Shown: one piece after another, positions 1 through 45,379 of the stretch
How positions within the stretch are numbered: the stretch's first letter is position 1
Layout of the letters: every line of letters starts with the position of its first letter
Assembly (NCBI GenBank): GCA_028714015.1
Contig: JAQTNG010000003.1
Coordinates: 1-45,379, forward strand
Origin: Elusimicrobiota bacterium
Lineage (GTDB): Bacteria > Elusimicrobiota > Elusimicrobia > UBA1565 > UBA9628
Direction of reading: 5' to 3'
DNA length: 45,379 nt
The notes under the pieces: generated by a model
Seen by the model: only the letters and a program-made list of their open reading frames with translations
Databases searched by the model: none
What the model was told of the DNA's origin: nothing
Position numbers and translations under genes: made by a program

Positions 1-1
1 C

Positions 2-538
2 GATCTGTCGAAGCTGTCCGTGCTGGGCGACGGCGTGCGTTTCCTGCGCGTGATCCTCGGCACCGTGTTCGCCTATTTCCCGATGCGCGTGTTCGGCCCG
101 CTCGCGGCGGCGTTCCTCCTCGGCGCGGCGGGCCTGGCGCTTCTGCCGGTGCGCACCTATCTGGGCGGCGCCGGGATCGAGGAGTGGATGATTTACCGCC
201 TGCTGACCGTGCTGACCCTCTCGGCGTGCGGCTTGATTTTCGCGGCGATCGGCCTGCTCGCTCAGAAGGCCTCGAACGCCGCTCTGCGCCGTCCCGTCTC
301 CTGGGTGGACCGCCCCTCGATTCGCGAGACCGCGGGCGTCTGCGGCGCGGCTTTGTGGCTGTGCGGCGTCGGCGTCAACTGGCCCACCCTCGTTCAGTAC
401 GCGACGACCGGCCACATCACCCGCCACTGGGCCTGGGTGCTTCTCGGCGCGCTCGCGGTCATCTGCGGCACCGTGCTCGTCTCTCTGTCGATCGCCCTCG
501 GCGCGTTCGCCCACCTTCCCCGCGAGGACGCCTCGTGA
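2..538 (+). CDS. C-terminal membrane part of a protein truncated by the window edge, probably a GT2 glycosyltransferase with C-terminal TM helices
   Basis: Frame open to the left edge; several hydrophobic segments; 4-nt overlap with the downstream epimerase gene. Confidence 0.6.
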   Translation, partial: DLSKLSVLGDGVRFLRVILGTVFAYFPMRVFGPLAAAFLLGAAGLALLPVRTYLGGAGIEEWMIYRLLTVLTLSACGLIFAAIGLLAQKASNAALRRPVSWVDRPSIRETAGVCGAALWLCGVGVNWPTLVQYATTGHITRHWAWVLLGALAVICGTVLVSLSIALGAFAHLPREDAS

Positions 539-1521
539 GCTTCTGGGACCGCAAGAAGGTCCTCGTCACCGGAGGCGGCGGCTTCATCGGCAGCCACGTC
601 GTGGAGCGGCTGCTTCGAAATCATAAGGAAGTCCGCGTCACCGTGGCCGGCCGCATGAGCAAGGAGAACAAGCGCAACCTCTCCGAGGTCGACCGCAACC
701 CGTACCTGCGCGTGATCAAGGGCGACCTGCGCAATCCCGTTTTCTGCCGCCGCGCCTGCAAGGGCCAGGACGTCGTGCTCAACCTCGCCGGCGTCGTCGG
801 CGGCGTGGGCTACAACAGCAGGCACCACGGCAGCCTCTTCCGGGACAACATGACGCTCCAGATGAACGTGCTCGAGGCGGCGCGCCTCGAAAACGTCGCG
901 CGCTACCTCGTCGTGAGCACGGCCTGCGTCTACCCGCGCGACTGCAAGATCCCCACGCCCGAGACCGAGGGCTTCCGCGACGAGCCGGAACTCACGAATC
1001 GAGGATACGGCTGGGCCAAGCGCATGGGCGAATATCTGGGACGGGCCTACGCCGAGGAATTCGGCATGAGCCTGGCGATCGTGCGCCCCTACAACGCCTA
1101 CGGCCCGCGCGACCACTTCGACCTCGAGAAGTCGCACGTGATCGCCGCGCTCGTGCGCCGCGTCTGCGAGGGGGAGAGCCCGCTCAAGGTCTGGGGCGAC
1201 GGCAAATCCACCCGCGCGTTCCTGTACGTGGACGACTTCGCCCGCGGCCTTCTCGACGTGGCCGAGAAATACCCGAACGCCGACCCGGTGAACATCGGTT
1301 CGGCGGAGGAGATTTCGATCAAGGACCTGGCCAAGGCCGTCTTGAAGGCCGCCGGGGCCGAGAAGACCGAGCTCGTGTTCGACCCCTCGAAGCCCTCCGG
1401 GCAGCCGCGGCGGGCCTGCGACACGACGATGTCGCGAAAGGTCCTCGGCTTCAAGGCCGAGATCGGCCTGGACGAGGGCCTGCGGCGCACGGTCGCCTGG
1501 TACCGGGAGAATCTGCAGTGA
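535..1521 (+). CDS. NAD-dependent epimerase/dehydratase (GDP-fucose synthase-like SDR)
   Basis: VLVTGGGGFIGSHVVERL Rossmann motif, YGWAKRMGE (YxxxK); GTG start overlapping the upstream stop (GTGA). Confidence 0.9.
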   Translation: MSFWDRKKVLVTGGGGFIGSHVVERLLRNHKEVRVTVAGRMSKENKRNLSEVDRNPYLRVIKGDLRNPVFCRRACKGQDVVLNLAGVVGGVGYNSRHHGSLFRDNMTLQMNVLEAARLENVARYLVVSTACVYPRDCKIPTPETEGFRDEPELTNRGYGWAKRMGEYLGRAYAEEFGMSLAIVRPYNAYGPRDHFDLEKSHVIAALVRRVCEGESPLKVWGDGKSTRAFLYVDDFARGLLDVAEKYPNADPVNIGSAEEISIKDLAKAVLKAAGAEKTELVFDPSKPSGQPRRACDTTMSRKVLGFKAEIGLDEGLRRTVAWYRENLQ

Positions 1522-2258
1522 GAGGCAAACGGCTTCTGGTTCTGCTCACCTTCAACGAGGCCGAGGCCCTGCCCAAGATCTTCGACCGCCTTCCGCTGAG
1601 CGCGGCCGACGAGGTCCTCGCCGTGGACGGCGGCTCCAAGGACGGCACGGTCGAGTTCCTTAAGTCCAAGGGCGTCCGGGTCCTCGCCCAGCCGCGCCGC
1701 GGCCGCGGCGTCGCCTTCCGCGTGGCGCTCGAGGCCACCGACGCCGAGACGATCTGCTACTACAGCCCCGACGGCAACGAGGACCCCGCCGACATACCCC
1801 GAATATTCGAGAAGATCGAGGCGGAGGGCCAGGATCTCGTCGTGGCCTCGCGCATGATGAAGGGCGCCTATAACGAGGAAGACGGCCACTGGTGGCGCCC
1901 GCGCAAGTGGGTCAACCAGCTCTTCACCTTGGCCGCCAACCTGATCTGGAACCGCGGCCCCTACGTCGAGGACACGATCAACGGCTTCCGCGCCGTGCGC
2001 GCGGACTCCCTGCGCAGATGCGCGTGCGACGCCGACGGCTTCCCGATCGAGTATCAGATGTCGATACGGATGATGAAGCTGGGGTTCGTGATCGGCGAGA
2101 TGCCGACGCACGAATACCCGCGCCTCGGCGGCCAAAGCACGGCCGAGTCCTGGCCCACCGGCGTGATCTTCGTCAAAACCCTTCTGCGCGAGATGTCGAT
2201 GGGCCGCGGCGTGACCGCGGCGAACGCCGAAAAGGTAGAATTGCCGACCAATGGCTGA
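1518..2258 (+). CDS. GT2 family glycosyltransferase (dolichol-phosphate mannosyltransferase-like)
   Basis: LLVLLTFNEAEALPKIF, VDGGSKDGT; GTGA overlap with upstream stop. Confidence 0.85.
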   Translation: MRGKRLLVLLTFNEAEALPKIFDRLPLSAADEVLAVDGGSKDGTVEFLKSKGVRVLAQPRRGRGVAFRVALEATDAETICYYSPDGNEDPADIPRIFEKIEAEGQDLVVASRMMKGAYNEEDGHWWRPRKWVNQLFTLAANLIWNRGPYVEDTINGFRAVRADSLRRCACDADGFPIEYQMSIRMMKLGFVIGEMPTHEYPRLGGQSTAESWPTGVIFVKTLLREMSMGRGVTAANAEKVELPTNG

Positions 2259-4842
2259 TCCACGCCTCGACCAGCGCGCCGACGCGGAGACCTTCGCCCA
2301 CCGGGCGATCATCACCTGGCTCCCGCTCCTCTACCTGCTGATTTCGTCCCTGTTCTTCCTGCGCACCTACGACTCCGCGCAGGTGAAGATCTCGATGATG
2401 CAGATGGGCGGCCTCGGCCTGCTGACGATGTGGCTCGCGCGCCTGGCCGTCGCCGGCCGCCACGCCCTCAACCGGGAAGACCTCGTCTGCCTGTCCCCGT
2501 TCCTCGCCTACCTCTTCTGGGGCGTGTTCTCCTACCTGAAGGCGCCGTACCACATGTCGAGCACCGACTTCCTCCTGCGCCACCTCTTCTACATGACCGT
2601 GGCGCTGATCACGATCTACGAGTTCGACGAGGCCGCCGTCGCGCGCCTGTTCAAGATCCTGATCTGGACCGCGTGGATCGCGATCGGCTACGGCGCCCTG
2701 CAGTTCGTGGACAACTCGATGTTCCCGCCGGGGCCCGGCAAGGGCATCGACCCGTTCGTCTGGCGCGGCGCGTTCTCCGACCGCGTGTTCTCGACGTACG
2801 GCAACCCGAACTTCTACGGCGACTTCCTCGTCATCATGTTCCCGATCCTCGTCACGCAGTGGTTCAAGACGCGGAGATGGAGCCTCGTCGTCCTGATCGG
2901 CCTGCTCCTGCTCAGCCTCGTCAAGACCGGCACGAAGGGCGCGTGGCTCGGCTTCGCGCTGGTCTGCTTCATCTTCGGGGTGATCGCCTTCGTCTTCTTC
3001 CCGGACCAGACCAAGAACTACCGCAAGCAGGTGCTCGGCATCGTCGGCGGCCTGGTGCTGGGCTTCCTCGGCTACACGGCCAAGGACCTGACCGGCCGCG
3101 TCGTGTCCATCAATTTCCGTCTTTTTACCTGGGAAGCGACCTGGGACATGATCCGCACCCAGCCGTGGACCGGCACCGGAATCGGCTCCTTCCCGCCGAT
3201 CTACCCGGCCTTCCGCCGCCCCGCGATCTTCCACATCGAAGGCAAGCACAACACCGAGACCGACCACGCCGAGAACGAGTATCTCGAGCAGTTCTTCGAC
3301 AACGGCATACTCGGCTTCGGCATCTTCATCTGGCTCATCGTGAGCACCTTGGTCGTGGGCTTCCGGTCGCTGGGGCAGCTCACGACGACGGCCATGCTCA
3401 AGGACGGCCGCCCGCCGCCCCGCGCCTTCGACCTGATCGGCGTGATCGTCTCGTTCATGGGCATGCTCGGCCACAACTGCTTCGACGTCAGCCTGCGCTT
3501 CGTGTCCTCGGGCGTGTACCTGGGGCTGCTGTCGGGCCTCATCGTCAACGTCGCGCGCGGCAAGGCGCTCTACGAGCTCCACGCGCGCCCGGCGGCGCCG
3601 GCCGTCGACGCGGACGCGGGCGTGCCCTTTTGGACGACCGTATCGGAGATGCTGATCTGGCCGCTGCGCCTGGCCGCGGCCGGCGGCGTCCTCTACCTCG
3701 CTTTCTTCAAGGGCTGGAGCCTGCTCCGCTCGGTCCCGTTCGGCGGCATGTTCGGGGAGTTCTGCCTGCTCCAGGGCCCGCTGTCGCGGGTGCCCGGCGG
3801 CGGCGAGCTTCTGCAATGGTGGCTCGCCTGGGGCGTCTTCGCCGCCTGCATGCTCTGGCTCGGCTGGGTCATGATCCGGCTGTGCCTTCTCTCGGAGAAT
3901 CCCGTCGTGCCGCTGCTCGTGCTCGCGATGCTCTCGCCGCTGTACCAATTCTGGGGCTACTTCAAGGCCGACATCCACCACAACGTCGCGATCTACTTCT
4001 CCAAGGAACGCCAGTGGGAGCCCGCCGTCGGCAACTACCTGATCGTCAACAAGCTCAACCCCGATTTCGTGATGTCGAAGTACTTCCTCGGCAACGTCTT
4101 CAACGACCGCTTCAACATGACGAAGGCGTATCTCCCCAACTGGGGAGATACGGACAATGTGCCGCACGACGACTACGAGCGCGCGATGTACTGGTACGAC
4201 GAGGTCCGCAAGCTCGCGCCGAACTACGTGCAGATGCACCACCAGATCGGCAACCTGCACCTGCGCCGCGCCGAATGGGCGACCAACAACGGCCATCCCG
4301 AGGAAGCCCAGAAGTATCTCGACATGGCGCTCGTGCGCTTCAAGCTCTACTACCAGATCGACCCCGTCTTCGCGCCGAACTACTACCGCATGGCGCAGAT
4401 CTACATGATCCGCAAGCAGTACGACCTCGCGGTGAAGACCTACCAGGCCCTCATTGACGCGGAGCGCTGCGGCGTCAAAGAGTCCCTGCTCGAGAAACCC
4501 TGGCTGCGCAACACCATCCTCGCCTATCAGCCCTATGAGCTGTTGGACGGCAAGTGGGCCCACCGCCACGTCGGCGCCAACCGGCCGCGCGAGTCCGCCG
4601 AGGCCTACACGAGCATGGCCAACGCCCTGTTCATGGACAACCGCTTCCCGGAGGCCGAGCAGGCCTACCGCACCGCGCTCTCCTATGACCCGACCTTCGA
4701 GATGGCCAAGAAGAACCTCGAGGTCACCTACCGCCGCGCCCAGGCCGACGGGCGCCTGAAGCCCGCCAAGGTGGAGCCCGGCGTGAAGATCGTCCCGGGC
4801 ACTCCGGTTCCGACGGGCTGGATCGTCGGTCCTAAGAAGTAG
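2251..4842 (+). CDS. O-antigen ligase/polymerase-like membrane protein with C-terminal TPR region
   Basis: Many TM helices, Wzy_C-like TWEATWDMIRTQPWTGTGIGSFPPIYP...HAENEYLEQFFDNGILG; TPR-like C-terminus. Confidence 0.85.
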   Translation: MADPRLDQRADAETFAHRAIITWLPLLYLLISSLFFLRTYDSAQVKISMMQMGGLGLLTMWLARLAVAGRHALNREDLVCLSPFLAYLFWGVFSYLKAPYHMSSTDFLLRHLFYMTVALITIYEFDEAAVARLFKILIWTAWIAIGYGALQFVDNSMFPPGPGKGIDPFVWRGAFSDRVFSTYGNPNFYGDFLVIMFPILVTQWFKTRRWSLVVLIGLLLLSLVKTGTKGAWLGFALVCFIFGVIAFVFFPDQTKNYRKQVLGIVGGLVLGFLGYTAKDLTGRVVSINFRLFTWEATWDMIRTQPWTGTGIGSFPPIYPAFRRPAIFHIEGKHNTETDHAENEYLEQFFDNGILGFGIFIWLIVSTLVVGFRSLGQLTTTAMLKDGRPPPRAFDLIGVIVSFMGMLGHNCFDVSLRFVSSGVYLGLLSGLIVNVARGKALYELHARPAAPAVDADAGVPFWTTVSEMLIWPLRLAAAGGVLYLAFFKGWSLLRSVPFGGMFGEFCLLQGPLSRVPGGGELLQWWLAWGVFAACMLWLGWVMIRLCLLSENPVVPLLVLAMLSPLYQFWGYFKADIHHNVAIYFSKERQWEPAVGNYLIVNKLNPDFVMSKYFLGNVFNDRFNMTKAYLPNWGDTDNVPHDDYERAMYWYDEVRKLAPNYVQMHHQIGNLHLRRAEWATNNGHPEEAQKYLDMALVRFKLYYQIDPVFAPNYYRMAQIYMIRKQYDLAVKTYQALIDAERCGVKESLLEKPWLRNTILAYQPYELLDGKWAHRHVGANRPRESAEAYTSMANALFMDNRFPEAEQAYRTALSYDPTFEMAKKNLEVTYRRAQADGRLKPAKVEPGVKIVPGTPVPTGWIVGPKK

Positions 4843-5857
4843 TCTTTTTCGCGCGCAGGAGCGCGTTCTCGGTCGCGATCAGCGGATCGATCAGGGCGTA
4901 GACTTCGCGCTCCTCGGCGCTCGCCAGGATGCGGTTATGGCGCACCGCGAGCCACGCCCTGCGCGCTTCCTTGGCGGCGGCCAGGAGCGGGGAGGGCACG
5001 AGCGTCGCCTTGTAGACGGGCATGCTCTTCGCCTCGTCGCCGAGCTCCTTGAGCATGAACTCGCGCGCCTTCGCGGGCTGGAGGCTCTTGACGAGGTAAG
5101 AGGCGATCTCGCGGACGATCTTCCTCTTTTCGGCCTCGAGTATGTCGGGCGGCGTGCCGCCCGCGACCAGGGCGGCCATGCCCTCGGGATACTCCTCGAG
5201 CCACTTGTGCGTGACCTGGCCCTCGTGTATGCGGCGGATCGCCAGGCGCTCGTAGATCACGCCCACCTCGACGCCGTCATGAAGCATCCGAGCGTAAAGT
5301 TCGTTGTCCAGAATGATCATGTCGGACCGATAGTGGCCGTACTTCTTGTACAGCGCGCGCGGTATGGCGAGGTTCGTCGTGAGGTAAGGCAGGAATTCCT
5401 CGCCGACGGCATAGTGGCCGGGGACCTTGCCTTCCGCGATCTTCATTCCCGGAGGGAACGCCGTGCCGATAAGGCGATCGTACCGATGCAGCCAGCCGTC
5501 CGAAAAAACAAATCCGGCGTTCGGGCGGGCTTTGAAGAAATCGGCGAACTTCTCCAGACGATTCAGCGTCCAAAAATCGTCGGAGTCTATGTTCGTGATC
5601 CAGGTGCCCGTCGCCATCTCGAGGGCCATGTTGCGGCAGGCCATGTTGCCGATGTTCTTGGGCACGCGCGTGTACTTGAAGCGCGGGTCCTTCGTCCACG
5701 CCTTGATCATCTCCGGCGTCTCGTCGACCGACCCGTCGTCGACGATCAGGACCTCGTAGTCGCCGAAGGTCTGGCGCAGGACGGTGGACAGCGCCCCGGG
5801 CAGCATGTGCGCCCGGTTGTAGGTGGGCAGAACGATGGAGAAAAGAGGCTCGCTCAT
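4832..5857 (-). CDS. GT2 family (GT-A) glycosyltransferase
   Basis: FSIVLPTYNRAHMLPGALSTVLRQTFGDYEVLIVDDGSVDET, NIDSDDFW; 3' end overlaps convergent ligase gene. Confidence 0.92.
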   Translation of the reverse strand: MSEPLFSIVLPTYNRAHMLPGALSTVLRQTFGDYEVLIVDDGSVDETPEMIKAWTKDPRFKYTRVPKNIGNMACRNMALEMATGTWITNIDSDDFWTLNRLEKFADFFKARPNAGFVFSDGWLHRYDRLIGTAFPPGMKIAEGKVPGHYAVGEEFLPYLTTNLAIPRALYKKYGHYRSDMIILDNELYARMLHDGVEVGVIYERLAIRRIHEGQVTHKWLEEYPEGMAALVAGGTPPDILEAEKRKIVREIASYLVKSLQPAKAREFMLKELGDEAKSMPVYKATLVPSPLLAAAKEARRAWLAVRHNRILASAEEREVYALIDPLIATENALLRAKKTTS

Positions 5858-6444
5858 GCGCTCAGCAAGGCCTCGATCTTCCCCGTGATCTCCTTGCCGA
5901 CGGGGTTGGCGTCGGGGCCGAAGCGGGCGACGACCAGGCCGTCCTTATCCACGAGGAATTTGGAGAAGTTCCAGGGGATGTCGCCGTTGAAGCCGGCCTC
6001 CGTCGTCAGGTACTTGTACAGCGGATGGATCGCCGGGCCCTTCACGCTGATCTTCGAATAGAGATCGAAGGTCAGGGCGAACTTGGTCAGGCAGAAGCTC
6101 TTGATGTCGGCGTCGGTGCCCGGCTCCTGCGCGCCGAACTCGTTGGCGGGGAAGGCCGCGATGCGCAGGCCCTTGTCCTTGTATTTCTGGTACAGCGCCT
6201 CGAGGTCGGTGTACTGCGGGGTGAAGCCGCAGAGCGAGGCGGTGTTGACGACGAGCAGGGGATGGCCCTTGTACTTCGACAGCTTCGCCGGCTTGCCGTC
6301 GATGGTGGTCATCTCGAATTCGTAGATCCGGCCCTTCGTCTTTTCGGCTTGCATCGAGTTCACCTCGTGTTTTTTTGAGAAGGCGGCGCCGGCGGCGAAC
6401 GCCGCCGAAGCCAGCCCCAGCTTCGCTTTTCGAAGGATTTCCAT
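5854..6444 (-). CDS. Glutathione peroxidase family protein (Cys type)
   Basis: VVNTASLCGFTPQYTDLEALYQKY, FPANEFGAQEPG, WNFSKFLVDKDG; ATGA overlap with the GT2 gene. Confidence 0.95.
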   Translation of the reverse strand: MEILRKAKLGLASAAFAAGAAFSKKHEVNSMQAEKTKGRIYEFEMTTIDGKPAKLSKYKGHPLLVVNTASLCGFTPQYTDLEALYQKYKDKGLRIAAFPANEFGAQEPGTDADIKSFCLTKFALTFDLYSKISVKGPAIHPLYKYLTTEAGFNGDIPWNFSKFLVDKDGLVVARFGPDANPVGKEITGKIEALLSA

Positions 6445-6484
6445 CAAGGGGGATTCTACCTTTCGCGCGGTCCGAGTGTCAGGC

Positions 6485-7039
6485 CTAACAATTCGACGAA
6501 TTCTTCCCGACGATCCAGCGGGCCGCGGACAGCAGGTCGCGGCGAACGACGGTGGGCTTCGCTTTATAGGCCTTGTCGCGCCCCCCGTAGCCGGTGAGGA
6601 CCAGGGCCGAGGCGCAGCCGGCGCGGCGCGCGCACTCGATGTCCGAGGTCTTGTCGCCGATCACGAAGGATCCCTTCAGGTCCAGGCCGAACCGGCGCTT
6701 GGCGGCCAGCAGCATGCCCGTCCCGGGCTTGCGCCACGGATGCTTGCTGTCCGGCCCGTGGGGCGAGAGGTAGATCGCGTCCCAGCGGGCCCCGGCGCGC
6801 GCGAGGCGCCGGCGGAGCTCGGCGTGGATCGCCCGCACGGTCTTCAGCGTGAAGTAGCCCCGGGCGACGCCGGACTGGTTGGTGACGATCACGATCTTGA
6901 AGCCCGCCTCGCGCAGAAGCTTCAGCGCCCGCGGCGCGCTCCTGTAGACCTCGAGGCCCGCGATCGAGTCCAGGTGATCCGCGTCGCGGATCAGGACGCC
7001 GTCGCGGTCGATGAAGACGGCCTTTGGGCGGGGCTTCAT
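6485..7039 (-). CDS. gmhB: D-glycero-D-manno-heptose-1,7-bisphosphate phosphatase-like HAD phosphatase
   Basis: FIDRDGVLI, VTNQSGVARG, KPGTGMLL, FVIGDKTSDIECARRAG. Confidence 0.85.
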   Translation of the reverse strand: MKPRPKAVFIDRDGVLIRDADHLDSIAGLEVYRSAPRALKLLREAGFKIVIVTNQSGVARGYFTLKTVRAIHAELRRRLARAGARWDAIYLSPHGPDSKHPWRKPGTGMLLAAKRRFGLDLKGSFVIGDKTSDIECARRAGCASALVLTGYGGRDKAYKAKPTVVRRDLLSAARWIVGKNSSNC

Positions 7040-7103
7040 TTTCAGATTCTAGCTTTTACGCCCTTGGGAGACGGAGAAGTTGCGGTATCGGCAAGCCTGA
7101 CGC

Positions 7104-8090
7104 TCAAGACAGGCGGCGCCGGGCGCCTTGGAGCAGGTTGCGGCCCAGGCTGAAGGTCATGCGGAACTTCTCGAAGGAATCGCGGTCGTCCGTGCCGAAG
7201 CGGAGCATCGTGTAGGGGTCGTCGCCGGGGCGCACGAAGCCCGCGACCGTCGTCAGGCCGCAGAGAAAGCCCGATTCGCGCAGAAGCTTGGTCGTCGCGG
7301 GGCTGAAGTCGTCGTAATCGCCGTTCGGATAGCAGAACAGATCGCACGGACGGCCGACGTTTTTCTCCACGAGGGTCTTGGATAGCGCCAGCTCGCGGCG
7401 CCCCTCTTCCTCGCCGGGAAGCGTGACGATCGTGTGCGTGTGCGTGTGGCTGCCGATCTCCATCAAGCCCGAGTCCGCCATTTCCCGGGCCTGCGCCCAC
7501 GTCAGGGGCCGGTAATTCTCCGGAGCCGACGAGTCGAGGATCAGCTTGCGGCCCAGCTCGGCCTCGACGGGGGCGATCAGCGCCTCGCGCTCGGCGGGGA
7601 GAAGGTCCTTGGCGCGGCGCTGAAGGCCCTTCAGACGCTCGCGGCGCGCGGCGGGGTCTCCGGGCGCGCCCGCGAAGGCGTACTCGAGGCGGTCGGGCCA
7701 CAGCGGCGCGCGCTCGTCGACGAACTGGGTCGCGACGAACAAGGTGGCGGGTAATTTCGCCTCGCGCAGGGCGGGGAAGCCCAAGGCATACACCGACTCG
7801 TAGCCGTCGTCGATGGTCAGGGCGACGGCGTAGTCGGGCAGGGCCGGTCCCCCGGACAAGGAGGCCGCGACCTGGCGCAAGGTCACGACGGCGCAGTTCT
7901 CTTTGAGAAAGGCCAGCTGGCGGCGAAAGGACGCCTGCTGCAGCCGGTTGCCCTGGTAATTGACGATCCCGTCGGACGGCCGGTCCGTGAAGCCGTGATA
8001 CATGAGGACCACGGCTTGCCGGCGGCGCAGCCAGCGCAGAGGGCGGTCGAGGCCGAGCGCGAAGGCCGTTTTTAAAAGGATCGACTTCAT
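7104..8090 (-). CDS. Polysaccharide deacetylase family protein
   Basis: VVLMYHGFTD, VALTIDDGYES, EIGSHTHTH motifs; ATG at 8090 overlapping stop of GNAT gene. Confidence 0.9.
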   Translation of the reverse strand: MKSILLKTAFALGLDRPLRWLRRRQAVVLMYHGFTDRPSDGIVNYQGNRLQQASFRRQLAFLKENCAVVTLRQVAASLSGGPALPDYAVALTIDDGYESVYALGFPALREAKLPATLFVATQFVDERAPLWPDRLEYAFAGAPGDPAARRERLKGLQRRAKDLLPAEREALIAPVEAELGRKLILDSSAPENYRPLTWAQAREMADSGLMEIGSHTHTHTIVTLPGEEEGRRELALSKTLVEKNVGRPCDLFCYPNGDYDDFSPATTKLLRESGFLCGLTTVAGFVRPGDDPYTMLRFGTDDRDSFEKFRMTFSLGRNLLQGARRRLS

Positions 8091-9082
8091 GGGAACATCA
8101 GGTCGTGGTCGCTGTCGATGCCCTGCGTGGGAAGCGGAACCGAGAGCAGGGCCGTGTCGGCGCCGTGCCAGGCGTAGCGCAGCGGGCGCGAGCGGCGCAG
8201 GATGGGGGCTGCGGCCGACAGCAGCGCCTCGTCGTTTCCGGCCATCCACAGGTCGTCGGCCCCCTGGTCGAGCGCCCAGCGCGCGAAGGCCTTGACCATC
8301 GCGGCGCGCGCGGGCGCGGGGCCGGGCCCGACGTGGAGCAGGTGCGCGCGCTTTCTGCCGAGGCTGTCGAACAGCCTGAACACCGCGCTGACGCCGCCGG
8401 CCTCGGCCAGGACGTGCTCCTCGCGCCGCGGATTCTCGAGCAGGCGCCAGCGGACCCAGTCCGCGTCGCGCACGACTCGCGTCGGCGCCGAAGCGTCGTC
8501 GAGGCGCTCGGCGAGGCCGCCGGCGTCGAGCGGCAGGGGCTTCGTCTCGATTTTGGGCGCGCCGAGGGTCAGAGCCTTCACCAGGGCGCGAGCCCCGAAG
8601 CCCAGGGCCGGGCCCGCCGCGGCGGCCAGCGGGCCGTAGCGGCGCGCCAGGGGCCCGGAGAGCTCGAGCGGCAGGCTGCGCACGCTCGCGTCGGCGCGCT
8701 CGGTCCAGCCTATCTTGAGGAACAGGCGCATCGAGAGGTCGTTGCAGAAGGTGATGCGCCGGGGACAAAGGGCCATCCACGCCATCGTCAATGCCTGCCC
8801 GTGGCCCTTTGCTTGATACGCGGGCAGGATCGAGAAGTCGACGAACCAGATCGCGGTGTGTTGAAGACCGTCATGCGAAAGCACGACGGGGATCGCCCCC
8901 GCGTGGCCGACGACGCGTTCGCCGTCCACCAGGACGAGGGGCTCGATGCCGGGAAACCGCCCGACCCGGTACAGCCACTCCCAGTGCTCGGCGAGGAACG
9001 CAGCCCGTTCGGGAAAGGCGTCCGCGTAAAAGCGGCGCAGGGCGCCTTCCTGCGCGGCCGACGCCTTCCGGATCTCGGGCAT
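8087..9082 (-). CDS. GNAT family N-acetyltransferase
   Basis: VVGHAGAIPVVL ... FVDFSILPAYQAKGHGQALTMAWM acetyl-CoA binding motif. Confidence 0.8.
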   Translation of the reverse strand: MPEIRKASAAQEGALRRFYADAFPERAAFLAEHWEWLYRVGRFPGIEPLVLVDGERVVGHAGAIPVVLSHDGLQHTAIWFVDFSILPAYQAKGHGQALTMAWMALCPRRITFCNDLSMRLFLKIGWTERADASVRSLPLELSGPLARRYGPLAAAAGPALGFGARALVKALTLGAPKIETKPLPLDAGGLAERLDDASAPTRVVRDADWVRWRLLENPRREEHVLAEAGGVSAVFRLFDSLGRKRAHLLHVGPGPAPARAAMVKAFARWALDQGADDLWMAGNDEALLSAAAPILRRSRPLRYAWHGADTALLSVPLPTQGIDSDHDLMFP

Positions 9083-9177
9083 TGCAGGATTCTACCTTTC
9101 GTGCCGCCGGTTCGGCACCTCGCGGAGAATAAGTTAATATCTAACCGCGCAGAAATTCAACGCTGGGAGCATGAATC

Positions 9178-10602
9178 ATGGATGAAGCGGCAACCTTACC
9201 CGAAGACGAATCGGTCCTGAAGACGGCGGCGGCGCAGGGCGAATGGTTCGGCCACCCCAAGGGGCTCTACGTCCTCTTCTTCACCGAGATGTGGGAGCGC
9301 TTCTCCTACTACGGCATGCGCGCCTTGCTCGTCCTGTACATGACGAAGTACCTGATCATCAACGCCGACCAGGGAATGTCCGTCTTCGGCTACGAGGGCA
9401 TCCGGCACTTCGTGCAGTGGTTCGTGGGGCTCTTCGGCATGCATGACCCGCTCTCGACCCAGGCCCTTTCCTCGCAGATCTACGGCCTGTACACGGGCTT
9501 CGTGTACTTCACGCCCTTCTTCGGCGGCATACTCGCCGACCGCGTGTTCGGCCAGCGCAAGTCCGTCTACATCGGCGGCGTTCTGATGGCGATCGGCCAC
9601 TTCTTGATGGCGGTCGAGAGCATGTTCTTCGTGGCCCTCTTATTCCTGATCCTGGGCAACGGCTGCTTCAAGCCGAACATATCCACCCAGGTCGGCAACC
9701 TGTACCCGGAAGGCGATCACCGCCGGGATTCCGCCTTCACGATCTTCTACATGGGCATCAACCTGGGCGCTTTCTTCTCGCCGCTCGTCTGCGGCACGCT
9801 GGGGCAGAAGGTCGGCTGGCATTACGGCTTCGGCGCCGCGGGCGTGGGCATGATCGCGGGGCTGGTGATCTATCACTTCGGCAAGCACCTCCTTCCCGCG
9901 GACCGGATCATGAAGAAGGCCGCGGCCCACGAGACCGCCGTCGAGCAGAAGATCACGGCGACCGAGTGGAAGGCGATCGGCGCGCTCGTTTTCCTCTGCA
10001 TCGTCAACATCGTCTTCTGGGCCGTCTACGAGCAGCAGGGCAACACGCTGCAGCTGTGGGCCGACCAGAACACCCGCTGGCAGTTCTTCGGCTATAGCGT
10101 GCCGTCGAGCTGGTACCAGTCCTTCAACCCCGCGTTCATCTTCATCTTCGCGCCGCTGATGAACATATTCTGGGGCTGGCAAAATAAAAGCGGCAAGGAG
10201 CCTTCGAGCGTGACCAAGATGGGCATCGGCTGCGTTCTGCTCGGCGGGGCCTTCATCATCATGATCGCGGCGTCGCGGGCCTTGGGCGCGGGAGAGAAAG
10301 GCAGCCTGCTTTGGCTGGTGGCGACGACCTGGCTGTTCACGATGGGAGAGCTCTACCTCTCGCCCATCGGCCTGTCGCTGGTGACCAAGGTCGCCCCGGC
10401 GCGCATGGTCTCGATGCTCATGGGCATGTGGTTCCTGTCGAGCTTCTTCGGCAACTACCTCTCCGGCTTCATCGGCGGCTTCTACGAGACGATGAGCAAG
10501 GACGCCTTCTTCACGCTCCTGATGGCGATGGGCGTCGGCGCCGGCCTCATCTTCTTCGCCGCCAACAAGCCCCTGCGCAAGACCATCGGCCACGGAGTCT
10601 AG
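9178..10602 (+). CDS. POT family proton-dependent oligopeptide transporter (MFS)
   Basis: FFTEMWERFSYYGMRALLVLYM, FTIFYMGINLGAFFSPLVCG; SD-like gggag before ATG. Confidence 0.95.
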   Translation: MDEAATLPEDESVLKTAAAQGEWFGHPKGLYVLFFTEMWERFSYYGMRALLVLYMTKYLIINADQGMSVFGYEGIRHFVQWFVGLFGMHDPLSTQALSSQIYGLYTGFVYFTPFFGGILADRVFGQRKSVYIGGVLMAIGHFLMAVESMFFVALLFLILGNGCFKPNISTQVGNLYPEGDHRRDSAFTIFYMGINLGAFFSPLVCGTLGQKVGWHYGFGAAGVGMIAGLVIYHFGKHLLPADRIMKKAAAHETAVEQKITATEWKAIGALVFLCIVNIVFWAVYEQQGNTLQLWADQNTRWQFFGYSVPSSWYQSFNPAFIFIFAPLMNIFWGWQNKSGKEPSSVTKMGIGCVLLGGAFIIMIAASRALGAGEKGSLLWLVATTWLFTMGELYLSPIGLSLVTKVAPARMVSMLMGMWFLSSFFGNYLSGFIGGFYETMSKDAFFTLLMAMGVGAGLIFFAANKPLRKTIGHGV

Positions 10603-10617
10603 GCTCCGCGGCGGCGG

Positions 10618-11499
10618 TCAGATAAGGCCGAAGCCCTTGAGCGCTTTCCTGAGCGCGGGGCGGAGCTCCGCCGAGAGGGGCGTCAGCGGCAGGCGGGGCT
10701 CCGGGCGGCACAGGCTCATCATCGCGAGCGCCGCCTTGACCGGGATCGGGTTGGTCTCGACGAACAGCGATTTGATCAGGGGGAAGAGCTTGAGGTGCAG
10801 GGCGGCGGCCTTTTTGTAGTCGCCCTTGAGGGCGGCGGCGCACAGAGCCTGCGTTTCCTTGGGCGCCACGTTCGCCACGACGGACACGACGCCCTTGGCC
10901 CCGACGGCCATCATCGGAACCGTGAGCGAGTCGTCGCCGGACAGAACGGTGAAGCCCGTCTTGGTGAGAGTCAGTATTTCCGAAACCTGGTCGAGGGAGC
11001 CCGCCGCCTCCTTGACCGCCACGATGGTGGGGAAATCCTTCGCGAGCCGGGCCAAGGTCTTCGGCAGTATGTTGACGCCCGTGCGGCCCGGTATGTTGTA
11101 GACGACGATCGGCAGGCGCGACTCGCGGGCGACGGCGCGGAAATGCCGGTAAATGCCCTCCTGGGTCGGCTTGTTGTAGTACGGGGCGAGCACGAGCAGG
11201 GCGTCGGCTCCGAGGCTCTCGGCTTCGCGCGCGGACTCGACGGCCTTCCAGGTCGCGTTCGCGCCCACGCCGGCGATGACGGGGACCTCGCCGCGGGACT
11301 CGTCGCAGGCGATCTCGATGGCGCGGCGGTACTCCTCGTGCATCAAGGTCGCGGCCTCGCCCGTCGAGCCGCAGGGCACCAGGCCCCGGGTGCCGCCCTT
11401 GAGCTGGCGGCGGATCAGCTGACGGTAAACTTCTTCGTCGAGACGGCCGTCCCGGTCGAACGGCGTGACGAGCGCGACGTAGGAGCCTTCGAATTTCAT
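10618..11499 (-). CDS. dapA: 4-hydroxy-tetrahydrodipicolinate synthase
   Basis: GTRGLVPCGSTGEAATL, VVYNIPGRTGVN, VAVKEAAGS. Confidence 0.95.
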   Translation of the reverse strand: MKFEGSYVALVTPFDRDGRLDEEVYRQLIRRQLKGGTRGLVPCGSTGEAATLMHEEYRRAIEIACDESRGEVPVIAGVGANATWKAVESAREAESLGADALLVLAPYYNKPTQEGIYRHFRAVARESRLPIVVYNIPGRTGVNILPKTLARLAKDFPTIVAVKEAAGSLDQVSEILTLTKTGFTVLSGDDSLTVPMMAVGAKGVVSVVANVAPKETQALCAAALKGDYKKAAALHLKLFPLIKSLFVETNPIPVKAALAMMSLCRPEPRLPLTPLSAELRPALRKALKGFGLI

Positions 11500-12275
11500 A
11501 GTGAAACCTCTCCTGAGAAAACGATGACGCCGGGGCCCTCGAGCCGCGGGCCCTCGTCGAAAGAAACGGACAAAACGGCGCCGCCGCGGACCTTCACCTT
11601 CACCGGCGAGCCGCCGAAACCCAGGACGCGGGCGACGAAGGCGGAGGCGACGATCCCCGTGCCGCAGGCGAGGGTTTCCGCTTCAACGCCGCGCTCATAG
11701 GTGCGGACCAATAAATCATTTTTTCTTATCTCGACGAAGTCGACGTTGGCGCCCGCGCGCCCGAAGGCCTTGGAGAAGCGCAGCGCCCGGCCGAGGCCTT
11801 TGACGTCGACCGTCTTTATATCGGGAACGAAGACGACGGCGTGGGGGACCCCGGTGTCGACGTAATGCGCCTGCACGGCGCGCCCTTTCGTTTTGACGCT
11901 CACGCCGAGACGAAGACCCTTCGGCGCCGGCATCGATACTTCGGCCCGCCCATTCCCGGTCAGACGCGCCGCGAGCGGCCCGCGATTGGTCCGGAGCGCG
12001 AACTCCTCGCCCTTCAGCCAGCCTCGCGCCGCGGCCCACAGCACGGCGCAGCGGGAGCCGTTGCCGCAAAAAGCGGGGGACCCGTCGGCGTTCCAGTAAT
12101 CGAGACGAACCTCGCCGGCGCGGCGCGACATGACGAGCAATCCGTCCGCCCCGACGCCGAAGCGCCGGTCGCACAGCGACCGGGCGAGAGCGGCGCCGGA
12201 TTTTCCCTTGGGCCGCCCCGAGAGGAGAACGAAATCGTTGCCGGCGCCGGTCAGCTTCCAGAAGGGGATCTTCAT
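11496..12275 (-). CDS. dapF: Diaminopimelate epimerase
   Basis: WKLTGAGNDFVLL, FCGNGSRCAVLWA, LACGTGIVASA (both catalytic Cys present). Confidence 0.95.
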   Translation of the reverse strand: MKIPFWKLTGAGNDFVLLSGRPKGKSGAALARSLCDRRFGVGADGLLVMSRRAGEVRLDYWNADGSPAFCGNGSRCAVLWAAARGWLKGEEFALRTNRGPLAARLTGNGRAEVSMPAPKGLRLGVSVKTKGRAVQAHYVDTGVPHAVVFVPDIKTVDVKGLGRALRFSKAFGRAGANVDFVEIRKNDLLVRTYERGVEAETLACGTGIVASAFVARVLGFGGSPVKVKVRGGAVLSVSFDEGPRLEGPGVIVFSGEVSL

Positions 12276-13234
12276 TTCGCGCCCGGTGCGGATGACAGCG
12301 TGTCGCGCAGGTCGCGGGCCGCGCGGGCGGAGAAGTCGAGCCGGGCGGGAGCGGTCAAAGGGGACAGCTCGAGGATCGCTTTCGCGGGCAGGCCGCGGGC
12401 GAGCTGGGCGCGCGCCCGCGCCCACAGCGCGGCGGCGTCCCCGGGAGACTCCTGGAGCACCCGGTCCGCCTCCGCGAGGGCTTCATCCGGGCGGCCCGCC
12501 TCGATGAGCCAGAGGGCCTTGGCGCGGCGCGCGCCGACGCCCGCGCCAAGGGCCAGGGCCTCGTCGAGGGCCGCGAGCGCGCTCGTCATGTCGCCCTGCG
12601 CGCGGTGCGCGAAGGCGGTCAGTATGAGGCCCTCGGGATTCTTCGGCTCGAGCGCGATCGCGCGGGCGATGGCCAGCTCCGCGGTCGTCCAGTCGCGCTG
12701 GGCGAGCAGGGTCTCGGCGTAGGCCCGCCACACGTCCGCGCGGCCGTCGAGCGTTTCGAGCGCGGTCTCGTAATGGGACGCGGAACGGTCGAGGAAGCCG
12801 AAGCGGCGGTCGATCTCGGCGAGGCCCAGGTGGGCGCCGAAGTGCTTGGGTTCGTAGACGATCGCCTTCGTGTAGAAAACCCGGGCCTGCTCGTCGAGGC
12901 CGGTGCGGTGGAGCATGTCGCCCTGGCGCGTGAGCAGGTCCACGTTCTTGGGGAAAAGCTTCACGCCGAGCTGGTAGACGCCGAGCGCCTCGTCCACGCG
13001 GCCGAGCAGGTCGAGGTTGTCGCCCTTCAGCACATAGGCCTGGCGCAGATCGGTGCCGCGCAGGGTCTGCAGGAAGTCGGGGGTCAGCGCCGCGATGACC
13101 TCGGCGGGCTTATGCGCGTCGGACAAGGCCTGCACCGGGCGTATCTTCTTGTCCGACGCCTCGCCCCACATGCGCCAGGCGCGGGCCGGCCCCGCGACGA
13201 GGAGGAGGCACGCCAGGATCGCCGCTCGCGTCAT
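12272..13234 (-). CDS. TPR-repeat secreted protein
   Basis: Signal peptide MTRAAILACLLLVAGPARA then TPR-like repeats; ATGA overlap with dapF. Confidence 0.8.
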   Translation of the reverse strand: MTRAAILACLLLVAGPARAWRMWGEASDKKIRPVQALSDAHKPAEVIAALTPDFLQTLRGTDLRQAYVLKGDNLDLLGRVDEALGVYQLGVKLFPKNVDLLTRQGDMLHRTGLDEQARVFYTKAIVYEPKHFGAHLGLAEIDRRFGFLDRSASHYETALETLDGRADVWRAYAETLLAQRDWTTAELAIARAIALEPKNPEGLILTAFAHRAQGDMTSALAALDEALALGAGVGARRAKALWLIEAGRPDEALAEADRVLQESPGDAAALWARARAQLARGLPAKAILELSPLTAPARLDFSARAARDLRDTLSSAPGAK

Positions 13235-14196
13235 TTGGCCGCCTTCGCGCCCCAGCCGTCCGCCAGCTTGGGGATCGAGGCCAGGATCAGGCTTTCCTCC
13301 GCCGAATCGAGGCGCGAGGACGCGGCGATGATGCCTTTGTCGATCGCCTCGGCGATGCGGTAATCCTCGAACATGCCGATGTCGCCGACGGGCGGCTCGA
13401 TGAGGAAGTCGGCCTGCTTGCGCTGCTCGTGCGAGAGATAGGAGCCGCGGATGTCGATGACCTGCAGAAGGGACTCGAGGACGTTCTGCGGGCGCGCCGT
13501 CGTGTAGTCCGTTTCGGTCACGCTCGCGATCGTCCACTCGGCGCCGAGAAGGCGCGAGGCGTCGACGGGAATGTAGTCCACGACCCCGCCGTCGACGAGG
13601 AAGCGGTGGCGGTACTCGAGCGGGCGGAATATGCCGGGGAGGTTCATGCTCGCGCGCACGGCCCTGGCCACGTCGCCTTCCCGGAAGATGATGGCCTCGC
13701 CGGTGTAGACGTCCATCGAGACGCAGGCGAAAGGCTTGAGCGTCTGGTCGAAACGGATGCCGCCGATGTTCTTGCGCACCAGGAGCTCGGTGTTCTCCGA
13801 GGAGAGGAGCTTGTCGAACAGCAGAAGCGAGATCAGGCGCGCCGACGACAGGTCGTTGCCGCTGCCGACCTTGATCGAGGAGGCGAACTCGCGCATTCGC
13901 TTCAGGGACATGCCCGACGCGTACAGCGAGCCGATGACCGAGCCCATCGAGGTGCCCGCGACCGAGTCGATCGGGAAGCCGGCGTCCTCGAGCGCCTGGA
14001 TCACGCCGACGTGCGCGACGGCGCGCAGGGAGCCGGCGGAGAGCACGAGCCCGACCTTGGGGCGGCGGCCGGCCGGGGCCTGCCGCACCTCCCGCCACAG
14101 GTGGTCGCGCAGCAATCCCTCGGCGCTCAGGTCCGGGGATGCGGACGCGCCGCCCGCGAGGAGCGCCAGAAGAAGCGCGGCCGCCGAGCCTCTCAC
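13231..14196 (-). CDS. Patatin-like phospholipase family protein, secreted
   Basis: GTSMGSVIG nucleophile motif and FLVDGGVVDYIPV Asp motif; signal peptide; GTG start in 4-nt overlap. Confidence 0.85.
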   Translation of the reverse strand: MRGSAAALLLALLAGGASASPDLSAEGLLRDHLWREVRQAPAGRRPKVGLVLSAGSLRAVAHVGVIQALEDAGFPIDSVAGTSMGSVIGSLYASGMSLKRMREFASSIKVGSGNDLSSARLISLLLFDKLLSSENTELLVRKNIGGIRFDQTLKPFACVSMDVYTGEAIIFREGDVARAVRASMNLPGIFRPLEYRHRFLVDGGVVDYIPVDASRLLGAEWTIASVTETDYTTARPQNVLESLLQVIDIRGSYLSHEQRKQADFLIEPPVGDIGMFEDYRIAEAIDKGIIAASSRLDSAEESLILASIPKLADGWGAKAAK

Positions 14197-15488
14197 TGAG
14201 GAAGCTCCCGGCCGACGGCGCGTTCGAATCGCGCTCGGGCCAGGATGTGCTCCGTGACGGCGGAGAGATAGGCGAGCCTCAGCTCGAGGACGCCGTCCCG
14301 GGCCCTCAGGCGCGACAGCACCGCGCCGGGCTTGCCGGCGGCCTCGTCGTAAAGGTCCTGGACCTTCTTCCACTGGCTTTCGCGGCGCGGCCACTCTTCC
14401 TGCCACCAGCGCAGGGTCTCGGCGGTCTGACGAACCTCGAGGCGCACGCGGTCCTGCAGCGCGGCGCGGGACAGCTCGCCCTGGCGCTGCTCGGCGCGCT
14501 TCTGCTTGAGCTGGCTCCAGAAGTCGTAGGCGAAGGGGATCTTGATGCCGAGCGTCACGTCCCAATTGTTGTTCTTGATCGGGAAGCGCTGGGCGGTCAG
14601 CTCGTAGTCGCCGGCGAGGAGGACGGTCGGGTTGCGGCGGCCGAGCGCCAGGTTCACGCCGATGGCGTCCATCTGCACGCGGTAGGTCTGCGATTGGAGC
14701 TCGGGGCGCAGCTCCATCGCCCAGATCACGGCTTTCTCCACTTCGGCCTTCGCGGGGCGGGTCTCGAGGGCGCCGGCCACGCGGAACGGAGTATCGAGCT
14801 CGAGGCTCAGCGTGTTGAGGAACTGCAGGCGCGCGCCGTCGAGCGCGTGCCGCGCTTCCGCGGCGCGCGCGCGGGAGAGGCCGATCGTCGCTTCGGCTTC
14901 GACGCGCTCCCACGGTCCCAGGCCGCTCTCGGAGGCGGCGCGCTCGACGGTCTGCAGGTGAAGGTCGAAGGCGCTCGCGCGCTCCTGCGCCAGCAGGAGG
15001 CGGTAGAAGGCCTCCTTCGCGTGCAAGGTCACGTCCATCTTGACCGAGTCCCGGTTGGACAGGGCCTGCTTCTGCGAGGCCTGGGCGAGGCGCAGGGTGT
15101 TCATCGTGCGCTGGCCTTCGTAGAGCGGCATGTTGAAATAGGCCCGGCCGGAGTAGATGCTCTCGCTCGGCGCGCCCGGGAACAAGAGCAGGTTGCGGAA
15201 CTCGGGGGACAGGGAGAACGGATAGCGCGCGTCGTACTTGGTCGCGCTCGCCTGCAGGCCGATCTCGGGCAGGAAGAGCAGGCGCGCCTCGGTGACGCGC
15301 GCGTCGGCGATGATGACGTCCTGCTCGGCCGACTGGAGCTTCGGATCGTTGCGCAGCAGCCGCAGGGTCTCCTCGATCGTGTACACCCGCTCGATCGGGG
15401 CCGAGCGCGGCACGCCCTGCGCCCAGGCCGCGGACGGCGTTCCGGCGAGAGCGAGGCAGAGCGAGGCGGCGAGAAGACGGTTGATCAT
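14193..15488 (-). CDS. TolC family outer-membrane efflux protein
   Basis: Signal peptide, TolC-like coiled repeats (EQDVIIADARVTEARLLFLPEIGLQASATKYD). Confidence 0.85.
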   Translation of the reverse strand: MINRLLAASLCLALAGTPSAAWAQGVPRSAPIERVYTIEETLRLLRNDPKLQSAEQDVIIADARVTEARLLFLPEIGLQASATKYDARYPFSLSPEFRNLLLFPGAPSESIYSGRAYFNMPLYEGQRTMNTLRLAQASQKQALSNRDSVKMDVTLHAKEAFYRLLLAQERASAFDLHLQTVERAASESGLGPWERVEAEATIGLSRARAAEARHALDGARLQFLNTLSLELDTPFRVAGALETRPAKAEVEKAVIWAMELRPELQSQTYRVQMDAIGVNLALGRRNPTVLLAGDYELTAQRFPIKNNNWDVTLGIKIPFAYDFWSQLKQKRAEQRQGELSRAALQDRVRLEVRQTAETLRWWQEEWPRRESQWKKVQDLYDEAAGKPGAVLSRLRARDGVLELRLAYLSAVTEHILARARFERAVGRELPQ

Positions 15489-15504
15489 TCGAGGTACGAA
15501 AAGA

Positions 15505-16083
15505 TCAGACTTTAAACGATTTGGTCAGATGGTCGAGCTCGAGCTTGAGCGCCTTCAGGTCGTCGCGGGCGCTTCCGGCGCCCTCGGGCAGGCGCTTGGC
15601 GATCTCCTCGACCCTCTCGGACAGGCGCTGGGCGAGGTTGCGGTCCTTCTGAAGCAGGGCCTGGAGCGCGGCGGCCATGCCGTTGAACTCCTCCTGGAGC
15701 TCCATGAGCTCGTCGCCGGTGCGCAGGGAGACGCGGTGCGTCAGGTCCCCGGTGGAAAGCGACTGGCAGGACTTCTCGAAGCGGTAGATCGGGCCGGCGA
15801 AACGATGGGAAACGTACAGAGAGATCAGCAGCATAAGACCGAGATAAAGGGCGATCTTAACGAGCAGAACGGTATTAAACTGCACGACGCGGTCGGTGAC
15901 CGACGGGCACTCCGTCAACATGACCCTCATCAGGGAATAGTACACGTCGCCGCCGACGATCATGGAGGCGACGAGGACGCTCAGGAACACCATCCCGATG
16001 TACTTGAGCTGCAGCGCGCGCTTGACGAGGACGGTCTTGCGCTGGAACCGCTGATCGTCGCCGGCTTTCGTGTCCTTGCCCAT
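15505..16083 (-). CDS. Membrane protein with HAMP domain and no recognised output domain
   Basis: Two TM helices then SHRFAGPIYRFEKSCQSLSTGDLTHRVSLRTGDELMELQEEFNGMA (HAMP). Confidence 0.8.
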   Translation of the reverse strand: MGKDTKAGDDQRFQRKTVLVKRALQLKYIGMVFLSVLVASMIVGGDVYYSLMRVMLTECPSVTDRVVQFNTVLLVKIALYLGLMLLISLYVSHRFAGPIYRFEKSCQSLSTGDLTHRVSLRTGDELMELQEEFNGMAAALQALLQKDRNLAQRLSERVEEIAKRLPEGAGSARDDLKALKLELDHLTKSFKV

Positions 16084-16098
16084 CGTTCTCCGGTCAGG

Positions 16099-17124
16099 TC
16101 AGAGCAGATCGTCCGAGAATTTGAGCCACTCGGGCGTCACGGTCTTGAGCTTGGCGGTCGCGGCTTCGAGGCTGACGGCGACCACGGCGTCGCCCTTGAG
16201 CGCCGCCATGTGGCCGAACTTCCCCGCATGAACGAGGTCCGCGGCCAGCACGCCGACGCGCGTGCCGAGGATGCGGTCGAACAGCGTGGGCGGCCCGCCG
16301 CGCTGCATGTGGCCGATGACGGCGGAGCGGGTCTCGATCTTGGTCTCGGCCTCGATGATCTTGGTCAGGCGCTCGGCGACGCCGCGGGCCTTGAGGATCA
16401 TGTGCCCGAACTCGTCGAGCTCCTCCTCCTGCTTCTCGCCGGGGATGTCCACGGCCTCGGAGGCGACGACGATCGCGACCTGGCGCGCCGCGTGCGCGAT
16501 CTTGAGCTTGGCGCACATGTCCTTGACGTCGACGGGGCGCTCGGGCACGCACAGATAGTCGGCGCCGCCGCCGATCGCGGTATACAGGGCGACCCAGCCG
16601 GCGTGGCGCCCCATGACCTCGAGCACCATGATGCGGCGGTGGGAGCGGCCGGTGTCGCGCAGGCGCTCGACGGCCTCCATCGCCAGCGTCGAGGCGGTGT
16701 CGAAGCCGAACGTGGCGTCGGTCGCGTCGAGGTCGTTGTCCATCGTCTTGGGCACGCCGACGACGTTGACCTTGTGCTCCTTGAAGAGCTTGTTGGCCAC
16801 GCCGAGCGTGTCCTCGCCGCCCATCGCGACGAGGGCGTGGAGGTCGAGCTTTTTAAAGGAATTCAGGACGCCCTGAACGCCGCCCTCCTTCTTGTAGGGG
16901 TTCGTGCGCGAGGTGCCGAGCATCGTGCCGCCGCGGCCGATCATCTCGCGCACGTCGTCGGGGCCGATCGGCTTGGCCGTGCCGTTGATCATGCCCTTCC
17001 AGCCTTCCTGGATGCCCAGGCACTCGTAGCCGAGCTTGTGCGCCTTCAGGACGACGCCGCGGATCGCCGGGTTGAGGCCCGGGCAGTCTCCGCCGCCGGT
17101 GAGAATCGCGATTTTCTTGGCCAT
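16099..17124 (-). CDS. pfkA: 6-phosphofructokinase; residues suggest pyrophosphate dependence
   Basis: ILTGGGDCPGLNPAIRG, MGGEDTLGVA, PKTMDNDLDATDATFGFDTA, MGRHAGW. Confidence 0.93.
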   Translation of the reverse strand: MAKKIAILTGGGDCPGLNPAIRGVVLKAHKLGYECLGIQEGWKGMINGTAKPIGPDDVREMIGRGGTMLGTSRTNPYKKEGGVQGVLNSFKKLDLHALVAMGGEDTLGVANKLFKEHKVNVVGVPKTMDNDLDATDATFGFDTASTLAMEAVERLRDTGRSHRRIMVLEVMGRHAGWVALYTAIGGGADYLCVPERPVDVKDMCAKLKIAHAARQVAIVVASEAVDIPGEKQEEELDEFGHMILKARGVAERLTKIIEAETKIETRSAVIGHMQRGGPPTLFDRILGTRVGVLAADLVHAGKFGHMAALKGDAVVAVSLEAATAKLKTVTPEWLKFSDDLL

Positions 17125-17134
17125 GAAAGATCCT

Positions 17135-17932
17135 CTAGAAGCTGTTGGAGTACTTGAGCTGCACCACGCGTTCCGGCCCCCGATGGGAGCCGTCGCTGTA
17201 CAAGCCGCCCGCCCCGATCGCGCGCACCGAGAAGTCCACCTGGAAGTTCGGGGTCAGGTAGGCGCGCAGGCCGGCGTTGAACCGCGAGTCGCTCCAGTTG
17301 CCGATGTTGTCCCACTCGAGCAGGATCGAGGCCTTGTCGCGGATGTTGATCGTCAGCGGCAGGGAGCCGAAGATGCTGTTCGAGTCGAAGTCGGAGATGT
17401 TGAACGACGGGTGCAGCTGCAGGCCCGGCAGGCCGAGCTCCTTCGTCGCCACGACGTAGAAGCCGCGCTGGCGCTGGTTGAAGCGGCGGATGCCGGTGTT
17501 GTAGCTGTAGCCCTGGCCGTCGAAGCCGATCGCGAAGGACGGCATCTGGCTGTCGCCCTCGTAAAAACGGTACTTGACCTGCGCGGTCGGAGCGCGCATG
17601 CGCACGTTGCGCTCGTCGCCGATCAGGCCGTCGATCGCGGCGGAGGCGCCGAGGTTGATGCCGGGGTAGACGCCGAACGAGAGATACTGAAGGAGGCCGC
17701 CGCGCGAGTAGAAGCGCGAGCGCGCGGAATAGCCGTAGTTGTCGAGCACCGCGGTCGTCGGCGCGTCGATGACGTCGGTGTCGGGCGTGCCCCCGCCGTC
17801 GCGCGCGGACCGGGCGGGGCGGGAGGCGGAGGCCTTCGGCTTGATCTTCACCGCCGACGAGGTGGGCTCTTCGGCGCGCAGGGCGGAGGTCCCCAGGAGG
17901 AGCGCGGCCAGCAGTGCAAGTCTGACTTTCAT
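17135..17932 (-). CDS. Outer-membrane beta-barrel-like secreted protein
   Basis: MKVRLALLAALLLGTSALRA signal peptide, alternating aromatic strands, C-terminal Phe; SD aaggat before ATG. Confidence 0.6.
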   Translation of the reverse strand: MKVRLALLAALLLGTSALRAEEPTSSAVKIKPKASASRPARSARDGGGTPDTDVIDAPTTAVLDNYGYSARSRFYSRGGLLQYLSFGVYPGINLGASAAIDGLIGDERNVRMRAPTAQVKYRFYEGDSQMPSFAIGFDGQGYSYNTGIRRFNQRQRGFYVVATKELGLPGLQLHPSFNISDFDSNSIFGSLPLTINIRDKASILLEWDNIGNWSDSRFNAGLRAYLTPNFQVDFSVRAIGAGGLYSDGSHRGPERVVQLKYSNSF

Positions 17933-17949
17933 CGATAAATCCTTATGAA

Positions 17950-18333
17950 TCAAGCGGGTTTCGCCAGGACCGCGGCGATGCGCTCGTGGAGTTTGGCCAT
18001 CTCGAAGGGCTTCTGCAATACTTCGGTGGCGCCGCTCATCAAGGCGATGCCCTTTTCCTTGACCGTGTCGCGGCTGGTCATGATCATGATGCGCGGGGCC
18101 TTGGCGCCGAGCTTGTTCGTCAGTTCGTAGGCGACATGGTAGCCGTCGATGTAGGGCATCATCACGTCGAGGAGGACGAGGTCGAGCTGTTCCTTGAGGG
18201 CGGTCTGCAGCGCGTCCTTTCCGTTCGCCGCCGAGAGAACCTCATAGCCCTGATAGGCGAGGTCCATCATGAGCAGGTCGAGCAGATCCGGATCGTCGTC
18301 GGCGACGAGGATGCGCTTCTTCGTGTCGGCCAT
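17950..18333 (-). CDS. Stand-alone response regulator receiver (CheY-like)
   Basis: RILVADDDPDLLDLL, LVLLDVMMPYIDGY, MTSRD, QKPFE. Confidence 0.95.
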   Translation of the reverse strand: MADTKKRILVADDDPDLLDLLMMDLAYQGYEVLSAANGKDALQTALKEQLDLVLLDVMMPYIDGYHVAYELTNKLGAKAPRIMIMTSRDTVKEKGIALMSGATEVLQKPFEMAKLHERIAAVLAKPA

Positions 18334-18401
18334 TCCCTCTCCTTATATTGCGCGGCTCGTGGATTCTAACCCATTTATCCTTTATGCGACAAGCCGTAAA
18401 T

Positions 18402-18480
18402 GGGGTCAGACCTCCCGTTGTTGCGTTACTCTAATAGGGAAGTAACGCGGGAATAACGCAACAACGGGAGGTCTGACCCC
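18402..18480. repeat. Perfect inverted repeat, 27-bp arms, tips GGGGTCAG...CTGACCCC (REP/MITE-like)
   Basis: Arms 18402-18428 and 18454-18480 are exact reverse complements; 25-nt spacer. Confidence 0.95.
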
Positions 18481-18484
18481 GTCG

Positions 18485-21400
18485 TTACTTGCCGCCCCAC
18501 TTGCGGGGGGCGATGACGGCGGGGGCGCCGGAGGCGTCGATGTTCCAGCAGCGTTCGCCGAGGATGGCCTCGACGGCTTCGAACAGGGCCTGGTTGAGGT
18601 TGACGCGCTGATCTAAATCGAGGATCGCGACGCCGTCCGGGGTCTCCTGCTCGAGGGCGACCGGGCAGGGCCCCTCGAAGCGCTCGAGGACGTCGCGCAG
18701 GGCCTCGAGCTTCTCGGTGCCGACGGTCGCGTCGCACTTCAGGCGCAGGCGCTTGGCGAACTTGGTCGCCGACGAGTCGAGGGGAGTCATGTCGTCGACG
18801 ATGACCTCCGGCGTTCCCGCGCCCGCGTCCTCGCTCTTGAAGGACAGGCGCCCGGTCGCGGCCACGAACGCGCCGATCTTGGCCAGAGTGTTGACGCCCG
18901 AGGCGTAGGTCTTGGGGAAGCAGAGCAGGGTGATCTCGCCCGTGAGGTCCTCGAGCGTGATGATCACCCAGGGCTCGCCGGTCTTCTTGGAGACCATCTT
19001 GCGCATCTTGCTGATCATGCCGGCCAGGCGCACGGGCGTCGTGATCGCGGGCGTGAGCTGGCCGACCTCATGCGTCGCGGTGGCCCGGAGCTGGGCTTTG
19101 ACCGACATGAGCGGGTGGCCCGAGAAGTAGAAGCCCAGGACCTCGCGTTCGAAGGTCAAGGTGTCGTGCTCGGACAGCGGCTTTATATCGGAAACGTCGG
19201 CGGACGACATCGGTTCTTCGGTCGAGCCGCCAACGCCGAACAGCAGGCCCTGGCCCTTGTCGAGGTCGGCCTTCATCTTCTGCTGGCGGCCGACGGACTC
19301 GTCGACGGCGAGCAGCAGGCGCGCGCGCGCGGCGGGGGAAGGCTCGTTCGGACGCAGGGAGTCGAGCGCGCCGGCCTTGATCAGGGACTCGACCGCTTTT
19401 TTGTTGATCGCATGCAGGTCGACGCGGGAGCAGAAATCGTCGAGGGACGTGAATTTCTTTTCTTGCGCCGCCGCGACGATGGACTCGGCCGCCCCGGACC
19501 CGACGTTCTTGATCGCGAGCAGCCCGAACCGGATTTCGTCGTTCTGTATGTCGAACCGGGTCCTCGATTCGTTGACGTCCGGCGGCAGGATTTTCATTCC
19601 CATCCGTCTTGCTTCTTCAAGATAGGTGACGAGCTTGTTTTCCTTGTCTTCCGCGCCGATCGACGAGTGCCCGATCTCCGAGGTCAGAACCGCGGTCATG
19701 AACTCGATCGGGAAATTGGCCTTCAGGTAGGCGGTCTGGTAGGCGACGATGCCGTAGGCGACGGAGTGGGACTTGTTGAAGCCGTAGCCGCCGAACTTCA
19801 CCATCTGGTCGTAGATCTTGGTCGCGACCTTGTCCTTGATCTTGTTCGCCGCGCACCCCGCGATGAATTTGCTGCGCATCTTCTCGAGGTCCTCGAAGAT
19901 CTTCTTGCCCATGGCCTTGCGCAGGCCGTCGGCCTCGCCGGGCGTAAATCCCGCGAGCTTCTTGGAGATCTCCATGACCTGCTCCTGGAAGACCATGCAG
20001 CCGTAGGTGTCCTTCAGGATGGTCTCGAGCAGCGGGACGTCGTAGACGACCTCCTCGCGCCCGTGCTTGCGCTCGACGAACATGTCGAGCATGCCGGACT
20101 GCATGGGGCCGGGGCGGAACAGCGCGATGAGCGAGACGATGTCGTCGAAGACGGTGGGCTTGATGCGGAACAGGAGGTCGCGTATGCCCTGGCTGTCGAG
20201 CTGGAACACGGCGAGCGACTTGGCCGTGCGCAGCATTTCATAAGTCTTCGGGTCGTCCATCGGGATGGCGTCGATGTCGAATTTCGGGTCGTGGCGCTTC
20301 TTGACGAACTTGACCGCGTCGTCGATGATCGAGAGCGTGCGCAGGCCGAGGAAGTCGACCTTGAGCAGGCCGAGCTTCGGGCAGACGTCTCCGTCGTACT
20401 GCGTCGTCACCACGTCGGACTTGGCGCCCTTCGCCAGCGGCGTGTACTTGACGACGGGCTCCTTCGTGATCAAGGTGCCGGCCGCGTGCACGCCGGTGTG
20501 GCGCTTGAGGCCCTCGAGCTTGAGCGAGAGCTCGAGCAGGCGCTTGACCTGCGGATCCTTGGCGAGCTCGAGCATCTCCGGCCCCTGCATCGCCTCGTGC
20601 AGGTGGACGTTGGGGCCGACGGGGATCTTCTTGGCGATCTCGTCGATCTGCATCAGCGGCATGTCGAGCACGCGCCCGACGTCGCGGATGACGAGCTTGG
20701 CTCCCAATGAGCCGAAGGTGATGATCTGCGCCACGCATTCCTTGCCGTATTTCTCGCGGACGTAGGCGATGACCCGGTCGCGCCCGGTGTCCGCGAAGTC
20801 GATGTCCAGGTCGGGCATGGATTTGCGGTCCGGGTTGAGGAAGCGCTCGAAGAGCAGGCGGTGCTCGATCGGATCGGCGTTCGTGATGCGCAGCGAGTAC
20901 GCGACGATGGCGCCCGCGCCGGAGCCGCGCCCGGGGCCGACGGGGACGCCGATGGAGCGGGCGTGCTTGATGAAGTCCCAGACGATCAAAAAGTAGCCGG
21001 AGAAGCCCATCCGCTTGATGACGCCGAGCTCGTAATCCAGCCGCTCCTTGTATTCCGGCCGGTAGCCCGAGGGGAAGCGCTCCTTCATGCCCTCGAGGCA
21101 CAGATGCTCGAGATAGGTGTCCTGATCGTAGCCGGGGGGAACCTTGAATTCCGGGAGGAGCATCTGATCCATGGGGATCTTCAGATTGCACATTTCCGCG
21201 ATTTTCAACGTGCTCGAGAGCGACTCCGGGGCGAAGGAGAAAAGCTTGTGCATCTCCTCCGGGGACTTGATGTAGAACTCGTGCGAGTCGAACTTGAGCC
21301 GCTCGGTGTCGGCCATCTTGCGGCCGGTGGCGATGCACACGCGGGCGTCGTGCGCCTCGTGGTCGTCGGGCTTCCAGTAGTGGCAGTCGTTCGTCGCGAC

Positions 21401-22027
21401 GAGAGGGATGCCCGTGCGCTTGTTCAAGTCGAGCAGGGCCTGCGTCACCTGACGCTGCTTCTCGATGCCGTGGTCCATGATCTCGAGGTAGTAGGAATCC
21501 GGCTCGAGGTTGTCGCGGAACCAGGTGACGAGCTTCTCGGATTGGGTCAGATCGCCGGAAAGGATCGACTGATTGAGCTCCGACTTCAAGCATCCGGAGA
21601 GCACCACCAAGCCTTTGGAGTGCTTGGCGAGAAGCTCTTTGTCGATTCTTGGATCGTAATAATACCCTTCGGTAAATGCGATCGAGCTCAGCTGCATCAG
21701 GTTCTGGTAGCCCTCGAAGTTCTTGGCCAGAACCGTCAGGTGGCAGTTCTCCTTCTGCGAATGGCCGCGGTCGAAGCGCGTGCCCTTGGAGATGTACATC
21801 TCGCAGCCGATGATCGCCTTGAGGCCCACGGCCTTCGCGTTCGAGTAGAACTCGACCGCGCCGTACATGTTCCCGTGGTCGGTGATCGCGAAGCCCTTCG
21901 CGCCCGCGTTGGCCAGGTCCTTGAGCGCCTGCGACGGCTTGCCGTCCTTGTCGGACAGCCGAATGACCCCGTCCATCAGGGAGTATTCGGAGTGGTTGTG
22001 GAGATGAACGAACTCGGGCTTTGACAT
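18485..22027 (-). CDS. dnaE: DNA polymerase III subunit alpha
   Basis: PHP motif FVHLHNHSEYSLMDG, GPGRGSGAGAIVAY, PDLDIDFADTGRDRVI. Confidence 0.98.
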   Translation of the reverse strand: MSKPEFVHLHNHSEYSLMDGVIRLSDKDGKPSQALKDLANAGAKGFAITDHGNMYGAVEFYSNAKAVGLKAIIGCEMYISKGTRFDRGHSQKENCHLTVLAKNFEGYQNLMQLSSIAFTEGYYYDPRIDKELLAKHSKGLVVLSGCLKSELNQSILSGDLTQSEKLVTWFRDNLEPDSYYLEIMDHGIEKQRQVTQALLDLNKRTGIPLVATNDCHYWKPDDHEAHDARVCIATGRKMADTERLKFDSHEFYIKSPEEMHKLFSFAPESLSSTLKIAEMCNLKIPMDQMLLPEFKVPPGYDQDTYLEHLCLEGMKERFPSGYRPEYKERLDYELGVIKRMGFSGYFLIVWDFIKHARSIGVPVGPGRGSGAGAIVAYSLRITNADPIEHRLLFERFLNPDRKSMPDLDIDFADTGRDRVIAYVREKYGKECVAQIITFGSLGAKLVIRDVGRVLDMPLMQIDEIAKKIPVGPNVHLHEAMQGPEMLELAKDPQVKRLLELSLKLEGLKRHTGVHAAGTLITKEPVVKYTPLAKGAKSDVVTTQYDGDVCPKLGLLKVDFLGLRTLSIIDDAVKFVKKRHDPKFDIDAIPMDDPKTYEMLRTAKSLAVFQLDSQGIRDLLFRIKPTVFDDIVSLIALFRPGPMQSGMLDMFVERKHGREEVVYDVPLLETILKDTYGCMVFQEQVMEISKKLAGFTPGEADGLRKAMGKKIFEDLEKMRSKFIAGCAANKIKDKVATKIYDQMVKFGGYGFNKSHSVAYGIVAYQTAYLKANFPIEFMTAVLTSEIGHSSIGAEDKENKLVTYLEEARRMGMKILPPDVNESRTRFDIQNDEIRFGLLAIKNVGSGAAESIVAAAQEKKFTSLDDFCSRVDLHAINKKAVESLIKAGALDSLRPNEPSPAARARLLLAVDESVGRQQKMKADLDKGQGLLFGVGGSTEEPMSSADVSDIKPLSEHDTLTFEREVLGFYFSGHPLMSVKAQLRATATHEVGQLTPAITTPVRLAGMISKMRKMVSKKTGEPWVIITLEDLTGEITLLCFPKTYASGVNTLAKIGAFVAATGRLSFKSEDAGAGTPEVIVDDMTPLDSSATKFAKRLRLKCDATVGTEKLEALRDVLERFEGPCPVALEQETPDGVAILDLDQRVNLNQALFEAVEAILGERCWNIDASGAPAVIAPRKWGGK

Positions 22028-22095
22028 GGAGAGCGTCGCGGAAGCACATCATACCAAATGCCGTCGACGGCGGCCCTTTGCTACAATGCGTCGCG

Positions 22096-22668
22096 ATGAA
22101 AAAGAGGCACTCGGGCCTGATCGAAACTTTCGTCAGCAAGAAGACGGTCTGGCGCGGCCGGGCGGTCAACTTCGACGTCGACACGGTGCGGCTTCCCAAC
22201 GGCAAGCTGGCGACGCGCGAGTACATCTCGCACCCCGGGGCCGTCGGGGTCGTGCCCTTCCTCGACAAGGACACCGTCGTGCTGGTCCGCCAGTACCGCC
22301 ACCCCGTCGGCGAGGTGACGCTCGAGCTGCCCGCCGGCAAGATCGACCCGCGCGAGTCCGTGCTGGCCTGCATCAAGCGCGAGCTCGCCGAGGAGACCGG
22401 ATTCACCGCCGCCAAATTCGCGCCGCTGATCAAGTATTGGCCGACGCCCGCCTTCGCCGACGAGGTCCTGCATCTCTACGTCGCGACGGGCCTGAGGCCC
22501 GGCAAGGTGAACGCGGACGACGACGAGTTCATCGAGACCGTGATCTTGCCCTTCAAGAAAGCCGTCGCGATGGTGCGCGCCGGCAAGATCCGCGACTCGA
22601 AAACGGTCGTAGGTCTGTTAGCTTGCGCGTCATATGGAAAAAATCTCCGTCCCGCGGCCGTCATTTGA
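22096..22668 (+). CDS. NUDIX hydrolase (ADP-ribose pyrophosphatase-like)
   Basis: NUDIX box region ELPAGKIDPRESVLACIKRELAEETGF. Confidence 0.93.
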   Translation: MKKRHSGLIETFVSKKTVWRGRAVNFDVDTVRLPNGKLATREYISHPGAVGVVPFLDKDTVVLVRQYRHPVGEVTLELPAGKIDPRESVLACIKRELAEETGFTAAKFAPLIKYWPTPAFADEVLHLYVATGLRPGKVNADDDEFIETVILPFKKAVAMVRAGKIRDSKTVVGLLACASYGKNLRPAAVI

Positions 22669-24698
22669 AGCCTGAGGAGATCCAGACCTGGGAGTCCTTC
22701 CTCAAGCGCACCCCTCTGTTCTCCGGGCTGTCCGTCGAGGACCTGGGCAAGCTCGCGGAGCGCCTGCAGCTGCTCTCGCTGCCGAAGGGCGCGACGATCT
22801 TCAAGCAGGGGGAAGCCTCCGACGCGCTGTATCTGATCGTCTCCGGCCACGCGCGCCGCTATCGCGCCGTGGACGGCCAGGAGACCCTCGTCGCCTACCT
22901 CGGCCGCGGCGACGTCATCGGCGAGACCGGAATGCTCACCGGCGGCCCCCGGTCGGCCACCATCCGCGTGGACGCGACGAGCGAATTGCTGAAGCTGCCG
23001 CGCAAGGACTTCGAGGACTGCCTGCGCGAGCATCCGACCATCCTGCTGCACCTCTCGCGCACGCTCGCCACCCGCCTCATCGAGGGCGGCCAGGCCGCGC
23101 CGCGCCCGTCGTCGGAGCAGGCCCGGCTCGTCGCGCTCGACTGCGCCCTGCCGCGCCGCGACCGGGCGCTGATCAGCTGGCGCCTCGGCGCCGAGCTCGC
23201 GGCGCAGACCCGGAAAAAAGTGCTCATCGTCGACCTCTCGCCCGAGCCCGGCGACATCGCCCGCGCCGCCGGCCTCAAGCCCGCGCCCGCGAGCGAGACC
23301 GAGCTGCGCGGCGCGAACTTCCGCGACCCCGCGGCCCTGGCCGCGCTGGGTCAGGAGCACCCGTCGGGCGTGCGCATACTGTCGGTGTCGCCCGCCACGC
23401 TGGGCGGGCGCCTGTTCAGCCAGCTCTACCTCTTCCTCAACGCCGTGCGCGACAGCCACGAGCTCTCCCTGCTGTGCCTGGGCGGGCCGCGCGGCGACGT
23501 CGAGCGCGCGGCGCTGACCGAGGCCGACCTCATACTGATGGCCGGCTGCGACGCGATGCGCCCGCAGTACCGGCACATGGAAGTCGAGGTGCCGCCGCTC
23601 GCCGAGGAGTCGCGGCGCCTGCTGCGTCTGTGGGTCGGGGACCTCGAGCCCGAGGACGCCCCTCTGCTCGTCGGCGCCGAGCGCGTCCTCGTGCCGTGGA
23701 GCGAGTCGGCCGTCGAGGCCTACGAGCTCCAGGGCAGCGCCGACGCCGCCTTCGCCGCCGAGCCCAAGGCCGCGAAGGCGCTCGGGCGCCTGGCGCGCCG
23801 CATCGGCGGCGTCCAGGTGGGGCTGGCGCTGGGCACGGGCGCGGCGCTCGGCCACGCGACGATCGGAGTGCTCAAGGTGCTGAAGCGCGAAGGCATACCG
23901 GTGGACATGATCGCCGGCACCTCGATGGGCTCCCTGATCGCGGGCTGCTTCGCGGCCGGCTACGAGCCCGAGGAGATCGAGCAGCTCGCCCTGCGCATCG
24001 ACAAGTCGTGGGTCTACGAGAACCTGTTCTGGGACCTCACGATCCCGCGCTCGGGCCTCTTCGCCGGCGACACGCTCCTGCGCTTCATCCGCTCCTACAT
24101 GGGCTCCCGGGAGTTTTCCGACATGGACATCCCGTTCGCCTGCGTGGCCGCCGACATCGAGACGGGCGAGGAGGTCGTGCTCCGGCACGGCCGCGTCGCC
24201 GAGGCGATCCGCGCCTCCTGCGGCCTGCCGTTGATCTTCGAGCCGACCCAGCTGTCCGGCCGCTGGCTCGTCGACGGCGGCCTCGTCAACCCGGTGCCGA
24301 CGCGCGTCATCGCCGACATGGGCGCCGACATCCTGCTCGCGGTCAACCTGACGCTGCCCGCCGGCGATCGCAAGACGAAGGTGCACGAGCGCCACAGCCG
24401 GCGCCTCCTGGACCAGCCGCTGAACCTCGAGACTTTGCGCCGGGCCGCGCTGCCCGTCCTGCCCGCGGCCTTCCGCGCGCCCAACTTCCTGGAAGTGTTC
24501 TTCCAGATGATCTACACGATGGAATACGAAGTGGCCCAGTCCCGGCTCGATCTCGCGCACGTGACCATGTTCCCCGACCTGAAGGGCTTCTCCTGGACCG
24601 AGCTGCACCGCGCCAGCGAGATCATCCGCGCCGGCGAGCTCGCCGCCGAAGAGGCGCTCCCGCGCCTGAAAGCCCTTATCCCCGCGTTCCGGTCCTAG
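22665..24698 (+). CDS. cNMP-binding domain plus patatin-like phospholipase (NTE-like)
   Basis: N-terminal CAP_ED-like fold (LPKGATIFKQGEASDALYLIVSGHARRY), GTSMGSLIAG and WLVDGGLVNPVP; TTG start overlapping the NUDIX stop. Confidence 0.88.
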   Translation: MKPEEIQTWESFLKRTPLFSGLSVEDLGKLAERLQLLSLPKGATIFKQGEASDALYLIVSGHARRYRAVDGQETLVAYLGRGDVIGETGMLTGGPRSATIRVDATSELLKLPRKDFEDCLREHPTILLHLSRTLATRLIEGGQAAPRPSSEQARLVALDCALPRRDRALISWRLGAELAAQTRKKVLIVDLSPEPGDIARAAGLKPAPASETELRGANFRDPAALAALGQEHPSGVRILSVSPATLGGRLFSQLYLFLNAVRDSHELSLLCLGGPRGDVERAALTEADLILMAGCDAMRPQYRHMEVEVPPLAEESRRLLRLWVGDLEPEDAPLLVGAERVLVPWSESAVEAYELQGSADAAFAAEPKAAKALGRLARRIGGVQVGLALGTGAALGHATIGVLKVLKREGIPVDMIAGTSMGSLIAGCFAAGYEPEEIEQLALRIDKSWVYENLFWDLTIPRSGLFAGDTLLRFIRSYMGSREFSDMDIPFACVAADIETGEEVVLRHGRVAEAIRASCGLPLIFEPTQLSGRWLVDGGLVNPVPTRVIADMGADILLAVNLTLPAGDRKTKVHERHSRRLLDQPLNLETLRRAALPVLPAAFRAPNFLEVFFQMIYTMEYEVAQSRLDLAHVTMFPDLKGFSWTELHRASEIIRAGELAAEEALPRLKALIPAFRS

Positions 24699-24776
24699 GG
24701 GTCAGGCTTTCCGATCTTGCAATTCTCCTCAGGGATTTCCGATGGAGAATTGCAAGATCGGAAAGCCTGACCCCTA
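24696..24776. repeat. Perfect inverted repeat, 33-bp arms, tips (T)AGGGGTCAGG...CCTGACCCCT(A)
   Basis: 24696-24728 and 24744-24776 are exact reverse complements; 15-nt loop; lies between convergent genes and supplies both stop codons. Confidence 0.95.
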
Positions 24777-26363
24777 ACGGCGGCCGCCCTCGGCGTTGAC
24801 CAAAGACAGGTGGGCGCCTTCGAGGTCGCCGGAGGCGATCTGGCCGAAGACGCCGAGGAAGCGGGAGAGCTTGCCGCGGCGATCGGAGACCTCGCGGCCG
24901 TAGGAGGTGGCCTTCGCGTACTTGACGAGCAGATCGTCGAGGAGCTCGCGCCACCGCGGCTGCTTGAGGACCGCCTCGCCGACGCGGAACGGGACGAGCC
25001 GGTAGTCGGATATGTCGCGCGAGAGGGTGCGGCGCAGGCCCGAGCTTTCGGCCATCATCTTGTCGATCTCGCCGACGCGCGAGAGCCACGCGTCGGACTG
25101 CAGCGCGTCGAGCGAGGCCCGCGCGTTGGCCTTGAGCTTGGCCAGGCGCTCCTGGTAGGACCGGCCGCGGCGCTTGTAGGTCTCGCGGATCGCGTCGGCC
25201 GCCGGCACGGCGTCGATGGCGGCGAGCAGATCGGCGGTGAGGAAGCCTTCCTCGGACTCGATGCGGGCCAGCTCCTCCTCGAGCGACGCCGCGGTGAGCC
25301 ATCGGGCGGCCTCGCGCTGGCGGCCGGAGAGCTCGACGAGCAGGGCCTTCGTGATCCGGCCCGGGTCCTTGCTCTTCTCGGCGGCGGCCTCGAAGGCGGC
25401 GAGCGCCGCCCGGGCCCGCTCGACGGCCAGGGCGCGCGCGGCGAAGCTCTTCGGCAGCTTGTCCGCCGGGACCTTCGCGAGCAGGCGCGCCTCGAGACCG
25501 GGGTCCTTCATGTCGCGTTCGGTCAGCCGGACGCCGCCCATGGTCGCGAGCGCGGCGATGCGCGTGCGGCGCAGGCGCTCCTCGAGGTTGCCGAGGTCGT
25601 ACTTGAGGCCGAACGCGGGATAGGCCAAGGTCGCGTGGTCGAGCTTGCCGGTCTCGATGAGCCTGGGCGCGCCCGGCGGGCGGCGCGTGTTCAGCGCGCT
25701 CTGCAGGCTCATGAGCTGGGGGGAGTAGCCGCGGATGTTGCCGGCGGAGAGGCGGTCGTAGAACGAGCTCGCCAGCGCCGCGCTCGCCGGCGTGTCGGAG
25801 CCGGCGGCCTTGCCCTCGGGCGCCTGACCGGTGATGACCTTCTCTCCCTGAGAGCCCTTGCCCTCGAAGAGGTTGCGCAGCAGCTCGCGCTTCTCCTCCT
25901 CGCCGGCCTGCTGGTCGGCCAAGGTCGTCAGCTTCGAGGTCTTCGCCGCGCCCTTGAGCACGCCGAAGGCTCCGCGGTTGGAGTTGTTGCGCCGGAAGGT
26001 CTGCTTCAGGTGCTTGACCAAGGTGTTCTCGAACAGGTGCGTGCCGTCCGCCTCGTCCTTGGCCAGCCCCAGCGCGATCTCGGAGGCCGACGCCAGATCT
26101 CCGTGCACCCATTCCCTGACCGCGGCGCGCTTTTTTTTGTCGTCGAGGTCGTCGCTGATCGCCGCGGCGATTTTGGATTGAAGTATGCGATCCACCAAGG
26201 CCTCTTGAAGACCGGGATCCGCTTCCAGCTGTTTGCGCATGTCCTCGACCGCTTCGGAGCGGTCGCCCTCGACGGCCTGACCGGACGGGGCCGACGAGGG
26301 CTCTCCTTCGTCCGCCCAAGCCGAAGCTCCCAGCAGAAGGATCGCCAGCAGCGCGGCTCTCAT
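24774..26363 (-). CDS. Secreted helical protein of unknown function
   Basis: Signal peptide MRAALLAILLLGASAWA, long ORF in operon; ATGA overlap with upstream gene. Confidence 0.7.
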   Translation of the reverse strand: MRAALLAILLLGASAWADEGEPSSAPSGQAVEGDRSEAVEDMRKQLEADPGLQEALVDRILQSKIAAAISDDLDDKKKRAAVREWVHGDLASASEIALGLAKDEADGTHLFENTLVKHLKQTFRRNNSNRGAFGVLKGAAKTSKLTTLADQQAGEEEKRELLRNLFEGKGSQGEKVITGQAPEGKAAGSDTPASAALASSFYDRLSAGNIRGYSPQLMSLQSALNTRRPPGAPRLIETGKLDHATLAYPAFGLKYDLGNLEERLRRTRIAALATMGGVRLTERDMKDPGLEARLLAKVPADKLPKSFAARALAVERARAALAAFEAAAEKSKDPGRITKALLVELSGRQREAARWLTAASLEEELARIESEEGFLTADLLAAIDAVPAADAIRETYKRRGRSYQERLAKLKANARASLDALQSDAWLSRVGEIDKMMAESSGLRRTLSRDISDYRLVPFRVGEAVLKQPRWRELLDDLLVKYAKATSYGREVSDRRGKLSRFLGVFGQIASGDLEGAHLSLVNAEGGRR

Positions 26364-27106
26364 TTCCGCGCCCCATCCGTGGCCGTCGAAGTCGACGCCG
26401 CCGTCGAGAACGCGAACACCGACCTTCTCCCCGACCACACCACCCCGTCGTCGCCGATGCGCGCCAGCCCCAAGGTCAGATCCGAGGTCTCTATGTCCTT
26501 GCGCGCCTTCGTCCAGAGATCGAAGAACGAATGCGTGTCGCTCTTGTCCGGCACTCCCCACCGCGCGACCGCGTAGCGGCCTCCCGGCGTCAGCGCGATG
26601 CTCACGAGGCGGGGGAAGGGCCCCGCCATCAGCTTGGTCCCGCCCGCCCAGTCGCGCGCCTCGACGGACCAGGACTCGCCGAAATGGCGGGCGATCAGGA
26701 CGACCTTCGAGTCGTTGGAGAACACGACGGGATCGCCTTTCTCCGGCCAGTCCGCCGATTCGTCCCTCCACAGCGTCTGCCCCTGCGAGCCGTGGATCTT
26801 GAGCAGGCGGCGCGACTCGAGCAGCTTGCCGCGCGACGGATTCCAGGTGAGGGTGCGCTCGAGCGTCCAGGCCGCCTTCCCGTCGGGCGACGCGTCGCCC
26901 AGCACCTCGCGGGTGACGGCGCCGTTCTCCTCGCGCAGCAGGCCGATCTCGAAGGCGAGCGCGCCCTCGGCGTCGTAGAGCACGAGCGACCGGCCCTGCT
27001 TCGACCAGCCCGGCGTGGAGTGCCCCACCGCCATGTCGGGCAGCACGGGCGCGTCCGCCGCCGAGGCGGTCAGCGCCAGCGCCGCCGCGAGGATGAGGCC
27101 GTTCAC
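26360..27106 (-). CDS. Secreted protein of unknown function, possibly beta-propeller-like
   Basis: Signal peptide VNGLILAAALALTASA; GTGA overlap with PrcB-like gene. Confidence 0.65.
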   Translation of the reverse strand: MNGLILAAALALTASAADAPVLPDMAVGHSTPGWSKQGRSLVLYDAEGALAFEIGLLREENGAVTREVLGDASPDGKAAWTLERTLTWNPSRGKLLESRRLLKIHGSQGQTLWRDESADWPEKGDPVVFSNDSKVVLIARHFGESWSVEARDWAGGTKLMAGPFPRLVSIALTPGGRYAVARWGVPDKSDTHSFFDLWTKARKDIETSDLTLGLARIGDDGVVWSGRRSVFAFSTAASTSTATDGARK

Positions 27107-27531
27107 TTCTTCTTGGCCTCCGCCGGGGCGGCCTCGACGAACACCTTGCCCTTCACGCGCGCGAACGCCCGCACCTTCCACGGCTGGGCGATGGCCTGCG
27201 TGGCGAAGCCGGCGGGCTCCTTGATGCGGTAGCGCACGATCACGTCCGCGCCCTTGGCCACGGGCTCGAGGAACTCGACGGTGTAGCCGCCCGTCGGCCG
27301 CTCGCCCGCGAACACGGCGACGGCGAAATACTTCTTGAAGTCGAGGGGCGGCGCGTCCGAGCCGACCATCAGCCACAGGCGCGTCCAAGCGCTCTCGTCG
27401 GCCGCGACCTCGGTGCCGGGGTCGATCGGTCCGCCGTACTGTCCTTTCCATTCCATGGGTTTCTCCGCCTTTCGGCCCGCGGCCGAAACGTTCATAGCCG
27501 CCGAGCCGGCGAACAGCAGCGCGATCAGCAT
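27103..27531 (-). CDS. PrcB C-terminal-like domain secreted protein
   Basis: Signal peptide MLIALLFAGSAAMNVSA; FAVAVFAGERPTGGYTVEFLEPV resembles PrcB_C. Confidence 0.65.
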   Translation of the reverse strand: MLIALLFAGSAAMNVSAAGRKAEKPMEWKGQYGGPIDPGTEVAADESAWTRLWLMVGSDAPPLDFKKYFAVAVFAGERPTGGYTVEFLEPVAKGADVIVRYRIKEPAGFATQAIAQPWKVRAFARVKGKVFVEAAPAEAKKK

Positions 27532-27540
27532 GATCCGCAG

Positions 27541-27606
27541 ATAGCATCTAGGCCGGGACCCTTCGGGCCCGGCACAATTGCCGCTGAGGAAATGCTTGTA
27601 GCAATT
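27541..27606 (-). repeat. Leader element copy A (66 nt, two predicted hairpins)
   Basis: 60/66 identical to 33634-33699; begins at the TldD stop codon and ends 9 nt before the PrcB-like start. Confidence 0.9.
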
Positions 27607-29002
27607 AGTCATGACTGCCTCCTACGACGAGCTTGGGCATGCGGATCGTGGGCTGGCCGTCGCTGACCGCCACGCTCTGGCCCTCTTTGCCGCAGACGCC
27701 GACGCCCCAGCCGATGTCCCAGCCCACGCGGTCGATCGAGCGCAGGGCCTCGGGACCGACGCCGAGGAGGTTCGCGTCGCGCACGAGGTGCTTGACGACC
27801 CCGTTCTCGACGCGCCAGCCCTCGTCCACCTCGAAGACGAACTCGCCGCTGGCGGTGTCCACCTGGCCGCCGCCCATGCGGGTCACCAGCAGGCCGCTCT
27901 TGAGCTCCTTGATGATCTTGGCCGGGTCGTCCTTGCCCGGCGCGATGTAGAGGTTCGACATGCGCGGTATGGGCCGCGAGGCGAAGGATTCGCGCCGTCC
28001 GTGGCCGTTCGAGGCCCGGCCCTCGCGCAGGGCCGTCGCGCGATCGTACAGAAAGTCCGTCAGGACCCCGTCCTTGACGAGCTCGGTCGCCCGCGCGGGC
28101 ACGCCCTCGTCGTCGAAGACGAACGAGCCGCGCTGGAACGGCAAGGTCGGATCGTCGACGACGGTGATCGTCTCGGGCGCGACGGCCTTGCCGCGCATGC
28201 CGCGGTAGGCGGGCGACGAGCCCTCCTGGACGTGGTCCGCCTCGAGGGAGTGGCCGATCGCCTCGTGGATGAAGGTGCCGCCCGCGCTCGCGGCGAGTAT
28301 GACCGCCATCTCGCCCGCCTTGGCCTTGGGCGCGTCGAGCTTGGCGACCGCGCGGGCCGCGGCCCGGCGCGCGGCCCGCAGCGCGGACTCGTCGTCGAAG
28401 ACCTCGTAGCCGCGCTGGGCGCCGATGACCTCCATCGCGGTCTGCAGCATGCCGTCGCGCCCGGCGACGACGGACACCTTCAGGTTCGTCGACACCCGGC
28501 TCTGGGAGAGGTCGGCCCCTTCGCTGTTGAGCAGGCGCGTGTCCTTGCGCCGGTCGCCGTAGACGGCGGTCACCTGGCGCACGAGGGGGGAGATGTCCCG
28601 CGCCGCCCGGTCGATGGCGCGCAGCAGCGCCAGCTTGCGCTCGAGCGGGACCGTCGCCGGGTCGATCCGGCAGGCGGGCGCGGAGCATTGCGCCGCGCCG
28701 AAGTCCGGCCCGCGCCGGGGCGCGCCGGGCAGCAGGCGCTCGCGCAGGCGGGCCGCGGCGGCGGGCGAGGCGTTCTGGGAGCTGCCGAAAAGCGTCTCGA
28801 CGCGCGGGCCCTCTCGCCTCAGCAGCCGGAGGCTCAAGCCCCGCTCGGCGCTGTCGCCGATGTCGCGGACCGCCCCATCCTCGAGCCGCGCGGTGGACCA
28901 GCGCCACTCCTCGAGGAAGACCTCGCCGTAGTCGGCCCCGGTCAGGGACGGCCCGTAGCCGGCGGCCTCGCCCCCGAGGAAACGCTCGCGGCGTTTCGTC
29001 AT
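27605..29002 (-). CDS. tldD: TldD/PmbA family metallopeptidase, TldD type
   Basis: HEAIGHSLEADHV metal site, NLYIAPG, MGGGQVDTASGEFVFEV. Confidence 0.92.
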   Translation of the reverse strand: MTKRRERFLGGEAAGYGPSLTGADYGEVFLEEWRWSTARLEDGAVRDIGDSAERGLSLRLLRREGPRVETLFGSSQNASPAAAARLRERLLPGAPRRGPDFGAAQCSAPACRIDPATVPLERKLALLRAIDRAARDISPLVRQVTAVYGDRRKDTRLLNSEGADLSQSRVSTNLKVSVVAGRDGMLQTAMEVIGAQRGYEVFDDESALRAARRAAARAVAKLDAPKAKAGEMAVILAASAGGTFIHEAIGHSLEADHVQEGSSPAYRGMRGKAVAPETITVVDDPTLPFQRGSFVFDDEGVPARATELVKDGVLTDFLYDRATALREGRASNGHGRRESFASRPIPRMSNLYIAPGKDDPAKIIKELKSGLLVTRMGGGQVDTASGEFVFEVDEGWRVENGVVKHLVRDANLLGVGPEALRSIDRVGWDIGWGVGVCGKEGQSVAVSDGQPTIRMPKLVVGGSHD

Positions 29003-30534
29003 GCGTCCCTCCGGCGCGGCAAGGTCAAGGTGACCGTCGAGCCCGCGCCGAGCTTCGAGCGCAGGACCGCGCTGCCGCCGTGCAGCTCGGCGACCTTGCG
29101 CACGAAGGCGAGCCCCAGGCCCATGCCCTCCTGCTGGCCGGTGAAATCCTTCTCCACCTGATGAAAGCGGGAGAACACGCGCTCGAGATCCTCCGGCGGC
29201 ACGCCCGGCCCCGTGTCGGCCACCGTCACCGCGGCCCAGTCGCCCGCGGCCTCGGCGCGCAGCGCGGCGAGCGGAGCGGCCTTCGGGTTGAACTTGATCG
29301 CGTTGTCGAGCAGGTTCTTGAGCGCCTCGGTGATGAGCCGCCGGTCGCCCAGGACGACGAGGCCCGTCTTCGGCGCGTCCACCGTCGCCGCGCGCTCCGC
29401 GATCTTCTCCTCGAGCCCCGCGACCGCGTCCTGGACCGCCTCGTCGAGGGCGAAGGGCTCCGGGTTGATCTGGACGTCGGGGCTCTCGATCGTCGTGTAG
29501 CTCAGCAGCTTGTCGACGAGCTCGCTGAACTTGCCGCCCTGCGAGCGGATCGTGCGCACGGCCCTGGACCACATCGGGTCGGTGTCGCCGTTGATCTCGT
29601 CGATCAGTATGTCGGCGAATCCGGTCACGGCGGACAGCGGAGTGCGCAGCTTGTGCGAGATGAGGCTCAGGAAGGTCCGCTTGAGCTTCTCCTGGCGGTA
29701 GCTCTCGGTGCGGTCGCGGAACACGAACAGGCGACCGTCGCTGTCGCCCATCGCCGCGCGCGTGACGCGGCCTTCCAGCACCAGCAAGGTCGGCTCCTTG
29801 CGCACCGCGGCGAAATCGACGACCGGCTTTTCGCCGGAGAGGAGCTCGGAGATCGAGGGGGTGACGGCCATCCCGTTGAGACCGTCGGCCAGCTCCCTAA
29901 GTTCCGCCCCGAGCAGCTTCGCCGCGGCCTCGTTGGAGAGCAGGACCTTCCCCGAGGCGTCGGTCAGCGCGGCGCCGTCGGTCATCTGCGCGAACACGGT
30001 CGCGAGCTTGAAGCGCTCCTCCTTGAGCGAGGTGAACAGGCGCGCGTTGTCGATGGCGACCGCCGACGAGGAGGCGAAGGCCTCGAAGGCGCGGAGGTCC
30101 GCCTCGCTGAAATCGCCGCCGCGCTTGTTGATCGCCTCGAGGACGCCCACGAGGCGCCCCTTGATCAGCATCGGCACCGCGAGTATCGAGCGCGTGACGA
30201 ACCCGGTCTGCGCGTCCATCGCGGGCGACCAGCGCTTGTCGCGGCGCGCCGCGTTGATGATCTCGGGCGCGCGGTTCTTGGCCACCGAGCCGGCGATGCC
30301 CGCTCCGAGCGGCAGGCGGATCTTGGCCGCGTCGGGGCCGAGCCCCAGGGCCACGTCGAAGTACAGCTCCTGCGTCTTCTCGTCGAGGAGCAGCAGGGAC
30401 GCGCTTTCGGCGTCCACGACCTTCGTCGACAGCTCGAGAACCGACGTCAGAAGCTCGCCGATCTCGAGCTTGGAGGATAAAAGCCGTCCCACCTCGAGAA
30501 GAAGCTCCAAAGTGTCTGCGTTCGTCGCGGGCAT
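28999..30534 (-). CDS. Sensor histidine kinase with GAF and PAS-like domains
   Basis: GAF region, SLISHKLRTPLSAVTGFADIL (H-box), NLLDNAIKFNP, VADTGPGVPPEDLERVFSRF. Confidence 0.95.
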   Translation of the reverse strand: MPATNADTLELLLEVGRLLSSKLEIGELLTSVLELSTKVVDAESASLLLLDEKTQELYFDVALGLGPDAAKIRLPLGAGIAGSVAKNRAPEIINAARRDKRWSPAMDAQTGFVTRSILAVPMLIKGRLVGVLEAINKRGGDFSEADLRAFEAFASSSAVAIDNARLFTSLKEERFKLATVFAQMTDGAALTDASGKVLLSNEAAAKLLGAELRELADGLNGMAVTPSISELLSGEKPVVDFAAVRKEPTLLVLEGRVTRAAMGDSDGRLFVFRDRTESYRQEKLKRTFLSLISHKLRTPLSAVTGFADILIDEINGDTDPMWSRAVRTIRSQGGKFSELVDKLLSYTTIESPDVQINPEPFALDEAVQDAVAGLEEKIAERAATVDAPKTGLVVLGDRRLITEALKNLLDNAIKFNPKAAPLAALRAEAAGDWAAVTVADTGPGVPPEDLERVFSRFHQVEKDFTGQQEGMGLGLAFVRKVAELHGGSAVLRSKLGAGSTVTLTLPRRRDA

Positions 30535-30545
30535 GTTCTCTTACC

Positions 30546-31487
30546 CTACCAAATCCTCACGCCGCGGGGCTCGGCGGCCGAGCCGCCGGCCGCGACGGGG
30601 AATTCATACTCGAACGGCGCCGGCCGCGGCAGGACCAGGCTGACGAACCGCAGATCGTAGACCGAGGCCGTCCAGCCGCCCCCGGGCTTGGGCGTCACGG
30701 TCCACGCCGGCGCCTTGAAGAAGGTCATCAGGCGCTCGCCGAACGGCGTCCGGCGCGCCGCGAGCGCCGGCGGCGAATCCCCGTCGTCGGCCAAGGTCAG
30801 ACGCGGCTCGACCGTGCCGCGGCCCACGTCGACGAGATAGACCTTCCAGCCGTCCTTCTCCTTGACCACCCCGCGCCAGCGGTGGGCGCCGAGCGGCTCC
30901 GGGAACGCGTACTGGAAGCCCTTGCCGCCCGTCTCGCGGGCGAGCAAAGACAGCGCGTACTGGCGGGCCGAGAAGGCCATGGCCAGGTAGAACGCGACGG
31001 CCACCAGCGCCGTCTGGCACAGCTCGCCCAGATGCGGCCGCCATGAGCCCTTGAGCCGCGCGAGGTGCGGCGCGGCCAGGAATCCGACCAAGGCCAGGTC
31101 GACGATGAAGATCGTCGCCAGCTCCGGCCTCATCAGCGAAAACGGCCAGAACAGCTGCACGCCGAACGAGTTGATCAGGTCGAGGAAGAGATGGCCGGCG
31201 CAGTTGACCGCGATGATCGTCGCCAGGTCGCGCGCGTCCATGTCGTCGTATTTCTTCTTGAAGATCCAGGTCAGCGCCGCGATCCAGAGGGGAAGCAGCA
31301 CCAGCGAGTGGCCGAACGACCGCCGCAGCATCACCGCGCCGGGATCGCCCGTGAGCAGGACGAGCGCGTCGATGTCGGGCAGGTTCGCCGCCCAGGCCGA
31401 GACCGTGACCGCCCTTCGTCCCAGCCGCGGCCGGAAAAAGGCCTCGCCGACGGCCAGGCCGAGGAGCGTATGGGTGACGGGATCCAC
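30546..31487 (-). CDS. Metal-dependent hydrolase, membrane (YdjM/DUF457-like)
   Basis: MDPVTHTLLGLAVGEAFFRPRLGRRAV, RRSFGHSLVLLPLW, CAGHLFLDLINSFGVQLFWPFS. Confidence 0.9.
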   Translation of the reverse strand: MDPVTHTLLGLAVGEAFFRPRLGRRAVTVSAWAANLPDIDALVLLTGDPGAVMLRRSFGHSLVLLPLWIAALTWIFKKKYDDMDARDLATIIAVNCAGHLFLDLINSFGVQLFWPFSLMRPELATIFIVDLALVGFLAAPHLARLKGSWRPHLGELCQTALVAVAFYLAMAFSARQYALSLLARETGGKGFQYAFPEPLGAHRWRGVVKEKDGWKVYLVDVGRGTVEPRLTLADDGDSPPALAARRTPFGERLMTFFKAPAWTVTPKPGGGWTASVYDLRFVSLVLPRPAPFEYEFPVAAGGSAAEPRGVRIW

Positions 31488-31532
31488 GAGCGAAGTATAA
31501 GAGGAAGCCCGAGGGAGCGCAAGCCTCGCATG

Positions 31533-31952
31533 TTACGGCTTGGGGAGTATCTTCAGCGCCCCGATTCCGGCCGCCCGGTACACTTTGAAGTCTCGCCGGT
31601 CGAAGGTGAGGACCGTGTCGATGCCTTCGCGCTCGGCTACGCGCACGAGGGTCGCGTCGGCCAGATCCATCGGGAGGTCGTGGTATTTCGCCATGAGCTG
31701 ACGCAAGCGGGGGGCGTCTTCCGCGTCCAGGCGGGCCAGTCCGAGGGCGCCCTCTGCGATCATGGCGAGAAGAGCGTCACGGCCTTCGGGGTGTTCGCGT
31801 CCCAGCAGGTGGGCCGCTTCCGTCGCGGCGGGCCAGGTCGTCCAAGGCTTGCCGGGAGCCGCTTTGAGCGCCGCCACCGCGGCCGCGTGCGCGGGGTCGC
31901 GGGGATCGAGGTAGCCGACCAGGACGCCGGCATCAACGAGAATCGCGGGCAT
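31533..31952 (-). CDS. PIN-domain toxin (VapC-like)
   Basis: ILVDAGVLVGYLDPRDPAH, PMDLADATLVRVAEREGIDTVLTFDRRDF. Confidence 0.88.
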   Translation of the reverse strand: MPAILVDAGVLVGYLDPRDPAHAAAVAALKAAPGKPWTTWPAATEAAHLLGREHPEGRDALLAMIAEGALGLARLDAEDAPRLRQLMAKYHDLPMDLADATLVRVAEREGIDTVLTFDRRDFKVYRAAGIGALKILPKP

Positions 31953-32217
31953 GCTTCTCCAAGACGGTTTTCAGGAACTCTTCGCTCGCGTTCAAGGCGA
32001 GGGAGCGCTTGCGGACGGGGCCTCGCCTTTCCGGGATGTAGTGCTTGAGGCGATCGTGCACCGACATGGTTTCTTCCCTCTCGAGCCTCAATCCCCTATC
32101 CTTCAGGACGGCGCGCAGCGCCTCCGAGCGGGTCGCCCGGAGCGCGCGCGCCACCCGGTCGAGAACCTTCTCCTCCTCGGGCGTCAGCCTCAGCGTGATC
32201 GTCACTGTTTTCTTCAT
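31933..32217 (-). CDS. Ribbon-helix-helix antitoxin
   Basis: MKKTVTITLRLTPEEEKVLDRVARALRATRSEALRAVL; overlaps the PIN gene by 20 nt. Confidence 0.85.
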   Translation of the reverse strand: MKKTVTITLRLTPEEEKVLDRVARALRATRSEALRAVLKDRGLRLEREETMSVHDRLKHYIPERRGPVRKRSLALNASEEFLKTVLEKHARDSR

Positions 32218-32243
32218 TCGTATTACATAGCGTAATACGAATG
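32215..32243. promoter_or_regulatory. Palindromic operator at the antitoxin start
   Basis: cattcgtattac-atagc-gtaatacgaatg, 12-bp perfect arms including the start codon. Confidence 0.8.
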
Positions 32244-32253
32244 CTCCCTTCCG

Positions 32254-32415
32254 TCAAGCCCCGCCCCGGACCCGGCCCCGCAGGCGCTGCAGATGGCGCG
32301 CCAGCAGCACCCGCTGGGCCTCGTCGCGCGCCTCCTCGGAGGCCTCCGCCTCCGCCAGCCTCTTCAGGCGCGCCAGCAGCCGGCGCGTCTCGCGTCCCGT
32401 CTCCTCGTTTCTCAT
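32254..32415 (-). CDS. Small Arg/Glu-rich protein, 53 aa
   Basis: SD cgggagg before ATG; MRNEETGRETRRLLARLKRLAEAEASEEARDEAQ... Confidence 0.45.
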   Translation of the reverse strand: MRNEETGRETRRLLARLKRLAEAEASEEARDEAQRVLLARHLQRLRGRVRGGA

Positions 32416-32585
32416 CGTTCGTCCTCCCGGGGCGCCCGGCGCCCTCACCCATCAGACGATCGACCCCCCGAAAAAGTTGCATGAGCCGGCCGGCCCCTTT
32501 CCAACGGCGTGTGGAAGGGGCGCTTCCTCGCCTTATGGCTCGGTCGGGCCTCGACAGGGACGCGCGAACCCGGTATGCTTCCCGG

Positions 32586-33635
32586 GTGAGAATATTCCTC
32601 GTCGCGCTGGCGGCGCTGACCCTCGGCGCTCCGGCCCAGGCCCGCAAACCCATGATCAAGGACCTCGTCTCGGCGTTCGAGTCGGCGAAGACCGACGAGC
32701 GCATACGCCTGGCCGCCGCGCTCGGTCGCCGCAAGGACAAGAAGACCACCGACGCCCTGATCCTCGCCTTCGACATCAAGCGCGGCAACCCGCGCGAAAG
32801 CGCCGCCTTCGTCGAGGCCCTGGGCCTCGCCGGCGATCCGCGCGCCGTGGCCCCCCTGGCCACCGCCTGGGACTACCTGCGCTCGCTGATCCTGCAGATG
32901 GGGGAGCTCCCCGGCAACCTCCAGGTCCTGCGCTGGAAGCTGCTCGACGCCCTGTCCCGCCTCGGCGGCGACCAGGCCGTCCGCATACTGTCCGAGGCCT
33001 TGAACGACGGCGATCCCCGCGTCGTCGAGGAGGCCGTGCGCGGCCTCGGCCGCCTCCAGGTCAAGGACGCCGTCCCCGCCCTGCAGCAGCTGGCCTCGGG
33101 CGCGACGGGCAACCTCCTCCAGGCGATCTTCGAGGCCCTGGGCGACATCGGCGACAAGCGCGCGCTCTCCACGCTCGAGCAGGCGGTCACCAACCCCGAC
33201 AAGTTCATCGAGGTCGAGGTCTCCTACGCGCTGGCCAAGCTCGGCAGGAAGGACGCGCTCGCGCGCCTCAACGGCTTCCTCGCCGGCGATCCCGGCGAGG
33301 ACAAGGTCGGCCTGCTCGCGGCCTACTACCTCGTCAAGCTCGACAAGGACGCGGGCCTGCGCCACCTCGAGACGATGATGAAGAAGCCCGACAGCCCGCT
33401 CGCCCCTTTCGCGGCCGAGACCCTGGGCAAGACGGAGAACCCGCGCGGCGTCCTCGTCCTCGTCGAGGCCTTCAAGGCCCCGGACCCCGCGGTGCGCCTC
33501 TCGGTGGCGCGCTCGCTCGGGCGCCTGGGCGGCGGCCGCGCGGTGAGCGCCTTGAAGAAGATGCGCTCCGACTCCAACCCCGGCGTGCGCAGCGCCGCGA
33601 TCAACGGCCTGGCCGACCTCGGCGAGAACGACTAA
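32586..33635 (+). CDS. HEAT-repeat protein, secreted or lipid-associated
   Basis: Signal-like VRIFLVALAALTLGAPAQA and repeated helical motifs (GDPRVVEEAVRGLGRLQVKDAVPALQQL). Confidence 0.85.
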   Translation: MRIFLVALAALTLGAPAQARKPMIKDLVSAFESAKTDERIRLAAALGRRKDKKTTDALILAFDIKRGNPRESAAFVEALGLAGDPRAVAPLATAWDYLRSLILQMGELPGNLQVLRWKLLDALSRLGGDQAVRILSEALNDGDPRVVEEAVRGLGRLQVKDAVPALQQLASGATGNLLQAIFEALGDIGDKRALSTLEQAVTNPDKFIEVEVSYALAKLGRKDALARLNGFLAGDPGEDKVGLLAAYYLVKLDKDAGLRHLETMMKKPDSPLAPFAAETLGKTENPRGVLVLVEAFKAPDPAVRLSVARSLGRLGGGRAVSALKKMRSDSNPGVRSAAINGLADLGEND

Positions 33636-33699
33636 ACGCTATAAGGATTTCCTCAGCGGCGTTTGTGCCGGGCCCGAAGGGTCCCGGCCTAGATGCTAT
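33634..33699 (+). repeat. Leader element copy B (66 nt, two predicted hairpins)
   Basis: 60/66 identical to the reverse complement of 27541-27606; begins at HEAT gene stop codon, upstream of the SulP gene. Confidence 0.9.
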
Positions 33700-33738
33700 A
33701 TAGACATACCTCTCCCAGCGCGCTATTCTTGGCGTGAG

Positions 33739-35931
33739 ATGAGCCGCGAATCGAACATCGGCGACGCGTGGGGCGGCCTGGCCGCGATGCTCGTCGCCCT
33801 GCCTCAGGCCCTGGCCTTCGGCGTGGCGGCCTTCGCGCCTCTCGGGCCCGAGCACGCGGCCGAGGGCGCGCTGGCCGGCCTCGTGGGCGCGGCCGCTCTC
33901 GGCATGACGGCCGCCTGGTTCGGCGGCGCGCCGCGCCTGGTCTCGGCTCCCTGCGCTCCGGCCGCGGCGGTGCTGGGCGGCCTCGCCGCGGTGCTCGCCG
34001 CGCGCTACGGCGCCGAGCGCGCGGCCGCCCTGCTCATGCTCACCGGCCTTTTCTCCGCGCTGCTTCAAATCGTCTACGGCGCCGCGGGGGGCGGGCGCCT
34101 CATCAAGTTCATCCCCTATCCCGTCGTGACCGGCTACCTGAGCGGCGTGGCCGTGATCATGGCGCTCGGCCAGCTGCCGCATCTTCTGGTCCTGCCCGCG
34201 GGCATGGACCTCGCCGCCGGGCTCGCGTCTCCCTCTTCGTGGAGCGGGCCCGGCCTGCTCGTGGGCCTGACGGCGATGCTCGCCATGGTCCTGGCGCCGC
34301 GCCTGACCAAGGCCGTGCCGTCGCCCGTCGTGGCCCTGGCCGCGGGGGCCGCCGCGTACTGGGCGGCGGGCTATGTCCATCACGAGCTGCGCTCGCTTAC
34401 GGGCAACGCGCTCGTCGTCGGGCGCCTGCCGGGGGGCCTGTCCGGCATGTGGTCGGCGCTGGGCGCGCGCTGGTCGGGCCTGCGCGGCTTCACCCCGGAG
34501 ATGTTCAAGGCCGCGGTCATGCCCGCGGCCACGCTGTCGCTGCTCCTCTCCGTCGACACGCTGAAGACCTGCGTGGTCGTCGACACGCTCACGCGCTCGC
34601 GTCACGACTCCGACCGCGAGCTCCGCGGCCAGGGCCTGGGCAACCTCGTCTCCGCCTTGTTCGGCGGCACCGCGGGCGCGGGGGCGATGGGCGTGACCCT
34701 CGTCAACATCAACGCCGGCGGGACCACGCGCCTGTCCGGCGTCCTGGCCGGGGCCTTCACCTTGGCGGCCCTGCTGGCGGCGGGGCCGCTCGTCGCCTGG
34801 GTGCCGGTGCCGGCCTTGGCCGGCATACTCCTCGTCGTGGCCTGGCGCATGTTCGACCGCAAGAGCCTGCGTCTGCTGCGCCGCCGCTCGACCCAGCTCG
34901 ACTTCGCCGTCAGCGCCGCCGTCATCGTCGCCGCCGTCAGCCTCGACCTGATCGCCGCCGCGGGCATCGGCATCGGCCTGGCCGCGCTCCTCTTCCTGCG
35001 CGACCTGTCCCGCGGCTCCGTCGTGCGCCGCAAGGTCCGCTGCGACGCCGTCACCTCGCGCCAGCGCCGCCTGCCCGCCGAGCGCGAGGCCCTGCGCCGG
35101 CTGGGCTCGGCCGCCGTCGTCTGCGAGCTCCAGGGCAGCCTCTTCTTCGGCACCACCGACCAGCTGCTCGCCGAGCTCGACGCCGACCTCAAGACCTGCC
35201 GCTTCGTCATCCTCGACCTCAAGCGCGTGCAGAGCGTGGACTTCACCGCCGTCCACATGCTCAAGCAGATCGAGGACCGGCTTCACGACCGCGGCGGCCG
35301 CCTGCTGCTCTGCCAGCTGCCCCACAGCCTGCCCACCGGCCAGGACCTCGAGAGCTATTTCGCCGAGGTGGGCCTGGTCAAGCCCGAGCGCTTCGTCACC
35401 GTCTTCGGCGAGCTCGACGCCGCCCTCGAGTGGGTCGAGGACCGCCTGCTGTCCGACGCGGGCCTGGCCGCGCCCGTCTCGGCGGCGGCGCTGGGCCTGC
35501 CGGACATCGACCTGTTCCGCGAGTTCGACTCCGTCCAGACGAACGCCCTGCGCTCCATCCTCGGCGAGCTCTCCGTGCCCGCCGGCGCGGCCGTCTTCCA
35601 CCACGGCGAGACCGGCGACGAGGTCTACCTGATCCGCAAGGGCCGCGTGCGCATACTCCTTCCCCTCGCGGGCGGCCAGGAGCACCACGTCGCCACCTTC
35701 GGCCGCCGCGACTTCTTCGGCGAGGTCGCCTTCCTCGACCGCGGCGTGCGCACCGCCGACGCCGTCGCGCTGACGCCCACCGAGCTCTTCGCCCTGTCGC
35801 GCGCGCGCTTCGACGACCTGTCCCGCTCCCACCCCGCCCTGGGCGCCATGCTCTTCGCGCGCCTGGCGCGCGCCCTGGCCCTGCGCCTGCGCCAGGCCGA
35901 CGAGGAGCTGGGCCACCTCCACGACGCTTAA
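33739..35931 (+). CDS. SulP family anion transporter with STAS and C-terminal cNMP-binding domain
   Basis: IPYPVVTGYLSGVAVIMALGQLPHLL; STAS FVILDLKRVQSVDFTAVHMLKQI; CAP_ED VPAGAAVFHHGETGDEVYLIRKGRVRIL. Confidence 0.92.
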   Translation: MSRESNIGDAWGGLAAMLVALPQALAFGVAAFAPLGPEHAAEGALAGLVGAAALGMTAAWFGGAPRLVSAPCAPAAAVLGGLAAVLAARYGAERAAALLMLTGLFSALLQIVYGAAGGGRLIKFIPYPVVTGYLSGVAVIMALGQLPHLLVLPAGMDLAAGLASPSSWSGPGLLVGLTAMLAMVLAPRLTKAVPSPVVALAAGAAAYWAAGYVHHELRSLTGNALVVGRLPGGLSGMWSALGARWSGLRGFTPEMFKAAVMPAATLSLLLSVDTLKTCVVVDTLTRSRHDSDRELRGQGLGNLVSALFGGTAGAGAMGVTLVNINAGGTTRLSGVLAGAFTLAALLAAGPLVAWVPVPALAGILLVVAWRMFDRKSLRLLRRRSTQLDFAVSAAVIVAAVSLDLIAAAGIGIGLAALLFLRDLSRGSVVRRKVRCDAVTSRQRRLPAEREALRRLGSAAVVCELQGSLFFGTTDQLLAELDADLKTCRFVILDLKRVQSVDFTAVHMLKQIEDRLHDRGGRLLLCQLPHSLPTGQDLESYFAEVGLVKPERFVTVFGELDAALEWVEDRLLSDAGLAAPVSAAALGLPDIDLFREFDSVQTNALRSILGELSVPAGAAVFHHGETGDEVYLIRKGRVRILLPLAGGQEHHVATFGRRDFFGEVAFLDRGVRTADAVALTPTELFALSRARFDDLSRSHPALGAMLFARLARALALRLRQADEELGHLHDA

Positions 35932-36000
35932 ATGTCACCCCGCCGCTCTGGCCTGGCGCGCGCCCGCGGAGCTATCGTGTCCGCTCAGGGAGGCCTCGCC

Positions 36001-36180
36001 ATGAACAAGATCTTCTACGCGCTGCTGGGCGCCGCCGGCGCCTTGCTCGCCAAGTCCTACCTCGACCGCAGGGCCCGGGCCCGGCTCGAGGGGGCCCTTC
36101 CCCGCCCGGTGCCCTTGGAGCTCGACGGCGAAGTCCGGACCGTCGCCGACGAGATCAGCGGCCCGCTCGCCGAGATTTAG
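36001..36180 (+). CDS. Small membrane-anchored protein, 59 aa
   Basis: SD cagggagg; MNKIFYALLGAAGALLAKSYLDRRARARLEG... Confidence 0.6.
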   Translation: MNKIFYALLGAAGALLAKSYLDRRARARLEGALPRPVPLELDGEVRTVADEISGPLAEI

Positions 36181-36254
36181 CCGTTACGATTCGTTGACCG
36201 CCCGTCCATGGGAAATTCCGCCGCCGCGCGTATCCTATACGCGAGGGAGGTCTT

Positions 36255-36497
36255 ATGGCGCACAAACGCCGCCGTCGGTCTAAAGCCGCGCGCAAGCCCC
36301 GTCCCGTCGCCCCGTCCATACGCGATCCCGGGCCGATACGGTCCCTGGACTCCGAGGACCAGGCGGGCACCTACGCGTTGATTCACACCGAGAACGACAC
36401 CGGCGAAAACGACGAGGGCGTGTTCGCGCAGGGGCCCCTGGACGAATCTCCGTCGAGGAGTTCGCGGGCCAAACGACGCAAGGAGGCACTCCGATGA
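36255..36497 (+). CDS. Small bipartite charged protein 1, 80 aa
   Basis: SD gagggagg; Arg/Lys-rich head MAHKRRRRSKAARKPR. Confidence 0.65.
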   Translation: MAHKRRRRSKAARKPRPVAPSIRDPGPIRSLDSEDQAGTYALIHTENDTGENDEGVFAQGPLDESPSRSSRAKRRKEALR

Positions 36498-36682
36498 GAC
36501 CGAAAAAGAAGCGGGTCGGCATGGAACAGCCCGACGCCGTCAAGGACGAGGCGATCGAAACGATCGGCGGCACCGACGGCGAGGCGAAGGGCGATGACGA
36601 GACCTGGGAGAAGGGCGACGTCGAGGAGGACGCCGGCTACGGGCGCCCCCTGGAGCAGGGGGGCGAGGACGAATTCGCCTAG
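36494..36682 (+). CDS. Small bipartite charged protein 2, 62 aa
   Basis: SD aaggagg; MRPKKKRVGMEQPDAV...DAGYGRPLEQGGEDEFA; ATGA overlap. Confidence 0.65.
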   Translation: MRPKKKRVGMEQPDAVKDEAIETIGGTDGEAKGDDETWEKGDVEEDAGYGRPLEQGGEDEFA

Positions 36683-36732
36683 ACGACGACGCGCGCCCGC
36701 CGTCGGCGCCGGGTTCAACGGGAGGCAGAGCC

Positions 36733-36888
36733 ATGAAAACCAAAAAGAAGGGGCACGGGCCGAGCGCTTTCACGCGCGGCCGGACAGCGAGCACCAAGAG
36801 CACCCGGCGTCACGCGCGCAGGCCGGCCGTGAAGAGCCGGCCCAAGGAGGAGTTCGTCGGCAAGCTGGAGGAGCTGATTCCCCTGTGA
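36733..36888 (+). CDS. Small bipartite charged protein 3, 51 aa (not in the ORF track)
   Basis: SD acgggagg; MKTKKKGHGPSAFTRGRTASTKSTRRHARRPAVKSRPKEEFVGKLEELIPL*. Confidence 0.6.
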   Translation: MKTKKKGHGPSAFTRGRTASTKSTRRHARRPAVKSRPKEEFVGKLEELIPL

Positions 36889-36926
36889 GCGCGATCGCGG
36901 GGGGGAGGGCGCGAGGAGGGATATAT

Positions 36927-37124
36927 ATGAAACCGGTAAAGAAACTGGGCTCCCCCGAGGAGCCGGATCCGAGCAAGATCGGCCCGGAAGGCGTCGAGAG
37001 GGGCGAGGTCGACCCGAGCGACGCCGAGCGGCGCCGGAAGCTGGGCCTCCTGGACGACGAGGCGGAAGGCGGCAGCGGCTACGGCCGGCGCCGGGAGGAC
37101 AACCATGAAGACAATCGCGTCTAA
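36927..37124 (+). CDS. Small bipartite charged protein 4, 65 aa, related to protein 2
   Basis: SD gaggaggg; MKPVKKLGSPEEPDPSKI...GGSGYGRRREDNHEDNRV. Confidence 0.65.
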   Translation: MKPVKKLGSPEEPDPSKIGPEGVERGEVDPSDAERRRKLGLLDDEAEGGSGYGRRREDNHEDNRV

Positions 37125-37323
37125 CCGGCGGCGCGCGGCGCCGAGCAAGCACCGGCCGAAACGCCGTCCCGCCCGGCGGGCGCACGCCGCCCGGCCCGCT
37201 CCGGCGGAGGAGAGGCCGCTTGTGGTCGCGGCTCCGTACGTCAATCTGGAGCCGGACAAGCGCGACGACGAGCTGAGCGACGAGGAAAGCCTGGATCGCG
37301 AGGAGCGCCACGCGCTGTATTGA
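37105..37323 (+). CDS. Small bipartite charged protein 5, 72 aa
   Basis: SD cgggagg; basic head, acidic tail YVNLEPDKRDDELSDEESLDREERHALY. Confidence 0.65.
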   Translation: MKTIASNRRRAAPSKHRPKRRPARRAHAARPAPAEERPLVVAAPYVNLEPDKRDDELSDEESLDREERHALY

Positions 37324-37332
37324 CCCGGGGAA

Positions 37333-37470
37333 CTAGCGAGGCCCGGCCGCGGCCGGCGATTCGGCCGCGATGGCCCGGGCGCCTTGCCACGCCTTGGAGT
37401 CGTGCGTGGCGTGCCAGAGATCGTAAAACTGCTGCAGGTTGAGCCAGACCTGCGGCGTCGTGTGAAGGGC
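37333..37470 (-). pseudogene. Remnant of a HigA-like antitoxin C-terminus
   Basis: ALHTTPQVWLNLQQFYDLWHATHD resembles the HigA C-terminal segment; no in-frame start or HTH. Confidence 0.45.
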
Positions 37471-37483
37471 CGGGGCGCGCTCC

Positions 37484-37984
37484 TCATGCCTCGCCGTCCG
37501 CCAGCCGACGGAACTCCGCGAACAGCTCGTGGATCGCGGCCGCGTGCTCGCCCTGCTCCTTCTCGAGTCCGAGCAGGGCCTTCTCCGCTTTCTCGATGCG
37601 CGCGGCAAGGCCCTCGCCGCTCATCAACACGTCGCTCATCTTCACGAACGCGCGCATGATGGCGATCTTCACTTCGACGCCCCGCGGGCTGCGCAGCACG
37701 GTCGAAAGCATCGAGATTCCTTCCCGCGTGAATGCGAGGGGCCAATACTTGCGATATCGACCGCGACCGGCTCTCTCTAAGATCACAATTTGTGATCTTA
37801 GAGATAACGTTTCTTCGCGAGTCATGCGGAACATAAAATCCGCTGGAAAACTACTGAGGTTTCGTTGAACCTGTTGATTGAGTTGATGTGTGGGCACGCC
37901 GTATACGCGCGCGAGATCTTCGTCCAACATGACCCTTTGACCGCGAACGACATGAATGAGGGGGACGACCTTGGCGATATCCAT
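37484..37984 (-). CDS. ORF6N domain-containing protein
   Basis: IHVVRGQRVMLDEDLARVYGVPTHQLNQQVQRNLSSFPADFMFRMTREE...LRSQIVILERAGRGRYRKYWPLAFTREGISMLSTVLRSPR. Confidence 0.9.
   Translation of the reverse strand: MDIAKVVPLIHVVRGQRVMLDEDLARVYGVPTHQLNQQVQRNLSSFPADFMFRMTREETLSLRSQIVILERAGRGRYRKYWPLAFTREGISMLSTVLRSPRGVEVKIAIMRAFVKMSDVLMSGEGLAARIEKAEKALLGLEKEQGEHAAAIHELFAEFRRLADGEA
37774..37804. repeat. ORF6N-associated palindrome P1, inside the ORF6N CDS
   Basis: tctctaagatcacaa-t-ttgtgatcttagaga, perfect 15+1+15. Confidence 0.95.
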
Positions 37985-38021
37985 GTCTTCATACGATTGA
38001 GGGGGGCGATTTGTTCCATAA

Positions 38022-38048
38022 CTTGAAGTGCCAAATTGGTACTTCAAG
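38022..38048. repeat. ORF6N-associated palindrome P2
   Basis: cttgaagtgccaa-a-ttggtacttcaag, 13+1+13 with one mismatch. Confidence 0.9.
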
Positions 38049-38079
38049 ATCTTAAGGTTGCAATTTGCAACCTTAAGAT
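38049..38079. repeat. ORF6N-associated palindrome P3, abutting P2
   Basis: atcttaaggttgcaa-t-ttgcaaccttaagat, perfect 15+1+15. Confidence 0.95.
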
Positions 38080-38111
38080 TTTGGGTAAAACATAAATTTT
38101 GATTGGCTTAT

Positions 38112-38138
38112 TTTGAGGTCACAGTTTGTGACCTCAAA
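38112..38138. repeat. ORF6N-associated palindrome P4
   Basis: tttgaggtcacag-t-ttgtgacctcaaa, one mismatch next to the centre. Confidence 0.9.
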
Positions 38139-38165
38139 CTTGAGGTCGCAAATTGCGACCTCAAG
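38139..38165. repeat. ORF6N-associated palindrome P5, abutting P4
   Basis: cttgaggtcgcaa-a-ttgcgacctcaag, perfect 13+1+13. Confidence 0.95.
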
Positions 38166-38201
38166 TCGAAGCCGAGTTTTCACGCCTGTTTACACACCAT
38201 G

Positions 38202-38228
38202 TCTAAGGTGCCAATTTGGCACCTTAGA
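38202..38228. repeat. ORF6N-associated palindrome P6
   Basis: tctaaggtgccaa-t-ttggcaccttaga, perfect 13+1+13. Confidence 0.95.
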
Positions 38229-38256
38229 ACCGCCCTAGGATTTGTATTCTAGTCGC

Positions 38257-40047
38257 ATGATCCTACTCCTCCTTTCCGCCCTCCTCGCCGTGCCGTCCCA
38301 CGCCGCCGCCCCCACCGTCAAGGACGCCCAGGCCTTCATGGACGGCGCCGAGAAATCCCTCGACGCGCTCGGCCGCCGCTCGGCCTTCTCGTCCTGGATC
38401 CAGCAGACCTACATCAACTACTCCTCCGAGTGGCTGGCGAGCGACGCCGACCAGAGCTACTCCGCCGAGGCCGCCCGCCTCGCCCACGCCGCGCGCAAGT
38501 ACGACAAGCTCGACCTGCCCGCCGACCTCAAGCGCAAATTCCTCCTTCTCAAGCTCACCGTGACGTCGCCGGCCCCGCCCGATCCCGCCGAGCAGAAAGA
38601 GCTCTCCGACACCAAGGTCTGGCTCGAGGGCACCTACGGCAAGGGCAAGTACTGCCCCGCCTCCACGACGACCTGCCTGACGCTCGACGACATGGAGGAC
38701 ATCCTCAAGGACTCCCGCGATCCCAAGCGCCTGGCGGAGGTCTGGACCGGCTGGCGCACGATCTCGGTCCCGATGCGGCCGCGCTATCAGCGCTTCGCCG
38801 AGCTCTCCAACAAGGGCGCGCGCGACCTCGGCTTCAAGGACACCGCCGACCTCTGGCGCAGCGGCTACGACATGACCCCGGATCAGTTCTCCGCCGAGCT
38901 CGACCGAACCTGGCTGCAGATGAAGCCGCTCTACGAGGCCCGCCACGCCTACGTGCGCCGCCGCCTGCAGGACAAATACGGCAAAGACGTCATCGGCGCC
39001 GACGGCCTCATCCCGCAGCAGCTCACCGGCAACATGTGGGGCCAGTCCTGGGAGAACATCTACGACCTCGCCGCCCCGCCGAAGACGAAGCCCGCCTACG
39101 ACCTGACCGAGCGGCTCAAGGCGAACAAGTACGACGAGCTCAAGATGGTCAAGACCGGCGAGGCCTTCTTCACCTCGCTGGGCTTCCCAGCGCTTCCGTC
39201 GACGTTCTGGGAGCGGTCCATGTTCACGCGCCCGCGCGACCGCGAGGTCGTCTGCCACGCCTCGGCCTGGGACGTCGAGAACGGCCAGGACCTCCGTATT
39301 AAAATGTGCATCAAGATCAACTCCGAGGACTTCGTGACCATACACCACGAACTCGGCCACAACTTCTACCAGCGCGCGTATGAAAAACAGCCGTACTTCT
39401 TCCGCGGCTCGGCCAACGACGGCTTCCACGAGGCCTTGGGCGACACCATCGCCCTGTCGGTCACGCCGGAGTACCTCAAGACCATCGGCCTCATCGACTC
39501 GGTCCCCGGGCCGGAGGGGGACATCGATCTCCTCCTGACCAAGGCGCTCGAGAAGGTCGCGTTCATGCCGTTCGGGCTGCTCGTCGACAAGTGGCGCTGG
39601 GACGTCTTCACGGGCAAGACCAAGCCCGAGGACTACAACAAGGCGTGGTGGGCGCTCGTGCAGAAGTATCAGGGCATGAAGCCGCCGGCGCCTCGCTCCG
39701 AGAACGACTTCGACCCGGGTGCTAAGTACCACATCCCGGGCAACACGCCGTACGCGCGCTACTTCCTGGCCAACGTCTACCAGTTCCAGTTCTACCGCGC
39801 GCTGTGCAAGCAGAGCGGGTACACGGGGCCGCTGCACCGGTGCTCCTACTACGGCGACAAGGCCGCCGGCAAGAGCCTGGGCGACATGATGGCGATGGGC
39901 AGCAGCAAGCCGTGGCCCGACGCCCTCGAGGCGGTGACGGGGCAGCGTCAGCTCGACGCGACGGCCATCCTCGAGTACTTCGCGCCGCTCAAGGCCTGGC
40001 TCGACGAGCAGAACAAGGGGCAGGCGACGGGGTGGAAGGCGGAATAA
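38257..40047 (+). CDS. M2 family peptidyl-dipeptidase (ACE-like), secreted
   Basis: Signal peptide MILLLLSALLAVPSHA; VTIHHELGHNFYQRAYEKQPYFFRGSANDGFHEALGD zinc site. Confidence 0.92.
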   Translation: MILLLLSALLAVPSHAAAPTVKDAQAFMDGAEKSLDALGRRSAFSSWIQQTYINYSSEWLASDADQSYSAEAARLAHAARKYDKLDLPADLKRKFLLLKLTVTSPAPPDPAEQKELSDTKVWLEGTYGKGKYCPASTTTCLTLDDMEDILKDSRDPKRLAEVWTGWRTISVPMRPRYQRFAELSNKGARDLGFKDTADLWRSGYDMTPDQFSAELDRTWLQMKPLYEARHAYVRRRLQDKYGKDVIGADGLIPQQLTGNMWGQSWENIYDLAAPPKTKPAYDLTERLKANKYDELKMVKTGEAFFTSLGFPALPSTFWERSMFTRPRDREVVCHASAWDVENGQDLRIKMCIKINSEDFVTIHHELGHNFYQRAYEKQPYFFRGSANDGFHEALGDTIALSVTPEYLKTIGLIDSVPGPEGDIDLLLTKALEKVAFMPFGLLVDKWRWDVFTGKTKPEDYNKAWWALVQKYQGMKPPAPRSENDFDPGAKYHIPGNTPYARYFLANVYQFQFYRALCKQSGYTGPLHRCSYYGDKAAGKSLGDMMAMGSSKPWPDALEAVTGQRQLDATAILEYFAPLKAWLDEQNKGQATGWKAE

Positions 40048-40250
40048 TGGAGCTGGCCGATATCCGCGTGGGCGATGTGATCTGGAACGTCGACACCGGG
40101 CATACCGGGCGCGTGTCCTCGGTTACGGGCACGAAGATGGTGCTGCTGGACCCGACGGGCGAGGAGACGCCGTTTTACTTCGTGGCCGGGCTCTGGGAAA
40201 AGCTGCATGATCAGGCGGCGGCGGAGTTCGTCGCGCTGCTGCAGAAGTAG
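40047..40250 (+). CDS. Small protein of unknown function, 67 aa
   Basis: ATG overlaps last base of the upstream stop; MELADIRVGDVIWNVDTGHTGRVSSVTGTKMVLLDPTGEETPFYF. Confidence 0.6.
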   Translation: MELADIRVGDVIWNVDTGHTGRVSSVTGTKMVLLDPTGEETPFYFVAGLWEKLHDQAAAEFVALLQK

Positions 40251-40261
40251 GACCGATTTAG

Positions 40262-40348
40262 GGAGAGGTGGCCGAGCGGTTTAAGGCACCAGTCTTGAAA
40301 ACTGGCGACGTGTAAAAGCGTCCGTGGGTTCGAATCCCACCCTCTCCG
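40262..40348 (+). tRNA. tRNA-Ser (anticodon UGA)
   Basis: GGAGAGG/CCTCTCC acceptor, ccagtcTTGAAAactgg anticodon arm, long variable arm, gtgggTTCGAATcccac T-arm. Confidence 0.95.
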
Positions 40349-40397
40349 ATGATTGAATGGCTGCGGCGGCAGTTAATTAGAAGGCCCGGAGAACATC

Positions 40398-41378
40398 ATG
40401 GCCAGAAAGGAAACGATTCACAGTCCGGCCGATGATTATCTGGGCTACTTGAAATATTCAGGCCCAGCTGCGATGGATGCGCGTAAGGCTGCGCATGCAC
40501 TTCTTGGTTTCGACAAGGCACTTCGACATTTTCTCGCCAGAGAAGCGCCAGCCCTGCGCGGAGTTGAATTCGAAATTCCTGTTATAGTTCGGCCCGGCTC
40601 ATGGGAGGCCGTACTTCCAGCCACAGCCGGTCAGTGGGCACTCACCGCACTCGGAGCTGGGGCAACCGCCTATTTGACCAAGGCGGGCACAGAAATGGCT
40701 ACGCACGATTTCAAAGAAGTAGGCATCGGCGCGCTATTTAAGAAATCACTGGAGGGAATTCAGTGGACGGTAAAAATTGGGCGCCATCTCGGCACACTTC
40801 AGAAAAAGATCTTTTCAGAGGTTCGGTGGGAAAAGGGGAATCAAAGTGTCGGGATTCCTAATGATAAGAAAGAATATTTGGTTGTCCCCAAAAATGCGCT
40901 CGACGCATTTTCTGAATGCCCGACGAGCCTATTCTCAGACATTGCGGCCGTCATTGATGCTCAGCGTGAGCTGAGCATCGGGATTGTCCAGGATGGAGGA
41001 TTTGTTGATGTCAAGATTCCCAGAACGGACAAGCATATCTTCCACATCGAAGAAGAACAGGATCAACTATTCCCCGAATTGAAACATGGCAAGTCTGTTG
41101 AATTGGATGGAACCGTTACGCGTGGAAATGAGAACACCAACTCTTTGGGGTTTCTTTACGACGATCATATCTTGACCTGCTATCCCACCAAGGGCAGCAT
41201 TGTCCGATTTAAACAGGCGCTTTTTTTAAAATGCCGTCTTCGAGGCGTAATCAATCGCTCTGATGAGGGTGGGGGAATTTCCGCTAACAAACCAAAGATT
41301 TACGTCGACGAAATTACACCATTGGAGAAAGAGCCCGTTCATCCGCAGTTGTTCGCGGAAGATGACAACGTCGACTGA
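40398..41378 (+). CDS. Protein of unknown function in lower-GC island
   Basis: 326-aa ORF with clear composition shift after tRNA-Ser; no recognised domain. Confidence 0.7.
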   Translation: MARKETIHSPADDYLGYLKYSGPAAMDARKAAHALLGFDKALRHFLAREAPALRGVEFEIPVIVRPGSWEAVLPATAGQWALTALGAGATAYLTKAGTEMATHDFKEVGIGALFKKSLEGIQWTVKIGRHLGTLQKKIFSEVRWEKGNQSVGIPNDKKEYLVVPKNALDAFSECPTSLFSDIAAVIDAQRELSIGIVQDGGFVDVKIPRTDKHIFHIEEEQDQLFPELKHGKSVELDGTVTRGNENTNSLGFLYDDHILTCYPTKGSIVRFKQALFLKCRLRGVINRSDEGGGISANKPKIYVDEITPLEKEPVHPQLFAEDDNVD

Positions 41379-41465
41379 GCTCGGTCGATAGGCCAATTCG
41401 GAGGGCAGCAGGCCCTCGCAAGTGCGGTGGCTCCGCGCGGTAGCGGGGGATTATAGTGTGTGGCT

Positions 41466-42002
41466 ATGAAAACAGAACTTGGCGAATATATCGTGGGTGC
41501 GTATCTCAGCCAGAGGCTTGGTTGCGATTTCGTCGGATATAACATCCGTCCTCCTGAAGCGGGCTTGGCGGGCCTTGCGGAGTTAGATGTCGTTGGCTTG
41601 CGCCACAAGGATAAGACGGCGTTCCTTTGTGAGGTGACTACGCATCTCGAAGGGCTTCAATATGGTTCATATGCGACAACGATTTCTAAGGTCAATGAGA
41701 AGCATCAGCGCCAGAAACGTTATGCGGAACTTCATCTGAAGGATTTTACGACGGTCCACTTCATGTTTTGGTCACCCGTGGTGCGGGAGGGGGCGATCAC
41801 CAAGGCCCTTTCCACAATCGATGGGTTGGAGCTTGTAATCAATAGCGCTTACACCCGTTGTATTCGGGAACTAGAGGAAATCGCGTCAGGAGCAACGCGA
41901 GATCTTGGTAATCCGGCAATGCGATTTCTTCAGATTCTTACGCATCTCAGGAAAGATCTAAAACAAGAGAACAAGGCTATATCGAAGTTGGGTCTGCGAT
42001 GA
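41466..42002 (+). CDS. PD-(D/E)XK nuclease-like protein
   Basis: N-terminal Glu helix, AELDVVGLRHKDKTAFLCEVTTH (D...ExT). Confidence 0.6.
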   Translation: MKTELGEYIVGAYLSQRLGCDFVGYNIRPPEAGLAGLAELDVVGLRHKDKTAFLCEVTTHLEGLQYGSYATTISKVNEKHQRQKRYAELHLKDFTTVHFMFWSPVVREGAITKALSTIDGLELVINSAYTRCIRELEEIASGATRDLGNPAMRFLQILTHLRKDLKQENKAISKLGLR

Positions 42003-42017
42003 AAAAGGAAAATCGAC

Positions 42018-42602
42018 ATGCCTCTTGAACCTTTTCAAGGGGAAACTTTCGTTGCATTCATCGATATAATCGGGTTTAAGGCGATGATGCGAGAAGATGG
42101 CGGGCGCAGGGCGATAATCGCCCTCGATGACTTCTACTCTGTGGGCTATAACGTGCTGAGGGCGCAGCAGGCTGGTCGCCCGGCTATTGAGGGTCTCTTC
42201 GTATCTGACTGCGGAATATTATTTGCGCGCGGAAACGATGTGCGCCCCGATGAAATTCTAAAGCAGATCTTAACCATTATTGAGAACATCCACCGACGTT
42301 GCTCGGAGCGCGCTGTGTTTCTCACAAGCTCAATTGCTTGGGGCACATTCTCATATCATCAGCGTATTGAATTCCAAGGCATTGAGAAGAATCCGGTTTT
42401 TGGAAATGCATACATTAGTGCATTCATGGACAATGCTGAAGGCAAACCAAAAATCTACTCAGGAGATTGCCGCATTATCCGGGATAATTTGCCAGAGGAA
42501 GCAGCTGCGTATTGTAAAAATCACGCAGATGGGATATCAGAGCGCATCCGCGCCGCCCCAAAGCACTACTACTACGAATGGACTCGTCCGCGGCGAGGGT
42601 AG
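42018..42602 (+). CDS. Class III nucleotide-cyclase-like protein
   Basis: FVAFIDIIGF (D16), FVSDCGILFA (D64), NPVFGNAYISAFMDNA match the class III cyclase motif order. Confidence 0.55.
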   Translation: MPLEPFQGETFVAFIDIIGFKAMMREDGGRRAIIALDDFYSVGYNVLRAQQAGRPAIEGLFVSDCGILFARGNDVRPDEILKQILTIIENIHRRCSERAVFLTSSIAWGTFSYHQRIEFQGIEKNPVFGNAYISAFMDNAEGKPKIYSGDCRIIRDNLPEEAAAYCKNHADGISERIRAAPKHYYYEWTRPRRG

Positions 42603-42661
42603 CGCGGTGGCGTAGAGAGGTTTAGTGGCAGCTCGCGATGGTCTCTGCGCCGTTGGCTGTG

Positions 42662-43276
42662 TTAGTCGGCATAGAAATCGCTATTGTCGACATTTGTTGA
42701 GTGGACTTCAGCGATTTCCCGATCCGAATCCAAAGTAACATCGAACTTAAAAGGATAGGAATCGTGGATTTCGGGATCACCATCGGTTTCACGGTCAGAA
42801 CCGTATTGTAGACTGACCCCAAGCAACCCCTCGCCTATTACGTGCGCGCCTTTATCACCCCACGAAACGGATGAGATATTAATGTCAGTAACCTCCTCCA
42901 ACCTCGTGTGTGTCGAAACCTCATCAAGCTCTGAAGGGAAATTATTGTGAAAATGTTCTTCAAGCTGGGCTTCTAAGCCAACTATTTCGATTTGGCGGTC
43001 AGTGGGGGGAGTTATTAGTACTAGGCGCATTTGTCGTGCAGGATCTTTTTTCACATACTCATGTATGCGGCGAACATGTTTGTCATCGTTCGCGCCGGCA
43101 CCGTAGATTTTAAACTCAAAAATTATCTCCTCTGCCTCGTTCTTTGCAACAAGGTCAAAGGTTTGTCCTCCAACCCGAAGCTCGCGTTCAATCTTATACC
43201 CTTTGGCAGAGAAATCGCGTTCAACCCGTTCCATGGCATCTTCGATTAAATAGCGGCTCATTGCGCGTGTCGTCAT
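42662..43276 (-). CDS. PD-(D/E)XK nuclease-like protein with C-terminal beta-rich domain
   Basis: QTFDLVAKNEAEEIIFEFKIYG (D...ExK); C-terminal LQYGSDRETDGDPEIHDSYPFKFDVTL. Confidence 0.6.
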   Translation of the reverse strand: MTTRAMSRYLIEDAMERVERDFSAKGYKIERELRVGGQTFDLVAKNEAEEIIFEFKIYGAGANDDKHVRRIHEYVKKDPARQMRLVLITPPTDRQIEIVGLEAQLEEHFHNNFPSELDEVSTHTRLEEVTDINISSVSWGDKGAHVIGEGLLGVSLQYGSDRETDGDPEIHDSYPFKFDVTLDSDREIAEVHSTNVDNSDFYAD

Positions 43277-43813
43277 CTAGCACCCCACGGGATAGCCAAC
43301 GTCTACGAGATTCCCAATTTCGACGTAGATCGTGTGGTCGTTTGTACCAATAGAATTATAAAAATCGACGAGAACATCTGAGTCCATCTTTGTTGTGTCA
43401 ATCATGTGGAGAGGCGCGCTCCCGATATTCTGGCTTCCGGCCGTTCTTAACTTAACAAGAAAGTCATCAGTAAACGCGAGTGTGCGCAGTGAATCTAGCG
43501 TAGGCTTGCTTAGGTTGTCAGGATCCCTGCGCTCTTCCTTTCTGTAAAAATAATAAACCCGGCAATAAAGCGAATGTGTAAGGGGCGCCGAAGCTGCGTA
43601 TCGACTTTTAAATGCCGCATCGACGGCGGCAATGTAGGCAGCTTTTGTGGGGGATCTCGACGCGGTTTTATTGTGAGAGCCTGGTCGTGCCGACACAATG
43701 AAACTGAAGATAGGCGCTTTCGCTACCGCGGGAGTTGCCGTCGCGGTAAGTATCGATGGGGCTGTGCGTATTTTTTGGGAAAATAAACGCACCCATAGAT
43801 CGTGCAAGTTCAT
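43277..43813 (-). CDS. RusA-like Holliday-junction resolvase family protein (start uncertain)
   Basis: RRDPDNLSKPTLDSLRTLAFTDDFLVKL matches the RusA DxDN...K...DxL...DD signature. Confidence 0.6.
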   Translation of the reverse strand: MNLHDLWVRLFSQKIRTAPSILTATATPAVAKAPIFSFIVSARPGSHNKTASRSPTKAAYIAAVDAAFKSRYAASAPLTHSLYCRVYYFYRKEERRDPDNLSKPTLDSLRTLAFTDDFLVKLRTAGSQNIGSAPLHMIDTTKMDSDVLVDFYNSIGTNDHTIYVEIGNLVDVGYPVGC

Positions 43814-43869
43814 GCGCTCATGTTATGCGGCTGAATATGGCAATGGCGACTGCATTTTGTTGAGTCGGA

Positions 43870-45379
43870 TCACTCTTTTTCAAAGCCCTGGCTCGTAAAC
43901 TTCAAAGTTTGACTATTTTCAGTGACCGTTCTTACAACCTGATCCGGCGCGCCGGTCGGAATATGAGCTTCGATCTCGAGTGTGACCCGCACTTCGGCTC
44001 CGACGAGAGCTGTTAGGTGTGAGATCACTTCATCCGCGATGCGGCTCGCGTCGCGCCCGACGCGTGCTGAGTCCAAGATTACCGTGCCGTGGAAGCGGCT
44101 CAGCTGTACCGCGGTCGACGCAGGATGGGTATTTCCCGGCCCGTTCCCGCCGGCAGGCGCGGCAAATCCACCGGCGCCGCTAGCTGTGTGCTCCGTGGCT
44201 CCTGCGCCCTTCGGGGGAATTTCGGCATCCAATTGTCTGCGGGCGACGTCCGGCTTCACCAGTAGCGCAGAGCTTTCCGGCGACAAACTTGCCGTCTGTC
44301 CGCCCCGCAAGCCGCGATATCGCCCCGTTGCTTCGTCTAGGCTGTCGGCAAACGCGAACGTGTCGGTCTGCCACGTGCGCAGCACTAAGCCGTCGTGTAT
44401 TGCATGGAGCAATACTTCGGAGCCGGCCACCCGCGGCAGATATAGATACCGCGCGAAGTCCTCTACGAGCTGCTTCACCGCGACATGCTCTCCGCGCCAC
44501 AAAGGGACGTCGTCGAGGTTCTTGCGCAGGATGGTTGAACCGAAGCTCGTCAGGAGCAGCTCGTCGCTGCGAAGCTTCTTGCTCGCGCGCGCGGCCAGCC
44601 CGTCGCTTCCGGTGATGCGGACAGCCTGCCATGTGAGGGGCGACTGCGGCGTCTTCTGCTCCGGCACCAGCACCCATTGGTAGGTCTCGGGCAGTCGCGC
44701 CGTGACGGCGCCGTCCGCGGCCTTTTGCTGCGTCTCCGCCTGGCGCACTTGATGAGGGTCCAGGTTGAGGACAGCCTTTTCGGCCAGAATGGACGACCAC
44801 GCGAGGTGCTTGCGCAGCGCGTCTTCGAGGTCCTGCAGGCGCACACGATCCGCAGCAAGGAAAACGAGCGTGTTGCGATAGAGGCGCGGGGTGTTGCCGC
44901 GCGTCTCCAGGATCGCCTTGGCGGCCTTCTCCGCGGCATTCCCGCTCTCTTTGCTGTACGGATGCTCCGCCGGCAGCACCACTAGGCGCGTGTCAAGATC
45001 ATCCGGCACGTCCGAGCCTGAGCGCGGAAGCGGATGGATTCGTGAGAAGTCCCCCATGTTCCGCAGGTCGGCGCGGAGCCGAGCGTCCAGCTCGGCCGCG
45101 ACTTTATCCGGGTCTCGCTTGAGCTGATCGGCGCGGTCGTCGGCCAGCTTAGTCACGGTGGGCTGGGTCGCGTACCAGGTGCGGGGGCCGTCCTGATAGA
45201 GATAGGTTGCCGCCGCGGCGAGACGCCGTAGCGCGTCACCGAAGACGGCCGCCGATTCTCCCGGCATAACGCAGCCGAGCATCACGCGCCGGTCCTCGAG
45301 GCCGCGGTGCGCCGCCGCGCCTGTCGGTGCTGAGCCGAGGTAGATAGTCCTCGCTACACGACGCGTCGCATGAAACCGG
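43870..45379 (-). CDS. DUF499-type ATPase, C-terminal part; 5' end outside the window
   Basis: Frame open to the right edge (RVARTIYLGSAPTGAAAHRGLEDRRVMLGCVMPGE); C-terminal GTVILDSARVGRDASRIADEVISHLTALVGAEVRVTLEIEAHIP. Confidence 0.75.
   Translation of the reverse strand, partial: RFHATRRVARTIYLGSAPTGAAAHRGLEDRRVMLGCVMPGESAAVFGDALRRLAAAATYLYQDGPRTWYATQPTVTKLADDRADQLKRDPDKVAAELDARLRADLRNMGDFSRIHPLPRSGSDVPDDLDTRLVVLPAEHPYSKESGNAAEKAAKAILETRGNTPRLYRNTLVFLAADRVRLQDLEDALRKHLAWSSILAEKAVLNLDPHQVRQAETQQKAADGAVTARLPETYQWVLVPEQKTPQSPLTWQAVRITGSDGLAARASKKLRSDELLLTSFGSTILRKNLDDVPLWRGEHVAVKQLVEDFARYLYLPRVAGSEVLLHAIHDGLVLRTWQTDTFAFADSLDEATGRYRGLRGGQTASLSPESSALLVKPDVARRQLDAEIPPKGAGATEHTASGAGGFAAPAGGNGPGNTHPASTAVQLSRFHGTVILDSARVGRDASRIADEVISHLTALVGAEVRVTLEIEAHIPTGAPDQVVRTVTENSQTLKFTSQGFEKE

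Follow-up and report, generated by a model that had tools for sequence, protein, structure and literature searches.

Among described palindromic DNAs, Rickettsia palindromic elements (RPEs) are about 150 bp long and interrupt numerous genes that are unrelated to one another, within a single genus (PMC10969869), and the coding palindromes of nematomorph mitochondrial genes comprise repeats of up to 284 bp in a few species (PMC6649704). REP elements are described as palindromic repeats of 20–40 bp (PMC3733652). Inverted repeats can also be shaped by template switching, for which two marks have been published: (i) homogenization of the arms, and (ii) inversion of the spacer (PMC8604942). Here, we analyze six palindromes, P1 to P6, in and beside an ORF6N gene in a 45,379-nucleotide stretch of an Elusimicrobiota genome (hereafter, the window). 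The phenomenon is larger than first noted: the ORF6N palindrome is family-wide and occurs across bacterial phyla, and the six copies in the window are one instance of it.

Six palindromes at an Elusimicrobiota ORF6N locus

The gene that contains P1 (Table 1) matches the profile of the ORF6N family, PF10543, with an E-value of 5e-27 (94.4 bits vs. a cut-off of 27.8), and it is the one ORF6N gene found in the 4.05-Mb assembly. Its protein matches a PHROG anti-repressor (6e-18) and, at the level of a profile match, PADLOC PDC-S05 (E 1.2e-46). PDC-S05 is a single-gene phage-defence candidate that two papers were found to mention, and ORF6N genes may thus enter surveys as defence candidates. In an AlphaFold2 model, the two ten-residue blocks covering the P1-encoded stretch have pLDDT values of 57 and 69, against more than 90 around them, and this stretch sits between a helix and a strand. 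The model predicts, with low confidence, a loose loop here, which would tolerate altered or additional residues; the long helices that it places C-terminal to the ORF6N domain would suit a dimer. Neither sequence search nor fold search returned a solved relative of the protein; given that the model had no significant fold match, we draw no inference on DNA contacts.

Table 1. Features of the ORF6N locus (positions in the window).
Feature	Position	Strand	Remarks
ORF6N gene	37484–37984	-	ATG start at 37984; upstream, the frame stays open as far as a TTG at 38047
P1, in-gene palindrome TCTCTAAGATCACAA-A-TTGTGATCTTAGAGA	37774–37804	-	Arms of 15, 0 mismatches; encodes LRSQIVIL
Intergenic region, ORF6N gene to divergent Peptidase_M2 gene	37985–38256		P2–P6 occupy most of it
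P2, free-standing copy	38022–38048		One mismatched pair; position kept in G191 and G220
P3, free-standing copy	38051–38077 (core; pairing extends 38045–38083)		A/T centre flips between orthologues
P4, free-standing copy	38112–38138		Sole mismatch is the centre; gene-strand loop AAC
P5, free-standing copy	38138–38166		Abuts P4; in G220 compensated, GAGGT..ACCTC to GAAGT..ACTTC
P6, free-standing copy	38202–38228		Closest of the copies to the divergent peptidase gene; decayed in G220

The original prediction, made from the window alone, had described six 27-nt palindromes with a single A/T centre. All six lie where it placed them and are the top six single-centre palindromes of the 45-kb window by strength; their variable NN pairs and encoded peptides also read as originally written. 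At up to three mismatches, the consensus said to be shared by all six matches five of them in the window (0 matches in 100 shuffles), and a search of the complete 4.05-Mb assembly gives those five places only (reversed control, 0); the exact consensus is found in P3 and P5 only, and P1, as the more divergent member (TCTAAGAT...ATCTTAGA), departs from it at four positions. Two pairs of copies had been thought to abut, which is true of P4/P5, while the 27-mers of P2 and P3 are 2 nt apart. The peptide common to P2–P6 is no sign of coding, as any copy of the palindrome reads so once the register is chosen.

A scan of positions 37700–38450 found no sigma-70-like promoter or terminator pattern. The divergent neighbor that shares the palindrome-filled intergenic region (38257–40044, plus strand) encodes a bacterial angiotensin-converting-enzyme-like peptidase (Peptidase_M2, E 1.6e-220). 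The right end of the window (42662–45285, minus strand) resembles a defence island, with an HmaC-type AAA+ ATPase (E 1.9e-122) and, beside it, a nuclease matching Aga_Nuclease and a pPIWI-associating nuclease family.

Distribution in ORF6N and related genes

Searching the ORF6N loci of other genomes for the consensus, a check proposed at the outset, was productive. Within the phylum, 44 of the 296 genomes contain the exact consensus (reversed control, zero), which is also present in many other bacterial phyla, in at least 120 stretches when one genome per species is counted. Among the 132 distinct matches listed, 95 fall within an ORF6N domain and two in other parts of an ORF with that domain; 20 are next to such an ORF, and 15 are at loci without a visible ORF6N. 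Exact-consensus matches in ORF6N-less viral contigs were set aside: they are mostly intergenic, often 18–20 bp past a stop codon, and are probably transcription terminators. Seven viral contigs (L186, L188, L193, L195, L199, L204, and L213) have an intergenic consensus-fitting palindrome with NN = CT/AG, often at about 20 bp past a stop codon and probably a terminator.

The loci of this 132-match set were selected via the palindrome, hence a second sampling by ORF6N protein family, covering three phyla and a mixed set and yielding 119 full-length genes. This sample is nearly, not wholly, independent of the palindrome: part of the mixed set comes from genomes reached via the palindrome, and some places come from both lists. 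All 11 pairs are formed in 62 of the 119 genes (52%), versus 0.04% under synonymous shuffling, and at least 10 of the 11 in 103 (87%), versus 0.7% under synonymous shuffling and 0.7% of 1095 windows in other ORFs. The codon-level excess of palindromicity that the original prediction had asked about is found. The position of the palindrome is near-constant, mostly 30–39 nt ahead of the sequence encoding the YxPYAFTEQG block. ORF6N genes are characterized by this in-gene palindrome of about 25–27 bp, whose place relative to the codons is fixed. Two observations named beforehand as damaging to an ORF6N association did not materialize: rather than homologues lacking the palindrome, nearly every gene of the main ORF6N clade has it, and, rather than being scattered genome-wide, the palindrome is confined to the ORF6N locus in the assembly.

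Palindromes of other sequence occur in distant ORF6N genes and in related families. Two distant ORF6N genes (L319 and L326) have a different core, TCCGAATTTCGGA. Among Bro-N domains, 17 of 36 reach 9/11 pairs, 16 of those at profile positions 40–50, with letters that are gene-specific. DinD-type Bro-N genes have the form GACCATTTTGNNG-nngt-CNNCAAAATGGTC, with a 4-nt centre, and dinD of E. coli K-12 has a 13-of-14 version, so the palindrome is testable there. The dinD N-terminal domain exists as two E. coli alleles (L466–L473), whose borders are sharp and fall near codons 11 and 82; one allele retains the palindrome, and the second, common allele has a decayed one. Several Rha-like genes have GCATTTGAAATGC-type sites, and a Rha-like gene (L378) has two distinct in-gene palindromes, one of the TCGCGTTTCAAACGCGA type and, about 40 nt away, one of the CCGCGTTTCAAACGCGG type. 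The negative controls gave 0/26 at 10 or more pairs for KilA-N genes and 0/15 for classical pRha genes. Two P22-like KilA-N genes (L450 and L455) have weaker in-gene palindromes of 9/11 pairs, unlike other KilA-N genes. From their comparable position, we infer that the Bro-N, Rha-like, and ORF6N sites may be homologous across families.

Constraint on DNA and its possible causes

Arm covariation was measured over 137 in-gene sites. Pairing reaches 97% at k = 4, 97% at k = 5, and 99% at k = 10, versus 33%, 50%, and 62%, respectively, expected with independent arms; at k = 1, pairing is at chance level, so the central 3 nt of the palindrome are free. Letter identity is conserved at k = 2, 3, and 6 in both of the reading frames in which the one core is found (LRSQIVTS vs. 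LVTNCDRF), and the core letters are also retained in non-coding copies. A tree constructed with the relevant residues left out shows at least 36 changes of the symmetric NN class and four of the reading frame. Peptide residues 3 and 6 co-vary (S/V, S/A, C/G, F/G, and F/E) because the DNA arms do. At synonymous third bases, a partner T is met by A 245 times and by G four times, and a partner C by G 302 times and by A 15 times, while usage elsewhere is roughly even. G-T mismatches (7/428) are rarer than A-C mismatches (23/482; p = 0.009). Since synonymous third bases follow pairing and G-T is not in excess over A-C, the constraint is in the DNA and not in the sense mRNA. A peptide constraint alone was ruled out by the synonymous null, the wobble test, and the second reading frame. 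The double constraint first proposed, on palindrome and peptide together, thus holds for P1, with the palindrome as the stronger of the two, as judged from synonymous pairing, residues 3 and 6, and the second frame. Over about nine codons, the ORF6N gene is constrained more as DNA than as protein.

The same data make it very unlikely that a hairpin in the sense mRNA controls the stability or translation of the ORF6N message. The message does have a 12-bp stem with a 3-nt loop, and its 5' leader could contain the upstream copies. However, the tolerance of G-U in covarying stems that marks a structured RNA is missing, with G-U no better tolerated than A-C and the trend reversed, and an Rfam search gave no family at the gathering threshold. 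Sub-threshold Rfam matches of microRNA type were discarded, being driven by the hairpin shape.

We tentatively favor, with a probability of about 0.4, a recognition element that acts at the DNA level, with arms homogenized by template switching; it would probably be an operator that lies within the gene and binds the ORF6N protein made from it. A binding site of the ORF6N protein had been one of the two readings in the original prediction, and it fits much of the evidence. The palindrome would be read symmetrically as duplex DNA, most likely by a dimer of the ORF6N protein, which would regulate its own gene from the intragenic site and, where present (as in this window), from upstream sites; selection would keep the spacing and the letters of the core. 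The half-sites of ORF6N copies, whether coding or non-coding, have strictly odd spacings, with even spacings at background, as expected of a dimer on duplex DNA. The dyad symmetry and constant spacing, in or near the gene, that characterize autogenous operators are both seen. Since the ORF6N protein probably binds DNA, a constraint on duplex symmetry in its gene, with a conserved core and constant spacing, is best explained by recognition by that protein or its relatives.

The free-standing copies fit this reading: where they occur upstream, they are close to the gene, with 52 of 67 within 300 bp of the ORF6N domain start. Several points count against a recognition element. An upstream copy at a distance of up to 300 bp is present in only 16 of 162 sampled ORF6N genes, and the free-standing copies are no closer to the resident in-gene copy than to that of a random gene (24 of 68 vs. 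21.7 expected; p = 0.29). A sharply allele-specific operator, in which external copies match the copy of the resident gene, is therefore unlikely and was unsupported when tested. Odd spacing is also not universal beyond ORF6N, given the 4-nt centre of DinD-type Bro-N genes.

In the main rival reading, the palindrome would function as a DNA hairpin or cruciform, recognized by its structure and core letters, which might serve gene movement or recombination. Integron attC sites and the promoter hairpins of phage N4 are examples of single-stranded DNA recognized by structure. Such a form would account for the retention of pairing where letter identity drifts, for the loop-like behavior of the central 3 nt, and for the coexistence at one locus of sites with differing arms, all still paired; Bro-N, DinD-type, and Rha-like genes, too, have hairpins of other sequences, with loops of 3–5 nt, at a comparable place. 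We still consider it rather unlikely, as ORF6N half-sites keep strictly odd spacings in non-coding copies too, in which a loop of 4 nt would fold equally well, mismatches in free-standing copies (12 G-T and 7 A-C by hand count) show no strand preference, and no accompanying transposase or recombinase was identified. A mobile cassette, an inert palindrome, and the mRNA hairpin discussed above follow in decreasing likelihood.

How the palindrome changes over time bears on both the favored operator and the inert palindrome. In 50 independent pairs of related genes, the arm pairs show 53 compensated double changes, where independence predicts about four, together with 29 single and 11 uncompensated double changes. 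The 3-nt centre is exactly inverted in 14 of the 50 pairs, against A/T transversions upstream of 3.8% per site, a comparison in which mostly single A/T centre changes are scored as inversions and I/F codons may favor such changes. At three orthologous loci within one genus, the order of P1–P6 is identical; P1 and P5 show compensated changes, and three of the six centres (P2, P3, and P5) have flipped. In the G191 orthologue of P1, AGGT..ACCT replaces AGAT..ATCT, a compensated change that turns Ile into Thr. Arm homogenization and spacer inversion between close relatives are thus both found in the ORF6N palindrome. Under the operator reading, template switching between the arms at replication would overwrite one arm with the sequence of the other and invert the centre, and would thereby account for paired change in letters not read by the protein. 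ORF6N matches that break off close to the palindrome, seen by eye, were dropped as a hint of recombination because profile-end effects confound them.

Template switching could also suffice without any function, by keeping a palindrome perfect once present while the loop tolerates the peptide changes. The inversions and homogenized arms of near pairs, the loose loop of the AlphaFold2 model, and precedents in yeast coding genes and RNA genes (PMC8604942, PMC8794818) fit such an account. It is improbable nonetheless: the palindrome is nearly universal across phyla and keeps its letters at k = 2, 3, and 6 in either frame, which is more than a mutational habit by itself would be expected to maintain, and other genes do not show the feature.

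An alternative origin for the copies is a family of mobile palindromic cassettes that prefers ORF6N loci, a gene-specific cousin of RPEs. Each free-standing copy is a discrete unit of ~27 bp with no ORF6N sequence on either side, upstream copies are drawn from the same pool of variants as in-gene copies elsewhere, and some ORF6N proteins (L012 and L317) contain extra in-frame copies. This origin is doubtful, in view of the lack of genome-wide scatter in the 4.05-Mb assembly and an in-gene position that is fixed across phyla. Orthologous loci retain the same copies in the same order, so movement would be rare, and neither target duplication nor a mobilizing enzyme was seen.

A more far-reaching form of the operator reading is that ORF6N/Bro-N-type regulators carry their own DNA address in the reading frame. 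The palindrome would be recognized by the protein that it helps encode, in a variable-loop segment, such that one template-switch mutation would alter target and loop together. We regard this as speculative and unlikely; if true, it would amount to a self-updating protein–DNA specificity across bacteria and phages, E. coli DinD included. The palindrome provides an experimental handle on the targets of phage-type anti-repressors and of the candidate defence family PDC-S05, and ORF6N palindromes offer a natural system in which to measure template switching.

Comparison with known systems

No counterpart was found for a conserved DNA symmetry in the coding sequence of one family that is kept in two frames while its letters drift, and the open literature searched gave no report of such a palindrome. 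RPEs resemble it as palindromic DNA within reading frames that is translated in frame. The RPE reading included in the original prediction is unsupported as stated, however: in place of elements of about 150 bp in unrelated genes, the ORF6N unit is ~27 bp long, belongs to one gene family at one fixed position, and is spread across many phyla, being restricted to the ORF6N locus in this assembly and ORF6N-bound in other genomes. Nematomorph coding palindromes share the joint preservation of inverted repeats and protein coding, with compensated arms, but are long and mitochondrial, whereas the ORF6N palindrome is short and holds one position in a single family of bacterial genes.

Inverted repeats made by template switching share arm homogenization, spacer inversion, and amino-acid changes in coding DNA (PMC8604942); they are described as sporadic and as occurring in diverse genes, while the ORF6N palindrome is permanent and family-wide, with conserved core letters. 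REP elements are short palindromic repeats of a size similar to the ORF6N copies. They are high-copy and extragenic, in contrast to six copies at one locus in this genome and a mainly intragenic location, the universal copy being intragenic. Autogenous operators within coding sequence are similar in that dyad-symmetric DNA lies both inside and next to a gene whose product probably binds DNA. We know of no operator that is the hallmark of a family across phyla while its sequence drifts. If the function is merely that of an intragenic operator, the ORF6N palindrome would be a known kind of element in an altered form.
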